IMG/VR virus record: IMGVR_UViG_3300037116_000299
Coordinates: 1-64,000 of that record
Source: a virus
Length of the DNA stretch: 64,000 nucleotides
Direction: 5' to 3' (one strand)
Part shown: in pieces, positions 1 through 64,000 of the stretch
Numbering within the stretch: the stretch's first letter is position 1
How the letters are laid out: every line of letters starts with the position of its first letter
Position numbers and translations under genes: made by a program
Notes under the pieces: generated by a model
Told to the model about the DNA's origin: nothing
Databases searched by the model: none
What the model saw: the letters and a program-made list of their open reading frames with translations, nothing else

Positions 1-1098
1 TTAGTGATCACCTGGTTTGTAAGTTATCCTAGCCCCGTCGGCGCAGAGAGCTAAAAGACGCTTTCCGTCACGGGCCCAGATCATGTCAATCACTGGCGAG
101 CCGGCAGCTAATTCCGAGATGACACCACCTGAATTCAGATCAGAGATAGATATTCTTCCGGTTGACGGATGGTCATCGAGCATCCACCACCGGCCTGTAG
201 AAAAGGCACAGATCGGGCCCCCAACATGAGGTCGGCAAAGGTCTGCTTGCCCGACAGCTATCTCTTCAAGAGCCGGGGAAGAGTATATATATGCATCTAT
301 CGGACCATACCTATAAGCCTTATATTCCGCCGTACACAACACTAGGTGCCGGCTGTCGTAGCTCCACTTGATGTCTGTGATTCGTTGTGCGACTTCAAAT
401 TGAAATAGCTCCCGCAGGTCGGGGATGGAGAGCACCGCGATACGTTGGCCCGCTTCTTTGAGTGAGGCTACGGTCACCAGCAGCGAATCATTGCGATCTA
501 TATCGACAGGACCGAAACCATATAGCCCGTGCGAGCTATAGAGATCGTAAGGATAGTTGCACAGGTGAGAGATTTCAGACGCAAGCCTCACGCTAATGAT
601 TGGCTCACTCTCCAGTTCATCAGAGCTGAACAGTGCGTCCTGGCTATGATCAACGGCATCCAACTGATTTGCGTCCAGGTACTGGACGTTCCAAAGCTTC
701 AGTTGAGGGTCGTGATGTTGAGAGGTTGACGCAATATATCTACCGGACCGGGACCAACAAACATTCCAGAGGTCGTCCTGATGACGGCCGAACACTGTGA
801 GGAACTGCTTGCGTTGCAGGTCAAAGATTCGGAGGGCACGTTCGTGGTTGCCCGAGCCCGTAACAAGGAATCGCCCACCAGGCGACCACGCTGCACACTG
901 GGCTGATGTAGCCCATTCTGTGGTCTCACCGACGATGTATGAACTTCCATCATCGTCATAACATTCAAGCCGGTGTTCGTGAAACTTGTTGAGCGCTCGA
1001 CAGTATGTTCCGCTGGGAGATATCCATGCGGAATACAAAACGTCCGAACGGGGCGCCCGGTCTATCGTCCAAGGGCCATTGATCTCTGTTAGTGGCAT
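1..1098 (-). CDS. WD40-repeat-like beta-propeller protein
   Basis: No enzymatic motif is visible. The protein has WD40-style blades: a segment ending LRIFDLQ and one ending LKLWNV, each preceded by a short Gly/Ser-rich strand and a conserved His-Asp-type turn, so it is probably a beta-propeller protein-interaction scaffold. An upstream in-frame start exists at 1155, but the ATG at 1096-1098 has an AAAGGA ribosome site seven bases upstream and the protein then begins MPLTEINGPW, so I chose it. It reads complete to a TAA at the window edge (365 aa). It lies downstream of the restriction genes on the same strand but about 300 bp away, so membership of that operon is uncertain. The specific role is unknown. 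Confidence 0.6.
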   Translation of the reverse strand: MPLTEINGPWTIDRAPRSDVLYSAWISPSGTYCRALNKFHEHRLECYDDDGSSYIVGETTEWATSAQCAAWSPGGRFLVTGSGNHERALRIFDLQRKQFLTVFGRHQDDLWNVCWSRSGRYIASTSQHHDPQLKLWNVQYLDANQLDAVDHSQDALFSSDELESEPIISVRLASEISHLCNYPYDLYSSHGLYGFGPVDIDRNDSLLVTVASLKEAGQRIAVLSIPDLRELFQFEVAQRITDIKWSYDSRHLVLCTAEYKAYRYGPIDAYIYSSPALEEIAVGQADLCRPHVGGPICAFSTGRWWMLDDHPSTGRISISDLNSGGVISELAAGSPVIDMIWARDGKRLLALCADGARITYKPGDH

Positions 1099-1138
1099 GT
1101 GTTGGTCCTTTGAACAGCTGCGAAATCGAGTCAGGCCT

Positions 1139-1384
1139 TTAGGAGCGGATCTCAAGCTTCGTCGGCTCCATCGCCCGCCTCAGTTTCATCATCCGTTCGT
1201 TCTTGAACCTTCCGCTAATTCGATATCTAAACTTGGGATTTATGAGTTCGGGAGGGATGTCTTCGCGCTTGATAATCGCCAACTTGGGTTTAGTAGCTCC
1301 CGACAGGAAGTATGCGACACAAAGCACGACAGTATCAAGCCTCTCTCGCGCGGTCCGAGGATCGCTGGCGTGATTTGGACTCAC
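1139..1384 (-). CDS. Small hypothetical protein downstream of the restriction operon
   Basis: An 81-residue reading frame starting with GTG 17 bases after the end of the helicase gene on the same strand. It is rich in Lys, Arg and Glu toward the C terminus (KPKLAIIKREDIPPEL and similar) and has no membrane segment or Cys pairs. The ribosome site is poor (GGCGGC-like). Its position suggests it is the last gene of the restriction operon, but I do not recognise the family and it could be a chance frame. Confidence 0.4.
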   Translation of the reverse strand: MSPNHASDPRTARERLDTVVLCVAYFLSGATKPKLAIIKREDIPPELINPKFRYRISGRFKNERMMKLRRAMEPTKLEIRS

Positions 1385-1400
1385 GCCTAGCTCTGCCGCC

Positions 1401-3938
1401 TCACACTCTCCCTACCACGGTGTCGTAGAGCCCGTAATGTCTGAGATCCTTGTGGCTCTCGATGCCCGTATACCTCAGCGACGCATCCTCGTAGCGACGG
1501 AACGCGAACACCGCCTGATTCATCTGTTCGGTATTGAATACCTTGAGGCGCACGAGCAGATGGAAGTCCTTCACGGTCAGACCGGTGACGGCCAGGAACA
1601 AATCCGGCTCCAGCTTGGTGATCACGTCTTGTAGCGTGTTCTCGCGGAAATCGGTCAGGTACATAAACGCAGGGATGCGGGTCGCGAACTTGATCAGCTT
1701 TTCTTGTACGAGCTTGCGCTTGGACTTGTATTCCTTCTCTTCGTCTGTGAGCTGCTGCTTCTGTTTCTCGGTCAGTTCCTTGCCTTTGGCCTTGCCCTTG
1801 AGTTCCTTGACCTCCTCGCTCTTGTTGATGATGGTTTCGATGACATGATCTCCCAGCGCGCGCCAGCCCTCGATACGCTCTACGGCTGCCATCGCCTCGG
1901 GGTTATCAAGGATTCGGCGCAGCGTGTCGTTGTCCACGTTCACCAGCAGTGCGCTCTCCCATTTGCGCGCAAGCAGCGTAGCCGAGGTGCCTGCCATCGC
2001 GATGTCCAAAATACCGCCAGCATCGATTTGAGTCATGTTCGCGCCGTCGTAAGCCAGTACCGGCAGGAACGACACCAGGTCCTTGACGGCTTGTTCCGGA
2101 TTCGACTCGTTAGGCGAGAGTCCGATGCCGTATTCGCAGAGTTGCCTAAGCGCGCGCGTAGGTGCAAAGTCGAATACGAAGCACGCAGGTTTGAGGATTT
2201 CTTCCTCATTCGGATTGTCACCATTCGGGTTCATGATGGACCACGGAGACTGCACCCGAAAGGCTGCCTGGAAGTAGGTTTCAGGGCTCTTCAGATTGCG
2301 CAGCATGAGGATCGAGGACCATTGCGACACGGTCACGCCGGTGGTGAGTTTGCCGCATGACAGTGTGATGGTTTTGGTCGTGAACCCGCTCCCAATGGCT
2401 TTGCGTACCGGAGGCAGCGCCTCCAGGCCGATACCCGCCGACGCGCCAGCCGCCACGACAACCTGGTACTCATGCCAGAAGATGTTGTGCTTCTCAGCCA
2501 GCAGTTTCGCCATAGCGTGACATGCAGCGACGTTTGGCAGAAACCAGAACGAGTGCTGTAGGTACGGCAGAAGCCGCACATCCGAGTAAGGGAACGGCGG
2601 CGAGCCCGTCTTGAGGCCATCCACAATCTTCGGTGCGTACTGGCCTCGGATGATGTCCAGCCACTTTTGTACGTCGCTTTTGTGCTCGAACTGCGCGGCC
2701 TTTCCTGTGCCTGTACCCGCAAAGAACTCGTTGAGGTCGAACTCGTCGAACTCCCCACCGCTCGCTACCGTTAGCAGTTCGTCCGGCATCTGGTAGGTAA
2801 GCAGACGCATCTGCGGCAGAGCACCATAAGAGTTCCACTTGCCGGGACTCCTAACGGCGAATTCTTCCTTGGCGCGCTGTTCGTCGGTGTAAGTCCAGTT
2901 GAAGATTTGTTCTTCAATGAACTCGCCTGTTGCCAGCGCCTTGAACGGTGTTCCAGACAGGTAGAGATAGGCTTTCGTCGTGATGGGAAGGAACTCGGTT
3001 TCCTTCTCCGAAAGCACGCCGAGGTCTTCGTTCACATCTTCCAGCGCGGGGGCGTACTCGAGCTTAGACTCTTTCTTCGCAACGGCCTCTTCCTCGCCCT
3101 CAAACAGTTCCTTGGCGGTCTCCCGCCAGGCTCCGAAGTGGTATTCGTCAAACACAACGAGGTCCCAATTTACGGCGTGCAGCCATTCGTTTCTCGCTTT
3201 GATATTTCCCACCGCATCGCGACCCAGGAGGTCCTGAAAGGAACCGAAATAGACAACCGGCTTCTTGTCGTCGATTTTGGTGGGGTCGCTGTTGGAACTA
3301 CGGGAGAGATAATGCCACCCGTCAAAATCGGCATGGGATTCGAGATCGGTCTGCCATGCGTCTTCTACCGCAGGTTTGAAGGTCAGCACCAGCACACGCG
3401 TGACGCCAAGCTTCTTCGCTAGCTGGTAGGCCGTGAACGTCTTGCCGAAGCGCATCTTCGCGTTCCACAGGAAGCGCGGGACCGCATGCTGATCCTCAGA
3501 CCAGATCGAGTGAAAATAGTCGAATGTCTTGTCGACCGCCTCGGCCTGTTCACGACGCATCCGAAATGTCTGGTCGTGCGTGCCGGTGAAGTGTTGTCCC
3601 GTGCGCAGCTCGGTGAGCACGGTCTTCACATCCTTGACCGTGCAGCGCACCCATTCCAGTTCGGCGTTCTCGAACTTCTTCCTGATGAGCGCCGCGCGAA
3701 CCTCGTGGTCGCTGAAGATGGTTCCGTCGTCGCGCTCAGCGGGTTCGTCCACTTCGACGGTGAAGTTCTTGATGGCGGCGGTCTTGAGCTGCTCGGCGAC
3801 GCGCTGTTTCACATTGCGCGTTGTCTGCCCAACCTTGAGAAGACCCTTGTGCGCATTATCGTCGATCGAATAGGCGTAGATACGCGGCCAAGCATTCGGC
3901 TTGGGCGCAAGGATTTCCTCGATGGTTGGCTTACTCAT
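1401..3938 (-). CDS. GIY-YIG nuclease / SF2 helicase restriction subunit
   Basis: Likely the DNA-translocating and cleaving subunit of the restriction-modification operon. Residues about 20-60 form a GIY-YIG (T5orf172-like) domain, with IYAYS and LKVGQTTRN matching the two sheet motifs. A superfamily 2 helicase follows: P-loop NAKMRFGKT near residue 163, DEYH box (VVFDEYHFGAW) near 264, motif III LYLSGTPFKAL, then a RecA2 half with TGVTV and an Arg-finger-like segment (AAFRVQSPW). The C-terminal third is Lys/Glu-rich. ATG at 3938 is preferred over a GTG at 3944; the gene overlaps the end of the upstream methylase by 8 bp, implying translational coupling. About 845 aa, intact. Restriction by this exact subunit order is inferred. 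Confidence 0.8.
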   Translation of the reverse strand: MSKPTIEEILAPKPNAWPRIYAYSIDDNAHKGLLKVGQTTRNVKQRVAEQLKTAAIKNFTVEVDEPAERDDGTIFSDHEVRAALIRKKFENAELEWVRCTVKDVKTVLTELRTGQHFTGTHDQTFRMRREQAEAVDKTFDYFHSIWSEDQHAVPRFLWNAKMRFGKTFTAYQLAKKLGVTRVLVLTFKPAVEDAWQTDLESHADFDGWHYLSRSSNSDPTKIDDKKPVVYFGSFQDLLGRDAVGNIKARNEWLHAVNWDLVVFDEYHFGAWRETAKELFEGEEEAVAKKESKLEYAPALEDVNEDLGVLSEKETEFLPITTKAYLYLSGTPFKALATGEFIEEQIFNWTYTDEQRAKEEFAVRSPGKWNSYGALPQMRLLTYQMPDELLTVASGGEFDEFDLNEFFAGTGTGKAAQFEHKSDVQKWLDIIRGQYAPKIVDGLKTGSPPFPYSDVRLLPYLQHSFWFLPNVAACHAMAKLLAEKHNIFWHEYQVVVAAGASAGIGLEALPPVRKAIGSGFTTKTITLSCGKLTTGVTVSQWSSILMLRNLKSPETYFQAAFRVQSPWSIMNPNGDNPNEEEILKPACFVFDFAPTRALRQLCEYGIGLSPNESNPEQAVKDLVSFLPVLAYDGANMTQIDAGGILDIAMAGTSATLLARKWESALLVNVDNDTLRRILDNPEAMAAVERIEGWRALGDHVIETIINKSEEVKELKGKAKGKELTEKQKQQLTDEEKEYKSKRKLVQEKLIKFATRIPAFMYLTDFRENTLQDVITKLEPDLFLAVTGLTVKDFHLLVRLKVFNTEQMNQAVFAFRRYEDASLRYTGIESHKDLRHYGLYDTVVGRV

Positions 3939-5610
3939 CGTCACCGATAACCGCCGAGTCGTGCGCGTTGCCAGTGAGATCCATCGGGCGAATCATCCAC
4001 TCAACAAACGCGATCTCTTTATCAGTTAGGCCATACTTCGCATAAAGCCTCTGATCAGTCCACTCCTTAGAGAAATTCTGTATAGGAACAAAGGTATAAA
4101 CCTTCTTTGTTGCGTCTTGAGCGGGCTTGTGCAACATCACCAAGAAGCGCGTCAGCTTGCACGAGATATAAGAGCAAACATTCTTGGCTTCACTCTCCGA
4201 CTTGAACGGGCCGATACAGAGGTAGGTTTCCGTTGAGACCGATCCAGGTTCGCCAACAAAAGGCCGACCGAGAACTGCCTTTGGCGGTGCATCTCGGCTT
4301 GCCCCGCCACCGCCTCGGTCGCCATATGCCCTCCCAATGAATACTTTCCATCCTTCAATCAAGTTGCCTTCGTCAGTCACATCGCTCCTTGAGACCCAGC
4401 CCTTGCCGCTTTGCTTGAACCCTGGGCCGCCGTTCCAGTAGGCGACGACATCGTTCTTCTGTCTGTTCGAACGAACTTTGAAGTTCGAGCGTATGCCAAA
4501 GGGCCTACTGGCTCTCACTAGATTCGTGAATCGTGACTTCTCCGGTATTAGAACGGAAGCGGCCTCCCCGCCTTCCACGGCAACAATCTTCTTCAAGATC
4601 GGCACTGCCTCGTTGTAGCGGATGAACACATCCGAGCCTTCCTCCAGCAAAGGTCGCGTGGCGCTCGATAGCACCGTACCTTCGTAATGCGTGACAACCT
4701 CGCAATCACCCGGCTCCTCGCGATTCCAGAGGAAGTAAAGAATGCCGCCCTGAATAGCCACGCCGGGAAAGGCTTCGCCGACCAGCAGGTAGTCATGAAT
4801 GGCGCGGGTGCGGCTGTCGGTCAGCATGCTTTCGCGAAACTCATCCAAACCTTTTCCGCCCGCAAACCATCGTGCGGGGATGACCAGCGACAGATAGCGC
4901 GGTTCGAGCTTCTTTGCCTGTTCCACAAAGAGGTGATAAATCGGTGCGGCACTAGCACCTTGCCCACCGTCGGCAAGTTGGTACGGCGGGTTCCCAACAA
5001 TCACGTCAAACTGCATGTTGCCTCCAAACAACTCGGCAATCCGAGCCTTGATGTCGTCCGTGTGGATGAACGCATAAGCGTGGGTCTCTATTCCCTCGCC
5101 GCGGTCCAGGACATCCTTGCTGGCACCGCAAAAGCTGCACCTGCCGTTAGCCCAGGAATGCTCGGTACGCTCGAACCAGATATTACCCTCATCGCTGTCA
5201 AAGCTCTTGGCGATGGAATGCTCCCCGGTCGCGTGCTTTGAGCAATAGAGGCTGCGCCGCGCGAGCAGGCTGGTGAGTCGGGTGGTGCCAACGCCGAACA
5301 CCTGCCGCGTCAGGATATGATCGACGCGGCTCTGGAGATCAGGTATCTCCGCTTCCAAACCCCTCGTGAGACGGCTGGTGATTTCGCGAAGGAATACGCC
5401 CGATTTTGTGCACGGGTCAAGAAACCGGATTGAACTATCCGCCCAGATGTCCGCCCCGCCATTGTTTGCTGCCCAAGTCTCGGCCAGTGTATCGAGCATC
5501 AGGTTTGCAAACTCAGGCGGTGTGAACACCTCGTCGTTGGATAGATTAGCTATGCAGGTCAGAACATCCGGGTTGCGCCCGCGAAGCGTAAAGCTCGCCT
5601 GATCGTTCAT
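3931..5610 (-). CDS. Eco57I-type N6-adenine DNA methylase
   Basis: A SAM-dependent DNA methyltransferase predicted to protect host DNA. Near residues 28-40 it has the EVFTPPEFANLM opening typical of class gamma N6-adenine methylases, then motif I (FLDPCTKSGVFL, residues 63-74) and the catalytic motif IV GNPPY near residue 207. A Cys-rich insertion (CSKHATGEHS then CSFCGASK) may bind zinc. The C-terminal half, with its FTNLVRASRPFG and FIGRAYGDRGG segments, is probably target recognition. It overlaps the short methylase-like gene upstream by 4 bp (ATGA) and the helicase gene downstream by 8 bp, so the three are one operon. 559 aa, no frameshift seen. Confidence 0.85.
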   Translation of the reverse strand: MNDQASFTLRGRNPDVLTCIANLSNDEVFTPPEFANLMLDTLAETWAANNGGADIWADSSIRFLDPCTKSGVFLREITSRLTRGLEAEIPDLQSRVDHILTRQVFGVGTTRLTSLLARRSLYCSKHATGEHSIAKSFDSDEGNIWFERTEHSWANGRCSFCGASKDVLDRGEGIETHAYAFIHTDDIKARIAELFGGNMQFDVIVGNPPYQLADGGQGASAAPIYHLFVEQAKKLEPRYLSLVIPARWFAGGKGLDEFRESMLTDSRTRAIHDYLLVGEAFPGVAIQGGILYFLWNREEPGDCEVVTHYEGTVLSSATRPLLEEGSDVFIRYNEAVPILKKIVAVEGGEAASVLIPEKSRFTNLVRASRPFGIRSNFKVRSNRQKNDVVAYWNGGPGFKQSGKGWVSRSDVTDEGNLIEGWKVFIGRAYGDRGGGGASRDAPPKAVLGRPFVGEPGSVSTETYLCIGPFKSESEAKNVCSYISCKLTRFLVMLHKPAQDATKKVYTFVPIQNFSKEWTDQRLYAKYGLTDKEIAFVEWMIRPMDLTGNAHDSAVIGDDE

Positions 5611-6263
5611 ATGGGCTCCGCCAAGCCAATCTCCATCGGCAAACAGGCAAGCTCCCGCACACTCGTAGGCGGATATGCCTTGATCGGCGTGAAGATCTCA
5701 TGCTTGCCAAGATGGGCGAAGAGTGACCCTTCCTGACTGTAGGATGACATTTGCGTTAGATCGTCAAAGCGGAAGTCTCGCCGCTGGAACTTGCCCTTGC
5801 CGAGGTAGCCCCATTCGGCAAAGGTGATGGGCTGGCCGTCATGCATGCGCATCGTCAGCGCATCACCATGCACAAGATTCTCCGACAAGACATAGAAAGC
5901 GGCTCGATAGACATCATCGGACTCATCCACATTCAGGTAGTCAGCGAGAACCTCAAGCATCTTCGCGCGGCACTCAGCGATATTATCTGCCAGGATCTCA
6001 ATTCCGTAGGCGCACATCACCGCCAATAAGGCGTAATGCCGCCGCTCAAAGTCGGACTTGCCGAACTTGGCTTCGACGGCGGCCAGCTTGCGCTGGAGTA
6101 CAGGGACAAGGAAGTTTCCACTTCCGAAGGCAGGCTCCAGAAAACGAGAGTCGATGCGCTCGGTCTCGCCCTTCACCAGGTCTAGCATGTTCTCGACCAG
6201 CCACCGAGGCGTAAACACCTCCCCGTGATCGGCAACGCGCCTCTTGGATTTGATCAGACTCAT
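5607..6263 (-). CDS. Short N6-methylase-like partner lacking the NPPY motif
   Basis: 218 aa starting MSLIKSKRRVADHGEVFTP. It carries the N-terminal FTP element and SAM motif I (FLEPAFGSGNFLVPVL) of N6-adenine methylases, followed by an Asp-bearing YGIEILADNIAECR motif II, but the protein ends without any [DNS]PP[YFW] catalytic motif. It therefore probably binds SAM but needs the adjacent Eco57I-type subunit for catalysis, or acts as a specificity or regulatory subunit. The frame is open upstream to 6437, but that extension is Pro/Arg-rich and unlike a methylase start; the ribosome site at 6263 is weak, so the start is not certain. First gene of the operon, coupled to the next by ATGA. Confidence 0.7.
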   Translation of the reverse strand: MSLIKSKRRVADHGEVFTPRWLVENMLDLVKGETERIDSRFLEPAFGSGNFLVPVLQRKLAAVEAKFGKSDFERRHYALLAVMCAYGIEILADNIAECRAKMLEVLADYLNVDESDDVYRAAFYVLSENLVHGDALTMRMHDGQPITFAEWGYLGKGKFQRRDFRFDDLTQMSSYSQEGSLFAHLGKHEIFTPIKAYPPTSVRELACLPMEIGLAEPI

Positions 6264-6611
6264 AGGTTGTGGCTTGCTATCTCGACCAGCAGCTTGTGGC
6301 GGACTGCGACGATCTCCTTGGCAGACCACATCTTGCATATACATCATAGGATAGCCGACGCCCCGCCCGAGTGCGCGTGCGAGTGGGTACGTGGCAGTCG
6401 TCGAAGGTGAGCATGACGCGGGGCATGATGACAGCATCGGGTTTCTGATTGGGCGCAGGTGGCGGCGAGACCTTACACGCGCAGCAGATTTGACCTGACA
6501 ACCTCATCCGTGTCGTGGATGCTCGCTCCCCGCCCATAGGCGAATAATAGGCGAAATCGTTGTGGATTTTGAAGATTGTCAGTTTGGCGCAACATCGTTT
6601 GCGATGAGAGC
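6264..6611. promoter_or_regulatory. Divergent intergenic region with tandem TAGGCGAA-type motifs
   Basis: About 350 bases between the divergent restriction operon and a plus-strand membrane-protein gene. It holds TAGGCGAATA at 6537-6546 followed one base later by TAGGCGAAAT at 6548-6557, an 11-bp tandem. The same ten bases recur upstream of the next two plus-strand transcription units. Probably promoters for both directions lie here, but I cannot assign -35/-10 boxes with confidence. Confidence 0.4.
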
Positions 6612-7475
6612 ATGGCGGGCATGGACAGACTTTCGTTTCTCGGGTTCTATCGCCGTGTGTTTCGGGATGCGTGGGAAGCGGCAAAGATATGGGTTCGAGA
6701 CAACGTATTCGTGGCGGGCGTCATGGCCACTGTGCCCGCCATCGCGATCTATCTCGCAGATCATAGCCACGCGATCGACTGGCCAGTCATGAGGCTAACG
6801 CTGTGCATGTATGCCGGATTGTTGATTCTGTACTATGCCTTTCATCTCATTAGGGCACCCTGGCTCCTCCACCGCAGTAAAGAAGAGCAATTGATCGCCG
6901 CTGACGACGAGCGGGATAGTTATGCCGCGAAGCTGAGAGAGATTGAGGATGACAAGCCGGAGATTGTCCAAGCGGGAGCAGTTGTCGAGCCTATAGGTTT
7001 CGGAATTCAGGGGTCTATGACGCCGTATTTTACCGCCGAGTTCGTAAAAATGAGGTTCGTCAATAAACCTAAAGGGAATTCGGAACGTGCCATAGCACGC
7101 GCAGTTAGAGCCAAAATCAAGTTCATTGATTCTGATTCGAAGGCACTCTTGCTGGAAATCGATGGTAGATGGGACAGCACCGATCAGCCATCCACGAGGC
7201 AATATGGCACGACTCGGAATGACCTCCTCCCGATGAATTTCGGAATCGAAGAAGCACAACAAATCGACATCGCCTTTTGGGATGCGGGGATACGCAAGTT
7301 TGTTGGGTTCAACAATGACAGCTATAACTTTGCACTGTATGGGTACAAGAAGCCGGGGTATGAGTTATCGGCAGGGCCGATAACCGCTGAGATACGACTG
7401 GTTGGAATCGGGGTGAACAAAACGTTCTCTATGACGTTTGGCACCGACCTCCAGGGCAGAGTAGTGCTCCTTTGA
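6612..7475 (+). CDS. Two-helix membrane protein with cytoplasmic beta domain
   Basis: A 287-residue protein of unknown function. Residues about 32-52 (FVAGVMATVPAIAIYLA) and 62-82 (LTLCMYAGLLILYYAFHLI) are clear membrane helices, followed by a charged linker (RSKEEQLIAADDERDS) and a roughly 160-residue, strand-rich soluble domain with aromatic turns (FVGFNNDSYNFALYGYKK). The frame opens at 6576, but ATG 6612 has GATGAGAG just upstream. It is transcribed divergently from the restriction operon and is followed by a membrane/MBL gene pair, so a defence-island role is possible but only inferred from position. Confidence 0.6.
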   Translation: MAGMDRLSFLGFYRRVFRDAWEAAKIWVRDNVFVAGVMATVPAIAIYLADHSHAIDWPVMRLTLCMYAGLLILYYAFHLIRAPWLLHRSKEEQLIAADDERDSYAAKLREIEDDKPEIVQAGAVVEPIGFGIQGSMTPYFTAEFVKMRFVNKPKGNSERAIARAVRAKIKFIDSDSKALLLEIDGRWDSTDQPSTRQYGTTRNDLLPMNFGIEEAQQIDIAFWDAGIRKFVGFNNDSYNFALYGYKKPGYELSAGPITAEIRLVGIGVNKTFSMTFGTDLQGRVVLL

Positions 7476-7900
7476 AGCAGTTGTTTCACGCCAGTCACCG
7501 ATCCATGAACCATTAACCATCCCCAGTCCCGGCGGATCAGGTGACCGAAGAAGGACAGGATAGGCGACATCCTTGACGGCCTAGAAGCCTCGGTCGCCTG
7601 GACCTGACCTTGGATGATCCGATCTGATAGCCGGTCCTCTGGCTAAATCACTTCGTTCCAACGGTGCCAGTACAGCAACAGACTGTGCCACCAACGCATC
7701 GCATTCTCTCCTATTGGGCGTGCCAGCACCGCCCTGTAACGAGTCACCTCCGTGGACTCGGTGACATTCATCACGCAACTCAATTCCTGAGACCGCGCCT
7801 TACCCCGCTACCCAGCCGGAGGCGTACAATAGGCGAATACCAAAACAATTGCCGTCCACGGATGCCGGGGCCGGTTTCCAAGATGTGAAGGGAGGCGGTT
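7476..7900. other. Non-coding gap with one TAGGCGAATA motif
   Basis: 425 bases with no reading frame that looks protein-like on either strand. The only recognisable element is one more TAGGCGAATA at 7830-7839, about 70 bp before the next gene, in a locally A/T-rich stretch that could hold its promoter. A GGGAGG ribosome site lies at 7890-7895. Confidence 0.45.
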
Positions 7901-8578
7901 TTGAAGGAACTGCCGTTCGATCCTTACGACTTCTTCGGCTACATCGCGTCCGGCCTCGTGCTAGTCGTAGTGGCACAACTGACCCTTGGGTTCCCGAGGG
8001 TCTTCGGTGCCGACCTCAAGCCCTTCGACATCGCAGTCACGGTGTTGGCGGTCTACATTGCCGGGCAGATCGTGGCCGGTCCAGCAAAGGCGATCTTCGA
8101 AGACTTCTTCGTACACAAGGTACTTGGCAGTCCCACAAAGAACCTTCTTCGCCCTAAGCCTCATCCCATGCTGAGGGTCATCTTCCCCGGCTTCTACAAG
8201 CCGCTCCCACCTGTCACCTGCGCAAGAATTGCCGCGAAGGCTGCCGTGGTGGCCGCCGGAGCTGAGAACGCAGAGGGCATCTTCCTAACGATCAGGTACG
8301 CCCCCGAGGTCCTCGCAAGTGCTTCCCTGATCGCCAAGATTGACACCTTCCGAGACATGTACGGTTTCAATCGCAACGTCTCGTTTAGCCTCTTGCTCGC
8401 GTCCCTCTGCCTTGCCATTGCCGGTCATGGCCAGGGCCGGGCTGAGCTTAGTCACTACGCTATCGCGGCGTTCATCTGCGGGGCACTTCTTTTCTATCGC
8501 TACCTCAAGTTCTTTCGCCAGTATTCGTATGAACTCTTCAACGTATACGCCTGCATGGGCGAGAAAGGCACGACCTGA
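7901..8578 (+). CDS. Polytopic membrane protein paired with MBL hydrolase
   Basis: 225 aa. It starts with TTG behind a strong GGGAGG site. The N terminus (ELPFDPYDFFGYIASGL) leads into two membrane helices (residues about 13-32 and 42-62), then a soluble stretch and two further hydrophobic helices near the C terminus (FSLLLASLCLAIAG; YAIAAFICGALLFYRYL), so about four helices. Its TGA overlaps the ATG of the downstream metallo-beta-lactamase by one base, which strongly suggests the two act as one unit, for example with the membrane protein anchoring or responding to the nuclease-like partner. Family not recognised. Confidence 0.65.
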   Translation: MKELPFDPYDFFGYIASGLVLVVVAQLTLGFPRVFGADLKPFDIAVTVLAVYIAGQIVAGPAKAIFEDFFVHKVLGSPTKNLLRPKPHPMLRVIFPGFYKPLPPVTCARIAAKAAVVAAGAENAEGIFLTIRYAPEVLASASLIAKIDTFRDMYGFNRNVSFSLLLASLCLAIAGHGQGRAELSHYAIAAFICGALLFYRYLKFFRQYSYELFNVYACMGEKGTT

Positions 8579-9399
8579 TGTTCACGTTTACGTTGTTCGA
8601 TGTCGGCCATGGATTCTGCGCATACGCCACTACGCCTAAAGGGGCGAACATTCTGTTCGACTGTGGCTACGATGTTGATCTGAAGTTCTATCCATCCCGG
8701 TACTTCGCTGATCGTCGCATCACACAGATAGATCGTCTCTTTCTGAGCCACTTCGATCAGGACCACGTGTGCGACCTCCCTGATCTTCGAAAAGTGGTGA
8801 CCTTTGGGTCTATTCATCGCAACTCTTCTGTCCCAGTAGATGTCATTAGGCGTGAGAAACAGCAGGGAGGCATCGTCACGACTGCAATGGCAAGTGCCCT
8901 TGATATGCACCAGAACTGGACAGGCCAGGTGACGATGGAACCCGACTGGGGAGGGGTGACGATTAGTACCTTTTTCAACCTGTATCCCAGCTTCACGGAC
9001 ATGAACAATTTGAGCGTGGTCACCTTTCTGGAGTACGGCGGAACTGGAATCGTCATCCCCGGAGACCTTGAAGGGGAAGGTTGGTTGGAGCTTCTAAAGA
9101 ATCCGGAATTTCGTCTGTGTCTGGCTCGAACGGAAATCTTTATCGCATCGCACCACGGCAGAAACGCCGGCTATTGCGAAGAGGTTTTCAACTATTGCAA
9201 CCCGGCGATCATCATCCTGTCCGACAAGGGTATCGTTCATGGCAGTCAAGAACACGACTACACGAAACATGCGATCGGCATCCCCTGGGACGGCGGTTCA
9301 CAGACGAGGCGAGTGCTGACAACCCGGAGCGATGGTCACATTCGCATCACAAAGGAAGCGGGGAAAGGATTCTTCATCAACTCCAACGTGACACTGTAA
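8578..9399 (+). CDS. ComEC-like metallo-beta-lactamase hydrolase
   Basis: A 273-residue, soluble MBL-fold protein. Metal-binding motifs are in the expected order: FDVGHG at residues 7-12, SHFDQDH at 57-63 (first His of HxHxDH replaced, as in ComEC/Rec2 beta-lactamase domains), IPGDLEG near 159-165 and ASHHGRN near 189-195, followed by IIILSDKG. Relatives include ComEC DNA-uptake nuclease domains and stand-alone hydrolases linked to defence islands; substrate is probably a nucleic acid or nucleotide, which is inference. It is translationally coupled to the upstream membrane protein and sits 2.3 kb from the restriction operon. Confidence 0.75.
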   Translation: MFTFTLFDVGHGFCAYATTPKGANILFDCGYDVDLKFYPSRYFADRRITQIDRLFLSHFDQDHVCDLPDLRKVVTFGSIHRNSSVPVDVIRREKQQGGIVTTAMASALDMHQNWTGQVTMEPDWGGVTISTFFNLYPSFTDMNNLSVVTFLEYGGTGIVIPGDLEGEGWLELLKNPEFRLCLARTEIFIASHHGRNAGYCEEVFNYCNPAIIILSDKGIVHGSQEHDYTKHAIGIPWDGGSQTRRVLTTRSDGHIRITKEAGKGFFINSNVTL

Positions 9400-9423
9400 C
9401 CAGCTTTCTGTACTGCTCATCAG

Positions 9424-9594
9424 TCAGGTGAGCTTCCCGTACTGCTCCCGCGCTCGCTTCAACCAGACGGCACCGCGGCCCATGCTGATCCCGCGTTCAA
9501 TCGCCTGACGACCGGCGAGGTTGAACTCGGCTCCGCCACGCCTGGCCAGGTCAATGATCTCGACCTCAGCCGTCTGCCAGGGACGGGAACCAAG
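9424..9594 (-). pseudogene. 5'-truncated small DNA-binding-like gene fragment
   Basis: On the minus strand a protein-like frame runs from just after a TAA (9595-9597) to a TGA at 9424-9426. It includes PWQTAEVEIIDLARRGG and GISMGRGAVWLKRAREQYG, which read like the start and recognition-helix part of a small homeodomain-like/HTH protein. There is no start codon at its 5' end; only an internal ATG is available. I interpret it as a decayed or truncated gene, possibly left by rearrangement at the edge of the accessory region. Confidence 0.45.
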
Positions 9595-9742
9595 TTAGTT
9601 ACTAGCACCCCTTGTGGTCGCCTAGCCTCAAGGTCCAGTCTAAAGCGAAGCAGCTTATTCGCCTAAACGGCGGTGGTCACCCGCCTGATTCCTGGCCCGC
9701 TCGCCTCTTCCGTGGCCGGGAGCTGTCCGAAAAGGGGTTCCA
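9595..9742. promoter_or_regulatory. Upstream region of the SgcJ-like gene with inverted TAGGCGAATA
   Basis: Contains TATTCGCCTA at 9656-9665, the reverse complement of the motif seen at 6537 and 7830, about 80 bp upstream of the next start codon, plus a short GGCGG/CCGCC hairpin at about 9670-9686. No gene is seen. Confidence 0.4.
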
Positions 9743-10270
9743 ATGCATATTCCGACAATCTCAAGACGGACGCTCACACTCGCTCTAGGAGCATTTTTGA
9801 GTTGCTCCTTGGTCGCGGCTCAAAAACCTGACGAGGGCATCGCAAAGGCGAGGGCCGCTTGGGAGAACAGCTTCAATTCGAAGGACCTGCCTGGATTGAT
9901 GTCTCTTTATGCCGACGATGCGGCGCTACTGGCGACTTCAGGAGAACGGATCGTCGGCAAGGACAAGATCGCCGCGTACTTCAAGGCCCTCTTCGACTCC
10001 TCTAGCACGCTGCACGTGAAGCTGAACAGCGAAACGACTGCTAGCGCTTCTGACCTGGGCTATGACAGCGGAACGTATGAAGAGGTCGTGACACATGCCG
10101 GAGGAACGACCATCAGTGGCAATGTTGTTGTTTCGGGAAACGTTCAGATAAGTGGTGGTGGAGAGTCGCGAGAGATTTCAAATGGCAGCTATCTGTTTGT
10201 GTTGACGCGTAAGGCAGGAAAATGGCTATTTACACAGCAGGCTTGGACCATACACGCGCAGCCCAAGTAG
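9743..10270 (+). CDS. Secreted SgcJ/EcaC-type (DUF4440) protein
   Basis: 175 aa with a classic signal peptide (RR at residues 8-9, hydrophobic core LTLALGAFLSCSLVA, cleavage near AAQ at about 26). The mature part has the NTF2-like SgcJ/DUF4440 pattern: AWENSFNSKDLPGLMSLYADDA, then GKDKIAAYFKALF and a C-terminal WLFTQQAWTIH strand. Such proteins are small alpha+beta barrels, usually without proven catalysis; export to the periplasm is predicted. The insert GTTISGNVVVSGNVQISGGG is a repetitive beta-type stretch, unusual for the family. AAGGGG gives a good ribosome site. Chromosome-like rather than phage-like. Confidence 0.75.
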   Translation: MHIPTISRRTLTLALGAFLSCSLVAAQKPDEGIAKARAAWENSFNSKDLPGLMSLYADDAALLATSGERIVGKDKIAAYFKALFDSSSTLHVKLNSETTASASDLGYDSGTYEEVVTHAGGTTISGNVVVSGNVQISGGGESREISNGSYLFVLTRKAGKWLFTQQAWTIHAQPK

Positions 10271-10311
10271 CGGCTTACTGCTGAGGACACACGACCTCAA
10301 ATCGAGAACAA

Positions 10312-10515
10312 TCAGGGACGGATCTTGATTTCAAATGTCTGGCGGAGATTGGAGAGCACCATGTGCAGGTACTTCTCTGCCCCGATCTCCCGGATCAGTT
10401 TGACTCCGGCGGCGATCCAGACATCTTCCGCGACAATTGCTGGTTCAGAAAGACAGTAGATTGGGTTGGTCATCATCTCTCTGACTCTTTCTGCAGTCCA
10501 TGGCTCTTGATCCAT
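10312..10515 (-). CDS. Small conserved-looking protein (67 aa)
   Basis: The sequence MTNPIYCLSEPAIVAEDVW followed by LIREIGAEKYLHMVL resembles small uncharacterised proteins common in soil bacteria in which a short TNP-Y segment precedes a helix-rich EIGAE region. No catalytic motif. It is convergent with the SgcJ-like gene, and its start lies just left of a minus-strand terminator-like hairpin. Ribosome site AGGA is about ten bases from the ATG. Confidence 0.55.
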   Translation of the reverse strand: MDQEPWTAERVREMMTNPIYCLSEPAIVAEDVWIAAGVKLIREIGAEKYLHMVLSNLRQTFEIKIRP

Positions 10516-10554
10516 AAGGCCGGCATCCTGGGCCGGACGACGAGTCTAGCACAA

Positions 10555-10588
10555 CAACAAAAAGGCCAGGTCATCGTTCGACCGGCCA
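10555..10588 (-). terminator. Intrinsic terminator-like hairpin (minus strand)
   Basis: GGCC-A-GGTC pairs with GACC-GGCC across 10564-10587; read on the minus strand the hairpin is followed by five T (A-run at 10559-10563). It would stop minus-strand readthrough before the 10312-10515 gene and marks the boundary with the plus-strand operon that follows. Confidence 0.5.
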
Positions 10589-10645
10589 AGTAGGGATAGC
10601 TTTGGTACTTTCGCCCGGGGCCGCATGCTGGCCTTGAGGTGAAAG

Positions 10646-10870
10646 ATGACTGACGGCGTTGATATCCCAATCCCTGAACCGCTTCCAGCCAAGCTGGTGG
10701 CTTTCCTGTACCTGCTGATGCGGGACAACCTGCCCGTTGGTGACGTCGCCGGCATCCTGCAGAACCACGTCCGCAAGCTGGCCACCTTGAATCCGAAGGG
10801 CTGGCTGTTCTCGAACACCCACCTGGAAGCCTATGCGCGTGAGATCGCGGCCGAGCTGGTGCAACCGTGA
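10646..10870 (+). CDS. Small hypothetical protein, first gene of ATP-grasp operon
   Basis: 74 aa, with a GAGGTGAAAG ribosome site immediately before the ATG. Mostly helical (LPAKLVAFLYLLMRDNLPVGDVAGIL), compatible with a small regulatory or structural phage protein, with no recognisable motif. The downstream gene begins with a GTGA overlap, so the two are coupled. Confidence 0.6.
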   Translation: MTDGVDIPIPEPLPAKLVAFLYLLMRDNLPVGDVAGILQNHVRKLATLNPKGWLFSNTHLEAYAREIAAELVQP

Positions 10871-11286
10871 CCGGCGAGACCATGACTCATCTGTTCGCCG
10901 CCGGCTTCATCATGGTCATGATCGGCCAGGTCTGTGTCTTCGGCATGGTCATCCGCCCGGCGTGGCCGGACGAGCTGAAGGAGTGGTTCAAGGACCAGTG
11001 GGATCCAGCCTGGCGTTCCCGCGGCGGTCACTACAACTTCGCGCCCCTGGAGAATCGGCTCGAGCAGATGACCCGGCATGAGATCGCCAAGAAGGCTACC
11101 TTCGGCTGGAAGCGGTTGCACTGTCGGCGGCGCACTCTGAAGCCGCGCCGCCTGGCCATGCAGTTGATCTGGCGGTTGACTTCGTATGCGCACACCTCCT
11201 GCCAGTGTGCTTGTCATTCCCCGCGTTTTGGATGTGCTCAGACCTGCGGCACCCAGACCAACATGTATCACGAGCCCTGCTGCTAA
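10867..11286 (+). CDS. Membrane-anchored Cys-rich protein next to ATP-grasp enzyme
   Basis: 139 aa from the GTG overlapping the previous stop; an in-frame ATG at 10882 with GGCGAG upstream is an equally good start. Residues about 9-28 (FAAGFIMVMIGQVCVFGMVI) form one membrane helix. The middle is charged and the last 35 residues are packed with Cys and His (SCQCACHSPRFGC, then TCGTQTNMYHEPCC), suggesting metal binding, disulfides or a modified peptide tail. It immediately precedes an R2K-type ATP-grasp gene, a family proposed to ligate or modify peptides, so an enzyme-substrate link is conceivable. Family not recognised. Confidence 0.6.
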   Translation: MTGETMTHLFAAGFIMVMIGQVCVFGMVIRPAWPDELKEWFKDQWDPAWRSRGGHYNFAPLENRLEQMTRHEIAKKATFGWKRLHCRRRTLKPRRLAMQLIWRLTSYAHTSCQCACHSPRFGCAQTCGTQTNMYHEPCC

Positions 11287-11295
11287 GGAACGAAC

Positions 11296-12072
11296 ATGCA
11301 ATGGCTGATTCAAGACTCTGGCGTCACCTTTGACTGCCTGGATCGCAATGTGAAGCCCCTGGTCGAGGCTGTCGATCACCGCGGGCTTCCGCGGACCTGC
11401 GTAGGCTACGTCCCGTTCGTCCACACCCTCACGGGGATTGAGGGCCTGGATCGTAGTGTGCCTACGATGTTCTATGGCTCAACCAAATTGGCTGAGCTGG
11501 CCATGACCTCCGGCTTTGCGCCCGGCGGCTTCTACGATGCCGCCTGGTTCGATCCGGGCAACTGGGTAAGGAAGCGGCCTGACCTTCTGAACGAAGCTCA
11601 GACCAGGATCACTGCCGGCCAGCTCCGCCAGACCTGGATCTCCGAGCCGACCTTCGTCAAGTCCGTCGACGCCAAGGTCCTCACCGGCATGGTGCTCGAG
11701 GGTCCGGATCGAGGCTGGTGGACTGAAGAATACAGCCACGTGAAGGACACCGACGTGTTGACGGTGAGCCCGGTTCAGACGATCGACCAGGAGTGGCGTT
11801 TCTTTATTGTAGAGGGCGAAGTTGTCGCCGGATCTCAATACAGGAAGGACGGTTGCCTGCGCTGGCGGGCTCCGATCGATGACTTCGTCTGGTTCCAGGC
11901 CAGGAAGATGGCGAAACTCTGGCTGCCGGCGCCGACAGTCGTCATGGACATCTGCCTGACCAAGAACAACTGGTTCAAGGTGGTCGAGTTCAACTGCGTC
12001 AACTCGAGCGGCTTCTACTCGGCCGACGTGGGCGCATTCGTCGATGCAATGGAGAAGGCCTATGCGGGATAA
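11296..12072 (+). CDS. R2K-clade (DUF4343-like) ATP-grasp enzyme
   Basis: 258 aa. Recognised by the central and C-terminal ATP-grasp signature of the R2K group: KSVDAKVLTGMVLEG (Lys-bearing strand), DQEWRFFIVEGEVVAGSQYR (the paired R/K strands), and TVVMDICLTKNNWFKVVEFN, where the Asp and Glu/Asn would bind Mg-ATP. ATP-grasp enzymes couple ATP to carboxylate-amine ligation; R2K members occur in phages and in peptide-modification neighbourhoods, but substrates are unproven. The AAGGA site is well spaced from the ATG. The adjacent Cys-rich protein and two small genes appear cotranscribed. Confidence 0.75.
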   Translation: MQWLIQDSGVTFDCLDRNVKPLVEAVDHRGLPRTCVGYVPFVHTLTGIEGLDRSVPTMFYGSTKLAELAMTSGFAPGGFYDAAWFDPGNWVRKRPDLLNEAQTRITAGQLRQTWISEPTFVKSVDAKVLTGMVLEGPDRGWWTEEYSHVKDTDVLTVSPVQTIDQEWRFFIVEGEVVAGSQYRKDGCLRWRAPIDDFVWFQARKMAKLWLPAPTVVMDICLTKNNWFKVVEFNCVNSSGFYSADVGAFVDAMEKAYAG

Positions 12073-12253
12073 GTGCAGGGCAGTCCTCCGGGCGCACCTT
12101 CGCCGCAACCGGGCTCGCACCTGGCTGGCGGCGAACGCTCCGATCGCCAGGCGCAACGGAAAGACCAGGGCCACCATGGCACTCTTTGAGTACCATCGCC
12201 GGGTGTTCTGGAGTTCAGTCAAGCAAATCATGGAGGCAGTAGATGGAAGGTAA
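12062..12253 (+). CDS. Small basic hypothetical protein
   Basis: 63 aa beginning MRDKCRAVLRAHLRRN, overlapping the end of the ATP-grasp gene by 11 bp and the next gene by 11 bp. Very Arg-rich N-terminal half, aromatic C-terminal half (FEYHRRVFWSSVKQI). Overlaps on both sides and the compact operon support it being translated; function unknown. Confidence 0.5.
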   Translation: MRDKCRAVLRAHLRRNRARTWLAANAPIARRNGKTRATMALFEYHRRVFWSSVKQIMEAVDGR

Positions 12254-12503
12254 CGAGCAGCTCACCCCGGATCAGATCCTGGCCAACGGTCATATCACTT
12301 TGGATATGATCTTCGACTTGTACACCAGAATTCTGATGGACGGATTCGTGTCGGATGGACCTCTGTTCACCTCGATGAATCAGCTCCAGGAGTGGCGGCC
12401 GGACCTGACCGACGAAGTCCTGGCGGAGTCGGGCTTCATCCGCGGCGTTCATATCGCCCACATTCACGATGGTTTGATCGAACCTTACGCCGTGCCGGAT
12501 TGA
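12243..12503 (+). CDS. Small acidic hypothetical protein
   Basis: 86 aa with a GGAGG ribosome site seven bases from the ATG. Mostly helical and acidic (DMIFDLYTRILMDGF; PDLTDEVLAESGF). Last gene of the plus-strand ATP-grasp operon; a small AT-rich hairpin (arms 12503-12509 and 12519-12525) begins at its stop codon. No family recognised. Confidence 0.6.
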   Translation: MEGNEQLTPDQILANGHITLDMIFDLYTRILMDGFVSDGPLFTSMNQLQEWRPDLTDEVLAESGFIRGVHIAHIHDGLIEPYAVPD

Positions 12504-12581
12504 GAAATAGTAGGGTAGTATTTCTAAATGCTTTCCTGCGACAAAACGTGACACTATTCGCTGGAAACAACTGATTCTGTG

Positions 12582-12607
12582 AGGCTTCTCATCTCGGTGA
12601 GAAGCCT
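12582..12607 (+). terminator. Terminator hairpin ending the plus-strand operon
   Basis: AGGCTTCTC (12582-12590) pairs perfectly with GAGAAGCCT (12599-12607), followed on the plus strand by TTCTG. The left arm overlaps the last codons of the convergent minus-strand gene, so this works as a shared 3' boundary. The U-tract is short, so termination may be partial. Confidence 0.55.
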
Positions 12608-12792
12608 TTCTGATTGAGCACCTTTTGCAGCTGCACCAGGGCCTGCTTCATCAGATCAGCCTCTTCGTCGTCTACGGCACAGGCACGGATCTGGGCCCAC
12701 TGCAGACGCTTGACGAACTCAGCCAGCGCCCAGGCTGCCTTGGGGAAGAGGGAGAGATCAAGGTCGACAGTTGGCTCGGACATGGTGTCCAT
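12589..12792 (-). CDS. Small hypothetical protein (67 aa)
   Basis: Mostly helical: FPKAAWALAEFVKRLQWAQ and EADLMKQALVQLQKVLNQKG. Start uncertain: ATG 12792 has no good ribosome site, whereas ATG 12783 (protein MSEPTVDL) has GGACACC before it. Convergent with the plus-strand ATP-grasp operon. No recognised family. Confidence 0.5.
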   Translation of the reverse strand: MDTMSEPTVDLDLSLFPKAAWALAEFVKRLQWAQIRACAVDDEEADLMKQALVQLQKVLNQKGFSPR

Positions 12793-13068
12793 AGTAGCTC
12801 AGGTGCAGGCCAGTTCCTCGTCCTTGACTTCGACTGAAGAAGTTACCGTACGGTGTCTTTTCGCCATGACACCGCTCGGTGACATGCAAATGATCCCGTG
12901 CGGGATGATTCTGCTTTCAAAAGCACCTTGTCGCCCCTGGTACAAACATACTTGGCTCATCAGACTAGAAGTTCTTGCGTTTTCTGTCGCTTGCAGAATT
13001 CTACCTGTGTCAGACCTTGTTTTTGTCCGGTTTTCGTGGATGAATAGGGGTTATAGGGGGTTTACTTT
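12793..13068. promoter_or_regulatory. Intergenic region with three palindromes
   Basis: No convincing gene. It holds ACCGTACGGT (12845-12854), an imperfect 22-bp palindrome at 12865-12886 with arms around CACCG/CGGTG, and ATCCCG-TG-CGGGAT (12893-12906). The last is part of an 18-bp sequence that recurs at 14638. A possible plus-strand promoter precedes the 13069 gene (TTGTTT near 13017, TGAATA about 18 bases later), tentative. Confidence 0.4.
12894..12911 (+). repeat. 18-bp near-repeat, left copy
   Basis: TCCCGTGCGGGATGATTC matches the copy at 14638-14655 at 16 of 18 positions. The two copies flank the mixed-strand, bacterial-looking module with the XRE regulator and the lipoprotein, in direct orientation. 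It could be an operator or a trace of insertion. Confidence 0.45.
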
Positions 13069-13191
13069 ATGTCGAAGTGCGAGCGGACGTCACGGCGGGT
13101 TGCGAGGCTTGCGGCGAAACAGATGCGCAATGGGAAGCGAAGCGAGCGAAGTGTTGCAGCTTCGTCGCTACGGGCGCGCAGGCGCGGCTAA
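13069..13191 (+). CDS. Small basic protein (40 aa), MSK-type
   Basis: Begins MSKCERTSRRVARLAAKQM and continues Arg/Lys/Ser-rich to a TAA. It has the look of short basic proteins with a conserved SKxxRTSxxVAxxAxK opening that are frequent on bacterial chromosomes and mobile elements. GGGGGTT lies upstream as a ribosome site. Too short for most gene callers; function unknown. Confidence 0.55.
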   Translation: MSKCERTSRRVARLAAKQMRNGKRSERSVAASSLRARRRG

Positions 13192-13192
13192 C

Positions 13193-13453
13193 GTGGAACT
13201 TGTTCTTATTGAATGGCTGGACTCCCGCAGGGGAGAGGGGTGGGTGCGGCTGGACGAACTCGACAGCACTGTAACCAGGTGTCGCTCGGTCGGCTGGATT
13301 GTGGCTAGGGACCGTGATTCGGTCACTCTTGCCGGACACCTTGGAGAGAATCCCGATCAGTGCTGCGGCGACCTGACAATCCCCCAAAAAGCAATGCTCA
13401 GAATGACCCCTCTAAGTATCCCAAAAGCCGCGCTAGCCGCATCAGCGAAGTAG
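13193..13453 (+). CDS. Small conserved hypothetical protein (86 aa)
   Basis: Starts with GTG two bases after the previous stop. The pattern (VELVLIEWLDS, WVRLDEL, CRSVGWIVARDRDSVTLAGHL, CCGDLTIPQKAML) matches a small family of uncharacterised bacterial and phage proteins with a conserved CxSVGW strand and a terminal TIP-K strand. The frame continues open far upstream, but that part is not protein-like. Its end overlaps the convergent XRE gene by 12 bp. Confidence 0.6.
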   Translation: MELVLIEWLDSRRGEGWVRLDELDSTVTRCRSVGWIVARDRDSVTLAGHLGENPDQCCGDLTIPQKAMLRMTPLSIPKAALAASAK

Positions 13454-13672
13454 TTCAAACGTCTCGACTCCAAGCGCGATGGCGAGGCGTTCCAGTACCA
13501 GCACTCCCGGCTCAATTTGGGCGGTTTCCAGACGCGCAAGATGGGCCTGCTCAATCTGAGCGTGGTCGGCAAGCATCCGCTGGGACCATCCCTTCTTTAT
13601 TCGAAGGCTGCGCACCTTCTGTCCGATTCGGAGACAGATGGAGGGAGGCGCGGCCAATTTCCCGGTTGCCAT
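13442..13672 (-). CDS. XRE-family HTH transcriptional regulator
   Basis: 76 aa. Residues about 14-72 form a Cro/CI-type helix-turn-helix: IGQKVRSLRIKKGWSQRML, recognition region QIEQAHLARLE, then IEPGVLVLERLAIALGV. Members bind short palindromes as dimers; the ACCGTACGGT and ATCCCG-CGGGAT palindromes upstream in this module are candidate targets, not shown. Ribosome site is poor. Divergent from the lipoprotein gene and convergent with the small plus-strand gene. Confidence 0.8.
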   Translation of the reverse strand: MATGKLAAPPSICLRIGQKVRSLRIKKGWSQRMLADHAQIEQAHLARLETAQIEPGVLVLERLAIALGVETFELLR

Positions 13673-13744
13673 CCTGCAAGCATGGCGTTAGGCTGGGGGG
13701 CGTGTTGATGTCGGATAGAACATCAAAACTAAGGAACGATCCCC

Positions 13745-14431
13745 ATGAGACGCCTGCACGTCTTACCTGTAGTTATCCTCTGCGCCCTGGCTGGGTGTTC
13801 GTCGGGAATGTCCGGCGGCTCGGCGGCCAAAACTGGAACGGGCGGCACGTCGAGCGATTACGTTGCCCTCAGTCAGACAATCTTCATGGGCGACGTTATT
13901 ACGCAGAACTGGCCGCAAGCCGCGAGTCCGGCAACTGCCATCACCATCACGGAAGGAGCGGCGGGCGATTTTGGAAAGTTTGATAGTAAGTGCGTGACTG
14001 GTTGTAGTCCGTCCGCATTGCAGATTGCCGCTCCAAACAATAAGCGCCTTGTGATCTTGGTTGGTGAGGTTGATGCTTTGACGCTATGTGGTGGCGGAAC
14101 TGACGCGGATTTCTCTTTCAATCTGAGTACGCTAGTTGGGGCCGCGCAATCACTGTTTGGGTTGGAGGTGTGGATTGGGACGGTCCCGCCGATTTACTCG
14201 CCAAACAACGGCGCTCTTACCTGCCAGACGGCGACGGCCACTATCAACCAACAGATAGGTGCTGTGGCGCTCGCCAGCGGAGTACGCGTCTTAGACTTCG
14301 CCAGCGTTCTTAATTCTTCAAACGACTTCAGCGCGAAGCCGCCCGTGCAAGCCTTTGGAATTCCGTACAGTCTGCCCAATACGGTTGGATATGCGGCTAT
14401 GACTACGCTCTACACGCAAGATAACCAGTGA
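13745..14431 (+). CDS. Lipoprotein with degenerate SGNH/GDSL hydrolase fold
   Basis: 228 aa. Signal peptide with lipobox LAGC, Cys18 the predicted lipidated residue, then a Gly/Ser linker. Segment QTIFMGDVITQNW aligns with block I of SGNH hydrolases (IxFxGDSITxxW), but the catalytic Ser is Val51. Later LVGAAQSLFGLEVWIGTVPPI resembles block III context (NL...ar..g..v.lgt.pP), and GEVDALTLCGG sits where the GxND motif would be. It therefore looks like a catalytically inactive SGNH-fold surface lipoprotein; an unrelated fold is possible. AAGGA is 12 bases from the ATG. Confidence 0.6.
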   Translation: MRRLHVLPVVILCALAGCSSGMSGGSAAKTGTGGTSSDYVALSQTIFMGDVITQNWPQAASPATAITITEGAAGDFGKFDSKCVTGCSPSALQIAAPNNKRLVILVGEVDALTLCGGGTDADFSFNLSTLVGAAQSLFGLEVWIGTVPPIYSPNNGALTCQTATATINQQIGAVALASGVRVLDFASVLNSSNDFSAKPPVQAFGIPYSLPNTVGYAAMTTLYTQDNQ

Positions 14432-14440
14432 GGCGAAGTA

Positions 14441-14599
14441 CTAGGGGCGCTTCGTGAGCGCAAGTATTGGTTTTAGGATGAATTGGGCAGTTTGCTTGTA
14501 GTCCATCGGCGCGGGCGCTTCGTTTGCTTGATCCGCGAGCTTACCCCATTCCTGTTGTGATTCGCTATCATGTTGGAATTGCTCATCTTGGGCGCTCAT
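14441..14599 (-). CDS. Small hypothetical protein (52 aa)
   Basis: ATG at 14597-14599 behind AGGGGTGCGGA, stop TAG at 14441. N-terminal half acidic and Gln-rich (MSAQDEQFQHDSESQQEWGK), C-terminal half hydrophobic (YKQTAQFILKPILALTKRP), possibly a peripheral membrane helix. Convergent with the lipoprotein gene, ten bases apart. Codon pattern is protein-like throughout. Confidence 0.5.
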   Translation of the reverse strand: MSAQDEQFQHDSESQQEWGKLADQANEAPAPMDYKQTAQFILKPILALTKRP

Positions 14600-14637
14600 T
14601 CCGCACCCCTGATGAGTGAAGTATGTTTGTACCCTCT

Positions 14638-14655
14638 TCCCGTACGGGATGATCC
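14638..14655 (+). repeat. 18-bp near-repeat, right copy
   Basis: TCCCGTACGGGATGATCC, 16 of 18 identical to 12894-12911. The core CCCGTACGGG is itself a perfect palindrome. Confidence 0.45.
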
Positions 14656-14663
14656 AGACGCAC

Positions 14664-14690
14664 GAAAGGCAGGCTCCAGGCCTGCCCTTG
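14664..14690 (-). terminator. Terminator downstream of the HARE-like gene
   Basis: GGCAGGC (14668-14674) pairs with GCCTGCC (14680-14686) with a five-base loop; on the minus strand it is followed by TTTCG. It lies about 50 bases past the stop of the 14735-15193 gene and marks the left end of the long minus-strand block. Confidence 0.6.
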
Positions 14691-14694
14691 TGAA

Positions 14695-14732
14695 TGTTCT
14701 CAGAATGCGATCGCTCGTTCTCCGAATGAGAA
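14695..14732. repeat. Paired GTTCTC-N-GAATG repeats with hairpin
   Basis: GTTCTCAGAATG (14695) is repeated as GTTCTCCGAATG about 19 bp later, and the second copy forms a perfect hairpin CGTTCTC-CGAAT-GAGAACG. It may be a protein-binding site or part of a composite terminator. Confidence 0.4.
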
Positions 14733-14734
14733 CG

Positions 14735-15193
14735 CTAGGCGCTGGCGGTGCTGGGTGTCCGGATCTCCTGGATGACCGGAGTCTTGCGTAACTCCAGGAG
14801 CCCGAAGCGGCCATCCTCGGTCTTGTAGAACTCGCGGCCCGCGGAGGCCCGCTTGTAGAGCATCTGGTCCAGGGTCTTCGCCGGATCGATGCCGTAGGTG
14901 GTGCGAATCATGACCTTCAGATCGTCGGGAGACTTCTCGGTGCCGGCGTTGCGCAGCACGGTCCTGGCCATATCCAGGGTGTTGGGCTGCTCCTTGCGGT
15001 TCACTGGGCCTTCGGTCAGGGCCCGGACAGGCTGCGGCTGGTAGGGCGCAGTTCCAGGCTGGACGAATCCATCGAGAGCGTTGCGCGCCTCAATGGTGTT
15101 CTTGATCGAAGTCCTATACCGCTCTAACTGGTCGATCTTGGAATCGATCCCGGCCAGCTCCTGCTCTAAAGCCTTGATGACTGCATCGTTCAT
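14735..15193 (-). CDS. Coiled-coil plus HARE/winged-helix-like protein
   Basis: 152 aa from ATG 15193, with AGGA seven bases upstream (a GTG at 15199 is less well placed). The first 40 residues are a coiled coil (ALEQELAGIDSKIDQLERYR). After a Pro/Gln linker, the C-terminal 75 residues (LDMARTVLRNAGTEKSPDDL, LDQMLYKRASAGREFYKTED, FGLLELR) resemble a HARE-HTH or other winged helix that binds DNA. Possibly a transcription or packaging regulator. A good minus-strand promoter lies 50-75 bp upstream. Confidence 0.5.
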   Translation of the reverse strand: MNDAVIKALEQELAGIDSKIDQLERYRTSIKNTIEARNALDGFVQPGTAPYQPQPVRALTEGPVNRKEQPNTLDMARTVLRNAGTEKSPDDLKVMIRTTYGIDPAKTLDQMLYKRASAGREFYKTEDGRFGLLELRKTPVIQEIRTPSTASA

Positions 15194-15241
15194 AGACACA
15201 TCCTAGACTTTCTGCAGACCGAGTGTAAGGCCTGCTCCAGC

Positions 15242-15270
15242 AGTAGAGCACGCAGTATAGGACTTGTCAA
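15242..15270 (-). promoter_or_regulatory. Sigma-70-type promoter for the HARE-like gene
   Basis: On the minus strand TTGACA (15265-15270) is followed after exactly 17 bases by TCTACT (15242-15247), four of six matches to TATAAT. It lies about 50 bp before the 15193 start codon and is one of the few consensus -35 boxes in the window. Confidence 0.55.
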
Positions 15271-15491
15271 TACCTATTTTGTACCACTCTAAGACAGCTC
15301 TTCCCTTCTGAGGGTTCAATCTTATACAAAGTGAAACGATTGTTCTTGACGGGGAGCGGTGGCGCGGCGGCTGCCGCGCGGTCCATCTGACGAAGGCCAC
15401 TGATCATGCCCCAGGTCACCAGGGTGCAGAGGACAGGCAGGATCGGGATGTGGGCGCAGAGCGAGTACAGCGTCCGCCAAAGGCTTCCCAT
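15267..15491 (-). CDS. Small single-pass membrane protein (74 aa)
   Basis: MGSLWRTLYSLCAHIPILPV begins a hydrophobic segment (IPILPVLCTLVTWGMISGL, residues about 15-33) followed by an Ala/Pro linker and a basic tail. GGAG lies seven bases before the ATG. The gene overlaps the -35 region of the next transcription unit. Function unknown; could be a membrane-targeted phage accessory protein. Confidence 0.5.
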   Translation of the reverse strand: MGSLWRTLYSLCAHIPILPVLCTLVTWGMISGLRQMDRAAAAAPPLPVKNNRFTLYKIEPSEGKSCLRVVQNRY

Positions 15492-15738
15492 TCGAGTTCT
15501 CCGTGAGAGTCATAACCCTAAACAACACAAAACAAAGACAAATACAAATACAAAGTGAGAGGGTTGCTCAATGGAAAGCCAGATGGCGCGAGAGGTCCCC
15601 GCGTCTGTCTAGTATAGGAACCAGGAGGTCAAGAGCCCCGAAACCAATAACACCACGCGGCATCCTGCCGACTTCTCCCACGCCTACCTGTTATAGGAAG
15701 GGGCCCACCGCGATTGAGCATTGGTGGGCCCAAATGAG
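15492..15738. other. Non-coding gap with ACAAAT simple repeat and a GC hairpin
   Basis: No convincing gene. A short run of ACAAATACAAATACAAAG lies at about 15537-15554. A perfect 9-bp hairpin GGGCCCACC/GGTGGGCCC occupies 15701-15731 and may back up the terminator next to it. Confidence 0.45.
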
Positions 15739-15767
15739 AACGGCCGGAGCACGAGGCCCCGGCCGTT
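15739..15767 (-). terminator. Terminator of the sigma-factor gene
   Basis: AACGGCCGG (15739-15747) pairs with CCGGCCGTT (15759-15767), a perfect 9-bp stem starting 17 bases past the stop of the sigma-like gene, followed on the minus strand by CTCATTTG. Confidence 0.6.
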
Positions 15768-15783
15768 GAGAGAGTGAAGATCG

Positions 15784-16911
15784 CTACGCGGCCTTCTCTG
15801 AGATGACAACATGGCCCCGCAGATACTGCATGACCTCGTTGTACTGTTGGCGCGCCGTCTGGGTACTACACTGCAGCAGCGCCGCGACCTGGACCCAGTT
15901 GTACTCCTTGCAGTAGACCATCTGGAGGATCCAGCGCTCCTGCGGAGTCAGCGTGCGGAAGAGACGGTCATCGGTACTCTTGACCCAGGCGTCAGTCATG
16001 CGACTGATGTCCACCTGGGAGTGCATCAGGTCCGTGTCCGCCGCCCAGAGAACGCCGTTGGCATCACTGAAGTTGCCGTCTGCGCTAGGCAGCGCAGTGG
16101 CGTAGATGCGAGTATCGCCTGCAGCAGCTTCAGCGACTCCGCTCGGCCGATAATCGAGTTGCAGAAGGCCTGGCCGCGCTTCGAGTTCATTACGCCGAGC
16201 CTTGATGAACTCGATGAGATAGAACCGGAACTGGCGTTGCGCGTGATAAACAAACCCGATCGGCCCTGACTTGAAGAATGCCGGCTTGGGTGGCCACTCC
16301 GGCCCCCTCTTGTAACCGAGAACCTTCCGCCGCGGACCGTATACCGCGACCAGGTATCCCTTGCTAACCAGCAGCCGAACACACCTAACAGCATCAAAAT
16401 CCAGCTCTGCTGAGATAACTTCGGCTGTGAACTGCTTGTTCCCGAACTTCGCATCAACTACCTCGCATACCTGGCGCACCTTATCCGTGTACTTGGGGTC
16501 GTAATGGTGGCATGCCCGGAGAAAGCACATGACCATCACGTCGTACACTTCATCTGTCGACAATTGCTTGAACGCCAGGTGGAGGGAACGGCAGGCTTCT
16601 GAAAGCGTAGCCATATCATCGGTCTCGCCAGGGGCCAAGAGATTGCGCAGCATGTTCGCCGCATCCTTACCAGGACGCGAGCGCAGGCTGGGCAGCTGAC
16701 CACGAATCACCATGTTGGTGTACTTGATCAGGATCCCGTGGAAACACTGCACCAACGTCAGGAAGAGACCTTCTTTCTCAGGTCCGTCCGGCAGGTTGGC
16801 GTAGCGAATGGCGAGCAGATTGACAGCATCGCGATCGTGGAATTCGTCATCGGCAGGCACAGCCCATTTCGACGCGTAGTGGACCGACGACAGATTGTAA
16901 GAACGGGACAT
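15784..16911 (-). CDS. Sigma-70-like transcription factor
   Basis: 375 aa from ATG 16911, which has AGAGGA six bases upstream; the frame is open to 17175 but that part overlaps another gene. Residues about 25-150 contain a helical sigma region 2-like part (NLLAIRYANLPDGPEKEGLF, VYDVMVMCFLRACHHYDPKY). The last 60 residues look like region 4: LTPQERWILQMVYCKEYNWV, then the HTH AALLQCSTQTARQQYNEVMQ that would contact the -35 box. The middle (residues 150-290) is unlike ordinary sigma factors and may bind DNA or RNA polymerase differently. Likely redirects host RNA polymerase to element genes. Divergent homologue or another two-HTH regulator are alternatives. Confidence 0.6.
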   Translation of the reverse strand: MSRSYNLSSVHYASKWAVPADDEFHDRDAVNLLAIRYANLPDGPEKEGLFLTLVQCFHGILIKYTNMVIRGQLPSLRSRPGKDAANMLRNLLAPGETDDMATLSEACRSLHLAFKQLSTDEVYDVMVMCFLRACHHYDPKYTDKVRQVCEVVDAKFGNKQFTAEVISAELDFDAVRCVRLLVSKGYLVAVYGPRRKVLGYKRGPEWPPKPAFFKSGPIGFVYHAQRQFRFYLIEFIKARRNELEARPGLLQLDYRPSGVAEAAAGDTRIYATALPSADGNFSDANGVLWAADTDLMHSQVDISRMTDAWVKSTDDRLFRTLTPQERWILQMVYCKEYNWVQVAALLQCSTQTARQQYNEVMQYLRGHVVISEKAA

Positions 16912-16978
16912 CAGGATTCCTCTCGGTGTTTCGTGTCCCCACACGGAAGAGAGAGTTGTCCTGATAACTAACCGCTTG

Positions 16979-17182
16979 CTAGGCGGCTTTGCTGAGTACC
17001 TCAGCACGATCGGTGGCGGTGCGGCGACCTTCTTCACCATCGCTGGTGCGAACTGTTTCCGCCGGCATGGGCCAACGAGTAGTGCGGATTGGAGACGACA
17101 TCCCCTGCCGCGGACTGAGATAATCCTGAGCGAACGGGAAAGCGAGTTGTCTTGGATCAAGTGCTGCTGAGACATGTGTCAT
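16979..17182 (-). CDS. Small hypothetical protein (67 aa)
   Basis: MTHVSAALDPRQLAFPFAQD, then a Pro/Arg/Thr-rich, probably disordered chain. A near-perfect GGAGGAG site directly precedes the ATG, a stronger start than any other frame here. It overlaps the unlikely 5' extension of the sigma gene. No family recognised. Confidence 0.55.
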   Translation of the reverse strand: MTHVSAALDPRQLAFPFAQDYLSPRQGMSSPIRTTRWPMPAETVRTSDGEEGRRTATDRAEVLSKAA

Positions 17183-17221
17183 AACTCCTCCAGAATACGA
17201 AGCGTGATTGAAGTACCAAAG

Positions 17222-17782
17222 CTACGCGGCAGCCGCCAGGACAGGACGTCTCGTGACCAATCTTTGAATCCAGGCCCTGAAGTCCTCATACGATGAGTCA
17301 CTCTTCGCCCTGTTACAGGTTTCGCAGCAGGTCACAACATTGCTGGATTCATAACCTTTCGAACTGTCGATCCGGTCGATCCCGTTGTAGGTGAAGGTTT
17401 CACCCTTATGGAGTCTGGTTGTGTGCGGCGAAAGATCACAGTAGTGGCAATCACCTTGGAACAGGTATTCCAACTCCTCGCGGGTCAACTCAAATGCCAA
17501 CCCTCTGCGCTTTGCATTGCTCCGGTAGTCAAGAATGATCCGCGTACACATGGCGTAACCAGCAGGTTTGTGTCCCATCTTCTGAATCTCACGGCCGTGT
17601 TCACGACGGGACTCAGTCCAGAGGCAACCGCAACTGTTGGTGCATTTGCCCAGATTCGACCGATACACAGAGGCTTCATTGCCGCAGTCACAATCGCAAA
17701 TCCAGTAGCCTTCTTTCTCCGAAGACCGTTCGCGAACGACAAGACGTCCGAATCGCTTGGTTGGGTACACTCTAGGCGACAT
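17222..17782 (-). CDS. HNH endonuclease with N-terminal zinc ribbon
   Basis: 186 aa. Residues 10-55 (FGRLVVRER, then CDCDCGNEASVYRSNLG, SCGC) form the zinc-binding/NUMOD-like module often seen ahead of HNH domains. The HNH core follows: CHYCDLSP, YNGIDRIDSSKGYESSNVV, CCETCNRAKSD, where His/Asn and the Cys pairs bind metal. Such enzymes nick or cut DNA and in phages act as homing endonucleases or in packaging. The gene overlaps the RuvC gene by 11 bp, so it may be an inserted free-standing homing nuclease. Confidence 0.8.
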   Translation of the reverse strand: MSPRVYPTKRFGRLVVRERSSEKEGYWICDCDCGNEASVYRSNLGKCTNSCGCLWTESRREHGREIQKMGHKPAGYAMCTRIILDYRSNAKRRGLAFELTREELEYLFQGDCHYCDLSPHTTRLHKGETFTYNGIDRIDSSKGYESSNVVTCCETCNRAKSDSSYEDFRAWIQRLVTRRPVLAAAA

Positions 17783-18476
17783 CGATCTTCCGATCTTTGA
17801 AGTAGGTCTTTACCACATCGGCGACGACTTCCTTCTGGGCTACCACCAGGTCCTTCTCGTGCGTGTTGGTGATCGCGCGGCCGAGCTGCGTGAGCGCGAA
17901 GGCGTCGGCGATGTTGTTGTCGTCGAAGTCCGCGCCGTAGCGTTTGAAGACTTCCTTGAGCACGATGTCCTTCTGAGCGCCGCCTTTGCCGGTGATGAAC
18001 TTCTTCACCTGCGTGGGTGGGACCTCGATGTACGGGATCTTCTCGTCCCAGAGCGCCAGGCGCGTGACGCCGCCCAGCTCCCCGAGCGAGATGCCGCTCG
18101 AGCCCTTGGCGCCGAAGGCATAGCCCTCGATGAGGACCAGGCACGCGATCCGTGGCGGAGCGCAGTTCGCGTCCTCGGGTCGAACTCCGTACCGCGCCAT
18201 GGAAAGAACGTGTTCCCGCAGCCAGACCAGGCGCTTCATACCCAGGATCTGGACCACCTTCTTACTCTTGTTGGGATTGGGCTCGAAGACACCCTGGGTG
18301 GTCTCGCCGGTCTTGAGGTTGGTGAGACACCAGCCAGTGTGTTCGAGGGACATGTCGAGGCCCAGGATGTGCTCTGGGGCCGACAGATAGACGGGTGTGG
18401 CAGCCGTGGGCTTGTTGAGTCCAGCAATGCTGGGCATCTTGACCTTCGGTGCTTTCATCGTGGGTGCGGTTGTCAT
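17772..18476 (-). CDS. RuvC-like Holliday-junction resolvase
   Basis: 234 aa. RNase H-fold resolvase: LGLDMSLEHTGW (first catalytic Asp), LVLIEGYAFGAKGSSG (catalytic Glu), TGKGGAQKDIV (DNA-binding Lys/Gln turn) and DDNNIADAFALTQL (final Asp pair). The N-terminal 40 residues are Pro/Ala-rich. It would resolve recombination intermediates or debranch replicating DNA before packaging. 4-bp overlap with the upstream unknown gene. Confidence 0.85.
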   Translation of the reverse strand: MTTAPTMKAPKVKMPSIAGLNKPTAATPVYLSAPEHILGLDMSLEHTGWCLTNLKTGETTQGVFEPNPNKSKKVVQILGMKRLVWLREHVLSMARYGVRPEDANCAPPRIACLVLIEGYAFGAKGSSGISLGELGGVTRLALWDEKIPYIEVPPTQVKKFITGKGGAQKDIVLKEVFKRYGADFDDNNIADAFALTQLGRAITNTHEKDLVVAQKEVVADVVKTYFKDRKIDVA

Positions 18477-18937
18477 ACTTCGAACAGATCCTTCCCTTGC
18501 TTCTTCTGGTCCGCCGCGATCGATTCGATCCGCTGCTTGACTCCGGACTTGGCTTCGAGCAGGATTCGGCCAATCTCTTCAACGTCAGCTTTGTAGTAGG
18601 CCAGGGACACAACCCATTCCCCAGTGGAGAGCAGCTTCGGACGCTGCGCCAACGGGATGTCGGTGAAGCGACGTTTCATGCTCTCGAAGATGTTGTACAG
18701 ATCCCTGGTCAGCGGATTCTTCAGCGAGTCCGCCTGCATGATAGCCACCAGGCACTTGAACTCGACGACCGTGAACGGGATCCGGTAGCTGTACCGGGTC
18801 GGCATCTTGACGACGCCGGCGACCGGGTGCATCCAATCGCGATCGGAGAAGATCTCGCCACGCTCGTAGTGCCGAAACCAGTCGACGATCTTCGCCAACA
18901 GGGTGTCGCACGCAGGTCGAAACCAGAGAGGTCCCAT
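18473..18937 (-). CDS. Hypothetical protein (154 aa) upstream of RuvC
   Basis: Helix-rich soluble protein; the C terminus is charged (VKQRIESIAADQKKQGKDLF). Segments DWMHPVAGVVKMPTRYSYRI and FTVVEFKCLVAIMQADSLKN are distinctive but not assigned. Coupled to RuvC by ATGA and to the upstream gene by a one-base overlap, so probably a recombination or DNA-metabolism accessory. Confidence 0.6.
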   Translation of the reverse strand: MGPLWFRPACDTLLAKIVDWFRHYERGEIFSDRDWMHPVAGVVKMPTRYSYRIPFTVVEFKCLVAIMQADSLKNPLTRDLYNIFESMKRRFTDIPLAQRPKLLSTGEWVVSLAYYKADVEEIGRILLEAKSGVKQRIESIAADQKKQGKDLFEV

Positions 18938-19143
18938 TAGCGCCCCTGCCTGCCGAGTATCTCGCTGCTGAGACTGCCGTTAGAACGGCCATACTTGGGG
19001 TTGATTACGGTAGGTGTGAGCCCGCCTTCGAACTGCCCCATCTTGCCGATGCCTTTGACGTTGCGCGCCGGCGCCTTGATGGGAGCTGACGGCACCTTCC
19101 CGCCACGCATCTTCGGTCCTCGCAGTGCCAGTTTCTTTGCCAT
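18937..19143 (-). CDS. Small basic protein (68 aa)
   Basis: MAKKLALRGPKMRGGKVPSA and onward: Lys/Gly/Pro-rich, likely disordered and nucleic-acid binding. AAAGGGAAG lies eight bases before the ATG. Function unknown. Confidence 0.6.
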   Translation of the reverse strand: MAKKLALRGPKMRGGKVPSAPIKAPARNVKGIGKMGQFEGGLTPTVINPKYGRSNGSLSSEILGRQGR

Positions 19144-19158
19144 GTGACTTCCCTTTCG

Positions 19159-20073
19159 TTACCAGTTGCGATCCTCAAAGAGGATCTGTTGTTCGATTGC
19201 AGGCCTGGGCTGGACGGGATTCAATGCGTCCCGCGCTTCCTTCTCAACCAGGCCGCGAAAGATACGATCAAATGTCGATGCGGACATGGGTTCAATTCCC
19301 TGCCAGTTGATCCCCTTCATCGTGACTGTGTTCGCCGTAACGGTACCTCCTGGCCGGTAGTCATACGCGTCGAAGAAGTGAACGACACCTGGCTCGATGC
19401 GGTCATCAGCGACGATGCGCATGACTGCGCCTTCGACGTTGACCTGGCCGATCTCTTGAGGAGGCCGTTCAATTCCCGGCCGTGGGCGCGGGATGCCTGT
19501 ACCAGGAGGCCAGCAACCTTCCAGGGCAGGACCTTCATGGCGCACAAACCGTTCTTCATAGCCGGTCCCTTTGCATTCAGGGCAATCATGACTATCCTCG
19601 CCAGGGGTTCCATCCCACTGACCTGGTGTCCCCGGAATGAGGCCAGCCTGACAATGCATGCAAGGACGTGAGTAGTCTCTCGACGGACGCTGTACGGACG
19701 GCCCCTCTGGATCTACCCGAGGAGGGTCATTCAACATCTCAACGAAGGCGTTGGGAATCAGGAATCCATTGGGGTCGTACTGTGGCCGAGGCCCTCCAAA
19801 TAGTGTGGTCGGCACCAGCGTATTGGTCATCTCCCGGTCCAGAATCTCGCGCAAACGCCGGCTGAACTGGTTACTCTCTTCCGGAGTAAGGTCGACACTC
19901 ACCGATCCCGAAGCTCCTCCGTTGAACCCGTACACCGACTCGATTGAGCGGGACGGTGTGATCTTGAAGTCAGTCACGGTACCCAGCGCGTGCCAGCCGC
20001 CCTCGGCTCCTTGCATACGAGCCATCCATTCGGGCGCCTCTGCCTGGTTCGCCATCTTGATTTCGACAGGCAT
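19159..20073 (-). CDS. Hypothetical protein with DnaJ-type zinc ribbon
   Basis: 304 aa. Residues about 140-180 hold CMHCQAGL and CPECKGTGYEE, a CxxCxG-type zinc-binding pair like that of DnaJ, inserted in an otherwise beta-rich protein. N-terminal region (VTDFKITPSRSIESVYGFNG) and C-terminal FFDAYDYRPGG are not assigned. Overlaps the upstream gene by one base (stop/start). Confidence 0.6.
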   Translation of the reverse strand: MPVEIKMANQAEAPEWMARMQGAEGGWHALGTVTDFKITPSRSIESVYGFNGGASGSVSVDLTPEESNQFSRRLREILDREMTNTLVPTTLFGGPRPQYDPNGFLIPNAFVEMLNDPPRVDPEGPSVQRPSRDYSRPCMHCQAGLIPGTPGQWDGTPGEDSHDCPECKGTGYEERFVRHEGPALEGCWPPGTGIPRPRPGIERPPQEIGQVNVEGAVMRIVADDRIEPGVVHFFDAYDYRPGGTVTANTVTMKGINWQGIEPMSASTFDRIFRGLVEKEARDALNPVQPRPAIEQQILFEDRNW

Positions 20074-20435
20074 TACCCTACCCTCTCGTCGTCGAGCAGC
20101 GGATCGTACTCAATCTGCAGCATCTCGCGGCGGTGTTCTTCTGCCAGTTCCTGGTTGGTCTTCACCGGGCGCTGGGCCACCAGGGGAAACCGGGGTGTGA
20201 CCCGTCCTCTACCCAGTACGGCCGAGACGGTATCGACCCCGAACCCGATGTTGCCTTCGAAGATCTGATACCCGCCGCCGCGCATGACCGAATAGTCCAC
20301 GCGGGCGACGAAGTGTTCATGTCCTCCAGGGAAGCCCACATCGAAGCGGGCCACGTCAGAAGAGGTCAGTGCCAGGTGATTTCGCACCGCAACGTAGGCC
20401 TTCTGCCGCATCTCTGGATCCACTGTCCTAGCCAT
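20073..20435 (-). CDS. Hypothetical protein (120 aa)
   Basis: Mixed alpha/beta protein (DVARFDVGFPGGHEHFVARV, YQIFEGNIGFGVDTVSAVLG) with a charged helical C terminus. No family recognised. It directly follows, on the minus strand, a pair of palindromic repeats that probably control this transcription unit. Confidence 0.6.
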   Translation of the reverse strand: MARTVDPEMRQKAYVAVRNHLALTSSDVARFDVGFPGGHEHFVARVDYSVMRGGGYQIFEGNIGFGVDTVSAVLGRGRVTPRFPLVAQRPVKTNQELAEEHRREMLQIEYDPLLDDERVG

Positions 20436-20442
20436 TCTGTTT

Positions 20443-20490
20443 ATCCATGAGGTGGCTGATAATCATCCGTGAAGTGGTTGATTATCAGCC
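20443..20490 (-). promoter_or_regulatory. Tandem 22-bp repeats with palindromic TGATWATCA cores
   Basis: Two direct repeats with a 22-bp period (20443-20464 and 20465-20486), 18 of 22 identical, each ending in a nine-base palindrome: TGATAATCA (20457-20465) and TGATTATCA (20479-20487). The cores are also arms of a perfect 12-bp stem (20454-20465 with 20479-20490). Two helical turns between palindromes is what a cooperatively bound dimeric repressor needs; a terminator is less likely because no T-run follows. It sits just upstream of the 20435 start codon. Confidence 0.55.
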
Positions 20491-20496
20491 GCCGTT

Positions 20497-21069
20497 CTAG
20501 CGCAGGTTGGCCAGGGCCTTCTGGTCAACGATGCCCTTCTGTTCGAGGAAGAATGCAAGCGCATCGAAGATGGTCGTGTCTGCGATGTGAGAGAGCCAGT
20601 CTTCATGGGACCGCATAACTGCGACCGTATTCGGATGGCACTTCACCGCGTAGATGTTGATCATCAGCTCGGCCTGTTTCTCGGGTGCCTTCATCAGCCA
20701 CTCGGGATACATCGAAGCGTTCGACTTGTGGCACTGCCCGCACTGCCCTTTGGCGTTGAAGGCGGGGTTCTTGCAGGTGCAGAGGGAGTGCCTGACCAGG
20801 AAAGCATCCATCGTCTCCCGGAAGACCACGTAGAACGTATTGGTCGGGCGGTGACGAACGGTGGCCAGGTGCTCGTAGTAGGTGACGTCCTCGCCTACCG
20901 GAGTGGTCCCGGCGATCTTCGACAGGCGCGAGTCCACTTCATTCGACTGGCGCCTGCCGGTGGCTCCCGGCAGGGGGAAGATCTTGTTGCTTTCGATCTC
21001 CAGCCCTACCAGGAACGCGCGGTTGATATTGCGAACGGGGTCTTTGAACCCCGCGAGGTTGGTGGCCAC
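20497..21069 (-). CDS. Hypothetical Cys-rich protein (190 aa)
   Basis: Contains CTCKNPAFNAKGQCGQCHKS, a likely zinc site, at residues 96-116. The N-terminal half (YYEHLATVRHRPTNTFYVVF) is beta-rich; the C-terminal half is helical (DTTIFDALAFFLEQKGIVDQ). One-base overlap with the upstream gene. Family unknown. Confidence 0.6.
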   Translation of the reverse strand: MATNLAGFKDPVRNINRAFLVGLEIESNKIFPLPGATGRRQSNEVDSRLSKIAGTTPVGEDVTYYEHLATVRHRPTNTFYVVFRETMDAFLVRHSLCTCKNPAFNAKGQCGQCHKSNASMYPEWLMKAPEKQAELMINIYAVKCHPNTVAVMRSHEDWLSHIADTTIFDALAFFLEQKGIVDQKALANLR

Positions 21070-21767
21070 TACGCGCCCCCACCCTGCCGCTGCATGCGCC
21101 CGCGAGCGCCGCCCGGAGCGACGGAGCGTCCGGCCGTCTCAACGTGGCGTGTGCCGTCGTTGGACTGTGTGGAGCCGCTGGCGATGTTGGACCTGCCGCG
21201 GTTCCCGTGGGCAATCGGGAGATCGTGGTTCGCATACGCGCCATCCGGAGGCTGAGGCAGGCTCATGTCGCGCCCGCCGGTCTGCTGCGGCTGCTGTGGC
21301 TGCTCAGCTTCGCCCTCGTCGCCTGAAGCGGGCTCAAGGCCAGCGACCACGTCGACGGTCTCGCCGGCAACGAAGGCATTGAACTGCTCGATCAGGTTGT
21401 TGACGACGCCCAGAAGGTTGTCGTGCTCGGCGGGGCTGACCATGCCCTGGGCCATCAGGTCCAGGCTACGCTGCTTGCTGTAGTCAGCCGCGGCCTGCAA
21501 GGACTCCGCGAACAAAGCGCGTTCGCTGCCAGCTGGTACTGCCGAGTTGAAGCCCGGGGGCAACTGCAGTTCGCCACATACGCAGCGGTAGACCTTCATC
21601 GGCACCGTGCTGATGCCGCGGAACCCGTTGGAGCCCGGGGTGTACATCGAGGCTTGGACCTCGGTGAAGTACACCGATCCGCACTTCCCACAGAAGGCTG
21701 GCTGGTTGACATTGTTGACGGCGGCAGCGACCCTTTGGGCGCTAGTCGTTACTCGGGGCTTGATCAT
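21069..21767 (-). CDS. Zinc-ribbon hypothetical protein with disordered tail
   Basis: 232 aa from ATG 21767, which has AGAGGAG a few bases upstream; a GTG at 21803 is in frame but less likely. Residues about 25-70 form a zinc ribbon (FCGKCGSVYFTEV, YRCVCGEL). A helix-rich middle follows, then a long Gln/Pro/Gly/Arg-rich tail probably disordered. May bind nucleic acid or RNA polymerase; not assigned. Overlaps the upstream small gene by 26 bp. Confidence 0.6.
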   Translation of the reverse strand: MIKPRVTTSAQRVAAAVNNVNQPAFCGKCGSVYFTEVQASMYTPGSNGFRGISTVPMKVYRCVCGELQLPPGFNSAVPAGSERALFAESLQAAADYSKQRSLDLMAQGMVSPAEHDNLLGVVNNLIEQFNAFVAGETVDVVAGLEPASGDEGEAEQPQQPQQTGGRDMSLPQPPDGAYANHDLPIAHGNRGRSNIASGSTQSNDGTRHVETAGRSVAPGGARGRMQRQGGGA

Positions 21768-21957
21768 TCGACTCCTCTTCCACTTGCTTCTTGGTTTTGC
21801 CACAGATCAGGCATACGGCACGGTCTCCGTACTTGTGTTCATGCGGCCGGTGATCTTCAATTGCCATGTCGGTGATGCGGAACCGGATCGCTCCGGTCTT
21901 CGGATCTGCTATCTTCAGCACCTCTTCGCAGTCCGACCCAACGTAAATCTCATCCAC
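21742..21957 (-). CDS. Small His/Cys zinc-finger-like protein (71 aa)
   Basis: Starts with GTG (VDEIYVGSDCEEVLK) behind a strong GGGAGG; the longer frame to 22032 is inside the neighbour and Arg-rich. The C-terminal HRPHEHKYGDRAVCLICGK could bind zinc through His and Cys. 8-bp overlap with the upstream Cas4-like gene. Confidence 0.55.
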   Translation of the reverse strand: MDEIYVGSDCEEVLKIADPKTGAIRFRITDMAIEDHRPHEHKYGDRAVCLICGKTKKQVEEESNDQAPSND

Positions 21958-22636
21958 GGAACACCTCCCGACAGGTCTTGAGAGCGCAGCGGTCGCAATG
22001 GTTGCCGGCCACCGGATACTTCGGCATCTCAACGGTCTTCAGTATTGCCGAGACCCACTTTGCTACCAAAGCCACGTCCACTTGTTTCCGTTCCCAGGCG
22101 GTCCCCTCCAACAGCGGCAGGTGATAAATCCCTACCTCGGTGGCAGTCGTAGACCGCATCACGTGGAGATATCGCAGCATCTCCAGGACGTCCGGGCACT
22201 GATGGAACTTCGGCCGACGGCTGTGCACCATCAGGAGCAGCGGCTTCTTGTACCCGGACCGGCTGCGGCCGCGGCGCTGGACCATGGCGTACTGGCCCAG
22301 GACCGTCTGACCGTCGATGAGCATCTCGTACGATGTCACTGGGATCAGAGGTTCGAAGAGCTGCAGGAACATGTAGATCCGCTTCGCCGCCGTGTTGCCA
22401 TTGCGCACGGCCTGGTAGAAGAGCGCGTCCTTGACCCCCGATGGATCCTGTTGCTGCCAGAACCACAGGAACTTCGAGCGCAGGTTAGGCACCGGCACAA
22501 GGCGGCCGTTGAAGGCCTCCAGGAGCGCCCACTGCATGAGCCTCTCGGCACAGGCAGCAGGGTCCCGCAGCGTGTCGACAGGGCTCAGCAATGGGCAGGT
22601 CAGATGGTCAGCCAGGACCTTCTCGGAGAGGGCCAT
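21950..22636 (-). CDS. Cas4/RecB-like protein, apparently degenerate
   Basis: 228 aa. One Cys near the N terminus (ADHLTCPLL, Cys14) and a terminal HCDRCALKTC cluster reproduce the 1+3 Cys arrangement that holds a 4Fe-4S cluster in Cas4-type PD-(D/E)XK nucleases. In the middle, where the Asp and (D/E)xK should be, I read VLGQYAMV and LLLMVHSRRP, without those acidic and Lys residues. It may be an inactive structural relative of the real Cas4-like nuclease at 29947. Helical DVLEMLRYLHVMR matches the usual Q-motif helix position. Alternative: unrelated Fe-S protein. Confidence 0.5.
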   Translation of the reverse strand: MALSEKVLADHLTCPLLSPVDTLRDPAACAERLMQWALLEAFNGRLVPVPNLRSKFLWFWQQQDPSGVKDALFYQAVRNGNTAAKRIYMFLQLFEPLIPVTSYEMLIDGQTVLGQYAMVQRRGRSRSGYKKPLLLMVHSRRPKFHQCPDVLEMLRYLHVMRSTTATEVGIYHLPLLEGTAWERKQVDVALVAKWVSAILKTVEMPKYPVAGNHCDRCALKTCREVFRG

Positions 22637-23229
22637 CAGGCGGCCGCTTGATCCAGGACAGGAACCCGGTAACTGCGGGCGGCGATCTCATCCAAGGTCG
22701 GAAGCACGGGTGCCCGTTCCTCGTACGACACCCTGAAGGCATTGGGGTGTACCGGCAGTTCGCGGGCAGTTCCCTTCCCGTCCGGAAGCGTCGCAGCTGC
22801 GATCGTGATGGCATGCTCCAGGTTGTCGACCGTCCAGCCGGCGCACTCCCGCACCATCGCATGGTTGTGCAGGTTGCCCTTTTCTATGATCAGGATGATG
22901 GGAATGTTGTTGGCATTGGCCCAGCCGATCTCAATCATGGTGCCGATCGAGACCCGTGTGGCCCCAAGCAGGTTCATGATGATCAGATCGGAACGGGTGC
23001 AGTCCATCCGGTCCCGCGTGGTGATGCCCTTGGCTGTGGTCAGAGGGTCATCTTCGTAGGTGTCCTCGATGATGCCGACCCTGGCGAGCCGAACATCCTT
23101 GGCGCGCAGAGGCGAGATCGCCTGGAACTCCTTCGGCAGGGCCTGGGCGACATACTCCCGCCAGTCCTGCCCTTGGTCATAGGTCAGGCCCGTAATCGGG
23201 CCCGCCAGGTAAACGAGAAAGTCGCGCAA
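22636..23229 (-). CDS. Nucleoside 2-deoxyribosyltransferase-like protein
   Basis: 197 aa. N-terminal LVYLAGPITG matches the YLAGP.F motif; DLIIMNLLGATRVSIGTMIE matches the D-x(5)-L...S.GT..E motif, with Glu as the likely nucleophile, followed by IGWANANNIPIILI. The family swaps or hydrolyses the base of 2'-deoxynucleosides (salvage) or removes modified dNMPs. In a phage it may recycle host nucleotides or help exclude or add an unusual base. Overlaps the Cas4-like gene by one base. Confidence 0.75.
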   Translation of the reverse strand: MRDFLVYLAGPITGLTYDQGQDWREYVAQALPKEFQAISPLRAKDVRLARVGIIEDTYEDDPLTTAKGITTRDRMDCTRSDLIIMNLLGATRVSIGTMIEIGWANANNIPIILIIEKGNLHNHAMVRECAGWTVDNLEHAITIAAATLPDGKGTARELPVHPNAFRVSYEERAPVLPTLDEIAARSYRVPVLDQAAA

Positions 23230-23616
23230 CTAAACCCTCCATCCTGCAGCCGGAGCTTCTGTCTCGGCCTGTACTGCATCTGCCACGACGACCTGGGCAG
23301 GTTCCTCGATGACCAGAGCCACCGGCTCTGCCACCACAACTTCACCGACGGCGGCGATCTCCACGGCGGGTTCCGCCGGCAGATCCACTTCACCGGCGGC
23401 CGGCAACTGGATCTCGAGGCCGGTCTCGTCGAAACGAGTCTCGAGCGGGTACGAGATGATGTTCTCGGCCCTATGACCGGTCACCTTCACGAATGCCGCT
23501 TCCATGCCCAGCTCAACCACCATGTCTTCGGGGACTAAGACCTGGTTGCCGGTCCCCGTATACTCTCCGCCTGCAAACGACGGATCGAATTCCACCTTAT
23601 AGTTCAGGTTCTTCAT
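23230..23616 (-). CDS. Hypothetical acidic Ala/Val/Glu-rich protein
   Basis: 128 aa. The N-terminal 60 residues are ordinary mixed sequence (YKVEFDPSFAGGEYTGTGNQ); the remainder is a low-complexity run of Ala, Val, Glu and Pro (VGEVVVAEPVALVIEEPAQV), probably extended. No assignment. ATGA overlap with the methylase-like gene. Confidence 0.55.
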   Translation of the reverse strand: MKNLNYKVEFDPSFAGGEYTGTGNQVLVPEDMVVELGMEAAFVKVTGHRAENIISYPLETRFDETGLEIQLPAAGEVDLPAEPAVEIAAVGEVVVAEPVALVIEEPAQVVVADAVQAETEAPAAGWRV

Positions 23617-24467
23617 GACTTGCTCTCCATTAGCGGGTGGCGAATGCTGTCCCGCACTTCCAACCCGCAGGGTGTCTTCTTCGTTCCGAAGAAGTGATCA
23701 GGAAAGGGCCTGACCAGCCATGGCACGTAGAGCGCGCCGTTGATCCGGGAGACATCGACCATTTGGGGATCGATATCGCAGCCGTACAGCCTGAGCGAGT
23801 AGTTCGAGGCGTGCAACAGCATGCGGCCGGTGCCTACACACGGATCGCATACCGTCTGCGACCTCGACACCTCCTGAGGAATGCCAGTGAAGTTCATCTG
23901 AACCATGAAATCCACCACCTCATGCGGCGTGGGAAAGAAAGCGTTGGGGTTCCAGGAACCCTTGTGGCCGGCGATCCAGGATCCGAAGTAGTCGTACGGT
24001 TCGAGCAGGAATGGTCCCAGGTTGAAGGTCCGATACAGGAACTCCTGGACATCCTCCGCCAGCGCCGGCACGGCCTTGTTCAACCCAAAGCCCCAGAGCA
24101 ACCAGTCCAGAAACGTCTGCACCGGACTGGTCACCTGGTTCGCCAGGCGGTTGATGATCACATCGAGCTGCTTGTAGGCAGCTGTCCGATCGACACCGCC
24201 TGTAGGGCCAAACCTGACCTGTGGAATAGGATCGGCCAATATGCGTCCGGCTTCCATACAGCGAAACCAGTAGGTCCACCGGCCGGTCGCATCAGGATGG
24301 GTGTCCGACAGCATAAGGTAGTAGGCCAGCCATCCGCGGTACGTCCAGGGCTTGCGGGCGTCCTCGATCAGAGGGACTCGCCCGCGCGCCTTCACGAACT
24401 GCGACCACTCGCAGTCCTTGATCGGAATCACCAGGTCAAATAACGAAGGTTGTGTTGCTGTAGCCAT
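23613..24467 (-). CDS. N6-adenine methylase-like protein without NPPY
   Basis: 284 aa. Residues about 175-245 look like the SAM domain of type I N6-methylases: FFPTPHEVVDFMVQMNF, motif I VCDPCVGTGRMLLHAS, and motif II-like LYGCDIDPQMVDVSRINGAL. No [DNS]PP[YFW] catalytic motif follows; the chain ends 40 residues later. It therefore binds SAM in principle but may not methylate DNA by itself. The N-terminal half is a helical phage-type domain. It may act with a partner, be a regulator, or have a diverged motif IV. Confidence 0.7.
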   Translation of the reverse strand: MATATQPSLFDLVIPIKDCEWSQFVKARGRVPLIEDARKPWTYRGWLAYYLMLSDTHPDATGRWTYWFRCMEAGRILADPIPQVRFGPTGGVDRTAAYKQLDVIINRLANQVTSPVQTFLDWLLWGFGLNKAVPALAEDVQEFLYRTFNLGPFLLEPYDYFGSWIAGHKGSWNPNAFFPTPHEVVDFMVQMNFTGIPQEVSRSQTVCDPCVGTGRMLLHASNYSLRLYGCDIDPQMVDVSRINGALYVPWLVRPFPDHFFGTKKTPCGLEVRDSIRHPLMESKS

Positions 24468-24474
24468 TAGGCTC

Positions 24475-24795
24475 CTAAGTCAGTTCTGCACGAACTGTGC
24501 GCAATTGGTTCTGCCAACCCGGCCGCATCTCCACATCTTCGAAGGTGCAGCTGGGCTGGGTTGAAGCGCGGCCTTGCTTGCGCTTTCGGTTGGGGTTCTT
24601 ATGCACCTCACGCTTGACCCCGAGAAGAGATCTCAGGTTCGACAGCGCGTTGTGCCAGGCGTAGTAGTCCGAGGGAGTTGCTGAGATCACATAGGTCTGG
24701 CCGTTGGACAGCCGGTAGACCATGTGGCACGCTGACCGGACCAGGACTGCTCCGTCACGAGCGAGCAGAGACGTCACTTCATCCTTGGCGTTCAT
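24475..24795 (-). CDS. HicA-like small dsRNA-binding-fold protein
   Basis: 106 aa. LLARDGAVLVRSACHMVYRL and QTYVISATPSDYYAWHNALS fit the short alpha-beta-beta-beta-alpha fold of HicA-type proteins, with His in the central strand as in HicA (GSHxxY), but no HicB partner is adjacent, so a toxin role is not supported. C terminus is basic (NPNRKRKQGRAS). ATGA overlap with the primase gene. Confidence 0.5.
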   Translation of the reverse strand: MNAKDEVTSLLARDGAVLVRSACHMVYRLSNGQTYVISATPSDYYAWHNALSNLRSLLGVKREVHKNPNRKRKQGRASTQPSCTFEDVEMRPGWQNQLRTVRAELT

Positions 24796-27404
24796 CCGCG
24801 CGTCAACCTTGCGCGATGAGGCGCCCTGGAGTCGCGATCGGAACGAGCTGTAGCCAGCTCGGCCGCGGCCGCGATCTCGGTGTCCTTATACTGCTGTTGT
24901 TCCGAGTCGGGGCACTCGGTCATCTTCCCGGAGAGGTTCTCCAGGCGGTAGAAGATCGAACCCGTCTTGCCGCTGACCTTGTTCTTGTCGACCAAGATCT
25001 CGATCACCGGCTTGCGGATATGCACGCGCGACTGACACCCGTCAGGATTCGTGCGTGTCTCCATGAACTCCGAACTCTCCCACCATAGGTGGATGTTCTC
25101 CGGAGCGCTCGACCAATCCTGCAGTTGGTTGTAGACGCCCACGTTGGCCTTGGCATCGAACGACAACCCACGCGAACCCTTGAGGTTCAGGTAGCTGGGT
25201 TTGACGCCCGCTTTCATGGTCTCGCTGGGGATCTCCATCGTGAAGATGGCCGTGGTGCGCAGCGAGGCGATGATCTCCTCGTTGACGTACCGCGACATGG
25301 CCCGGATGTACGACTCGCCAGTCTCGTTCGAGGTCAGGCTGTACAGATGGAAGTTGTCCCCGATGACAATGAGGACCCGGTCTTCGTACTTGCGGCGAAG
25401 ATCCTGGACCACTGCCTTGAGGCATTCCAGCGTACCGGGGACGATCGACGGATCGACAACGATCAGCCGACCTTCCTCGTGCATGCGGCGATACCAGGAC
25501 TTGGCAGCGTAGTAGCGCTCGTGGAAGTTCTCCGGTGCGTCCTGCTGCCCCTGCGGATCGGTCAGGTAGTAACCCGGCCGGCGGAAGCAGTCACTCGGCA
25601 TGCCCGTCTTGGCGCCCAGCAGCCGATTGATCCGGTCATTCATCGAGTCGTCCACGGTGTGCAGAAGGATCTGCACCTCGGGGTTGTTCTCGAGGAGACC
25701 GATGATCATGTTATCGAGCCAGATGCTCTTGCCGTGATGGGGCTTGCCGGGCAGACTGAACAGCGAACCGTACCGCGGGATGCCGCCAAAGATGGCATCG
25801 AAGCGGGGAAACCCGGTCCGCAACTCAAACTGCGTGACGTTCTTCTCCTTATGGTCGAACAACAGGTCGATGGTCTTGAGGACCGACTCCAGGTTGAATC
25901 CGACCTTGCGCTTGTTGAGAGATTCCAGCTGCGTTGCGGCGGCGTGGAGGTGGGCCTCAATCTTCGATGGATCCTGACGAACCTTCTTCATCAGGTTGTC
26001 GGCGATCAGGCAGCGCTCCTCTTCGAGCCGTGCGTCGTCGGCGTCCATCAGCCGCAGGACTTCGCGCAGCACGAACTCCTCGTTGGTGTTGGTAATGCGG
26101 GCCAGCTCCTTCGCGCGCTTCATGCGGACGACGTTCGAAGGCTCGTTGACGATCAAAGGCAACGTGGATTCACAGATGGTGAACGCATCCTCGCCGCTCT
26201 CAACCCGCTGTTTCAGGCTCCAGGTGAACAGATCCAGGCGGTCCAGCTTGCGCCAGGCCTCCACACCCGCTTCGAGGGTCGAGTAACTACGGACAAACTC
26301 GTCCGGATCCTTGATCCCTACCGGGGTGGTTGTCACTTCCAGGCGAAGCCCGACGTTGCCGCCAGCCTCCTCGACCATCTTGACGACCCGTTCAGTTCCC
26401 TTCTTGCCCGCCTTGTCGTTGTCCATGCCGACGATGATGTGTTTCTTGCCCATTCCGGTCAGCAGCAGGAGGTGCTCGCGCGTGAAGGCAGTTCCCAGGG
26501 TGGAAACCACTCCCAGGTCTCCGCCGCCGTACAGGCTGACGCAGTCCGGGTTGCCTTCGACCACTGTGATCGGGCCGTCGTACTTCTTCGCCAGGTCCAG
26601 GTTGTAGAGCACGGTCTTCTTATCGAAGAGGGTTCCCTCTTCCCGGGTGTGGATGTACTTCTTCGGCTCGTACTTGCGTGTGCCGGCCTCAAACTCCTTG
26701 ATCTGCTCGGCATACTTCAGGTTGCGGGCCGAGAAGCCCACCACCGTTCCGTTGATGTCGCGGACGGTGTAGATCAACGCGCTCGGAGAGAAGATCCGGC
26801 TGGCGTTGTAGTGGTTATTCTGGGGATCATCGGCCAGGTCGCAGGACTTCAGGAATTCCAGCGAGTGTTTGTACTGCACGGTCATCCGGTGCAGGAAGTC
26901 CTCGTTCGAGAGGACTCCGCCGATGCCCAGCTTGTAGCGCAGCGACTGCGGCCAGCGATAGTTGCCCACTGAGTCCTGCACCACCTGAGGCAGCTCCACG
27001 TCCTTGAGGTGGCGGATGATCTGGCTGGCATGAGAGTAGGCGCTGATGACTTCCATCTCGCGCAGCTCTTCCGTGCTCAGGTCGGGCGCATCGAAGGCGA
27101 TGCCAAACCGGTCGGCCAGGTACTTGACCGTCTCGGTCACCCAGCCCGGGCCCGCGGAGGGTCGGCCTTCAAGCCATACGCATAGGTCAAAGATGTCGAA
27201 CGACGTGCTGCAGGAGAAGCACCAACCGCGGCTGCCCTGACGAATCAGGCAGGCCGACGGGTGCTTGTCCGGATGGTCCGGATTCGGGCACGTGAACTTC
27301 TTGCCAATGTCGTATCCGAACGAGGTCAGATACTGCGCGACGTACTGCGGTTCTTTGAGCTGCGCGATGCCCTGATCGAATGCCTGTCTGCTGGTGGTGC
27401 TCAT
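24792..27404 (-). CDS. Bifunctional DnaG-DnaB-type primase-helicase
   Basis: 870 aa, T7 gp4-like layout. CHC2 zinc finger at residues 39-65 (Cys39, His44, Cys62, Cys65). TOPRIM fold around 280-350: VVEGNPDCVS with the catalytic Glu, and IIVGMDNDKAGKKG with the metal-binding DxD. RecA-fold replicative helicase from about 530: Walker A GKPHHGKSIW near 555, HTVDDSMNDRINRLLG, and VLIVIGDNFHLY as Walker B. It would unwind the fork and lay primers for the lagging strand; works with the polymerase, clamp and loader in this block. Acidic/basic tail. Intact. Confidence 0.9.
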   Translation of the reverse strand: MSTTSRQAFDQGIAQLKEPQYVAQYLTSFGYDIGKKFTCPNPDHPDKHPSACLIRQGSRGWCFSCSTSFDIFDLCVWLEGRPSAGPGWVTETVKYLADRFGIAFDAPDLSTEELREMEVISAYSHASQIIRHLKDVELPQVVQDSVGNYRWPQSLRYKLGIGGVLSNEDFLHRMTVQYKHSLEFLKSCDLADDPQNNHYNASRIFSPSALIYTVRDINGTVVGFSARNLKYAEQIKEFEAGTRKYEPKKYIHTREEGTLFDKKTVLYNLDLAKKYDGPITVVEGNPDCVSLYGGGDLGVVSTLGTAFTREHLLLLTGMGKKHIIVGMDNDKAGKKGTERVVKMVEEAGGNVGLRLEVTTTPVGIKDPDEFVRSYSTLEAGVEAWRKLDRLDLFTWSLKQRVESGEDAFTICESTLPLIVNEPSNVVRMKRAKELARITNTNEEFVLREVLRLMDADDARLEEERCLIADNLMKKVRQDPSKIEAHLHAAATQLESLNKRKVGFNLESVLKTIDLLFDHKEKNVTQFELRTGFPRFDAIFGGIPRYGSLFSLPGKPHHGKSIWLDNMIIGLLENNPEVQILLHTVDDSMNDRINRLLGAKTGMPSDCFRRPGYYLTDPQGQQDAPENFHERYYAAKSWYRRMHEEGRLIVVDPSIVPGTLECLKAVVQDLRRKYEDRVLIVIGDNFHLYSLTSNETGESYIRAMSRYVNEEIIASLRTTAIFTMEIPSETMKAGVKPSYLNLKGSRGLSFDAKANVGVYNQLQDWSSAPENIHLWWESSEFMETRTNPDGCQSRVHIRKPVIEILVDKNKVSGKTGSIFYRLENLSGKMTECPDSEQQQYKDTEIAAAAELATARSDRDSRAPHRARLTRG

Positions 27405-27407
27405 TCG

Positions 27408-27986
27408 TTACTCTCCCGTGAGGTACCCAAGTACGCGAGCGAAGTCGGTTTCCATAAACACCACGACTCCAACTCCATGTTTGTTACGCAGGACCAGTCC
27501 GCCGATCGGCTTTCCAGCGCGCTGCGCGTCTTCCCGAACCTTCCGCATCTCCGACAAGGAGACGACTGGGTTCTCGTTCTTCGATTGATTCTTGTTGTCG
27601 AGCGTGATCATGCCGGCGCTCATGTCGCCGTCCTTGAAACTGCGGCCGGAGTTGATGGTCGGAGTCACGTTCAGCTTCTTGACGGCCTGCGACTCGGAGT
27701 ACGCGGCCCGTTTACCGAGCGAACGCTTCGTCCGGTCGACGCCGAGGCGTTTGGTCAGACTGGCGGCTGCCTTGTCCTTCCGCTTGGTCAGCTTCTCCTG
27801 TTCCAGAACAGGATGCCGATCGCGCGGATTGATAGGACGCCATTGCGTTGTCGTGACATGTGGATTGTCCGAGGCCAGGCGGCAGTCGTTACAGTGAGCA
27901 CTGCCCTTCCCCATGTTGCTGACGGAATACTTACATCGGGAACCCACAGAACACTCTGTGGGCTCCCCGATCCGAAACAAAGCCAC
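27408..27986 (-). CDS. PD-(D/E)XK endonuclease-like protein with zinc motif
   Basis: 192 aa. N-terminal Cys12, Cys18, Cys32 and Cys35 may bind zinc. From residue 90 the sequence reads like a small PD-(D/E)XK resolvase or endonuclease: Glu98, SFKDGDMSAGMITLDNKNQS with Asp119/Asp121 and Asp130-x-Lys132, then VVSLSEMRKVREDAQRAG and a final VGVVVFMETDFARVLG strand-helix. Likely cuts recombination or replication intermediates. Lies between the primase-helicase and RecA genes. Family identification is by pattern only. Confidence 0.55.
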   Translation of the reverse strand: MALFRIGEPTECSVGSRCKYSVSNMGKGSAHCNDCRLASDNPHVTTTQWRPINPRDRHPVLEQEKLTKRKDKAAASLTKRLGVDRTKRSLGKRAAYSESQAVKKLNVTPTINSGRSFKDGDMSAGMITLDNKNQSKNENPVVSLSEMRKVREDAQRAGKPIGGLVLRNKHGVGVVVFMETDFARVLGYLTGE

Positions 27987-27994
27987 GATCGCTC

Positions 27995-29272
27995 CTATGC
28001 TGCGGTTGGAAGAGCAGATTCGACCTGCTCCTCGCTGGCGAGATCCTCCGACTCGGCCGCGGCCGCTTCGTCAACCTCTTCGACACCAACCTCGACATCC
28101 TCGCCATCGATCAGGTTGACGATGTACTGCCAGGCAGCCTGGCCGTACGCCGAATCCCCTGTCAACAGCCGGTACGTCGCCAATTCACCCTGGCCCTTGA
28201 AGCTGGCATTCTTCTTCTTCTCCTCGATGTTCTTGCCTTCGCCGAGGATGTAATGCCAGCCGCCCTTCTGCACCGAAAGGATGCCCAGAGCGATTGCCTG
28301 GTTGAAGTAGGAGTAGGTCGTCGACATGCCTTCCCCGTTGATGTAATACAGGTCAACGAAGCGGCCCTTGTCGCCGATCTTGTTCTTGATGATCTTCACG
28401 CGGCAGATGAAGCCGTACGGCTTGCCGTCATCTCCACCCTCCTTCAGGGTCTTGATGTCGGACAGTTCCCAGCGCATCGTGGCGTAGAACGGCAGCGCCT
28501 TGCCTCCGCTGGTGACGTAGGTCGTGCCGCCGGATGGGTTGTAAGCGCCCACAGCCATGCGGGTTTGGTTGCACCACGCGCAGCACGCGCGGTAATTCTT
28601 GTTCTCACGGAAAAAGGCGCTGAGCTTCTTGGAGATGCCGCCAACCTGACGGTTGTCTTCCACTTCCTTGAGCGCATCGTCCTTTGAAGCGAGAGCATCG
28701 ATTGAATCAATGATCAGGAAGTCGAACACATTCATCGCCTTCTTCACGATTCCCAACACGTCGTCGCAGTAGAGGTCAATCTTCTCCGGCTCGTCGTCAT
28801 TGAAGCTGAAATGCGAACGCAACAGCCGCACGGGGTAAAGATTGTCGCCGCATTCGGCCGCGGTGGTCTTCAATCCGTTCAACGTCATGTACGCCGTCGT
28901 GATGGTCTGCTCGATGTCCGCGATGCCGACCCGGAAACCCAGCGATTGCAGGACCGCTGCAATCTTGAGCAACAGGGAAGTCTTGCCCGAACTCTCCTTC
29001 TTGGAGAAGACCTCTACGTGCCGGGCGCGCGGCATTCCGCTCTTACCCTGAGCAGCCAGCTGCTCATTGATGGCGGCGTCCAGATCGGGGAAGCCTGTGG
29101 TCATGCATTCAACGTCCATGCCAATCAGGTTCTCCGCCAGCTGTAGCGCGTCTGCCAGTCCGAGTCCTTCGAGTTCCTTCTCAAAGAGATCGTTCTTTGT
29201 CTTGGGGAGTTCCTCGACCTCTTCAGCCTTCGCTTTCCCCTTCTTCTTCGGTGCTGCCTTAGCTTTCGCCAT
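27995..29272 (-). CDS. RecA/UvsX-type recombinase
   Basis: 425 aa. Core ATPase: Walker A region SKKESSGKTSLLLK near residues 88-100, FRVGIADIEQTITTAYM, Walker B FDFLIIDSIDALAS, loop region GGISKKLSAFFRENK. The N terminus is Lys/Ala-rich and the C terminus acidic (EDVEVGVEEVDEAAAAESED), as in bacterial and phage recombinases. Mediates strand invasion for recombination-dependent replication and repair. Adjacent Rad52-like, Cas4-like and RecD2 genes make a full recombination set. Confidence 0.9.
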   Translation of the reverse strand: MAKAKAAPKKKGKAKAEEVEELPKTKNDLFEKELEGLGLADALQLAENLIGMDVECMTTGFPDLDAAINEQLAAQGKSGMPRARHVEVFSKKESSGKTSLLLKIAAVLQSLGFRVGIADIEQTITTAYMTLNGLKTTAAECGDNLYPVRLLRSHFSFNDDEPEKIDLYCDDVLGIVKKAMNVFDFLIIDSIDALASKDDALKEVEDNRQVGGISKKLSAFFRENKNYRACCAWCNQTRMAVGAYNPSGGTTYVTSGGKALPFYATMRWELSDIKTLKEGGDDGKPYGFICRVKIIKNKIGDKGRFVDLYYINGEGMSTTYSYFNQAIALGILSVQKGGWHYILGEGKNIEEKKKNASFKGQGELATYRLLTGDSAYGQAAWQYIVNLIDGEDVEVGVEEVDEAAAAESEDLASEEQVESALPTAA

Positions 29273-29287
29273 GAATCACTTCCCTTT

Positions 29288-29770
29288 CTATGAAAAGCGT
29301 CCGTTCGGACGGCCATTGTCTTCGAGTCCAGCCAACTTCTTGCAGAGGTTCACGCGGGAATCGATGCTGTAGATCAGGCCTTCCAGCCAGGTCTCCAGAC
29401 CGACGAACCCAGCAGTCAACCGCTTCTGATACGCCGCGCGCTCGAACTCCGTGACGCCCTTGGTGCGGGCGACGATGAAGTGATCGCTCTTGCAGTGCTC
29501 GACGAAGCACTTGGCCAGTGAATGCCAGCGGGACGTGCGTTCCCGCCAGCGTTCCACCTCGGTCATGTGATCGAGCTGGCTGATGACGTCCGTCGACCGG
29601 ACATCCTGGCCGAGGAGACGGATCAGCGGAGCGCCGGCCTCGTAGATCGCGTCCTCAAACTTGGCGAGTTCCGCGACCAGGTCCTCTTCTTTCGTGAGGG
29701 CCAGGATCTGCCGGACCCGGCTGACCGGAGCGACCTTCGGCTTGGGGAAAGTAATGGTGCTAGCTGCCAC
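29288..29770 (-). CDS. Hypothetical helical protein upstream of recA
   Basis: 160 aa, nearly all helical, with ILALTKEEDLVAELAKFEDA and RSTDVISQLDHMTEVERWRE. No motif. 16 bp before the recombinase gene and overlapping the small gene upstream, so probably cotranscribed; may be a recombination accessory, unproven. Confidence 0.6.
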   Translation of the reverse strand: MAASTITFPKPKVAPVSRVRQILALTKEEDLVAELAKFEDAIYEAGAPLIRLLGQDVRSTDVISQLDHMTEVERWRERTSRWHSLAKCFVEHCKSDHFIVARTKGVTEFERAAYQKRLTAGFVGLETWLEGLIYSIDSRVNLCKKLAGLEDNGRPNGRFS

Positions 29771-29954
29771 AAATCACCTCATTCTTGATGGTTGCGACAA
29801 CCTGGGACGCTGGCAGTTGATCCTGCACGTACTTCTGGATATCCCGGGCCATCTGTTGAATCTTCTCGACCGTGGTTTCGGGCGGGAAGACCAGGCTTGC
29901 CCTGATCTCCAACAGCGCCGACCCCATGACGTACTGCTTCTTCTTGTTAGCCAA
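29760..29954 (-). CDS. Small hypothetical protein (64 aa)
   Basis: MANKKKQYVMGSALLEIRAS then a helix (TVEKIQQMARDIQKYVQDQL). The opening ANKKK recurs at the start of the HU-like protein at 42114, perhaps coincidence. Overlaps both neighbours (11 and 8 bp). Function unknown. Confidence 0.6.
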   Translation of the reverse strand: MANKKKQYVMGSALLEIRASLVFPPETTVEKIQQMARDIQKYVQDQLPASQVVATIKNEVICGS

Positions 29955-31224
29955 AGGTCACCTCGGCCGCGGGATCGAGCAGCAGGGACTGCAGATCGAT
30001 GAGCGTGTACTCCAACTCCGGACGTGAGACCTTCAGGCAGTGACCCGCCACCGAGCAGTAGCTGCACTGCCAGTCGCCGATCCTCTGAATCTTGTTCTTG
30101 TTGTAGTCGGCGAACTTGGTCTTGCCGATCTCCTTGTGCTCGTGGAGCAGCTTGATCCGCTCCGGAGAGTAGGACCACTCGTACTCCGCCGGTGGCCAGT
30201 AGTCGTTCGGCAGGGCGCGCACTTCGTTCTCGAGATGCTTCAGGTAGGCCAGCTCGGCCGCCTGCTCATCCTTCGACTTCTTGATCGGGATCTCGACTTC
30301 CATCACATCCTGGGCGCAGAAGACCAGCTTCAACGTCGGAGGCGGCTGGATGCCACGATCGGACAGGTTCTGGGCGGCGGCGCCGCGGGCGCGGAACCAG
30401 TAGCCCTGGATGGTCTTATACCGGGTGTAGATCGATTCCAGGTTGAAGACCTTGAAGGGCACGCCATCGACCATCGGATAATGAGCACCGTCGAAGTCCT
30501 CGAAGATCTCGATGGTGAACTCCTTGCGGGAGGCATCGCCGCGGTCGACGTAGATCAGCTTGGCGCCAATCGGGCCGTCGTCCATCGACTCCACCATCTC
30601 CATGTCCGCTTCGCAGCGGTAGCGATGCTCGAAGGGAATTCCCTGGACGGCCAGTTCATGCTGCTTCTTGTTCATGGCCATCGTGTCGTCGAGCGACTTG
30701 CGGATCATTGCCTTCAGCCTCATGCCCGTGCGGGCTTCGAGGAGATAGAGGCATATCTGCATCAGGTTTTCGTACTTCGGTTTGTTCTCCGTTTCGATCT
30801 GTTTCTTGGCGAAGTAGCCGGAGTAGGACTTGATCTCGCAAAGCCAGCCGCGCTTGTCCACCGGGTCAATGGTGATGACGTCGAACTCGAGCGAGAGGGT
30901 GATGTCCCGGATGAAGTGCTTGACCCCGTTGGCCGCATAGATATTGGCCATCTTGGTCTGCTCGGTCAGGTTCGACTCAATCTCCCGGCCCATAACCCAT
31001 TTCCAGGCGCTGGTGGCGTCGGTGGGATTGGTGATGGAGAAGCCCATCATGCGCATATAAGCCGCACGGTGGCACTTGCCCGCGATGTTCCACAGGGTCT
31101 TGTCGACCCGCAGAGCGGATGCCTCGGACGGCCAGACTGCCGGCGTCTTGGAGGCGTAGGGTTCACCCATCTCGAACGCGATCAGGGCTGGATCGAGGTG
31201 CTTGAAGATCTCAAATTGAGCCAT
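29947..31224 (-). CDS. Cas4-like PD-(D/E)XK exonuclease with Fe-S cysteines
   Basis: 425 aa from ATG 31224 (AAGGA five bases upstream). LWNIAGKCHRAAYMRMMG supplies the single N-terminal Cys (Cys51); GREIESN, SLEFDVITIDP (Asp115) and GWLCEIKSYSGYF (Glu130-x-Lys132) are the nuclease motifs, followed by the YENLMQICLYL helix with Gln. WQCSYCSVAGHC near the C terminus gives the remaining three Cys for a 4Fe-4S cluster. Such enzymes resect DNA ends to make single strands for RecA or annealing proteins. Confidence 0.75.
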   Translation of the reverse strand: MAQFEIFKHLDPALIAFEMGEPYASKTPAVWPSEASALRVDKTLWNIAGKCHRAAYMRMMGFSITNPTDATSAWKWVMGREIESNLTEQTKMANIYAANGVKHFIRDITLSLEFDVITIDPVDKRGWLCEIKSYSGYFAKKQIETENKPKYENLMQICLYLLEARTGMRLKAMIRKSLDDTMAMNKKQHELAVQGIPFEHRYRCEADMEMVESMDDGPIGAKLIYVDRGDASRKEFTIEIFEDFDGAHYPMVDGVPFKVFNLESIYTRYKTIQGYWFRARGAAAQNLSDRGIQPPPTLKLVFCAQDVMEVEIPIKKSKDEQAAELAYLKHLENEVRALPNDYWPPAEYEWSYSPERIKLLHEHKEIGKTKFADYNKNKIQRIGDWQCSYCSVAGHCLKVSRPELEYTLIDLQSLLLDPAAEVTFG

Positions 31225-31231
31225 AGTTTCC

Positions 31232-31951
31232 TTATGCTGCGAGTGTTGCGATGATTGGTTTCTGGTAATGCGGGCAGTGACTTTCAAAGCCCGCGATTCT
31301 CATGCCCTCGATACGGGCGGCAATTCTGGGGAAGCCGTGGTCGATGTGGCCGGCGATGGGATACGACCCGTCGCAGGTCTGGAAGATCACAGAACCGTCC
31401 GGCTGCACCGCCAGGCGCAGTGGTCTGGTGTCCCAGTCACAGCGCTGACTGCAGGCGATCGGCCGACCCGCCAGGCGTCCCATGGGAAGGAACTCGGTCT
31501 CAGCTGCCTTGATCTCGAACTGTTCCGGGTAACGCTCGCAGAACTTGGCCAGGATCTCGGCGTTCTGGACCCGCTGATGAGCGGCCGTAGAACTGACGAA
31601 GACCTTGAATCCGAAGTGTTTGGCGTACCACTTCACGATGGTGGCGTCATGCTGGTCCCTCGACCAGTAGCCGTTCGAGATCATGAACTTGGGCTTGTCC
31701 TGTGGCAGCCAACCCATGATTCCGGCATTCTCGTTGAGGAACATCGTTGGTTCGCCGCCATAGAAGCCGAACGAATTGATGCGGTCCATCGGAATGGTTT
31801 GGATGAAGTCATAGAGCGCGCTCAGGCTCAAGCGATCTTTGACCTCGGGGCCGGAACTATACATGCAGAACGGGCAGCGCAGGTTGCACTCCCGCGAGTA
31901 CATGAAACTGAGATCGAAGAGATTGGAGGTTCCCTGTAGGTTCCAGACCAT
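31232..31951 (-). CDS. Radical SAM enzyme
   Basis: 239 aa from ATG 31951 (GGAGG seven bases upstream). Cys22-x3-Cys26-x2-Cys29 (RECNLRCPFC) binds the 4Fe-4S cluster, GFYGGEPTMF is the SAM-binding GGE motif, and PIACSQRCDWDTR, FQTCDGSYP and SHCPHY could bind an auxiliary cluster as in SPASM/twitch proteins. Substrate unknown; relatives modify peptides or nucleosides. Sits between a small membrane protein and the Cas4-like gene. Confidence 0.75.
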   Translation of the reverse strand: MVWNLQGTSNLFDLSFMYSRECNLRCPFCMYSSGPEVKDRLSLSALYDFIQTIPMDRINSFGFYGGEPTMFLNENAGIMGWLPQDKPKFMISNGYWSRDQHDATIVKWYAKHFGFKVFVSSTAAHQRVQNAEILAKFCERYPEQFEIKAAETEFLPMGRLAGRPIACSQRCDWDTRPLRLAVQPDGSVIFQTCDGSYPIAGHIDHGFPRIAARIEGMRIAGFESHCPHYQKPIIATLAA

Positions 31952-32160
31952 CAGAAAGCCTCCGCGCGTCGCATGGAATCGGCGGTAAAACCAAGGCCCC
32001 AGATCACCATCACGAGTTGGCCGATCTGCGCCCAAACCGGGCCGTGCTCAACAATCGTCTGGTGAAGGGCAAACAGATTCGTAAGCGTCAGCAGCAGGCA
32101 CAGGAATCCAAAGCCCTGCCAGGCGATTCTGCCCGGAATTACTTCGTTGATTGGTCTCAT
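31951..32160 (-). CDS. Small two-helix membrane protein
   Basis: 69 aa from ATG 32160 with GGGGAG just upstream. Helices at about 8-28 (GRIAWQGFGFLCLLLTLTNL) and 38-58 (WAQIGQLVMVIWGLGFTA). First gene after a terminator/operator site, one base overlap with the radical SAM gene. Function unknown. Confidence 0.55.
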   Translation of the reverse strand: MRPINEVIPGRIAWQGFGFLCLLLTLTNLFALHQTIVEHGPVWAQIGQLVMVIWGLGFTADSMRRAEAF

Positions 32161-32170
32161 ATCTCCCCAA

Positions 32171-32214
32171 CATACTGTCAGTACGGAAGGCACCAAAGCT
32201 TGCGCCTTGGTGCC
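32171..32214 (-). promoter_or_regulatory. Terminator hairpin and palindromic operator
   Basis: GGCACCAA (32189-32196) pairs with TTGGTGCC (32207-32214), a perfect 8-bp stem seven bases past the AAA ATPase stop, followed by TTCC on the minus strand. Immediately after, TACTG-T-CAGTA (32172-32182) is a palindrome 12 bp before the next gene's start. This divides the long minus-strand block into separate transcription units. Confidence 0.5.
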
Positions 32215-32220
32215 CCCAGG

Positions 32221-34185
32221 TTATGCAGCGTCTGCCAGCTGCAGTTCTTCAGCCCGAGCGATCCAGTCCAACGGGCAGTAGTCGAAGTTGTCGACATGCA
32301 CCAGCGCCAGGTTGATCATCTTCTCCACTTCGCGAGTGTTCGGGACCACCACCTTGAAGGCGTGGTTCCAATCGTCCAGCTGAATGGTGAGGTCGAGCTT
32401 GCCGTCAAGCTTGCGGTCCTGGCGAGTCATCCTGCGATAGGCTGACACCAGGAGCTGCTCGATCTCAGCGCCGGTCCAGATCCTCTTCTTGTCGAAGAGA
32501 AGCTGACCCAGACCCTGTCCAGGCTTGTCCTTGGTGGCTTCCAGTTCCGGCGACAGAACCATCTTCTGTTTCCGAGTCTGGGCAGCCAGGATCGACCAGC
32601 GTCCCTTGTTGTCGCCCTTGACAGGCGGCAGCATGGGAATCTTGACGTCGATACGGCCAGCACGAATCAGGGCAGCGTCGAGCAGGTCAGGCCGGTTGCT
32701 GGCCATCAGGGCAACAACCTTGCCCTGGCGCCCAGGATCGGACAACCATGTCATCAAGTTGTTGAACATGCGGGCCGAGGTTCCGGAGTCGCCGCCGCCG
32801 GAGCGGCCGCTCGAAAGGACTGAGTCGACTTCGTCAAAGAACGCGATGCAGGGCGCCGCGGCTTCAATCGCCTCGATCAGCTTGCGCATGTTCTTCTCGG
32901 TCTCTCCAACAATGCCACCGAATACCTTCCCGAGATCGACCTGCAGGAAGTTGACACCAGCCTCGTAGGCCAGAGCCCAGGCGATCATGGTCTTGCCGGT
33001 GCCCGGAGGTCCGGTCATCAGGGCGCCGCGGGAGCAAAGCTTGCGGTTCCCTTCCTTGAGAGGCTTGATGATCTCCCAGCGACAGTAGTCCTTGAAGTGC
33101 TCGTGACCGCCGATCTGGTCGAAGCCGAAGGTGGGTTCCTTGATGTCCAGGATCCCGCCGTACTCGTCGTCCAGCGCCCGCTTCTTGCGTTCCTGCACCA
33201 TCGGGAAGTCCAGAGGGATGCGGGACCGCCAGGAGTTGAGGATCACGTCCTTGAGCTGCTTGCGATTCATGCCGGCCGACTGGTTGGCAAACTCGGCCAG
33301 GTTGAAGTCGGAAGCGAAGTCGATGCCGCGAACCTCGAGATTGTCCCCTACCTTCAGGGCCCCATCCAGCTCCACCTTGCGGAGGATCGACTGGTTGAAG
33401 TTGGTGATCCACTCAGTACGGTCCTGCAGATTCGGCTTGCGAACCACGTGACTGACTGCCAGCTCTCCGCGGATCGAGTCCTGAATGTCCGAGATGTGCC
33501 GGGTCATCAGGATGATCCGGTTCCGGGATCCAAGGACAGTGTCCTGGGCCCAGTTGCGGGCATTGATGATGGCCGCACGGTCCTGGACCAGGTTGGCGAT
33601 CTCGCCGCGCGGAAAGAGTGCGTCCGCGTCGGTGATGACCAGGGTCATGACCAGTTCCTTGCGTAAGGTTTGCTGCTGTGCCTTGCGGACCTCGTTGTCC
33701 ATCAGGATCTGCTTGGAGATCGAGAACCACTTGTTGAACAGCATCATGGCGGAGTCAGGGCTGCCGGGGTGGAAGTAGTCTTCTCCCATCTCGTTGATCG
33801 CCTCATCGCCCATGATCTGCTTGAAGGCGTCCTTGAACATCTCGTAGCTGCGGGTGTCCGGAAACTCCAGGCCCTGCGAGGTGTTGTAGAACGCCATGAC
33901 TCGGACCTTCTCCGAGACTCGGGCGTTGGTCTGCTGGACGCCGATCTCCTGGCTGTCGGGGCGCGCGTCCGGGTTCAGGCCGCGCTGGATGTTGTCATCG
34001 AAGTTGCAGGCCAGAACCTTCTTGATGCCAAGATTGCTGCCGGCGTTATCGACGAAGTCGTAGATGTTGCCGTACAGGAGGAACAGGTGCGAGATCTGCG
34101 CCTGATAGTCATCCTTGATAGCGCGGATGAAGTCAGGTTCGCCGCGCTGGATCACTCGGGTCGGTCGTGTCGTTCTGGGTGGCAT
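32221..34185 (-). CDS. Ycf46-like AAA+ ATPase
   Basis: 654 aa from ATG 34185 (GAGG six bases upstream). N-terminal half (residues about 10-320) is a degenerate ATPase-like domain (SHLFLLYGNIYDFVDN, VMTLVITDADALFPRGEIAN, RIILMTRHISDIQ). The C-terminal half is a canonical AAA+ domain: Walker A GPPGTGKT near 393-400, Walker B CIAFFDEVDSVLS near 450, sensor/Arg-finger MASNRPDLLDAALIRAGRID. This bipartite layout is that of plastid/cyanobacterial Ycf46 and relatives. DUF2997 and DUF1257 (Ycf35) genes lie 2-2.8 kb upstream, the partners usually found with such ATPases. Function of the set unknown. Confidence 0.75.
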   Translation of the reverse strand: MPPRTTRPTRVIQRGEPDFIRAIKDDYQAQISHLFLLYGNIYDFVDNAGSNLGIKKVLACNFDDNIQRGLNPDARPDSQEIGVQQTNARVSEKVRVMAFYNTSQGLEFPDTRSYEMFKDAFKQIMGDEAINEMGEDYFHPGSPDSAMMLFNKWFSISKQILMDNEVRKAQQQTLRKELVMTLVITDADALFPRGEIANLVQDRAAIINARNWAQDTVLGSRNRIILMTRHISDIQDSIRGELAVSHVVRKPNLQDRTEWITNFNQSILRKVELDGALKVGDNLEVRGIDFASDFNLAEFANQSAGMNRKQLKDVILNSWRSRIPLDFPMVQERKKRALDDEYGGILDIKEPTFGFDQIGGHEHFKDYCRWEIIKPLKEGNRKLCSRGALMTGPPGTGKTMIAWALAYEAGVNFLQVDLGKVFGGIVGETEKNMRKLIEAIEAAAPCIAFFDEVDSVLSSGRSGGGDSGTSARMFNNLMTWLSDPGRQGKVVALMASNRPDLLDAALIRAGRIDVKIPMLPPVKGDNKGRWSILAAQTRKQKMVLSPELEATKDKPGQGLGQLLFDKKRIWTGAEIEQLLVSAYRRMTRQDRKLDGKLDLTIQLDDWNHAFKVVVPNTREVEKMINLALVHVDNFDYCPLDWIARAEELQLADAA

Positions 34186-34429
34186 TGGATACCTCAATGA
34201 ATTCGGACATGGCGAGCTGCCCGGGGCCGTTGGTTGACGGCATGTCCCGCAGGAATCGCTCGCGTGTGATGTAGTGTTCGAGATATGCCTGCAGTGCTGA
34301 CGTTTCGTCAGACGCAACCATCAGGCATTGTCGATAGATAGGGTCTTCCTCGATGCGTTCCATGTCGAGGGAGATCCGGGCCATCAAGCCGAGGCGCACC
34401 TCGAGCAGGTCTTCGGGACTGCGAGCCAC
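34133..34429 (-). CDS. Small hypothetical protein overlapping the AAA ATPase start
   Basis: 98 aa starting with GTG behind AAAGGAG. Helical (EDLLEVRLGLMARISLDMER, TSALQAYLEHYITRERFLRD); the C-terminal 15 residues overlap the ATPase gene by 53 bp in another frame. Probably real given the strong ribosome site. No family recognised. Confidence 0.5.
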   Translation of the reverse strand: MARSPEDLLEVRLGLMARISLDMERIEEDPIYRQCLMVASDETSALQAYLEHYITRERFLRDMPSTNGPGQLAMSEFIEVSNATQNDTTDPSDPARRT

Positions 34430-34431
34430 GG

Positions 34432-34662
34432 CTACTCCTTTGCGGTGATGCTTTCGGAGCGAACCTTGGACGCAGTCAGCGTTCCAATCGAAACGCCCAG
34501 GGCCAGATGGTCGATCGCTTTGCCGCGGAGCTGCTTGCGCAGCAGTTTGCCTGCATCCTCGGCATTGTCGGCGACCATCTTCTTCTTTAGCCGGAAGGTG
34601 CCGGTCACCTGACCGGACACCTCGACTGTGAACTCGTGAAACCTATGCTGCTTCTTGGACAC
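34432..34662 (-). CDS. Small basic hypothetical protein (76 aa)
   Basis: GTG start (VSKKQHRFHEFTVEVSG) behind GGAGG six bases upstream; the longer frame to 35187 is an opposite-codon-phase artefact inside the exonuclease gene. Strand then helix (TFRLKKKMVADNAEDAGKLL). 20-bp overlap with the exonuclease gene. Function unknown. Confidence 0.55.
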   Translation of the reverse strand: MSKKQHRFHEFTVEVSGQVTGTFRLKKKMVADNAEDAGKLLRKQLRGKAIDHLALGVSIGTLTASKVRSESITAKE

Positions 34663-35281
34663 AGTTGGCCTCCAATCCGCCGATGTTGAACCGCAGCGCC
34701 TTGAGAATCGAGTACGCGTGCAGTGCGCCAGTGAGCGCCCCATGTGGTTTCGGCTCGGCTGGCAGGCCCAAGGCCTCGGCAACATAGTCCTTGCCCAGCT
34801 TGGCTTGTGGTCCGAGGATTCCCCAGGCAATGCTGGGAAGATCGAGCAAGTGGCGATCGAATGGACCAAAGCGCTTGAGGTCGTCATCGTTGTTATGGGG
34901 GAAGTAGGAATGGATCGGAGGCTGGATGAAGCCAAGCTCGAAGTGAGCATTCCACGACGACATGATCGCGTTCCGGCCGAACTCGAAGAACGAAGTCCAG
35001 GCATCCCGCCGGCGGACAGCGAATTGCCACCGCTCAGGGGTGTAGCCGTTGACCTCGAGGGCTTTGGGCTGAGCCAGCTCAAGACGCCAGGGCTCGATCT
35101 TGACCTGGAACGTGCTCTGGATCGCCAGCGTTCGCTGATGACAGAGGACTGCGCCGATCTCGAGGACATCGTGAATCGCGGGGTCAAGACCAGTGGTTTC
35201 GAGGTCCAGGATCAGCAGGGGACGATCTTGAAAGCTATACTTCTTCGCTTCAGGCACAGGCCAGCTCCAGTTCACCCTCAT
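34643..35281 (-). CDS. DnaQ-like 3'-5' exonuclease with altered Exo III
   Basis: 212 aa from ATG 35281; a TTG at 35302 is possible. Exo I LILDLETTGLDP (Asp26, Glu28) and Exo II SWNAHFELGF are intact. At Exo III the pattern HxxxxD reads PHGALTGALHAYSIL: the catalytic His is present but the Asp position is Gly. Activity may be reduced or metal binding supplied differently. Could proofread or degrade host DNA/RNA. It overlaps the NrdG-like gene by 32 bp. Confidence 0.7.
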   Translation of the reverse strand: MRVNWSWPVPEAKKYSFQDRPLLILDLETTGLDPAIHDVLEIGAVLCHQRTLAIQSTFQVKIEPWRLELAQPKALEVNGYTPERWQFAVRRRDAWTSFFEFGRNAIMSSWNAHFELGFIQPPIHSYFPHNNDDDLKRFGPFDRHLLDLPSIAWGILGPQAKLGKDYVAEALGLPAEPKPHGALTGALHAYSILKALRFNIGGLEANCVQEAA

Positions 35282-35909
35282 CTTCGTCGCGAGGGTGGTC
35301 AATCGGGTCCAGCGTCTCCGGGAAACCGGTGATCTGGATCAGACCGTCATCTAGGTTCACGTCCATTTCGACGATGTTGTTCGGGTTGAGGTCCTTGGAG
35401 GAGTAACGCTTGGTCAGGAAGTGAACTTCCTGGTTGCGCGAACCACACAAGGGCTTGTCGTCGCAGCGCTGCAGTTCGTTGTAGCGGCCGGCGATGATGA
35501 AGTCCATGCGGCTCAGGATTTCCTTGGCCAGCTTGGCGTCGCCGGGCACCATCATGCCCAGGCCTGGGTTCCACCACTGGAACTTGCCTGCTTCCAGCTC
35601 CTGGCGGGTGTATCCGGTGAAGCTGCCAACTGTGAATCCAGGTCGGCGCTCCTTGAGATAGTCGATCAGTACGTTCAACGCGGGCGCCTGCTGGAAGGGC
35701 TCTCCACCGGAGAACGTCACACCTTCAACGTCCTGCGCAAGGATCCAATCCGCGACCTCGCTGATCAGCATGTCCTTCTCGGGTGCAAAGGCATGGGTCT
35801 CGGGATTCCAACAGCTGGCGCACTTCAAGGTGCATCCCTGGAGCCATACCACGCTTCGTTCTCCGGGCCCATTGGCTCCGGATCGTGCAATCTTGTTGTG
35901 GATAAACAT
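35250..35909 (-). CDS. NrdG-like radical SAM activating protein
   Basis: 219 aa. N-terminal GCTLKCASCWNPET gives Cys26-x3-Cys30-x2-Cys33; VTFSGGEPFQQAPALNVLID is the GGE motif. Small-radical-SAM length and order match anaerobic RNR activases (NrdG) and relatives such as QueE. The only RNR in this window is class II, which needs no activase, so the partner may lie elsewhere or the substrate may be something else, for instance in the Ycf46/DUF1257 cassette beside it. Acidic tail. Confidence 0.7.
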   Translation of the reverse strand: MFIHNKIARSGANGPGERSVVWLQGCTLKCASCWNPETHAFAPEKDMLISEVADWILAQDVEGVTFSGGEPFQQAPALNVLIDYLKERRPGFTVGSFTGYTRQELEAGKFQWWNPGLGMMVPGDAKLAKEILSRMDFIIAGRYNELQRCDDKPLCGSRNQEVHFLTKRYSSKDLNPNNIVEMDVNLDDGLIQITGFPETLDPIDHPRDEDEGELELACA

Positions 35910-35925
35910 CGGTTGTTCCCTTTCC

Positions 35926-36273
35926 CTAACTCGGCTTGCGCAAACCCTTGAAGCCTGCCGGATCTTCCTCGGTTAGCTCGGCGATCCGCTTCAGCAGTTG
36001 TTGATTGACCAGCTCGAGAGCCATCACCTCGGCGGTTTTGATCCGCGAACGGGTCACGCACGTGAGGCATTCGATGATCTCGAGTTCGAACATGTGGATC
36101 TTGCCCAACTCGGTGTGGACTAGCGCGCCGTTCTGCCAGTCCTCTTTTCGGTCGATCTGGCTATTGCCGATCAACACATAGCTTGTGGAGCCGCACCGCG
36201 GACATTTGATATCACTGCCATCAATGTCCGCGGCGCTCACAAATTGCTCCATCATTACCAGCACTTCGGCCAC
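35926..36273 (-). CDS. Zinc-ribbon hypothetical protein (115 aa)
   Basis: CPRCGSTSYVLIG and IIECLTCVTRS supply two CxxC knuckles at residues about 24-75, the rest being a charged helical C terminus (LVNQQLLKRIAELTEEDPAG). Probably a small nucleic-acid or protein-binding zinc ribbon. Located between the NrdG-like and DUF2997 genes. Confidence 0.6.
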   Translation of the reverse strand: MAEVLVMMEQFVSAADIDGSDIKCPRCGSTSYVLIGNSQIDRKEDWQNGALVHTELGKIHMFELEIIECLTCVTRSRIKTAEVMALELVNQQLLKRIAELTEEDPAGFKGLRKPS

Positions 36274-36279
36274 TGGAAG

Positions 36280-36477
36280 CTACCGCCCGTTGGTCAGAGC
36301 GTTGCCCTGACCCTGGCAGGGAGCTGCGCCCGGCTTCGGCGTGTCTTTGGTGACGGTGCCCATGGTTTCGAAGGCTTTCTGGACAGCTGCACAGCCGTTG
36401 CCCTGGAAGCCGTCGGTGTCGACCGTGAACTCCTTGTCGGTCACGTTCACGTCGATTGTGATGAGTTTTCTCGGCAT
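36280..36477 (-). CDS. DUF2997 family protein
   Basis: 65 aa from MPRKLITIDVNVTDKE (AAAGG upstream). The pattern TVDTDGFQGNGCAAVQKAFE then MGTVTKD matches DUF2997: a short beta hairpin, a conserved G-x-x-C turn and a helix. Members are almost always next to DUF1257 genes, as here (upstream neighbour). Role unknown; part of the Ycf46-type cassette. Confidence 0.7.
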   Translation of the reverse strand: MPRKLITIDVNVTDKEFTVDTDGFQGNGCAAVQKAFETMGTVTKDTPKPGAAPCQGQGNALTNGR

Positions 36478-36520
36478 CTTCTTTACCTTTCTAGGTGGTG
36501 AGGGAGGGTGAAGCGGGCGC

Positions 36521-36940
36521 TTACGCGCCCACCTTCTCGTATTGCAAGCGGACATGCTGCTTGCCGTTGACCTCGTACTTCTGAGGGGCTCCAACCACAC
36601 GCAGGCCCAGTTTGGCAGCCGTGGCCTTGGCCTTGGTGACGATGTACTGTCCTTCGACCTTGTCCATGAAGTTCTCCGGGGTGATCGGGCTCATGATGTA
36701 CGGATCCATGCCGATGGTGTAGAACCCATCCGCTTCTTTCTTGAATCCGATGTCGCCACGCGACCCGGTGTCTTCCTTGCGGAGGAGGATCTGGTAGCCC
36801 TTGCGGTTGTCGGCTCGCGTATCTCCGCGAACCGTCTGGTCCTGTCCTACGACGGGCGAGTAGCCCATGTGCTTCAGGGTGTCGACCAAGCACTTCTCGT
36901 GGTTCATCGACTTGGCTTTGAGCTGACGGAAACTGCTCAT
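36521..36940 (-). CDS. DUF1257 (Ycf35-like) protein
   Basis: 139 aa. N-terminal MSSFRQLKAKSMNHEKCLVD corresponds to MSHFxxIKTxIxD; GDIGFKKEADGFYTIGMDPY to the DIGF...Y motif; and the C-terminal KVEGQYIVTKAKATAAKLGL with QKYEVNGKQHVRLQ to the conserved KVxQ-Y...A...G and N-G-R strands of Ycf35. These proteins are cytosolic and of unknown biochemical function. Encoded right before DUF2997 and 2.3 kb from the AAA ATPase. A short GC hairpin spans its stop codon. Confidence 0.75.
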   Translation of the reverse strand: MSSFRQLKAKSMNHEKCLVDTLKHMGYSPVVGQDQTVRGDTRADNRKGYQILLRKEDTGSRGDIGFKKEADGFYTIGMDPYIMSPITPENFMDKVEGQYIVTKAKATAAKLGLRVVGAPQKYEVNGKQHVRLQYEKVGA

Positions 36941-37653
36941 ACGGTGGTACCTTCTTTCGGTTGGAATGGCTCGAGCATGTTGCGCATCTGGTACTCGAGG
37001 CTGTAAGTGCTGGTGAGTTTGTCGCGCGGAAAGAGCAGCGCCGGCGGGGCTTGCCCATAAGCCGGCACGATCCGAACCCCCTGTTGTCCCGCCCCCGCGC
37101 TAGTGGCAAACGCTTCCAGACCAGGGGTCGGCATCGTTGCAACGTACGCGTTGGTGGAGCGCCAGAGTAACGCCATGTCCTTGAGGACCAGATCTTCCCT
37201 CTTGCTGAAACATCCAGTCAGAGAGCAGGTGTGCCCGCCTGGTTCAAAGTAGCGATCAGTCGTGTTCTTTGCGCCATCGATTCCGTGAAACCGAACGATG
37301 TGGTTCTTGAGCACGATATGCTGTCCGTGCTCCTGCGCTGTGGGGTAGAACGTCGAGGTGTACTGGCTGTAGCCGGCTTTGGACTCGTCATTGGGAACCC
37401 ATTTCAACAGGGTGCCGAACTTCTTTGCGTCCGAGCTGGTGCTGATAAAGGCGGTCTCCTCATACATCCAGAGATTGACCTCTTCATCAGTCAGAAAGCA
37501 GGCCTGGATAACATTCCCACAGGTAGGGCACCGGTGTCCGTAGATCAGATCCCGTTCGAGGTTCGGCGCCTTCGGGTTCCCCCGAAAGGCCGGCCGCGGT
37601 GTGAATAAGAGCTTGCAGGACTTGTCACCGGGAGCCCCTGTCAGTTCAATCAA
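36937..37653 (-). CDS. Hypothetical zinc-binding protein (238 aa)
   Basis: GHRCPTCGNVIQACF at residues 40-54 and HTCSLTGCF at about 140 could bind zinc. Otherwise beta-rich without a known motif. ATGA overlap with the DUF1257 gene and with the upstream gene, so tightly coupled to the cassette. Confidence 0.55.
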   Translation of the reverse strand: MIELTGAPGDKSCKLLFTPRPAFRGNPKAPNLERDLIYGHRCPTCGNVIQACFLTDEEVNLWMYEETAFISTSSDAKKFGTLLKWVPNDESKAGYSQYTSTFYPTAQEHGQHIVLKNHIVRFHGIDGAKNTTDRYFEPGGHTCSLTGCFSKREDLVLKDMALLWRSTNAYVATMPTPGLEAFATSAGAGQQGVRIVPAYGQAPPALLFPRDKLTSTYSLEYQMRNMLEPFQPKEGTTV

Positions 37654-37958
37654 TAGGACCTCCTGTAGATGCGGGCATATTCATCGCCCTCCTTCTCGAT
37701 CCGTGCGTGAGCGACGCTCATACACGATTCCTGTTGTGGCATCAGGTAGAGGAAGTCAGGCCAGAGCATACGAAATACCTCGGGCTCGATCTTCATAACC
37801 TGGAAGAAGGTGGTGTTCGATTCAACCGAACACTTGAACCCCTTCGCGACCGCGTTGAGCAGCCGCGCCCAGACGAATGCGGATTCCCGCGGGATATAGC
37901 GGAGACGATTCATTGCCTCCACTACCTGCAGGACATTCTTCTCTTGCTCAGGGGTCAT
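37650..37958 (-). CDS. Hypothetical protein (102 aa)
   Basis: Helical: EQEKNVLQVVEAMNRLRYIP and VFRMLWPDFLYLMPQQESCM. Coupled by ATGA on both sides. No family recognised. Confidence 0.55.
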   Translation of the reverse strand: MTPEQEKNVLQVVEAMNRLRYIPRESAFVWARLLNAVAKGFKCSVESNTTFFQVMKIEPEVFRMLWPDFLYLMPQQESCMSVAHARIEKEGDEYARIYRRSY

Positions 37959-38293
37959 GAAGCTGGCACCCCCGGCGGAAGCCGCTGGGCGTCATAAAAC
38001 TCCTGCAATCGCTGCAACCCCAGATTTGAGAGACGAATGAACGGATCGAGTAGCCGGTAGGCCTGCTCTCCTGTTTTCTCGTTCATCAAGTTGAGCCGGT
38101 AGAAGTCGGTGTTCGGGTTCACGTGATACACCCCGCCAACCGTAACCGCTTCCACAATCCCCATCCAGTCCCACTGAGCGTGGCCGGAACCCCGGCTTAG
38201 ACGGTATGCTTGCATCACCGTCAAAAGCCGAGACTCCAGATCCGTTGTGGGATCGGGCAGCGACAACTTCAGATAATCCGACTTGCTGCTCAT
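37955..38293 (-). CDS. Hypothetical protein (112 aa) coupled to helicase
   Basis: Starts MSSKSDYLKLSLPDPTTDLE at an ATG overlapping the helicase stop by ATGA; the longer frame to 38617 is inside the helicase gene. Sequence WDWMGIVEAVTVGGVYHVNP then RLLDPFIRLSNLGLQRLQEF suggests a small alpha/beta protein. No assignment. Confidence 0.6.
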   Translation of the reverse strand: MSSKSDYLKLSLPDPTTDLESRLLTVMQAYRLSRGSGHAQWDWMGIVEAVTVGGVYHVNPNTDFYRLNLMNEKTGEQAYRLLDPFIRLSNLGLQRLQEFYDAQRLPPGVPAS

Positions 38294-41175
38294 GCTAGAC
38301 GTTCCTCCATCATCTCCAGGTCCGGGATGTAGACAAGTTCGTCGTCTCCCAGGTCGTCCCTGATCTGCAGTCCGAGGGCTTCTTCCTCCTCGAGAACGCG
38401 CTGTGCGAAGAACTTCACATCGAAGTCCATAGCTCTCCGGTTCATGACCTTCCGATCGAGCGCCTGTTCCGCGCCGACCATCTTGCCGTAGAAGACCGTG
38501 TAGATATACTCGTCCAGCGAATTCTGCGAGACCATAAGGTAAACATCGCAGTTTCGATCCCGCGGTGTCGGCGCCATAGTCCTCGACCAGGCCTGGCATT
38601 GCCAGGCAGGTGACCAAAGCATGTCCGTGCAGATGGTGACATCGGCACAGGACGCATCGATCGATTCACGGACCGCCCGCGTGCCTGCGATATACACCCA
38701 GGCATCTGGATCGTTCGCGAACCGTTCCATGCTGTCAGCCCGTCTCTCGTCTCCCCAGCTAGTGATGAGGCGGATCGGGTTGTACTGCTTCAGCTCCTTC
38801 TCCAGCAGGCACTGCATCTCGATGAAGTCCGAGATGATGAAGACCTTCTTACCCTGCTCGACGCTGTCGGCGACCAGCTTCTTGATGTATTCCATCTTGC
38901 CGCCGCCGGGCGGCCCGGTGTACACCTCGCTTCCGAACTTCCGGTTGATGCGTTCCGGAGAGGTTGCGATGGTGCGCAGTGCGGACATCTTGGCGATGAC
39001 CAGGGTCTTGTTGACCTCGTTGCCCTTCTTCTCAGCGTCCTCGACCATCGCTTCATACTGCTTGCGGAAGTCGCGGAGCGCGTCGAGCATGACAGCGGCC
39101 TGCTTGTGGTGCATCGGCACCGTCACCTTCTTGATGCTAGGCCGAGGCTGGAGCATACCCGCCTCGATCAAAGACGACTTGAAGAGCGGATCCGAGTAGT
39201 TGCGGCGAACGATCTTGGACTGCATCGTGCGCCACCAGTCCGGGGGATTGACCAGGAACGGAGTCCGTTTCCGGATCGTCTTGGTGATCTCCAGGCCTGT
39301 CTCCTCATCGATCTCGCCTGTCGGCTTCTCCAGGTACACGAAGTCGCAGAACCGCTTCTCGAACTGCACACTACCGTCCTTGCCCCGCCAGGGGAAGTCC
39401 GGGCTGGGTGCATTGACGGCCCAATACAGGGGCCAGTACGCATCCAGCGGAGAGTTCGAGAGCAGCGTGCCGGTCATCCCGATGCGACGGCGCGTGCGGA
39501 AGGCATACAACGCCCGGGCGTTCTGGGTATTCATAGCCTTCGCATTGTGGATCTCGTCGCCCACGATGACTGGATACCGTCTCGATATCCGGCGGTAACG
39601 CGGTGGTTGCCACGCTCCGTCGGTTGCACCACACTCCTGGCACTGGCGGCCCTTGATTCGGGTTCCGGTGCAGCGCGCGTGAAGCGCCAGGGCTACATCG
39701 ACGTAGGTTCCCGGCTTGTGATGGGTGAGACGATTGCCTACAGCAGCCCAGGCGGCGCCGCGGTGAGACTTGCCTCCCTTGACGATGCCGACCTTGGGGC
39801 CGGATGTAGGGAAGGCCTGGTTGCGGTTGTCGGTCTGCCAGGCACAGCGCGAGCTGCGGCACACGTAGCCCTTGGATGTCGTCCAGGCAGCTTTCGTGGT
39901 CACACCCTTATCTGCCAGCAGGGGACGCTCCATGGGGTCGCCACAGTGCGGGCACGGGTTGTGCTGATAGACAAGGATCTCCTGCGGATCGCTCTTGTCC
40001 CATTCGACCTTGCGGCGAACCATGCGCTCCGGAGCACGCAGATAGTTCTCGTAGTCCTTGCGCTCGCGCAGGCTGGGATCGTCCATCTCCTTGATCCAGT
40101 CCAGGGTGAAGAGGTAATACTTACCCTCTTTCTCCAGGTCCGAATACTTGTTGACGAAGACGAAGTTATCCATGCCCAGGCGCTGGAACTCCTTGCGGAA
40201 GGCCAGACGGACGTTGCGCGTGCCGATGACGCCGATCTTCTTCGAGCCCCAAAGCTCGCAGATAGTAATCGCCTCGGATGTCTTACCCATCCGCATCAGC
40301 TTGCAGTTGATGACGCCGCGGTTCATGGCCTCGAGCACAGCGTCCAGACGGACGTGCTCGTAGAGGGGATGTTTCTTCCCTTCTTCCAGGGCCTTGCGAA
40401 CGAAGTCCAGCTTGTTCAGCCGGCTAGTCATCTCAGCAACGCGCTCAGGATACTTCTGGTCGATGGTGGCGCCGAACTCAACGCTTTCGCTGTCGTCGAG
40501 CCACTCCTCCATCGGAGGATCCAGCTCGGTCCAGTCGTACAGCTTGGACTTGGCTACCATATTCACACTGGAGTTGTGCGAGACAGCTTCCGTGCAAATG
40601 GTGACCTGATCCATGCCGTCCGTACCGCCGCCGGCGTTGGTAACCAGGTATCGCTTCCCCTTGACGAAGGTTTGCGAGACCTGGCCGGGTGCCACATAGT
40701 CCTTGATGCACAGCAGGTTCGTGCCCGGGCAGCAGCGGCCGAAGAGAGGAACCTCTTCGTCATTGCTGACAGCCACGGCCGGATAGGGCGCTGACTCCAG
40801 CTCTCGGCGGCGATACTCCTTACGGATGTAGCCCTCGAGGCTGGGAGAGGTGCCGATCTCGATCCCGTAACTGCGTAACAGACCGCAGAACGGGTGCTCG
40901 TTGATCTTGCCCTTCAAGTGCTGCCACAGCTCGATCTTCTTGTAGTCGGTGACCGGAATGCCTTCAGCGTTGTAGAAGTCCGGGGACTTCATCCACTGGC
41001 AGGACATACGGATCTGCAGCTCGCGTAGAGCGTCAGCAGCGAAGACATCGCTGGGTTTGATGAGGAGGTACTTCCCGCGCTTGTGTAACATCACGCTGGG
41101 CTTGGACGCATCCAGGATGACCGGGAAGTCAAACGCTAAGGTGCACTCCAGTTCACGTATCCGTGGCCTTCTCAT
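38290..41175 (-). CDS. SF2/SNF2-type helicase with zinc-ribbon insertions
   Basis: 961 aa. RecA1: P-loop variant INCKLMRMGKTSEAI near residue 295, DEIH box (VIVGDEIHNAKAM) near 541, motif III RIGMTGTLLSNSPLDAYWPL. Between P-loop and DEIH a roughly 130-residue insertion carries CPHCGDPME, CRSSRCAW and a third knuckle CQECGATDG, so one or two zinc ribbons. RecA2: KKVFIISDFIEMQCLLEKEL, ITSWGDERRADSMERF, WVYIAGTRAVRESIDAS, and SRTMAPTPRDRN. Predicted DNA translocase for fork remodelling, repair or transcription. The N-terminal 250 residues are unassigned. Confidence 0.8.
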   Translation of the reverse strand: MRRPRIRELECTLAFDFPVILDASKPSVMLHKRGKYLLIKPSDVFAADALRELQIRMSCQWMKSPDFYNAEGIPVTDYKKIELWQHLKGKINEHPFCGLLRSYGIEIGTSPSLEGYIRKEYRRRELESAPYPAVAVSNDEEVPLFGRCCPGTNLLCIKDYVAPGQVSQTFVKGKRYLVTNAGGGTDGMDQVTICTEAVSHNSSVNMVAKSKLYDWTELDPPMEEWLDDSESVEFGATIDQKYPERVAEMTSRLNKLDFVRKALEEGKKHPLYEHVRLDAVLEAMNRGVINCKLMRMGKTSEAITICELWGSKKIGVIGTRNVRLAFRKEFQRLGMDNFVFVNKYSDLEKEGKYYLFTLDWIKEMDDPSLRERKDYENYLRAPERMVRRKVEWDKSDPQEILVYQHNPCPHCGDPMERPLLADKGVTTKAAWTTSKGYVCRSSRCAWQTDNRNQAFPTSGPKVGIVKGGKSHRGAAWAAVGNRLTHHKPGTYVDVALALHARCTGTRIKGRQCQECGATDGAWQPPRYRRISRRYPVIVGDEIHNAKAMNTQNARALYAFRTRRRIGMTGTLLSNSPLDAYWPLYWAVNAPSPDFPWRGKDGSVQFEKRFCDFVYLEKPTGEIDEETGLEITKTIRKRTPFLVNPPDWWRTMQSKIVRRNYSDPLFKSSLIEAGMLQPRPSIKKVTVPMHHKQAAVMLDALRDFRKQYEAMVEDAEKKGNEVNKTLVIAKMSALRTIATSPERINRKFGSEVYTGPPGGGKMEYIKKLVADSVEQGKKVFIISDFIEMQCLLEKELKQYNPIRLITSWGDERRADSMERFANDPDAWVYIAGTRAVRESIDASCADVTICTDMLWSPAWQCQAWSRTMAPTPRDRNCDVYLMVSQNSLDEYIYTVFYGKMVGAEQALDRKVMNRRAMDFDVKFFAQRVLEEEEALGLQIRDDLGDDELVYIPDLEMMEERLA

Positions 41176-41330
41176 ACAGCGTCACCCCCGAACACCGGGA
41201 GAAGCCGCAGCTTGAACGGCAGCTTCCCCCGGGTGGCCTGGTAGTAGAGAAAACCTGAATCAAGCAGACAGCCCAGGAGAACTACTCCCAACAGCGTCAG
41301 CAAACTCAGTAGAATCGGTTTCGAAAGCAA
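41172..41330 (-). CDS. Small hydrophobic protein with lipobox-like motif
   Basis: 52 aa starting with TTG five bases after AAGGAG; stop TGA overlaps the helicase ATG (ATGA). The N terminus LLSKPILLSLLTLLGVVLLG is a signal-like helix ending in GC (LLGC), compatible with a lipoprotein signal, followed by a short basic tail. It overlaps the end of the upstream gene by 71 bp out of frame. Possibly a membrane or lysis accessory such as a spanin component; only sequence character supports this. Confidence 0.45.
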   Translation of the reverse strand: MLSKPILLSLLTLLGVVLLGCLLDSGFLYYQATRGKLPFKLRLLPVFGGDAV

Positions 41331-42117
41331 GGTGGTCTCCTTCAAGTGGCTGCATGCGTGTCTGTGCCCGTTCCGCTTCGGCGAGCCGGTCGGGGCGGAA
41401 CTGGAACCTGGTGCCAGGCGCAGGTCCCTGGCGCTGCCACCGCGCCAGACGAGCGCACTGCTGGCGGTAGCGGCGAGGTTGATAACGAATCAGCTCGGAC
41501 ACGTCGTCCGGGTTCTTGGGTTCGGTGAGGACTTCATCCAGATCCTGGCTGAAGAACTTCATGGGGATGGTCTCGCCCCGCAGCAAACTGCGAGAGACAG
41601 ACCGGTTATTCAACAGGGCGATGAACGTCTCGATCTGCTTGCGGTTCTCACCGATCAAGCGCTTGCGTTCGGCACGAAGGGCCGAGACGAAACGCTCCAC
41701 AGGGAACGGCATCTCCAGCAGATCCCACTGCGCATCGATACACGCCAGCTTCAGCTGCTCATCAGTGAGTGTGAGCACGCGCGTGACACGCTTGCCCTGC
41801 GCCTCATCGAAGAACGTGTCCCGCATGTAGCGTGCGCACTGCCAGGTTTCTGGCCGACTTGCCCTACAGCGAAACAAGTATTCGACCGAGAACCAGAATT
41901 CGTCTGCACTGGTTCCGTTCTGGCCCAAGCCAAAGAACAGATAGTTTGAACAGGCGTCCTTCAAAGACTCAGCCAGCATGGTACGCTCGCCGGGAACCCC
42001 GGAGAAGACATCCACCAACTGGCCTCCCAACATAGACGGGCCTTGCAGGTTACATTTGTCCAGGCGCTCATGGCCCCCAAACGGGTTCTTTGCCATCCCG
42101 CCCCTGCCGTTACTCAT
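41260..42117 (-). CDS. Hypothetical protein (285 aa)
   Basis: Start at ATG 42117 (protein MSNGRGGMAKNPFGG) with GGAG six bases upstream and ATGA overlap with the HU-like gene; a longer frame to 42198 is in that gene. Helical middle (VERFVSALRAERKRLIGENR, FIALLNNRSVSRSLLRGETI) and basic C terminus. FLFRCRAS and WQCARYM Cys are scattered. No family recognised. Confidence 0.6.
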   Translation of the reverse strand: MSNGRGGMAKNPFGGHERLDKCNLQGPSMLGGQLVDVFSGVPGERTMLAESLKDACSNYLFFGLGQNGTSADEFWFSVEYLFRCRASRPETWQCARYMRDTFFDEAQGKRVTRVLTLTDEQLKLACIDAQWDLLEMPFPVERFVSALRAERKRLIGENRKQIETFIALLNNRSVSRSLLRGETIPMKFFSQDLDEVLTEPKNPDDVSELIRYQPRRYRQQCARLARWQRQGPAPGTRFQFRPDRLAEAERAQTRMQPLEGDHLAFETDSTEFADAVGSSSPGLSA

Positions 42118-42407
42118 TTGATCTCCAATTCCCGCGGTGTGAAAACAACGCGATAACGCTTGCGATAAATCACTCGGACTCGTCCAAGCCGCCAGCATCG
42201 TTCAGGGGAGCGACTCTGTTTGACCACGGAAAACCGGCCAAATGGCAAGTCGACTACCTCATGTCGCGTCAAAGCTTCCTTGATGGAATCGAAGACAAGA
42301 TTGACGAAACTGTGGGCTTCCTCCCAGGAGAAACCCTTGGAGGCAAGTACCAAAGACAGAGGATGCGTTTTCCCAATCGCATACTTCTTCTTCTTCTTGT
42401 TAGCCAC
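42114..42407 (-). CDS. HU/IHF-like DNA-binding protein
   Basis: 97 aa starting with GTG (VANKKKKKYAIGKTHPL). The central EEAHSFVNLVFDSIKEALTR helix followed by HEVVDLPFGRFSVVKQSRSP and the C-terminal RKRYRVVFTPRELEIK strands match the HU/IHF dimer fold (ELPGFGxFxVxxR and VxFxPSxxLK). A longer frame into the polymerase gene is not needed. Would bend or compact DNA, e.g. at the replication origin. Confidence 0.65.
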   Translation of the reverse strand: MANKKKKKYAIGKTHPLSLVLASKGFSWEEAHSFVNLVFDSIKEALTRHEVVDLPFGRFSVVKQSRSPERCWRLGRVRVIYRKRYRVVFTPRELEIK

Positions 42408-42411
42408 AGGA

Positions 42412-43368
42412 TTAGGCCTTCGCCCAGATGTCGGCTTCAACAACCTGGACACCCCAGTCGTACTTCTCCGGTCCCAGCGCGATCCAGCCTGGGTTGCCGA
42501 GCGTTGGTACGATCCGGTGATAAGCAGCATTCATGCAGTCGGCCATGATCTTCTTGACCGGCGGGATATGATCCTGACGGACGTGCATGACAATCTCGTC
42601 ATGTACGACCAGGAGGAACCTGGCATCGTAGATGAGCGGCGCCGTAAACGACCCGCCACGTACAGCCTTGTAGATCTCCGGCATCGCCATCTTCAGGATG
42701 TCGGCATTGCCGGCCTGAATTGGCATGTTGCCGGCCCACCGCTTGATCTGAGAGAGCAACTCCTCAGCTTCCGGATCCCCGGCGGCTGGCAGTTGGTAGA
42801 ACCGCTTGCGGCCGCGCGGGCTGGCGCTATAACCCAGCTCGATGGCCAGACGGCCCTGGTTGTCCAGCCAGGCCTTGAGAACCTTGAAGGTGCAGAAGAA
42901 CTCCTCGATGAAGTCTTTGGCTTCCTCGACGGTCATACCCGTCATCAGAGCCACCCGAGTGGGGCCTGCCCCGTAGGGAACGCCAAAGGTCACAGTCTTG
43001 ATGCGTGACCGGATCAGGGCGAGTTCGTTGTGGCGGGGATGGCTCTCGGTGCTGCGAGCCTCCTCCATCTCTTCGTAAGTAAACTTGAAGCGGGCGCCAA
43101 ACACCTTCGTTGCATTGAAGGTGTGAACGTCCTGTCCGGAGTTGATGGCGGCGATCAGGATGGGATCTCCCGAAGCGTGCGCCATCAGCTTTACTTCGAT
43201 CTGCGCGTAGTCCGAGGCCAGGATCTTGTAGCCTTCGTCGGCCCGGATTGCCGAGCGCGGGTCGGGGACTGACCACTCCAGGACGTTCGTCTTGAAGTTC
43301 CAGAAATAGGACTTACCTGCAAAGTCCCCGACCTTTTCCCGCTCAACCAACACTGCTGCTTCTGCCAC
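42412..43368 (-). CDS. Family A DNA polymerase, palm/fingers subunit (split polA)
   Basis: 318 aa, GTG start with AGGAG six bases upstream. It contains the whole catalytic half of a PolI-type polymerase: motif A ILASDYAQIEVKLMAH (Asp53), motif B IRSRIKTVTFGVPYGAG (Arg120, Lys124, Tyr132) and motif C LLVVHDEIVMHV (His256, Asp257, Glu258), ending in a DWGVQV-type C terminus. The 3'-5' exonuclease and thumb are in a separate gene at 44373, four small genes upstream. The first 45 residues are new sequence that may join the two subunits. No intein or intron endonuclease is present between them. Confidence 0.85.
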   Translation of the reverse strand: MAEAAVLVEREKVGDFAGKSYFWNFKTNVLEWSVPDPRSAIRADEGYKILASDYAQIEVKLMAHASGDPILIAAINSGQDVHTFNATKVFGARFKFTYEEMEEARSTESHPRHNELALIRSRIKTVTFGVPYGAGPTRVALMTGMTVEEAKDFIEEFFCTFKVLKAWLDNQGRLAIELGYSASPRGRKRFYQLPAAGDPEAEELLSQIKRWAGNMPIQAGNADILKMAMPEIYKAVRGGSFTAPLIYDARFLLVVHDEIVMHVRQDHIPPVKKIMADCMNAAYHRIVPTLGNPGWIALGPEKYDWGVQVVEADIWAKA

Positions 43369-43371
43369 GAT

Positions 43372-43803
43372 CTACTCCTGTGGTTCGTCGTCCCCGCGGT
43401 AAAGGCCTTCTTCTCCGCCGTTCTCATCTACCTGGCGTGCCTGTTGTTCCAGGGAAGCCCGTTGAACCTTCATGGCGTTGCGCATGTCACCTTCACTGAA
43501 GGGACATTCAAAGATCAGCTCGCCGCTTTCGCGGTAAGCAGCCCACACGGGCTCGCGCGCGATCGCCGGGAACTGTTCAGCAGCTTCCTGCATCAGGAGG
43601 ATGAAAGAGATCTCGGCATTGGCTGCGTCGATCTGTCGCTTGCGATCGGCAATGGCCGACTTACGGGCAGACGCTACAGCCAGCTCACGCTGGACCTGCA
43701 GTTCTTCGTAGCGCAACTCCAGGGCGGACTTGATCTTGTCGTCTTCGAGTTCAGATAGGCGTAACCGCAGGGGCTTGAACGCCCGACGCTTGGAATCACT
43801 CAT
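43372..43803 (-). CDS. Hypothetical coiled-coil protein between polymerase halves
   Basis: 143 aa, mostly long helix (LELRYEELQVQRELAVASAR, DRKRQIDAANAEISFILLMQ). Acidic tail. It lies directly before the polymerase palm gene (3 bp gap) and is coupled upstream by ATGA. Might bridge or regulate the split polymerase; no direct evidence. Confidence 0.6.
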   Translation of the reverse strand: MSDSKRRAFKPLRLRLSELEDDKIKSALELRYEELQVQRELAVASARKSAIADRKRQIDAANAEISFILLMQEAAEQFPAIAREPVWAAYRESGELIFECPFSEGDMRNAMKVQRASLEQQARQVDENGGEEGLYRGDDEPQE

Positions 43804-43973
43804 AGTTCTTTCTCCATGTCTTGGTGCAGAGCCTGCACCAGGTTGTTGTCGTACCTATCCGGGGCGTGGTAAGCCCCAAGAGCAGCCACAACGAGGGCCG
43901 CGGTACGATGGTTGAGGGTAAGGACCATGTCCCCTGAAGGGGATTTGCATCCCACATAGTTGGGACTGGTCAT
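43800..43973 (-). CDS. Small hypothetical protein (57 aa)
   Basis: MTSPNYVGCKSPSGDMVLTL then NHRTAALVVAALGAYHAPDR and a helical acidic end. Both its start and stop form ATGA overlaps with neighbours, a strong sign that it is translated. Function unknown. Confidence 0.6.
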   Translation of the reverse strand: MTSPNYVGCKSPSGDMVLTLNHRTAALVVAALGAYHAPDRYDNNLVQALHQDMEKEL

Positions 43974-44152
43974 GACGGGCGCACCTGGGTCTCCAGGCGT
44001 TCCGCCACGGCGATTGCAGCGTCATCGTCCGGGGAGAGAATAGCCAGAGCATCGGCGACCAAGTCGGCCGTCTTCTTGTTCATGATGAGAGTGGTTACCT
44101 CTCCCATCTCGACCACGCTCCACTGGAACTTCTTGTGCGATTCCACATTCAT
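43970..44152 (-). CDS. Small hypothetical protein (60 aa)
   Basis: MNVESHKKFQWSVVEMGEVT followed by LIMNKKTADLVADALAILSP, a compact beta-then-helix protein. ATGA overlaps with both neighbours. Third of four small genes between the two polymerase genes. Confidence 0.6.
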   Translation of the reverse strand: MNVESHKKFQWSVVEMGEVTTLIMNKKTADLVADALAILSPDDDAAIAVAERLETQVRPS

Positions 44153-44370
44153 GCGGCTACCTGCTCTCGCAACAGCGGAGCAATCTCGGTGGTCGAGACT
44201 GGGTTCTCCGACGAGCCGTCCCAGACATGGACACGAAGTTTGCCTTCGTAGACCTCGATGTAGATCTGGGAGGGGAAGTTGGGATCCGTATCTGGAGAGT
44301 CCCTGAATCCGCGGACTCCTATCTCCAGACCTTCAGGGCCGGTTCCAAGGGTGTCTAATTCAATGCGCAT
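44149..44370 (-). CDS. Small hypothetical protein (73 aa)
   Basis: Beta-rich: IELDTLGTGPEGLEIGVRGF, then QIYIEVYEGKLRVHVWDG. Directly follows the exonuclease/thumb gene (2 bp gap) and overlaps the next by ATGA. No family recognised. Confidence 0.6.
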   Translation of the reverse strand: MRIELDTLGTGPEGLEIGVRGFRDSPDTDPNFPSQIYIEVYEGKLRVHVWDGSSENPVSTTEIAPLLREQVAA

Positions 44371-44372
44371 CG

Positions 44373-45797
44373 TTAGGCAGCCTCCTTGAGCTGCTGGCTT
44401 TCGACGGCCAGGCGTTCTGCACGCATGGCTGCGATCTGTGCTCCGAATGCCGACATGACATGCTCGATCTCTTCGGGCCGGCGCACCGGGGCGTACAGCT
44501 CCTTCGGCTTCGGAAACTGCTGTGCATCAGAGCTGAAGCGTCCGGTCGCGATCGTGGCCTTGTCTTCCCCGCCACTCTTGCGTCCTTCTTCTTCCCCTGA
44601 GCCCAGCTGCTTGAAGCGAGGGTGCCACTTGCCGGTGTGCTGGTTGATCTTGTCGACCATGTTGGTGCCGTAGGTCGAGGTCATCTTGGTGACGTTCGAG
44701 AACTCGGCCATCAGCTTGCACATCTCGCGCTGTTCCGGAGAGAAGTCCTTGCCCTTGACCTTGTTCTTGGTGACGTCCTTGAGGGTGTCGCGGCGAATGT
44801 CATCGAGATTGATATCGATCTCGCGCAAAGCGGCCAGCTTCTCGGCGTTCGACTTGAGGTTGAATACCGAGTCCAGTCCGGGGATCAACGATCCAACCAG
44901 ACTTCCCTGCTGCTTCTTCATCGCCGTGAACAGCTTGAAGATCTTCTCGCCGAGGTCGGACTCATGCTGCGTCCAATACTCGATGATCTGGCGCATGATC
45001 GGCACGCTCAGGTTGACGCCGTGGATCTCCATCTCCGCGGTGGGGAAGATGACATCGAACTCATCCCTGGCAGTGTCCAGAAGCTGCCACTGTTTCAGCA
45101 GCTTAGACTGGTCCTGCATCAGCGGGAACATCAGCACGATATCCCGGGCAGAGTAGTACGCCATGCTGCGCGTCAGCTTCCTCCGCTCGTCATCGAGACC
45201 GATGAACATGTCGCGTACGGCCTTGTTGATCAACCAGTAAGGCTCATGCCGGCGAACGCAGTCCGCCAGGCCTACCTTCATGGCCAGAAGCCCGGCAACC
45301 AGGATCTGTTCGGCGAGCATGGAGCAGTAAACCCGCTGCATGTGGACGCCGTACTTGACCAGGAGCCACTTGAAGTCATAGATCGCGTTGTGCAGCAGGT
45401 GTAGGAACTTGTCCGACTCCAGCCACGCTTTGAACTCGACCACCAGGTCGGGATCGATCAGATAGACCTGGTCCTCGTTGCCGATCTGGAACAACACCAT
45501 CCGGGTATCCGGATTGACCGGGTTCATCGAATAGCCCTTGTCGCCCTTGACGGTGCGGCCGGTGGTCTCGGTGTCGATTCCATGGATCCGGATGCGGTCC
45601 AGGAACTCTTTAATTGGGGCCAGGTCTCCAGTCGAGGTGACCTGGATGACCTGGTTTTGATCCCAGGCCCCAGGTTCCCACGCACTTTGCAGCCAATCCG
45701 GCCGGCCAACGATGCGATAGTTCACTGGAACGTGCATCTCCAGTGGAGTACACACCGGACCACGGGAGTGACCGCTACTGCGTCCTCTAGGTGCCAT
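44373..45797 (-). CDS. Family A DNA polymerase, exonuclease/thumb subunit (split polA)
   Basis: 474 aa. A proofreading exonuclease with all three motifs intact: IHGIDTETTG (Asp75, Glu77), LLHNAIYDFKWLL (Asn137, Asp141), YYSARDIVLM (Tyr215, Asp219). A helical thumb follows, then the first polymerase-core motif TGRFSSDAQQFPKPKELYAP (residues 418-437), equivalent to TGRLSSxxPNLQNIP of PolI. The protein then ends in 35 helical residues, before motif A, which is on the separate gene at 42412. The start codon overlaps the thymidylate kinase stop (TAATG). The split point is clean, between core motif 1 and motif A. Confidence 0.85.
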   Translation of the reverse strand: MAPRGRSSGHSRGPVCTPLEMHVPVNYRIVGRPDWLQSAWEPGAWDQNQVIQVTSTGDLAPIKEFLDRIRIHGIDTETTGRTVKGDKGYSMNPVNPDTRMVLFQIGNEDQVYLIDPDLVVEFKAWLESDKFLHLLHNAIYDFKWLLVKYGVHMQRVYCSMLAEQILVAGLLAMKVGLADCVRRHEPYWLINKAVRDMFIGLDDERRKLTRSMAYYSARDIVLMFPLMQDQSKLLKQWQLLDTARDEFDVIFPTAEMEIHGVNLSVPIMRQIIEYWTQHESDLGEKIFKLFTAMKKQQGSLVGSLIPGLDSVFNLKSNAEKLAALREIDINLDDIRRDTLKDVTKNKVKGKDFSPEQREMCKLMAEFSNVTKMTSTYGTNMVDKINQHTGKWHPRFKQLGSGEEEGRKSGGEDKATIATGRFSSDAQQFPKPKELYAPVRRPEEIEHVMSAFGAQIAAMRAERLAVESQQLKEAA

Positions 45798-46564
45798 TAC
45801 GCCGCCTTTACTGCCTGGTCCCTGACAAGATACGGGAGAGGCGAACTGACTGTTGGTTCGGAGATGCGACGAAGAACTTCCTCCTCGATCGTCGAGGCAA
45901 GTCCTTCCTTGGTTGAAGATTCGTAGATGTCCAGCACAAAGGTGCGGGGCAGAGGTTTCAGATACTTCAGGTAGGCATTCTGGATCGTCCGCTGAGGCTC
46001 AACGTCGTTCCAGGTCTTGCCGTCCTGCTTGCCGGCCTCGCCGCCGCGCCGGGCATTGGCCCGCGCCAGAGCCCAGGAGATATCTTCCTCACGGTGCATG
46101 CCGCGGGTAGGCGGCGGATAAGGAACGAAGATGTGAGGGCCGCGCGCCACCATCAGAATGGTCAGGTCCGGGATGATGCCAAAGTTCAAGGCATAGGTAT
46201 CCATCGTCCACTCAGGAGCCTTGCGGGCGGCCGCGGCGCCGTACGCAAACTGAGAGTCTGCATACCGGTCGCTGATAACCACCTTGCCTGCTTCAACCGC
46301 ATTGGCGATGTCGCCTGCATTCTGAATGTGGTCAGCCAGAAACAGCATGTCCGCAACGCCAGGATGCATTGCATGGGTCGTAGGGTCCGTAAACAGAAGT
46401 GAACGCACCCCACTGCCGATCAACGAGCCCGACCGCGCATCGCCCGGTTCCTTGGTGTTGACCACGATGTAATCCCGAGCCTGCAGGGTCTGGGTCAGCA
46501 GTCCTACCTGCGTGGACTTGCCTACTCCATCGATGCTTTCGAAGGAAATGAATAAGCCTCTCAA
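45797..46564 (-). CDS. tmk: Thymidylate kinase
   Basis: 255 aa. P-loop FESIDGVGKSTQVGLL at residues 8-23, TKEPG substrate-binding motif near 38, and DRYADSQFAYG (the DRY/S-x-x-AYQ motif) near 99. It phosphorylates dTMP to dTDP. The C-terminal LID region is longer than in E. coli Tmk and includes a Pro-rich VPYPPPTRG insert. Works with the RNR and MazG genes next to it in dNTP supply. ATGA overlap with the MazG-like gene. Confidence 0.85.
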   Translation of the reverse strand: MRGLFISFESIDGVGKSTQVGLLTQTLQARDYIVVNTKEPGDARSGSLIGSGVRSLLFTDPTTHAMHPGVADMLFLADHIQNAGDIANAVEAGKVVISDRYADSQFAYGAAAARKAPEWTMDTYALNFGIIPDLTILMVARGPHIFVPYPPPTRGMHREEDISWALARANARRGGEAGKQDGKTWNDVEPQRTIQNAYLKYLKPLPRTFVLDIYESSTKEGLASTIEEEVLRRISEPTVSSPLPYLVRDQAVKAA

Positions 46565-47079
46565 GCGCTCACCTCCGGCTGCTGCTTCTTGATGACCATG
46601 GCCAGATCGGCCGGTGAATAGGTGTCGGGCTTGATGACCTTACCGTCTTCCCGCTTGTGGATGGTGCCATCGGGCCAGACCTTGCTCAGGTTCGAGCGCT
46701 GGACTTCGTCCCAGGCCGGCGGAACATACAGGCCAATCGCATTGGCGGCGCCGTAGGTGACAACCAGGGTGTCGGTGATGGCGTCCGCCATTTCTACCAG
46801 ATCAGGTTCGACAGTCTCATCGATCACGACGTGGGGACCTGCTCCCTTATTCAAGGCTGGAACGTCACAGCCCGCCGCGTGAACGAATTCCAGTGCCTCT
46901 TCAAACATCAGGCGGGCGCGGAGCAGGAGAGTATCCCGGTCGGGGATGCCTGGAAATGGGCGGATCTCCTGGTCGTAAAGCGTCATCAGCACGCCGATGT
47001 CGCCTTGCGGGTTATAGGTGCGAACCGCCGCGATGTTCTTGGCTACTTCGGGGCCATACGTCAAAACTGTCGTGTTCAT
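46561..47079 (-). CDS. MazG-like nucleotide pyrophosphohydrolase
   Basis: 172 aa. Helical all-alpha NTP-PPase signature: RARLMFEEALEFVHAAG (E-E-x-x-E) followed about 40 residues on by VEMADAITDTLVVTYGAANA (E-x-x-D), then WDEVQRSNLSKVWPDGTIHK, typical of phage MazG-like/PRA-PH proteins. Cleaves pyrophosphate from dNTP or NTP substrates, perhaps to remove host or modified nucleotides. Confidence 0.75.
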   Translation of the reverse strand: MNTTVLTYGPEVAKNIAAVRTYNPQGDIGVLMTLYDQEIRPFPGIPDRDTLLLRARLMFEEALEFVHAAGCDVPALNKGAGPHVVIDETVEPDLVEMADAITDTLVVTYGAANAIGLYVPPAWDEVQRSNLSKVWPDGTIHKREDGKVIKPDTYSPADLAMVIKKQQPEVSA

Positions 47080-47093
47080 GCCTATCCTTTGGG

Positions 47094-47363
47094 TTATGCA
47101 AACTCTTTTACCGGAGTTGGTTCTATGCTGGTGTCCTCGATCAGGCGAATGATGTCACAGCCCTCATAGGGCCAGGGCATTGGGTTCCCCGGGTATCGAC
47201 TGTTGTAGCGATTCAAGTTGTCAGCCACCATGGTCAGGTGCGATTTGAGCGTCGCCCTTCTCCACACCTTGCCTGTCTTGTTGAAAGGTGGACGCGTGCC
47301 GCCTCCTGAGAAGAGTCCGTCGCTGAAGCGGCGGATCATGTAATGGTTCCTGTCAACAGCCAC
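47094..47363 (-). CDS. Small hypothetical protein (89 aa)
   Basis: GTG start (VAVDRNHYMIRRFSDGLFSG) six bases after AAGGA. The YMIRRFSDGLFSGGG and FNKTGKVWRRATLKSHL pattern resembles short phage proteins of unknown function. The extension to 47447 lies in the neighbour and is rejected. Confidence 0.6.
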   Translation of the reverse strand: MAVDRNHYMIRRFSDGLFSGGGTRPPFNKTGKVWRRATLKSHLTMVADNLNRYNSRYPGNPMPWPYEGCDIIRLIEDTSIEPTPVKEFA

Positions 47364-47365
47364 GT

Positions 47366-47767
47366 CTATCCTTTCGGCCGGGTCCAGGTGCGCAGAACGC
47401 CATCGGCGGCGCACCAGGCTTGAAACAGCGCGGTCACCCGCTGCCACAGAGGGCGGTCGGTCAGATCTACCACCGAGCCTTCTTCCGTGATGATGAGGTC
47501 GTAACTGCGCAGGAGAGCCTGCAGCAGCTTCATCTCGACGCCCATACCGGACTTGTTCAGGGTCTCGAGAATCAACCCTGCATCGGTCAGGAAGAGCGTC
47601 TTGGTGCCTGGGCGGGTGTAGGCGTAGAAGGTGAAGAACTCACCGTTCCGATCCTCGAACGCGGTCACGAACTTGACCGCGTTGTTCAGATCGACCTTTT
47701 CCACCTTCAGGCTGGCGAGCACGTGTCCAAGAGCTTCCTGGACCTGCTTCACATCCTTTGCGGTCAT
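47366..47767 (-). CDS. DUF1828-like hypothetical protein
   Basis: 133 aa. FFTFYAYTRPGTKTLFLTDA and GLILETLNKSGMGVEMKLLQ then ALLRSYDLIITEEGSVVDLT resemble DUF1828, in which a short strand (FLTDxGxTL) is followed by a helical hairpin. Role unknown. ATGA overlap with the upstream gene. Confidence 0.5.
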   Translation of the reverse strand: MTAKDVKQVQEALGHVLASLKVEKVDLNNAVKFVTAFEDRNGEFFTFYAYTRPGTKTLFLTDAGLILETLNKSGMGVEMKLLQALLRSYDLIITEEGSVVDLTDRPLWQRVTALFQAWCAADGVLRTWTRPKG

Positions 47768-48009
47768 ACGTCGAGCTGGCGAACGGAGTCGAGGCTCAGC
47801 TCGGCATTGCCAGTGTGAAACGCGTGGTCGAGCTGCTCTGCCTCGGCGGCGGGCATGGCAAAGCGCAGGGTGACTACCCGTACTGAACCATTCGGCTTGA
47901 GAGCGGAGAGTTGTGAATCCGCAACGATGACCCTGTCCTTGAACAGATCGACACCATTGCCGTAAACCGCGTTGACATTCAAGCGGACCAGATTGTTTGT
48001 GCTGCCCAT
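47764..48009 (-). CDS. Small hypothetical protein (81 aa)
   Basis: MGSTNNLVRLNVNAVYGNGV, then VADSQLSALKPNGSVRVVTL, a beta-rich protein. ATG 48009 has AAAGG seven bases upstream; an in-frame ATG at 48030 overlaps the previous small frame by ATGA and is an alternative start. Confidence 0.55.
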   Translation of the reverse strand: MGSTNNLVRLNVNAVYGNGVDLFKDRVIVADSQLSALKPNGSVRVVTLRFAMPAAEAEQLDHAFHTGNAELSLDSVRQLDV

Positions 48010-48026
48010 TGTGTTGCCTTTCGGAA

Positions 48027-48131
48027 TCATAGAAGTGGTGGGACGGGATCCAGTTTTACCCGGACCCCCTCCTCCACCAAAGCCACGACGCGCTTTACGA
48101 ACAGCCGGTCGTTGATCCGCACTCCATGCAC
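48027..48131 (-). CDS. Very small putative gene overlapping the RNR 3' end
   Basis: 34 aa from GTG 48131 inside the end of the reductase gene, in another frame: HGVRINDRLFVKRVVALVEE then a Val/Pro/Leu tail, ending in a TGA that overlaps ATG 48030. Amino acid pattern looks like a folded strand-helix. Could be a leader peptide or chance; low certainty. Confidence 0.35.
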   Translation of the reverse strand: MHGVRINDRLFVKRVVALVEEGVRVKLDPVPPLL

Positions 48132-50968
48132 TTGAAGCAGGATCCGTTCCTCACCGTCAGGGCACCGCAATCAGGACAGGCTGGGGAGTCCGAAGACGCC
48201 AGGCCTGTTGATGTGGTGGGAGCTGCTGAGACCGGCGCCGTCGCCGGCTTGGTCTCGAACAACACACCCTGTTTGGACTTGAGGAACTGAAGCTCCAACC
48301 ACCGGGCCAGGTAGTCCATGATGGACTTCGCGTAACCCAGATCGGCATTTCCTGTCCAGCCGCTGGGATCAAAACCGGTATGAGCCAGCTTCGAACACAG
48401 GGTTGTTAGAGGAACGCCATGCTGCAGTGAGAGGGAAAAGACCAGCGCAAATGAATCCATGAGCCCGGAGAGGGTAGACCCTTCCTTGGCCATGGCGACA
48501 AAGATCTCCCCAGGCTGACCGTTCTTGTACAGACCGACGGTGAGGTATCCTTCATGCCCGGCAATGGAGAACTTGTGAGTGACGGCAGGCCGGGTGTCCG
48601 GAAGCCGGTGACGAACCGCGTGCGGCGGAGCGTTCAGATCGTCCAGGACAGCTGCCACAGCCGGCAACCCTGCCAGAATGTCGCCAGCGGTTCCAGGCTC
48701 TGTCTTGCCCTTGTCCTTCTTGGTGGTGAGCACCTGGTTGGTCTTGGACCCGTCGCGATAGATTGCCACGGCCTTCACGCCCATCTTCCAGGCCTGCAGA
48801 TACGCCTCGGCAATGTCTTCCACCGTTGCGTCGCTGGGCATGTTCACCGTCTTCGAGATCGCGCCCGACAGGAACGGCTGCACTGCTGCCATCATCTTGA
48901 TGTGACCAAGATAGTGGATGCAACGCGTACCCTTTTCTGGCTTGAACGACGTGTCGAAGACAGGAAGATGCTTGGCCTGCAGCGTGCTTCCCTCCAGCGA
49001 ACCGTTCTTGTCGATGTACTCGATCAACTCATCCACATGGGCTGGGTTGTAACCCAGCTCACGCAACGCCGCTCCAACCGTCTCGTTGACGATCTTCATG
49101 ACACTGCCGCCGACCAGCCGCTTATACTTCACCAGGGCCAGCTCGGGCTCGATGCCGGTGGTATCGCAGTCCATCATGAAACCTATCGTGCCCGTGGGCG
49201 CGAGAACGGTGACCTGAGCATTGCGATAACCGGACGCCTTGCCCTGGCCGAGGACCTTGTCCCAGACCTCGGCAGCGCTGTTGAACAGAGCCGCGTTGGG
49301 TGAGCCAGAGTCGGACACGAACTGCTGCGCATGTTTCCTGTGCAGCTTCATGACTCCCAAGAAGGAGTCCTTGTTGATGAAGTATCCCGGAAACGCACCG
49401 GAGCGCTTGAGTTTACCGCCGCCGGCGGCAACACAGTGTCCTGTATGCAGCTCGTAGTCATCGATCAGCTTTTCACCTGCCGGAATCAAGGCAGTCATGG
49501 TCTCGGCAATCTTGCCCGAGGTCAGGTAGGCCTGGCCCGTCATCAGTGAAGTGACGGCGCCGGCGAATGCGCGACCGATCTGGCTGTCATACGGTTCGCC
49601 CAGGGCCATGAGAAGGGCACCCAGGTTGGCGTAACCCAGTCCAAGCGGACGGTAGTCATGCGAGTTCTTGCCGATCGTTTCCGTCGGGTACCCGGCGAAG
49701 TCGATCAGGATGTCCTGCGCCAGGATGAAGATCTCGACGGCGTGCTTGAATGCAGCCACCTTGAAATTGCCATCCTTGTCGATGAACTTGAGCAGGTTCA
49801 GGCTGGCCAGGTTGCAGGCTGAGTCGTCCAGGAACATGTACTCCGAGCAAGGGTTCGAGCTGTTGATACGGCCCGACGTCTTGCAGGTATGCCACAGGTT
49901 GATGGTGTCGTCAAACTGCATGCCGGGATCGCCGCACGCCCAGGTGGCTTCGGCAATCTTCGTCAGGACAGCGCTGGCATCCAGGCTGTCGACTGGAGCA
50001 TTCGGATGTTTGACCCCGAAGGTGTTATACCGCTCCTTCTTGGCCGCACGATCCATGAACAGATCGCTGACCCGAACCGAGTTGTTGGCGTTCTGGTAGA
50101 AGACGGAGGTATAAGCCTCGCTGTCCGGACCGCTGGTCCCGTCATAGCCCATGGCCATCAGGGCCTGGGCCTTCTTGTCTTCCTTCAGCTTGCAGTCGAT
50201 GAAGTCCAGAATGTCGGGGTGCTCGACGTTCAGGATGGCCATCTTCGCCGCGCGCCGTGTCTTACCGCCCGACTTGATGACGCCGGCGAAGGCATCAAAC
50301 CCACGCATGAACGACAGCGGACCGCTGGCCTTACCTCCGCCCGAAACGGCTTCCTTGGAAGAACGCAGCGAGCTGAAGTTGGTGCCAGTACCGCTTCCGA
50401 ACTTGAACAGCATGGCTTCGGTCTTGGCCAGGGCCATGATGCCTTCCATGCTGTCTTCGACGCTGTTGATGAAGCAGGCCGAGCACTGCGGAGTGGTGTA
50501 GCCGGTGGCCGCATTCTGAATCGCGTGCGCCTCCGGGTTCCAATGCCAGCTGGTGGCCTGAGCGTTGGGCTCGTAGCGGTCGCACCCTACGTTGAATTCC
50601 ACCGGCGAGTTGAATGCGCCGTACTGGTTCAACAGCAGATAGGAGAGTTCATGCGAGAAGATCTTGGCATTCTCCACATCGAAGTAGTTCTGCTTCAGAC
50701 CCGACGCGGTGATGCTGTCCACCACACGGCCGATCAGCTGATCGACTCCGCTCTCACGGGCCGGCGAACCGAGCTTGCCGTGGAAATACTTGCTGGCCAC
50801 GATGTTCGTTGCCGACATCGACCAGCTCTTGGGGACGCGGACCTCCTTCTGTTCGAAGATGGTCTCGCCCTGGGAGTTGGTCAGCGACGCAGTGCGCGTA
50901 TCCCACTCTATCTGTTCGGAAGGCGAAGCGCCTGCAGTGCTAAAGAAGCGCTGTACTTGGATAGTCAT
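48095..50968 (-). CDS. nrdJ: Class II (B12-dependent) ribonucleotide reductase
   Basis: 957 aa. Reduces ribonucleotides using adenosylcobalamin. Motifs: TPQCSACFINSVEDSMEGIM with the redox Cys near residue 163, GSGTGTNFSSLRSS, NPCSEYMFLDDSACNLASLN near 370-392 with the radical-relay Cys and Glu, LAPTGTIGFMMDCDTTGIEP, and the terminal PDCGAL...CFKCMECGSTTGCS, a Cys-rich swinging/zinc tail. Class II enzymes work with or without oxygen. It starts five bases after AGAGGA. It is not the partner of the NrdG-like activase, which belongs to class III. Confidence 0.9.
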   Translation of the reverse strand: MTIQVQRFFSTAGASPSEQIEWDTRTASLTNSQGETIFEQKEVRVPKSWSMSATNIVASKYFHGKLGSPARESGVDQLIGRVVDSITASGLKQNYFDVENAKIFSHELSYLLLNQYGAFNSPVEFNVGCDRYEPNAQATSWHWNPEAHAIQNAATGYTTPQCSACFINSVEDSMEGIMALAKTEAMLFKFGSGTGTNFSSLRSSKEAVSGGGKASGPLSFMRGFDAFAGVIKSGGKTRRAAKMAILNVEHPDILDFIDCKLKEDKKAQALMAMGYDGTSGPDSEAYTSVFYQNANNSVRVSDLFMDRAAKKERYNTFGVKHPNAPVDSLDASAVLTKIAEATWACGDPGMQFDDTINLWHTCKTSGRINSSNPCSEYMFLDDSACNLASLNLLKFIDKDGNFKVAAFKHAVEIFILAQDILIDFAGYPTETIGKNSHDYRPLGLGYANLGALLMALGEPYDSQIGRAFAGAVTSLMTGQAYLTSGKIAETMTALIPAGEKLIDDYELHTGHCVAAGGGKLKRSGAFPGYFINKDSFLGVMKLHRKHAQQFVSDSGSPNAALFNSAAEVWDKVLGQGKASGYRNAQVTVLAPTGTIGFMMDCDTTGIEPELALVKYKRLVGGSVMKIVNETVGAALRELGYNPAHVDELIEYIDKNGSLEGSTLQAKHLPVFDTSFKPEKGTRCIHYLGHIKMMAAVQPFLSGAISKTVNMPSDATVEDIAEAYLQAWKMGVKAVAIYRDGSKTNQVLTTKKDKGKTEPGTAGDILAGLPAVAAVLDDLNAPPHAVRHRLPDTRPAVTHKFSIAGHEGYLTVGLYKNGQPGEIFVAMAKEGSTLSGLMDSFALVFSLSLQHGVPLTTLCSKLAHTGFDPSGWTGNADLGYAKSIMDYLARWLELQFLKSKQGVLFETKPATAPVSAAPTTSTGLASSDSPACPDCGALTVRNGSCFKCMECGSTTGCS

Positions 50969-51002
50969 TCATGTCCTCTTAGTGAAAGGTTAGGGGGGAA
51001 TT

Positions 51003-51020
51003 CCTGATCCGGGGATCAGG
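51003..51020 (-). promoter_or_regulatory. Perfect hairpin upstream of the RNR gene
   Basis: CCTGATCC (51003-51010) pairs with GGATCAGG (51013-51020) around a two-base loop, between the stop of the upstream gene and the RNR start. Without a following T-run it is more likely an operator (GATCC palindrome) or mRNA processing/attenuation hairpin than a full terminator. Confidence 0.45.
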
Positions 51021-51038
51021 TGAAGTGCTTACTTGCGA

Positions 51039-51353
51039 CTAGCTGTTGAGGAAGGCCGCGATGGCCTCAGCTAAGTGGCGCGAGAAGATGTGGGTTGCGA
51101 TCGGCGTGCTGGCGCTGCCATCGTGATCGCGCAGCAGGCACTCGTCTCCGACCTGCTCGACAACGACCTTGCCTGTATAGGCCTTCTCCTGGCGGGCAAA
51201 GCCCAAAGCCAGGCCGGCACGTACCTGGGCTCGTCTCTTCATAGCCCGGAGACGTGCTGCCTCTGCTTCAGAAGGAGGAATCAATGTGTGGACAGACAGC
51301 TCACCAACGTCAGTCCATCCAGATCCGGAAACCCATTCACGGTGTTGAGGCAT
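51039..51353 (-). CDS. Hypothetical protein (104 aa)
   Basis: PPSEAEAARLRAMKRRAQVR is a basic helix; VVVEQVGDECLLRDHDGSAS and ATHIFSRHLAEAIAAFLNS follow. No motif. Start/stop overlap (TGATG) with the upstream small gene. Confidence 0.55.
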   Translation of the reverse strand: MPQHREWVSGSGWTDVGELSVHTLIPPSEAEAARLRAMKRRAQVRAGLALGFARQEKAYTGKVVVEQVGDECLLRDHDGSASTPIATHIFSRHLAEAIAAFLNS

Positions 51354-51535
51354 CAGTCCTCCTCGTCGTCTTCATCCAGGTCGTGACCGGAGTCTTCCGG
51401 CACTCCCCCGACCTCGAGGTAATCCTCTTCCTCGCCGACGATGACCAGAGTGAGACCGCCCTCGTCGACGGCGATCTCCTCGTCTCCACTGCGGCCCTTG
51501 AGCCACTCACGCAAATCACGAATACTGGTTGCCAC
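51353..51535 (-). CDS. Small acidic hypothetical protein (60 aa)
   Basis: GTG start overlapping the previous stop (TAGTG). SIRDLREWLKGRSGDEEIAV is an N-terminal helix, and the last 12 residues are nearly all Asp/Glu (GHDLDEDDEED). Strongly acidic; could mimic DNA or bind a basic partner, speculative. Confidence 0.55.
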   Translation of the reverse strand: MATSIRDLREWLKGRSGDEEIAVDEGGLTLVIVGEEEDYLEVGGVPEDSGHDLDEDDEED

Positions 51536-51675
51536 TAGTTCTCCTTTTCATCGGTCGATTCGCAGGTGTGATCACCCATGCAATCTGCACAGAGGCCGTC
51601 ATCCCCACACTCAGGACAACTCTGAACTTCAGAGTCTTCGATCTCTTTAGTGCAACGAGAGCAGTTAGTCTTCAT
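51535..51675 (-). CDS. Small Cys-rich zinc-finger protein (46 aa)
   Basis: MKTNCSRCTKEIEDSEVQSC, then PECGDDGLCADCMGDHTCES: four CxxC-type knuckles (CSRC, CPEC, CADC and a terminal H-x-x-C) with spacing like B-box or RING-type cross-brace fingers. It ends directly at the next gene's GTG. Missed by length cut-offs. Possibly a protein-protein adaptor near ligase. Confidence 0.6.
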   Translation of the reverse strand: MKTNCSRCTKEIEDSEVQSCPECGDDGLCADCMGDHTCESTDEKEN

Positions 51676-51680
51676 GGGCG

Positions 51681-52781
51681 CTAGTTCTCCTCTTCGTCCG
51701 TTGTTCCCTGCTTGAACTTCAGGGTGTTGATGTCGTCTGCCTTGTCCAGCTCGCCCTCGCGCGAACCCAGATAGACCGGCTGATACAGCGAGCCACCGGG
51801 GTAGGCATAGAGATAGCGAACCTCGATCAGATCACCCTCGTTCGGGATACCAAAGTTGGGGAGGATGGTGACGTTGCCGACACCCACCAGTTCCTTGCCG
51901 TTCTCCATACCCAGCACTACGCTGCGCTTGCCATCGTTGATGGAACGCACGAAGCAGGTGCAGCTCTGAACGAACTTGAACTTGAGCTGATTACCACCGC
52001 TATTCGGGCGACCAGGGACGTAGGGCGCGCCGCGGCGCTTGAATACCACGCCCTCTGCCCGCTGCTCACGAAGCCGATTGTAGGCAGAGCGTTTCGACTC
52101 CCGGCCGCGGAAGGTGAAGACCCTGCAGACCTGGGGATACGGCGCCATCTTGTCCTCGGTATCGAAGAAAGCCGACAGAGCGACCTCGCGCGAGACAACA
52201 TCTTCCTGAGTGAGATCCTGGCCATGAAGCGACAGGATGTCGAACAGGAAGTAGGTGTCGCCAACGGCTTCGCCATCGAGGACTGCTGACTTGTCGCCGA
52301 GACGATCCTTCAAGCGCTGTTCGATGAAGGTGGAGATCGGAACGATCAGGCCCTTGCGGTTCGAACCCGTGATCACTTTGTTGGCAGCCTCGGTCATCAG
52401 CCGGACGCCGTCCTTCTTTTCCTGCATGATCCAATCGTCGTCTGCAATCAAGCGCTCAACCATATCCTCGTCGATGGCATTGAGCAGCTGGGGCACACGG
52501 CCGGATACCTGGCCGGCAAGCTCGGTGCCTGCGTAGGGCGTGCCGTCTTCGCCAGGGGTATAACCCTTGGCGGTCTTCTCAGCAACCAGCTTGAGGTAGA
52601 TCTTCTGGGCCTTGTCCTCGTCGACCGGACTGGCGGTCTTGGTGCCGGTCTGTAACGTAGAACCGCGGCGGCCGTATTGGAAGTTGACGACGAATCCGCC
52701 ATCTGCCTTCTCAATTTGAGCGTGATAGACCTTGTCGCTACCACCGTCACGGTAGTAGAGACTCGTTGTTTGAACTGACAT
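51681..52781 (-). CDS. WGR-domain ATP-dependent DNA ligase
   Basis: 366 aa. Residues 5-70 form a WGR domain (VNFQYGRRGSTLQTGTKTAS), a nucleic-acid-binding module normally in PARPs and some ligases. Ligase core: QEKKDGVRL with the adenylated Lys122 (KKDG), SAVLDGEAVGDTYFLFDILS (motif III), AEGVVFKRRGAPYV (motif IV), GGNQLKFKFVQS (motif V), then an OB-fold (GVGNVTILPNFGIPNEGDLIEV). Seals nicks using ATP. A second ligase is at 55618. Confidence 0.85.
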   Translation of the reverse strand: MSVQTTSLYYRDGGSDKVYHAQIEKADGGFVVNFQYGRRGSTLQTGTKTASPVDEDKAQKIYLKLVAEKTAKGYTPGEDGTPYAGTELAGQVSGRVPQLLNAIDEDMVERLIADDDWIMQEKKDGVRLMTEAANKVITGSNRKGLIVPISTFIEQRLKDRLGDKSAVLDGEAVGDTYFLFDILSLHGQDLTQEDVVSREVALSAFFDTEDKMAPYPQVCRVFTFRGRESKRSAYNRLREQRAEGVVFKRRGAPYVPGRPNSGGNQLKFKFVQSCTCFVRSINDGKRSVVLGMENGKELVGVGNVTILPNFGIPNEGDLIEVRYLYAYPGGSLYQPVYLGSREGELDKADDINTLKFKQGTTDEEEN

Positions 52782-52795
52782 GATTTCCCTTCCTT

Positions 52796-53410
52796 TTATG
52801 TGAGTAGTTTGATTCCAGGCGCTTCGAGGCGGGCCAACCCTTCCGGGGTAGTCAGCAGGGCGTTCAATCGATCACGCAGGACCTCGATCTGATCGACGAT
52901 CCGCAACAGATTGGCCCAGACGTTGTCGGTATAAGGCAGGTGGTAGCGGTTCTCGTCATGCTGCCAGTCCGCAGAGAGCACGTGGAGTGTGAAGTCCCGG
53001 CCGGCGAAGTAGTGAGCCTCAGAGATCCAATCCTTGCGGGCCTTTTCCTGGTCAGGAATCGGATCACCCTCTTCCAGCTCTTCTTCCCATCGGTGTTCCA
53101 CCCAGTCGTCGTTGGCCTTCTTCGCAATCCAGCTGCGATCGAGAGTGAACCCCACGAACGAGCGTTCCTGACAGGCGAATGGCTTGAGCTGGTTCACCGT
53201 GATGATCGGCTGCCATTGCAGATCGTGAGTTGCCAGGATCTGATCATGGGCAAGCCGCCGCAGCTCCTCAATCGAGGGCTTGCGAAAGGTGGTACCGCCC
53301 AACACAAAACAGAAGTCGGCGCGGTTCTTGTCAAAGCAGAGAGATACCCTGACACCCAGCCTATCGAATCGGTAGTCCTCAATGTGCTGAGGTTTAGCTG
53401 CACGTGCCAT
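52796..53410 (-). CDS. Hypothetical protein (204 aa)
   Basis: Mixed alpha/beta; VSLCFDKNRADFCFVLGGTT, SFVGFTLDRSWIAKKANDDW and acidic EHRWEEELEEGDPIPDQEKA. C terminus helical (LLRIVDQIEVLRDRLNALLT). No recognised motif; adjacent to ligase and MazG-like genes. Confidence 0.55.
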   Translation of the reverse strand: MARAAKPQHIEDYRFDRLGVRVSLCFDKNRADFCFVLGGTTFRKPSIEELRRLAHDQILATHDLQWQPIITVNQLKPFACQERSFVGFTLDRSWIAKKANDDWVEHRWEEELEEGDPIPDQEKARKDWISEAHYFAGRDFTLHVLSADWQHDENRYHLPYTDNVWANLLRIVDQIEVLRDRLNALLTTPEGLARLEAPGIKLLT

Positions 53411-53797
53411 CTAACCCTCCGTCCCCGTAAGAGCCATTGCAACTCCCGCGGCCGCCTTGATGGCATGCCGCTTGCGGAAATGGAGTGGGGACTTCTGCTC
53501 AACCCGCCGCAGTTCGCGCTGGGTTTCCTCGTCGAAGTCCAGATCACAGGTGTCACAGAGAGCAAGGAGCGTAACCCCAATGCCTCCCATTTCCTGATAC
53601 ACCATGCCAACCGGCCGGCTGTAGACACGCTCGACCAACTTCAAAGCATCGTCCTTGGTCACTTCCAAGGCCTGGTTCAGCTCAAGTGTCTCTTCGAGGA
53701 ACCGTTTGGCGCGTTCCTGGCGCGAGTAATATACCGAAGCACCGAAGCAGTTGATGACCCAGTGACGAATTCGAGTCGTCAGTCCTGTCAAATCCAT
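53411..53797 (-). CDS. MazG-like NTP pyrophosphohydrolase (second copy)
   Basis: 128 aa from ATG 53797 overlapping the clamp-loader stop (TAATG). RAKRFLEETLELNQALEVTK gives the first acidic pair and PVGMVYQEMGGIGVTLLALC the second (E-x-x-G-x-x-V-T-L), as in all-alpha NTP-PPases of the MazG/dUTPase-like group. Different sequence from the one at 46561, so the element has two. Substrate unknown. Confidence 0.65.
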   Translation of the reverse strand: MDLTGLTTRIRHWVINCFGASVYYSRQERAKRFLEETLELNQALEVTKDDALKLVERVYSRPVGMVYQEMGGIGVTLLALCDTCDLDFDEETQRELRRVEQKSPLHFRKRHAIKAAAGVAMALTGTEG

Positions 53798-54846
53798 TAC
53801 GCGGCACTCCTTTGGCTCCGGATCCCCTGGACCCGGTTGCATATCTTATGAACGGAGGCGACCGCGGCCGACAGCTGCAGGCCCGTCTCCGGGGTATTGT
53901 GATCGGTCAGTTCATGAATGAACTCGGCCAGCAGGTCCGCGCGAGACGGCGGACAGTTGGCTTCCAGCAGCTTCTTGCGGAAGAACCCGCTCAGAATGAT
54001 CCGGATATCCGCACCATCCCGCGGCTCAGCGCCCTCGAGCAACTCGCGCGCCTCAAACCAGTTGCCCTGGATCACGGCGCCGCACAGCTTGCCGACGTTG
54101 ATCTTGCCGGAGATCGTAGGAATGACGGCCGACTCTTCCGGGGTCATGCCTTTGGCCAGGTTCTCCACGGCCGTGACGATGTCGCCTGGCGCGTTGATAC
54201 CGCGACCGATGAGCAGCGCTTCGAGCTGGGCCAGGTCGGTATCTTTCCAGCCGCCTTGGGGCTCGGCGTGCGGCACGACCTTGACGATCAGGTCCTTGAC
54301 CTCCCAGGGCATCAGGCCTCCCAGGACATAGCGGGCAGACATGCACCGCTTCATCAACTCGGCGCGCAGCTTGGTTGGATCGCTGGTACAGAACATGAAG
54401 AGGTTGTTGCCGTCCGGACTCTCCACCGGCTTGAGCAGGACGCTCTGGGCGGCCGTGTGCATCGCCTGGCACTCATCGAAGATGAGCGAGCGGAAAGAGC
54501 CGTACGCCGGCGCGTAAGGAAGAATCGCCAGCATGTCCCGGATCTCATCCGCTGATCCTTCTGCGGCACAGTTGCGATCCAGGATCTCCATGTCCGCTTC
54601 GTGGGCCAGGCAGTCGTCGCAGGGCTCCCCAAAGGGAGCATGCTGACAGTTGACCGAGACCGCAATGATCTTTGCCAACGTGGTCTTGCCCCCGCGGGAC
54701 ATGCCCTCAAAGAGCATCGCCGTGGGCACACGACCGGAGGAGAACTGATTGCGCAACTGGTGGATGACGTTCTCGTAACCGACCACTTCGCTGAAGCGGC
54801 GGGGGCGAAGGGCAGCACTGAGATTGCGTGTGATTTCCTGGATCAT
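53797..54846 (-). CDS. Clamp loader ATPase (gamma/RFC-like)
   Basis: 349 aa. AAA+ of the DnaX/RFC small subunit type: RPRRFSEVVGYENVIHQLRN, Walker A EGMSRGGKTTLAK near 48-60, a zinc module CQHAPFGEPCDDCLAH near 68-84 typical of bacterial DnaX, Walker B SLIFDECQAMHTAAQSVLLK near 121-140, and sensor/SRC-like TSDPTKLRAELMKRCMSARY. Loads the sliding clamp (gene at 58165) on primed DNA. Confidence 0.8.
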   Translation of the reverse strand: MIQEITRNLSAALRPRRFSEVVGYENVIHQLRNQFSSGRVPTAMLFEGMSRGGKTTLAKIIAVSVNCQHAPFGEPCDDCLAHEADMEILDRNCAAEGSADEIRDMLAILPYAPAYGSFRSLIFDECQAMHTAAQSVLLKPVESPDGNNLFMFCTSDPTKLRAELMKRCMSARYVLGGLMPWEVKDLIVKVVPHAEPQGGWKDTDLAQLEALLIGRGINAPGDIVTAVENLAKGMTPEESAVIPTISGKINVGKLCGAVIQGNWFEARELLEGAEPRDGADIRIILSGFFRKKLLEANCPPSRADLLAEFIHELTDHNTPETGLQLSAAVASVHKICNRVQGIRSQRSAA

Positions 54847-54849
54847 TTG

Positions 54850-55110
54850 TTACTCCTCATTCGAATCTGGCCGGGTATCCAGATGACAGCAGTTCCGGCA
54901 TTCATAGTGGCCATCGCCCTTACAGTCGTTCCAGTCGCCCAGCTGATGCGGCCGCGGCGAGTAGGAAGCGCAAGGCATCTCTGGATCCCGGTTCCCCGGA
55001 ACTCCTACAGGTTTGCGGCGGTCCGGTGAGCCTTTCGCCCAGCGGCGGTAAGCGAACAGCGCCACCCGCTTCCAGAACGACTTGAAGCTCAGATCGAGTG
55101 TCAACGTCAT
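54850..55110 (-). CDS. Small hypothetical Cys-containing protein (86 aa)
   Basis: N-terminal helix (LTLDLSFKSFWKRVALFAYR), basic middle, then CASYSPRPHQLGDWNDCKGD and GHYECRNCCHLD, possibly a zinc site with His/Cys. ATGA overlap with the GNAT gene. Function unknown. Confidence 0.5.
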   Translation of the reverse strand: MTLTLDLSFKSFWKRVALFAYRRWAKGSPDRRKPVGVPGNRDPEMPCASYSPRPHQLGDWNDCKGDGHYECRNCCHLDTRPDSNEE

Positions 55111-55604
55111 ACCGCCACCGCCTCCGCCACTGCACCAACCACCTTGTCCGGCGTCACGGGTTTGATCGTTTCGATGAACATGGTGTAGACGGGCTTGCGA
55201 CCTGCCTTCTCGGCAGCGTGCAGCATCGTCCTGTTCTTCACGTAGATCCCGCTCGACAGTGTGGTGCAGTCCTCTTCCAGCACCCAGGCTTTCACCTGGT
55301 CGTACATCTGCTGGTAGATTCCATTGCCGCGCCGAAGTGGATCGACCCAGGACATGGTGATGAAAGCATCCTTGCGATACTCGAAGGGCTTCCAGGACAT
55401 GAAGCCCACCAGCCTGTGTGCCGGGTCACCGTTGAAGTGATTCGCCTTGGCCTCGCGGACCAGCAGGACGTGATCTTCCCAGCTCATGGACTGCTCAAAA
55501 CGATCGGCATACTCCGTGCGTGCGAGTTCCGAGTAGACCCCCATAGCCAGGCCCCATTGGCCTGACATGATGATCTTGTTGAAGCGTTCAAATACCAGTT
55601 CCAT
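55107..55604 (-). CDS. GNAT-family N-acetyltransferase
   Basis: 165 aa. The acetyl-CoA-binding motif A region reads FITMSWVDPLRRGNGIYQQM (R-x-x-G-x-G/I), preceded by HRLVGFMSWKPFEY and followed by IYVKNRTMLHAAEKAGRKPV, the typical N-x-x-A-x-x-x-x-x-G-F end. Acetylates a small molecule or protein; in phages sometimes host proteins. Coupled to the gene on either side. Confidence 0.75.
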   Translation of the reverse strand: MELVFERFNKIIMSGQWGLAMGVYSELARTEYADRFEQSMSWEDHVLLVREAKANHFNGDPAHRLVGFMSWKPFEYRKDAFITMSWVDPLRRGNGIYQQMYDQVKAWVLEEDCTTLSSGIYVKNRTMLHAAEKAGRKPVYTMFIETIKPVTPDKVVGAVAEAVAV

Positions 55605-55617
55605 TACTGCCTCTTCT

Positions 55618-56841
55618 CTACTGTTTATCTGGACGCATGCGGTGGAAGACCGGGAACTTGAGGCTGTTCTTCTCCGTGATGCCCTTGTGCTTGACCTCGA
55701 CGACCTTGCCCACCAGCGTTCCGGCCTGGAACTCGACCCAGAGCGCGATCCGTTCCTTGTTGTCGAAGCCGGTACCGACCTCGCTGGTCACCGTGACGGT
55801 GGGAAAGACGCTCTGGCCGATCAGGTCAGGAGCGATGTTGCCATCGTCCTGCAGGAAACCAAAGACCATGAGCCCGCCCAGCATGCCGGCGCATTTACCC
55901 CGGCCCTCGTAGGCACCCTCGATCTTGAAATCGCCATCCTTCATGTCGGCGATGAAGTCACCCGTAAACTCGGGCTTCCACTTCAGCCACACGCCGGACT
56001 TGCGATATTCGTAGAGGCCGTCGGCACGCTTGACAACGATGCCTTCCTTGCCTTTCTCGATGACCTGGAGACGGGCATAATCGATGATGTTCTCGAGGGC
56101 GCCCTCCTCGTACGGATTCTCCTGGATCTTGCAATCTGGACCGTTCACCTTCTGAATGAGTGTGACGATCTGCCTCAGATTCACCTTGCGACGAGATAGA
56201 AGGTCCCTGCATGTCGTGGCATCAAACTCTGCTTTCGGCAGAACGTCCCAAACCTTGTAAACGAAGCCCTCGGCTTGTGGATCGTCCTCGTGCAGTCGGA
56301 GCAGTCCGCCGGCTGCATTGAAATCCAGGGTCAGATGGACAATCTCTCCATCGAGCACAATGTCGTCACAGGACTCGTACGCAGCGGCCGCGGCTTCAAG
56401 CTGTGCTTGGATAAACCGCACGTTATGGTGAGGCAGGCCCGTTGACGTCAAAAGCTCGGCTTTCCCGTTCTTGATATGAGCGGGGCAGCGGTAGCCATCT
56501 TCCTTGGGCTCGAAATAGACCCAGGTCCAGTCTTTGGGCGGTTTCGCAGGGTCATAGACCTTGCAGAGCTGGATGCCTTCACGCTTGCGGCGGACCACGA
56601 CAGGACCCTGCTTCAGGAGTGCCGGCCACGGCGTTTCAGGGCTGCAGTCCATCGGGATTGTCATAGGGGCATCACCGAAACACGCCCGGACGTCGGCTCC
56701 GGCCTGCGCCAGGGACTGAAGAATGACCTCCTTCACCGGCGAAGAAGGTGCTCTCAGTACGATCTCGTCATGTACTGTGGCGACCACATACTGCTTCAGA
56801 TCTTCCGGTATGCAATCAAACAGCGTTGGGTTCGTGTTCAT
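55618..56841 (-). CDS. ATP-dependent DNA ligase with N-terminal PolI motif-C remnant
   Basis: 407 aa, ATG with AAGGA four bases upstream. Residues 1-70 match the C terminus of a family A polymerase: EDLKQYVVATVHDEIVLRAP contains motif C (His24-Asp25-Glu26), and APMTIPMDCSPETPW matches the VPL-V-D-x-G-x-NW ending. From about 105 it is an ATP-dependent ligase: YFEPKEDGYRC (Lys113), IVLDGEIVHL, EGFVYKVWDVL, EGIVVKRADGLYEYRKSGVW and LKWKPE (motif V), then an OB-like domain ending KNSLKFPVFHRMR. A second ligase (51681) is nearby. The remnant lacks motifs A and B, so it cannot polymerise. Confidence 0.8.
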   Translation of the reverse strand: MNTNPTLFDCIPEDLKQYVVATVHDEIVLRAPSSPVKEVILQSLAQAGADVRACFGDAPMTIPMDCSPETPWPALLKQGPVVVRRKREGIQLCKVYDPAKPPKDWTWVYFEPKEDGYRCPAHIKNGKAELLTSTGLPHHNVRFIQAQLEAAAAAYESCDDIVLDGEIVHLTLDFNAAGGLLRLHEDDPQAEGFVYKVWDVLPKAEFDATTCRDLLSRRKVNLRQIVTLIQKVNGPDCKIQENPYEEGALENIIDYARLQVIEKGKEGIVVKRADGLYEYRKSGVWLKWKPEFTGDFIADMKDGDFKIEGAYEGRGKCAGMLGGLMVFGFLQDDGNIAPDLIGQSVFPTVTVTSEVGTGFDNKERIALWVEFQAGTLVGKVVEVKHKGITEKNSLKFPVFHRMRPDKQ

Positions 56842-56995
56842 CGGTTCCTTGGTATTGCCGGATCAGCGCCGGTTCGGGGTAAGTGCAATGACACTGAATG
56901 AAGATCGCGGCATCCCAGGGAGTGGTTCCACCTGAGTCGGCTGACCCTGTCCCGTGACAGGTCAAGCAGTCGGGATCAGGCTGGATCGTCGTCAT
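56816..56995 (-). CDS. Small zinc-ribbon-like protein (59 aa)
   Basis: MTTIQPDPDCLTCHGTGSAD then FIQCHCTYPEPALIRQYQGT; CxxCxGxG and CxC resemble half of a DnaJ-type or small zinc ribbon. A GTG nine bases upstream is also possible. It overlaps the ligase fusion gene by 26 bp. Confidence 0.5.
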   Translation of the reverse strand: MTTIQPDPDCLTCHGTGSADSGGTTPWDAAIFIQCHCTYPEPALIRQYQGTDEHEPNAV

Positions 56996-57158
56996 CTTCG
57001 CCACCCACGATCACATCGACCGTATAGGTCTGCTTGCCATCGACGACGATGCCTTCTGTTGGGCCGTCCGTTTCCACGTCGATGTCTTGCACGTAGTTCA
57101 CACCCTTGACGAATGCTTCAGCTTCCGCCAGTGAATCGAATACGTTGGTTGATCTCAT
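56976..57158 (-). CDS. Small acidic hypothetical protein (60 aa)
   Basis: MRSTNVFDSLAEAEAFVKGV then a beta-rich middle and a DDDDPA end. AGGAG lies four bases before the ATG. The frame is open upstream to 57491, but that region is non-coding leader and another gene. Function unknown. Confidence 0.55.
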   Translation of the reverse strand: MRSTNVFDSLAEAEAFVKGVNYVQDIDVETDGPTEGIVVDGKQTYTVDVIVGGEDDDDPA

Positions 57159-57280
57159 AGTTCTCCTGCCGGCATACAAAATCGGCCGGTACGAATTGGG
57201 ATTTGAAAAGGGAAAAGGTAGAAAACGCGTAAAACGTCCAACAACAGAACCCGTTTTTGGCCTCGCGTGAAGCCCTTTCC
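57159..57280 (-). promoter_or_regulatory. A/T-rich leader between UDG-like and small acidic genes
   Basis: One of the few gaps over 100 bp in the minus-strand block. It contains T-rich tracts on the minus strand and a CCGGC/GCCGG hairpin (about 57169-57189) just before the ribosome site, so it likely holds a promoter; the boxes are not certain. Confidence 0.35.
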
Positions 57281-58006
57281 CTACATCATGCCGAGACCCT
57301 TCGCCTCGCGATTCTCCCTGGCCTCTACGGCCAGTTCGGTAATGCGGTTCTGTTCGATGAACTCGCGCTTGAAGTAATCGAGCGCGCGCTCTACGACCGC
57401 GTTCTTGTCCATCGAAGGCTTCTTTACCACCCAGACCGGATCGACCATGCAAAAGACCGGAACGCCCGGCAGGTACGAAGTCTCGAACCACTGGGCATCG
57501 TGGGTCTTCGCCTTCGGCTTGTCGTTGGGCGTGTCCCCGGTCCCCAGCAGGGCGGACGCGGCCACCCAGCCCAGGGCAATCACTGCCTTGAGATTGGGCA
57601 TGGCGCGCAGGACGCGCAGGCAGCGTGGGCCAAAGCAGGCCGAGATCTCGGTGGCTTCCGGCTCACGCTGGATCTCCTCGATTCCCTTCTTGACCTTGGG
57701 AGGCATGCATTGAATCACCGAAGTGATGAAGACGTCTTTCTGGGTGTCCAGACCGATGAGCTTCATCCACTGCTCGAAGGCGCGGCCGTGGGCGCCCACC
57801 AGGGCGACACCTCGTTCGCTCTCCGATTCGCGCGGAGCCTCATTGACAAAGGCCAGCTCGGCGAAGGGATTACCGCGGTAGATGAAGCCGCGGTTGTAAG
57901 GATGGAGCATGCTGAGGCGGCAGTTCTGACAGGCCGAGGAGATCGACTTGATCACCTCGGCCACGTCTTCCTGCTCGACCTCAACGCTATCGAATAAAGT
58001 TGCCAT
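57281..58006 (-). CDS. Family 4-like uracil-DNA glycosylase with altered motifs
   Basis: 241 aa. Cys26, Cys29, Cys100 and Cys124 fit the 4Fe-4S cluster of family 4/5 UDGs; FITSVIQCMPPKVKKGIEEI and ACFGPRCLRVLRAMPNLKAV with IALGWVAASALLG match the rest of the fold. But motif A, normally GEAPGxxED, is VNEAPRESES, and where HPS is expected near the end I read FCMVDPVWVVKKP (Asp189-Pro190), so the usual His is missing. It may remove an unusual base, bind uracil-DNA, or be inactive. Confidence 0.65.
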   Translation of the reverse strand: MATLFDSVEVEQEDVAEVIKSISSACQNCRLSMLHPYNRGFIYRGNPFAELAFVNEAPRESESERGVALVGAHGRAFEQWMKLIGLDTQKDVFITSVIQCMPPKVKKGIEEIQREPEATEISACFGPRCLRVLRAMPNLKAVIALGWVAASALLGTGDTPNDKPKAKTHDAQWFETSYLPGVPVFCMVDPVWVVKKPSMDKNAVVERALDYFKREFIEQNRITELAVEARENREAKGLGMM

Positions 58007-58160
58007 ATCGTTTGCCTACAGTCTCCGCAGCTGCTTTGAAGATCGAATCGCGGTAAGAGGTTCGTGCGGCCATCATGATGACGCCGACAAAGGTCACCGC
58101 GACCAGCAGCCAGAAAGTCTTCGTCAGCAGCCGGGCGAACATGAATAGAAGTATGTCCAT
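57987..58160 (-). CDS. Small single-pass membrane protein (57 aa)
   Basis: MDILLFMFARLLTKTFWLLV then AVTFVGVIMMAARTSYRDSI: a helix-rich hydrophobic N-terminal segment and a basic C terminus. It starts just inside the sliding-clamp stop region and overlaps the UDG-like start by 20 bp. Ribosome site weak. Function unknown. Confidence 0.5.
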   Translation of the reverse strand: MDILLFMFARLLTKTFWLLVAVTFVGVIMMAARTSYRDSIFKAAAETVGKRYGNFIR

Positions 58161-58164
58161 GGCT

Positions 58165-59391
58165 TTACTGCCAGACGGGCATAATGACGTACCGCGACTC
58201 GACAGCATCGTCGACATCGTCTACGACCAGGCCCTTGTTGAACTTGGCCTTGTCGTTGTAGTCGTGAATGCCAATCCGCAGTGTCTCCTTTGAGGAAGTG
58301 CTGGCTGCATTCTTGAGGTAGTCGAGGTTGACCGTGACCTTGACGTCCAGGTTCTCCGGCACACCTGCTTCCAGCGTGATCGGCATCTCGTCCGAGATAT
58401 CCGACACGTTCAGCTTGTTGTGGGCCGAGATCTTCAGCGTCTTGCCGTAGATCTCAAGGTGAGCCAAGCGGGCATCGTCGAAAGCGGTGACGCGGCCGAG
58501 GATCTGGCACAGCTCCTCGCGGTTGACGGTGAACCAGTAATCCGGCACGTGCATGTCGATGGTTTTCCCGATATCCGGGAACTTGCCAATCAGCAGGCGG
58601 GTACCAAAGAACGTGTCTTCGCCCATCCGGAAGAAGAGCTTGGAAATGTCGCCGGTGGCGTTTCGTGCGCCCTCGATAACACGAACGTCCTCTTCCTTGC
58701 GCACCAACTTGGCGAGCGAAGGCAGGGCCACGTCCGGGATCAGGATGTTCTCCATCTCCTTGGGACCCTTCTGGCCCTTGATGACGATCCGGGCGCAAGC
58801 GTGCGCATCGGTCGCATGGGCCTCGTAGCCACGGTCGGTAGACACCAGCTTCATGCCGCTGAAAGCAAAGCGCTGGGTGGCCTCGTTCTCGCGTGGGATA
58901 CAGAACTGTGCCCGGCGCACGAACTCGTTCAAATCCTTGCCCTTGACCGTGTAGCTGGGCGCTTGCTTGAACGGAATGGCATTCATCCTGGAAGCCATGA
59001 TGTCGGTTCCCTTGGAGTCGTAACCCAGGTGGAAGACGTTACGACCGATCTTCACCCGGATCCGGGAAGGCTTGTCGCTGCTGCCGGCCTTGCCCTTGCT
59101 GGGCGAGACCAGTTCAATCTCGGCGAGATCGCCAGGATTGCGGCTCTGCAGCCCGGCGCGGAGCTGATCCGGATCAAGCAGGGTCATGCCGGCCATTTCA
59201 ACGGTGGCCTGAAGCTTCACGGTGGACTCGGCAGTGATGTTGGTCGAGTACAGGAAGACGGCAGACGAAGTCTCGGTCTTGTGGACCGATACGAAGATGC
59301 CGCCGGTGCCTGCATCCTTCTTCTTATCGATGGTCGCTGAGACCTTGTTGACGGCGTCGAGTAAATCGCCGGCTTTGACACTGAACTTCAT
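58165..59391 (-). CDS. DnaN-type sliding clamp (beta)
   Basis: 408 aa. Three-domain beta clamp: N-terminal MKFSVKAGDLLDAVNKVSAT, middle FAFSGMKLVSTDRGYEAHAT with DAHACARIVIKG (the VATDGHRLA-like motif), and C-terminal IHDYNDKAKFNKGLVVD and SRYVIMPVWQ, matching the usual YVIMPMR ending. Encircles DNA and tethers the polymerase; partner of the clamp loader at 53797. Some insertions (SPSKGKAGSSDKPSR) distinguish it from chromosomal DnaN. Confidence 0.8.
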   Translation of the reverse strand: MKFSVKAGDLLDAVNKVSATIDKKKDAGTGGIFVSVHKTETSSAVFLYSTNITAESTVKLQATVEMAGMTLLDPDQLRAGLQSRNPGDLAEIELVSPSKGKAGSSDKPSRIRVKIGRNVFHLGYDSKGTDIMASRMNAIPFKQAPSYTVKGKDLNEFVRRAQFCIPRENEATQRFAFSGMKLVSTDRGYEAHATDAHACARIVIKGQKGPKEMENILIPDVALPSLAKLVRKEEDVRVIEGARNATGDISKLFFRMGEDTFFGTRLLIGKFPDIGKTIDMHVPDYWFTVNREELCQILGRVTAFDDARLAHLEIYGKTLKISAHNKLNVSDISDEMPITLEAGVPENLDVKVTVNLDYLKNAASTSSKETLRIGIHDYNDKAKFNKGLVVDDVDDAVESRYVIMPVWQ

Positions 59392-59509
59392 GATTGCTCC
59401 ATTTCTTTAGGAGGACGCGACGAGATTGATTACTCGCCGTCCAGGGGTTTTCAACCTGGCTTTCCACCGTTGGCTTGGCCTTCGCCTTCGGCCTGGGAGA
59501 GCGCGACAT
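59324..59509 (-). CDS. Possible small basic protein overlapping the clamp start
   Basis: 61 aa from ATG 59509, with GGGGAG six bases upstream: MSRSPRPKAKAKPTVESQVE then a basic chain that overlaps the clamp gene by 68 bp. The strong ribosome site argues for it, the overlap against it. May simply be leader. Confidence 0.35.
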   Translation of the reverse strand: MSRSPRPKAKAKPTVESQVENPWTASNQSRRVLLKKWSNHEVQCQSRRFTRRRQQGLSDHR

Positions 59510-59537
59510 CGCTGTCTCCCCGCGCGTCCATACTTGG

Positions 59538-60380
59538 TTAGGCTGCCTTCTGTTCGACCAGGCGCTGTTCTGCTTCGGGCGTAACCTGAGCATTGCGGCG
59601 TTTCTTCGAGCAGGCGGCACAGAGGGGAACCCCGTACTGAGCCTGGCTGCGCAGGAATACGTCCCAGAAGTGGAGCGAACGCTTGTTGTGCTGCGCGTCC
59701 TCGTATTCCACCGTCACGATCGGATCGGTGCACTCCGAGCAGTCCTTGGCCGGGTACGCCCAGTCAGGAATCTGAGGCTGATCGGTCCAGCACTTCTTGA
59801 TGGAGTTGTACTTGCACTCCTGGGTGGGAAATGCGTACAAATACCGGCCTGGACCCCATTTGGACATCGCGCGCTTGTAGGCCTGCGCCTCTGCCGTGGT
59901 GATCCAGTTGCCGTCGGCCGTATCCTTGGCGCCGGTCGAATCATGCCAGACCCAGCCGAGGACCGGACCCATCCAGATACCGACTCGAACTACGAGTCCA
60001 ACCTGGTAGGCGTTGACTTCCTTCGCCGGTTCCAGAACCCGGGCATTGCCCTGCTCGTCCTTGTTCTGCCAGTCCAGCCGGGCCTTGGCCAGTTTGGTGT
60101 AGGGCGCGATGTCGACGCGAACCACTTCGGACTGCCAGAAGCCTGGTCCGATGACGGCATCCATGCGTTCGGTGTAAACGCGCGAATCCGCATAGGCGGC
60201 CGCGGTAGCGACGCCGCTCTTGATGGTCTGCGGCAGGAAGTAGATGTCCTCGGGATTGAAAGGTTCTGCCAGGCTTCGCAGCGTTGCCTTGAAGTCCACG
60301 TGGTAGGCCGGGAGCGTGGCGCCCGGGAAAGCGAGTATAACCGGCGGCGCGGCCGCGGCTGTGGTGGGTTTGGTTGCCAT
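59538..60380 (-). CDS. Rad52-like single-strand annealing protein with zinc motif
   Basis: 280 aa. AAYADSRVYTERMDAVIGPG with FWQSEVVRVDIAPYTK is the conserved YVxxRxVxDRLDxVxGPxNW part of Rad52/Rad22, and AEAQAYKRAMSKWGPGRYLY the A-x-KRAx-R-FG segment. C-terminal CSEC and CAAC knuckles (about 214-260) suggest a zinc ribbon. It anneals complementary single strands; likely works with RecA and the Cas4-like nuclease. Confidence 0.7.
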   Translation of the reverse strand: MATKPTTAAAAPPVILAFPGATLPAYHVDFKATLRSLAEPFNPEDIYFLPQTIKSGVATAAAYADSRVYTERMDAVIGPGFWQSEVVRVDIAPYTKLAKARLDWQNKDEQGNARVLEPAKEVNAYQVGLVVRVGIWMGPVLGWVWHDSTGAKDTADGNWITTAEAQAYKRAMSKWGPGRYLYAFPTQECKYNSIKKCWTDQPQIPDWAYPAKDCSECTDPIVTVEYEDAQHNKRSLHFWDVFLRSQAQYGVPLCAACSKKRRNAQVTPEAEQRLVEQKAA

Positions 60381-60387
60381 TTCTCTC

Positions 60388-60558
60388 CTAGTCGAAGTAG
60401 TTGAATCGAAACATCAGGTGACCGGCCTTCATGACCTTCTTGGCTGGCTTTTCACACTTGGGGCAGGACTGATCGACGTCAGAATCAGACATCTTGAGCA
60501 GCTTCTCGAACTTGTGAGCGCACTTCTTGGAAGTGCACTCGTAGTCATACATGGGCAT
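60388..60558 (-). CDS. FmdB-type zinc-ribbon protein (56 aa)
   Basis: MPMYDYECTSKKCAHKFEKL then SCPKCEKPAKKVMKAGHLMF: the M-P-x-Y-x-Y-x-C-x-x-x-x-C...C-P-x-C pattern of FmdB regulatory-protein-like zinc ribbons. Starts at 60558; the longer frame to 60705 is not protein-like. Function in phages unknown, perhaps transcriptional. Confidence 0.7.
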   Translation of the reverse strand: MPMYDYECTSKKCAHKFEKLLKMSDSDVDQSCPKCEKPAKKVMKAGHLMFRFNYFD

Positions 60559-60886
60559 GGGTTTGATAACTCCTGGAGGCGATAGTGCGGTTGAAGATAC
60601 TCGCCGCGATCTTGCTGAAACGCGAACAGAACACATCCTGCCTGCGGTGAATGTCCCGCAGTTCGGCCATTCCTCCGTCATTGAGACGGTAGCCGGTTGA
60701 TCCACGATCGACGTACGTGACCGTGAGTCCGTTCAGAACCGCGTCGAACCGGCTGAGGCTGTTCTCCATCAGCAGACCGTATCGCTTGTTCATCACTAAG
60801 CACACTGACAGTAAGTTCGCTTCGGCCATACGATGGTCGGGGGCGGCTTCCAGCAGTAGCAGAATCATGCGTTCCATCAACATCAT
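60545..60886 (-). CDS. Hypothetical protein (113 aa)
   Basis: MMLMERMILLLLEAAPDHRM then AEANLLSVCLVMNKRYGLLM and an LTVTYVDRGSTGYRLNDGGM strand region with a wHTH look. The C-terminal end is basic. One-base stop/start overlap with the gene upstream and 14 bp with FmdB. May be a small winged-helix protein; weak. Confidence 0.5.
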   Translation of the reverse strand: MMLMERMILLLLEAAPDHRMAEANLLSVCLVMNKRYGLLMENSLSRFDAVLNGLTVTYVDRGSTGYRLNDGGMAELRDIHRRQDVFCSRFSKIAASIFNRTIASRSYQTHAHV

Positions 60887-61257
60887 TACGAGACCTCTTC
60901 TACCTTTGTGGTTCCATCGGGACTACCAAAGACACGGTAGCGAGCACCCCAGTGCGGGGTTCCGCAATGCGTCTTGACGCGTTCCAGGGCCCGGGCGGCT
61001 GTCTGACAGAGGCTCTCAAGCAGCTCGCCGCGGAACACTGGACTTTTGACATGCCGGCCATCTTCCACCACATCCACGTGAGGGACAGTCCATACTGGGC
61101 CGTCAGTTCCTTTCACGTAGTTGATGTTGGTGATCGCCGTATCATCCCCAGGCCCCCAGCAGAGCGATACAGACGCGCGGATTCCGCTCGCTTCTGAATC
61201 GGGCTTGCTGGGCACCAGCACCAGGGCGTGGGTCATACCTTTCAATTCTCGGGACAT
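60886..61257 (-). CDS. Hypothetical protein (123 aa)
   Basis: GGAG four bases before the ATG. Beta-rich: MTHALVLVPSKPDSEASGIR, ASVSLCWGPGDDTAITNINY, WTVPHVDVVEDGRHVKSP, helix LLESLCQTAARALERVKTH. No family recognised. Confidence 0.55.
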   Translation of the reverse strand: MSRELKGMTHALVLVPSKPDSEASGIRASVSLCWGPGDDTAITNINYVKGTDGPVWTVPHVDVVEDGRHVKSPVFRGELLESLCQTAARALERVKTHCGTPHWGARYRVFGSPDGTTKVEEVS

Positions 61258-61264
61258 GGGGCTC

Positions 61265-63562
61265 CTATGCAGCCTTAGGCAGGTTCGCCTCGGCCTTCAC
61301 TTCCTTGCGGATGCGATGGGCCAGGAATGTGAAACGCTGGTTGACGTCACACTGTTCGACCGCGAGCTTCACCGCATTCCAGGCGGCAATGAACACGATC
61401 ATCTTCTTGGCACGGGTATTCGCCGTGTAGAGGAGATTTCTCTGCAACATGGGGAAGTGGTGATTCGTCATAATGCAAATGACAAAACTGAACTCGGAGC
61501 CTTGACTCTTGTGCACCGTGGCCGCGTAAGCAAGGACCAGATCATCGGTCTCTGCATACGGATAGCGCACGATCTTGCCATAGAAGTCGATCTGGATCTC
61601 TTTGTTGATCTCATCGAACTCCTTGATGAAACCAATGTCGCCGTTGAAGATCTCCAACTTGTAATCGTTGGACAACTGCATGACGCGATCGCCAATGCGG
61701 AACTTCTGAGCCCGGATCGCAACTTCCTTGCCGTCGGGATTGAGTGTGGCCTGCAGCACGGTGTTGAAGACGGGGAAGCCAGCAGGTCCCTTGCGCATCG
61801 GCATCAGTACCTGGAGATCCCGTACCGGATCGATTCCATGCTTGACGACGATCCGATTGATCACCGCCGGCAGCATCTTCTTGATCCACTCCAGGTCGTC
61901 TTTGCCTTTGCCCTCACCTTCCGTAGCCTTCGGTACCTCCATGAAGTAGGAATCCGCTTCGATGTTGCGGCCCTTCTTCACGTCGGGGAAGATCGGCATC
62001 TGGCCGGTCCGGATCTTATGAGCGTTCCGGATGATCAGCGAGTTCTCCGCCTGGCGGAAGATCGTCTCCAGCTTGGTCACGTGGACCCGGTTGGAGTTGA
62101 TCAGGTCCCGCAGGACCATGCCAGGGCCGACTGAAGGCAGTTGGTCGATATCACCGACAAAGACTACCGAGCAGGCGTCCGAGACAGCATCCATCAGGGA
62201 GTCCGCCAGCTGAATGTCCAGCATGGAGGCTTCGTCCACAACCAACAGGTCGCAGTGGAGCGGATTGCTGCGATCCCGCAGGAAGTCGCCCATCTCCGGA
62301 TCCCATTCCAGCAGCTTGTGGATGGTCTGGGCTTCCTGTTCGGTCACCTCGGACATCCGCTTGGCCGCGCGGCCGGTAGGCGCGCACAGCTCCACCCTCA
62401 GACCCAGGCGAGCGGCGGTGCGCAGGAGCATCTTCAGCGTCGTGGTCTTGCCGGTTCCAGGACCTCCCGTCAGAATCGACAGGTTGTTCAGGAGGGCGGC
62501 GATGACCGCATCCCGCTGCTGTTCATTGGGGATTTGACCCAGGTCGGCTTCAACACGCTCCAGGGTCTCCTCGATGCCCCGAGGGGCAACGTGCAGGAAA
62601 CTCTGCAGCTCGCCAATGCGGCGGGCCAGACGTACCTCCGCCTCATGAATGTGAGGCAGATAGTAGAAGACCCAGGGCTTTCCATTGACCTGAATCTCTT
62701 CCTTCATCAAACGCTTGCGATCGACAGACCGGGTAATGGCGGCAATCGCCTCCAACTCCGGCAACTGCATCTCCTCGTCCTCGGTAACGCCGCGCCGGCT
62801 GCTGGCAATCTTGCGGACTGCCGTAATCAGGTCCGCGGCGGGAAGGAAGCAGTGACCGTGACCGGTACCTTCGGTCACCACATGGGTCACAGCTGCCTCC
62901 GTACGCTCCGGACAACGCTCAGGCCATCCCATGCGCTTGGCGAGGTCGTCGGCCTTCCTGAAGCCAATCCCGTCCACGGCCATGGCCTTGTACGGGTTCT
63001 TCTGGAGGGTCTCGGTGACCTTGTTGCCGAAGATGGCGATAAACCGCTTGGCCCATACATCGCCGATGCCGAACTGCGCCAGCCACAGACCCACCTGCCG
63101 AAGCAACGGATCGTGGTTCTCCAGCCAGGAGGCAGCAATCTTGTCGGCCTTTGCCTGGGTGATCCCCGGACATTCCGCCAACCGCATCGGCTGCTTGTCC
63201 AGGATCTCGATGATGTCGTGGCCGAAGTGAGCAGTCAGTTGTGCCGCTGTCTTCGGACCCACACCCTCGACCCAGCGTTCGAGAAAGCGTTGCTTGCCGA
63301 CCAGGCTGGTCGGGATTAGCTTCACGGCCTGGGACGCAACGAAGGTTGCGCCGTACTTCGGATCGTCCACGACTTTGCCGTAGAACTCGAACAGATCCTC
63401 TGGATCCCAGTCTGGAATCTCTCCTTTGACGGAGAGGTCGGGTCCTGGCTGTTCTGGATGAACACTCACGATCCGGAAGATGTTGCCTTCGGAGCTGGTG
63501 CCCTGGCGCGGATAGCGCTGCCACATGATGTTGCCCCGGAACTTCTGCAGATCGTCTTCCAC
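61265..63562 (-). CDS. RecD2-type DNA helicase
   Basis: 765 aa, GTG start with AGGGG six bases upstream. N-terminal helix-hairpin-helix repeats (VEGVGPKTAAQLTAHFGHDI, LAECPGITQAKADKIAASW, AMAVDGIGFRKADDLAKRMG) and a 1B-like domain. SF1 helicase motifs: LTGGPGTGKTTTLKMLL near 360-376, LCAPTGRAAKRMSE, LLVVDEASMLDIQLADSL, FVGDIDQLPSVGPGMVLRDL, YAATVHKSQGSEFSFVI and YTANTRAKKMIVF. 5'-3' unwinding in recombination or replication restart. Confidence 0.85.
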   Translation of the reverse strand: MEDDLQKFRGNIMWQRYPRQGTSSEGNIFRIVSVHPEQPGPDLSVKGEIPDWDPEDLFEFYGKVVDDPKYGATFVASQAVKLIPTSLVGKQRFLERWVEGVGPKTAAQLTAHFGHDIIEILDKQPMRLAECPGITQAKADKIAASWLENHDPLLRQVGLWLAQFGIGDVWAKRFIAIFGNKVTETLQKNPYKAMAVDGIGFRKADDLAKRMGWPERCPERTEAAVTHVVTEGTGHGHCFLPAADLITAVRKIASSRRGVTEDEEMQLPELEAIAAITRSVDRKRLMKEEIQVNGKPWVFYYLPHIHEAEVRLARRIGELQSFLHVAPRGIEETLERVEADLGQIPNEQQRDAVIAALLNNLSILTGGPGTGKTTTLKMLLRTAARLGLRVELCAPTGRAAKRMSEVTEQEAQTIHKLLEWDPEMGDFLRDRSNPLHCDLLVVDEASMLDIQLADSLMDAVSDACSVVFVGDIDQLPSVGPGMVLRDLINSNRVHVTKLETIFRQAENSLIIRNAHKIRTGQMPIFPDVKKGRNIEADSYFMEVPKATEGEGKGKDDLEWIKKMLPAVINRIVVKHGIDPVRDLQVLMPMRKGPAGFPVFNTVLQATLNPDGKEVAIRAQKFRIGDRVMQLSNDYKLEIFNGDIGFIKEFDEINKEIQIDFYGKIVRYPYAETDDLVLAYAATVHKSQGSEFSFVICIMTNHHFPMLQRNLLYTANTRAKKMIVFIAAWNAVKLAVEQCDVNQRFTFLAHRIRKEVKAEANLPKAA

Positions 63563-63655
63563 TGATACCCCTGAACCTGACTAACAGTCAGTATGTCTTG
63601 CGGACGGTTATTTCCCTATAAGGGGAACTGCCTATATCCGTGTGAAATGCTGGTT
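63563..63655 (-). promoter_or_regulatory. Gap with palindromes upstream of recD2
   Basis: CTGACT-AAC-AGTCAG (63578-63592, read on the plus strand) and a TTCCC/GGGAA palindrome (about 63610-63626) lie between the last gene and recD2. The minus-strand TACTGAC half is similar to the TACTGAC of the operator at 32172. Likely a promoter/operator region. Confidence 0.4.
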
Positions 63656-63985
63656 CTATGCTGCTTTAGTGGTAGCGATCACACGCCCATGGCGCCGGAT
63701 CGGCGTAACCACAGCGAACTCGAGATCGAGCTGGCCTTCAGAGAAACTCTTGATGGGCACGGCACTGATCAGGTTCGCTTCACAGATCTGTTCGAGATCG
63801 ATGATCAACTTACCGGACAGGCCCCAGTCCAACTCGACCGTGAACAGTTCCTCGGCATCGAATTGCTCCCGCAGCTGGGCTCTTCCCAGCCGGATCGCGT
63901 CGGTTACAAGATCCGCACCGACACTAAAGTGCAGTTCAAGACCGGTCTTAGTCCGGTCGCCCAGACGAAACGTATATCGGTTCAT
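63656..63985 (-). CDS. Hypothetical protein (109 aa)
   Basis: From ATG 63985 (AAAGGA five bases upstream; an in-frame ATG at 64000 is less likely). MNRYTFRLGDRTKTGLELHF then LFTVELDWGLSGKLIIDLEQ: strand-rich, ends VVTPIRRHGRVIATTKAA. Complete within the window. No family recognised. Confidence 0.55.
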   Translation of the reverse strand: MNRYTFRLGDRTKTGLELHFSVGADLVTDAIRLGRAQLREQFDAEELFTVELDWGLSGKLIIDLEQICEANLISAVPIKSFSEGQLDLEFAVVTPIRRHGRVIATTKAA

Positions 63986-64000
63986 ACTGTCCTTTCCCAA

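Follow-up and report, generated by a model that had tools for sequence, protein, structure and literature searches.

Bacterial LigD is a polymerase-ligase fusion that acts in end joining, and its polymerase part is a complete primase-family domain. As a rule, gene fusions bring together entire domains. In a whole family A polymerase (PolA), the C-terminal tail makes the motif C hairpin and the next helix and strand of the palm. T4 DNA ligase reportedly makes an unusual contact with the sliding clamp. Here we describe a phage gene in which what reads as a sub-domain part of the polymerase palm sits at the front of a ligase whose DNA-binding domain (DBD) is gone.

The source of the gene is a large bacterial virus. 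The window, by which we mean the whole stretch of DNA that was analysed, comprises positions 1-64,000 of IMG/VR record IMGVR_UViG_3300037116_000299, a viral contig of 214,300 bases. The preliminary description of the locus had credited the ligase with a good ribosome site of its own and with a frame shared with a full ligase. Both points were borne out: an AAGGA site precedes an ATG start, and the reading frame is open and intact. A small upstream gene (56816-57004) overlaps the start. The gene is laid out as follows.

55618-56841, minus strand: chimeric gene of 407 aa, PolA C-terminal tail with an in-frame ATP-dependent DNA ligase (open reading frame, family matches)
56846-56850, minus strand: AAGGA ribosome-binding site, ~5 bases before the ATG (sequence)
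56809-56841, minus strand: residues 1-11, MNTNPTLFDCI, outside the PolA match, which starts at residue 12 in the profile; putatively like a sliding-clamp-binding peptide
56626-56808, minus strand: PolA C-terminal tail, residues 12-72 (matched to 67 by profile and library; 68-72 by position only)
56764-56775, minus strand: polymerase motif C, VHDE, residues 23-26, intact (sequence, alignments)
56575-56625, minus strand: linker from PolA tail to ligase core, residues 73-89, without a DNA-binding domain (DBD profile)
55969-56574, minus strand: ligase nucleotidyltransferase core (Pfam PF01068; KEDG 113, LDGE 163, EGIVVK 266, WLKWK 285)
55621-55944, minus strand: ligase OB-fold domain (Pfam PF14743, residues 352-403; model strands)

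Around the gene lies a replication cluster with a clamp, a uracil-DNA glycosylase (UDG), a clamp loader, RecD, ribonucleotide reductase, a split PolA and a second ligase. At the far end of the window (1401-5610, minus strand), a T5orf172/ResIII protein and an adjoining Eco57I-type methylase form a restriction-modification-like pair.

The ATP-dependent ligase takes up residues 90-406 (PHROG 114, E=6.8e-53; Pfam PF01068, DNA_ligase_A_M, 3.4e-12). PF01068 and PF14743 both scored above cut-off, and the marks of the ATP-dependent DNA ligase superfamily were found, namely the KxDG lysine motif, motifs III, IV and V in order, and an OB domain. A full-length structure model (mean pLDDT 81) matched solved DNA ligases (E=2.5e-22). 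With its catalytic motifs intact, the enzyme most likely works as a ligase that seals nicks.

What, then, precedes the core? Our tree includes 20 ligases in addition to the two of the window, and 17 of them have a DBD in this position, among them the closest one, L029 (32% identity); L037 and L051 have none, and RpAliso has a different N-terminus. Support within the tree is poor, and the chimeric ligase forms a long branch in it. The second window ligase (51681-52781, minus strand; 366 aa) has an N-terminal WGR domain (PF05406, E=1.5e-9), and the sole phage match covering most of that protein is to Tunturiibacter phage Tunturi_5 (33.5%). A known ligase N-terminal domain at the head of the chimeric gene would be at odds with the polymerase ancestry proposed for it earlier. 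We ran a profile of the ligases' helical DBD on residues 1-85, and it returned -0.0 bits, no match; this candidate was rejected, and the proposed ancestry stands. Nor does the protein have the DBD-bearing architecture of SPO1/T4-like phage ligases. Because nearly all related phage ligases examined have a DBD before the core, and it is absent here, we conclude that the polymerase tail occupies the place of the helical DBD.

The N-terminus by itself (residues 1-78) was searched against polymerase families, as had been suggested, and the informative matches in Pfam, PHROGs and NCBIfam were to polymerases at motif C. PHROGs returned four families, all DNA polymerases aligned at motif C (best E=0.0027); NCBIfam returned three, all PRK14975 polymerases (best E=0.0052); Pfam returned DNA_pol_A at motif C (E=0.11) and one spurious family. 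In the best NCBIfam match, residues 19-67 aligned with positions 500-548 of the 557-position NF011538 model, equal lengths on both sides; the score fell far short of the 389-bit cut-off set for the whole protein, as that of a fragment should. A phmmer search of the PDB found no polymerase at E<=10. The single-model E-values are weak, yet they concur on polymerases. Motif C and the tail are all that the reading frame holds of a family A polymerase, so that the full set of motifs A, B and C is not present.

Because single library E-values are weak and post-hoc picks can mislead, we built polymerase profiles for the purpose. The general profile was made from 18 phage PolA tails, none picked for likeness to the ligase segment. 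The segment scored 22.9 bits against it; the best of 200,000 shuffles scored 12.9. When the profile was run on 1,394 open reading frames of the window, the true PolA piece (E=1e-17) and the ligase (8.7e-5) alone stood out, and among 13,439 open reading frames from 1.08 Mb the ligase (18.7 bits) was the sole non-polymerase above 9.7 bits. These general phage profiles back residues ~13-40 alone, about 28 residues. In residues 33-78 they gave no significant signal (shuffling tests, p=0.18 and 0.21), and in leave-one-out controls nearly all real PolA tails passed the type of shuffle test that the ligase segment fails. Other reading frames, searched for a frameshifted PolA continuation past motif C or for upstream PolA remnants, gave no match, and both were rejected.

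Profiles built from the tails of whole PRK14975-family genes of actinobacterial genomes matched more, spanning residues 12-67 and including significant residues outside motif C. When residues 33-78 were shuffled, the PRK14975 profile score was reached by 0.47% of controls in one test and by 0/3000 by HMM, and the end-to-end test gave p=0.0045; this was the third polymerase lineage tried, after the NCBIfam pointer, so that the p-values should be discounted roughly threefold. When 397 actinobacterial genomes were searched without bias for the 78 residues, the two best matches were PRK14975-type polymerase genes (E=2.6e-4 and 7.1e-4 per genome, over query residues 19-66 and 17-67), and polymerase C-termini were matched repeatedly over query residues ~17-67 in several of the genomes. 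One such tail, that of L140 (HLVYYLHDEIIVHTPAELADEVAVAVRESAADAGRLLFGEFPVDFPLDLS), aligns to the ligase tail at 35%; the best fit is to the actinobacterial PRK14975 type, at 33-35% identity over ~50 residues. Homology to the PRK14975-type (NF011538) tail runs from motif C to near the C-terminus. Across the 214-kb record, NF011538 matched nothing but two stretches of the phage's own PolA piece and the ligase N-terminus.

Could the N-terminus instead be a new domain whose motif-C-like stretch arose by chance or convergence? Library E-values of just 0.003-0.1 from single models, and general PolA profiles that match ~28 residues alone, would be compatible with this. However, the PRK14975 match extends beyond motif C, polymerase C-termini were hit repeatedly in actinobacterial genomes, and the ligase is unique among the control reading frames. 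We consider this explanation improbable.

The preliminary description had equated residues 1-70 with the last 70 of a PolI. The library and profile matches uphold this for residues ~12-67. Residues 1-11 fall outside the match, and the "PW ending" is at the right distance from motif C but outside the stretch demonstrated to match, W72 being placed by position only. We read residues ~12-67 as a PolA C-terminus, probably extending to W72. At the level of sequence, we conclude that the first ~70 codons derive from a PRK14975-type family A polymerase gene, namely from its 3' end between motif C and a point close to the stop, and that the rest of the chimera is the ATP-dependent ligase core of a phage group that normally bears a DBD, missing here.

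Which polA supplied the tail? The phage's own PolA is split (42412-45797, minus strand) between two genes, one for exonuclease and thumb and the other for fingers and palm, which are separated by three small genes; the region at the split seems to be represented in both pieces, each in a version of its own.

42412-43368, minus strand: own PolA C-terminal piece with motifs A and C (VHDEIVMHV) (Pfam PF00476, E=1.4e-46)
44373-45797, minus strand: own PolA N-terminal piece, 3'-5' exonuclease and thumb (Pfam PF01612, 1.7e-9; NF011539, 3.3e-29)

The segment had been assigned to a lineage other than that of the split polymerase, and we agree: the phage's own motif C is distinct, and its own pieces fit NF011538, the best model for the ligase tail, far less well than they fit the PRK05755 and NF011539 models. 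An internal duplication of the own polA 3' end might be suspected from a 14-base exact match, GTACATGACGAGAT, which includes the rare GTA codon and is common to the ligase tail and polA at 42593. However, the DNA likeness between the two is not above synonymous expectation (36% of resamples reach it), the own PolA pieces belong with other models, and the own tail differs from the ligase tail after the helix. Duplication within the genome was rejected on the DNA likeness, and we hold it to be extremely improbable. The 214-kb record yielded no second or donor polA. Since the phage's own PolA fits other models and the 14-mer is within codon and residue expectation, the donor was probably another polA, absent from the record.

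We suggest that illegitimate recombination joined a polA 3' end to the ligase gene and, in doing so, would have removed the polymerase body and the ligase DBD. The earlier proposal of a polA-ligase fusion followed by polymerase loss fits in that a PolA C-terminus sits in frame on the ligase core; a simple read-through is insufficient, because the ligase DBD is gone too. A full polA adjoining the ligase was sought in related phages; two Herelleviridae-like relatives have the two genes ~5-6 kb apart, not side by side. In one Herelleviridae-like relative (L052, record G016), PolA (G016:C1:106063-108203) is broken in two, and its C-terminal match contains a single TGA.

The searches run on IMG/VR, GTDB and INPHARED revealed no similar fusion. 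Single-protein scans of viral contigs found no fusion relatives, a RecD scan for relatives found nothing, and the pattern VHDE..W..KxDGxR (GTG, GTA and GTC in viral contigs; GTG in genomes) found ordinary polymerases or chance frames only. The literature yielded no polymerase-ligase fusion of this sort. The fusion point is known from one contig, and an error of metagenome assembly that put a polA end onto a ligase gene would suit an IMG/VR contig for which no close relatives were found. The codon score of residues 1-75 is also atypical: at 0.031 it is under the 5% level of other genes (0.086) and clearly above wrong frames. Yet the two parts share one frame without a stop, the gene has its own ribosome site and a start that overlaps the upstream gene, and the fused piece is short, with replication genes of the same phage on both sides. 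Such an assembly artefact is very unlikely.

Over the tail (pLDDT 41-78), the full-length model places helix 13-18, strands 19-23 and 26-29, helix 34-46, and strands 49-55 and 58-61, with HD at the strand turn. This order of elements is much as expected of a PolA palm tail, at low to moderate confidence, and the model's alignment has no rows over the region. Foldseek on a separate model of the isolated N-terminus gave no match.

Polymerisation by the tail alone is excluded, because the other metal ligand and the template cleft are absent. We most favor the view, at a little under an even chance, that the gene is a fusion-born chimera whose tail persists as a small beta-beta-alpha module, substituting at least partly for the lost DBD; by conjecture, it would help to hold the ligase on DNA or at the replication machinery. 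That the tail now serves the ligase as a functional accessory module in place of the DBD, by gripping the nick on its 3' side or by docking on the replisome or clamp, for example, is rather doubtful.

The same fusion origin could also have left the tail as a relic, a passenger that supplies the start codon and ribosome site for a core that works without a DBD, as minimal ligases do. DBD-less ligases exist and work, with the minimal Lig E and the Chlorella virus ligase among the top structural matches; L037 and L051 lack the domain too, and the segment combines atypical codon use with low model confidence. Against this, motif C (YVVATVHDEIVLRAP) is still intact though it has no possible polymerase use here, the frame is open, and erosion or loss is what one would expect of a free passenger in a phage genome. 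We regard a relic as quite possible, and a tolerated relic is nearly as likely as a working module.

If the tail does persist as a module partly substituting for the DBD, the residues ahead of it may contribute. The phage encodes its own clamp.

58165-59391, minus strand: phage sliding clamp, possible partner of the ligase (PHROG 947, E=8.4e-33)

The adjoining gene (59538-60380, minus strand) encodes a Rad52/Rad22-like single-strand annealing protein (PF04098, E=2.9e-6). Residues 4-9 of the ligase, NPTLFD, resemble a QxxLF-type clamp peptide but without the Q; the PolA-derived part has no clamp peptide in it. The earlier idea of a deliberate clamp- or DNA-binding N-terminal extension gained no support. 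Among 286 called genes, 3 have [ST]LFD within their first 12 residues, where 0.05 would be expected from shuffles, one of the three being of a different fold. Three DNA-acting proteins, all on the minus strand, have it within their first 11 residues: an N6 methylase-like protein (23613-24467), which has QPSLFD; the ligase; and the neighboring family 4 UDG (57281-58006), which begins MATLFD. As a putative clamp-binding peptide ahead of the tail, NPTLFD is suggestive only; conjecturally, it might act on the phage's own clamp alongside the tail.

If the tail is functional, a fragment of a catalytic core can become a DNA- or replisome-contacting module, a compact design, and a working module would be a new way to build a replicative ligase. 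If it is a relic, the gene is a snapshot of shuffling among phage replication genes.

With the actinobacterial PRK14975 "bifunctional 3'-5' exonuclease/DNA polymerase" (NF011538), the phage protein has in common a C-terminal stretch of ~55 residues that starts ahead of motif C and takes in HDE and FG(D/E)xPxxxP; it has no exonuclease, thumb, fingers or most of the palm, and a ligase follows the tail. With the PHROG 114 phage ligases, such as SPO1 gp32.95 and that of Lysinibacillus phage LysYB1 (about 30% identity over the core), it has in common the core, the OB fold, the catalytic motifs and the replication-gene setting; whereas those ligases have a helical DBD of ~135 residues (GxTxxTINKV..IPxF), the window ligase has the PolA tail instead. 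Like T4 DNA ligase, it is a phage ligase in a replisome with the phage's own clamp, but it has no DBD, and a putative clamp contact would need another part, perhaps residues 4-9. Like bacterial LigD, it holds polymerase and ligase parts within one protein, but its polymerase part is a non-catalytic piece of a family A polymerase and not a complete primase-family domain.
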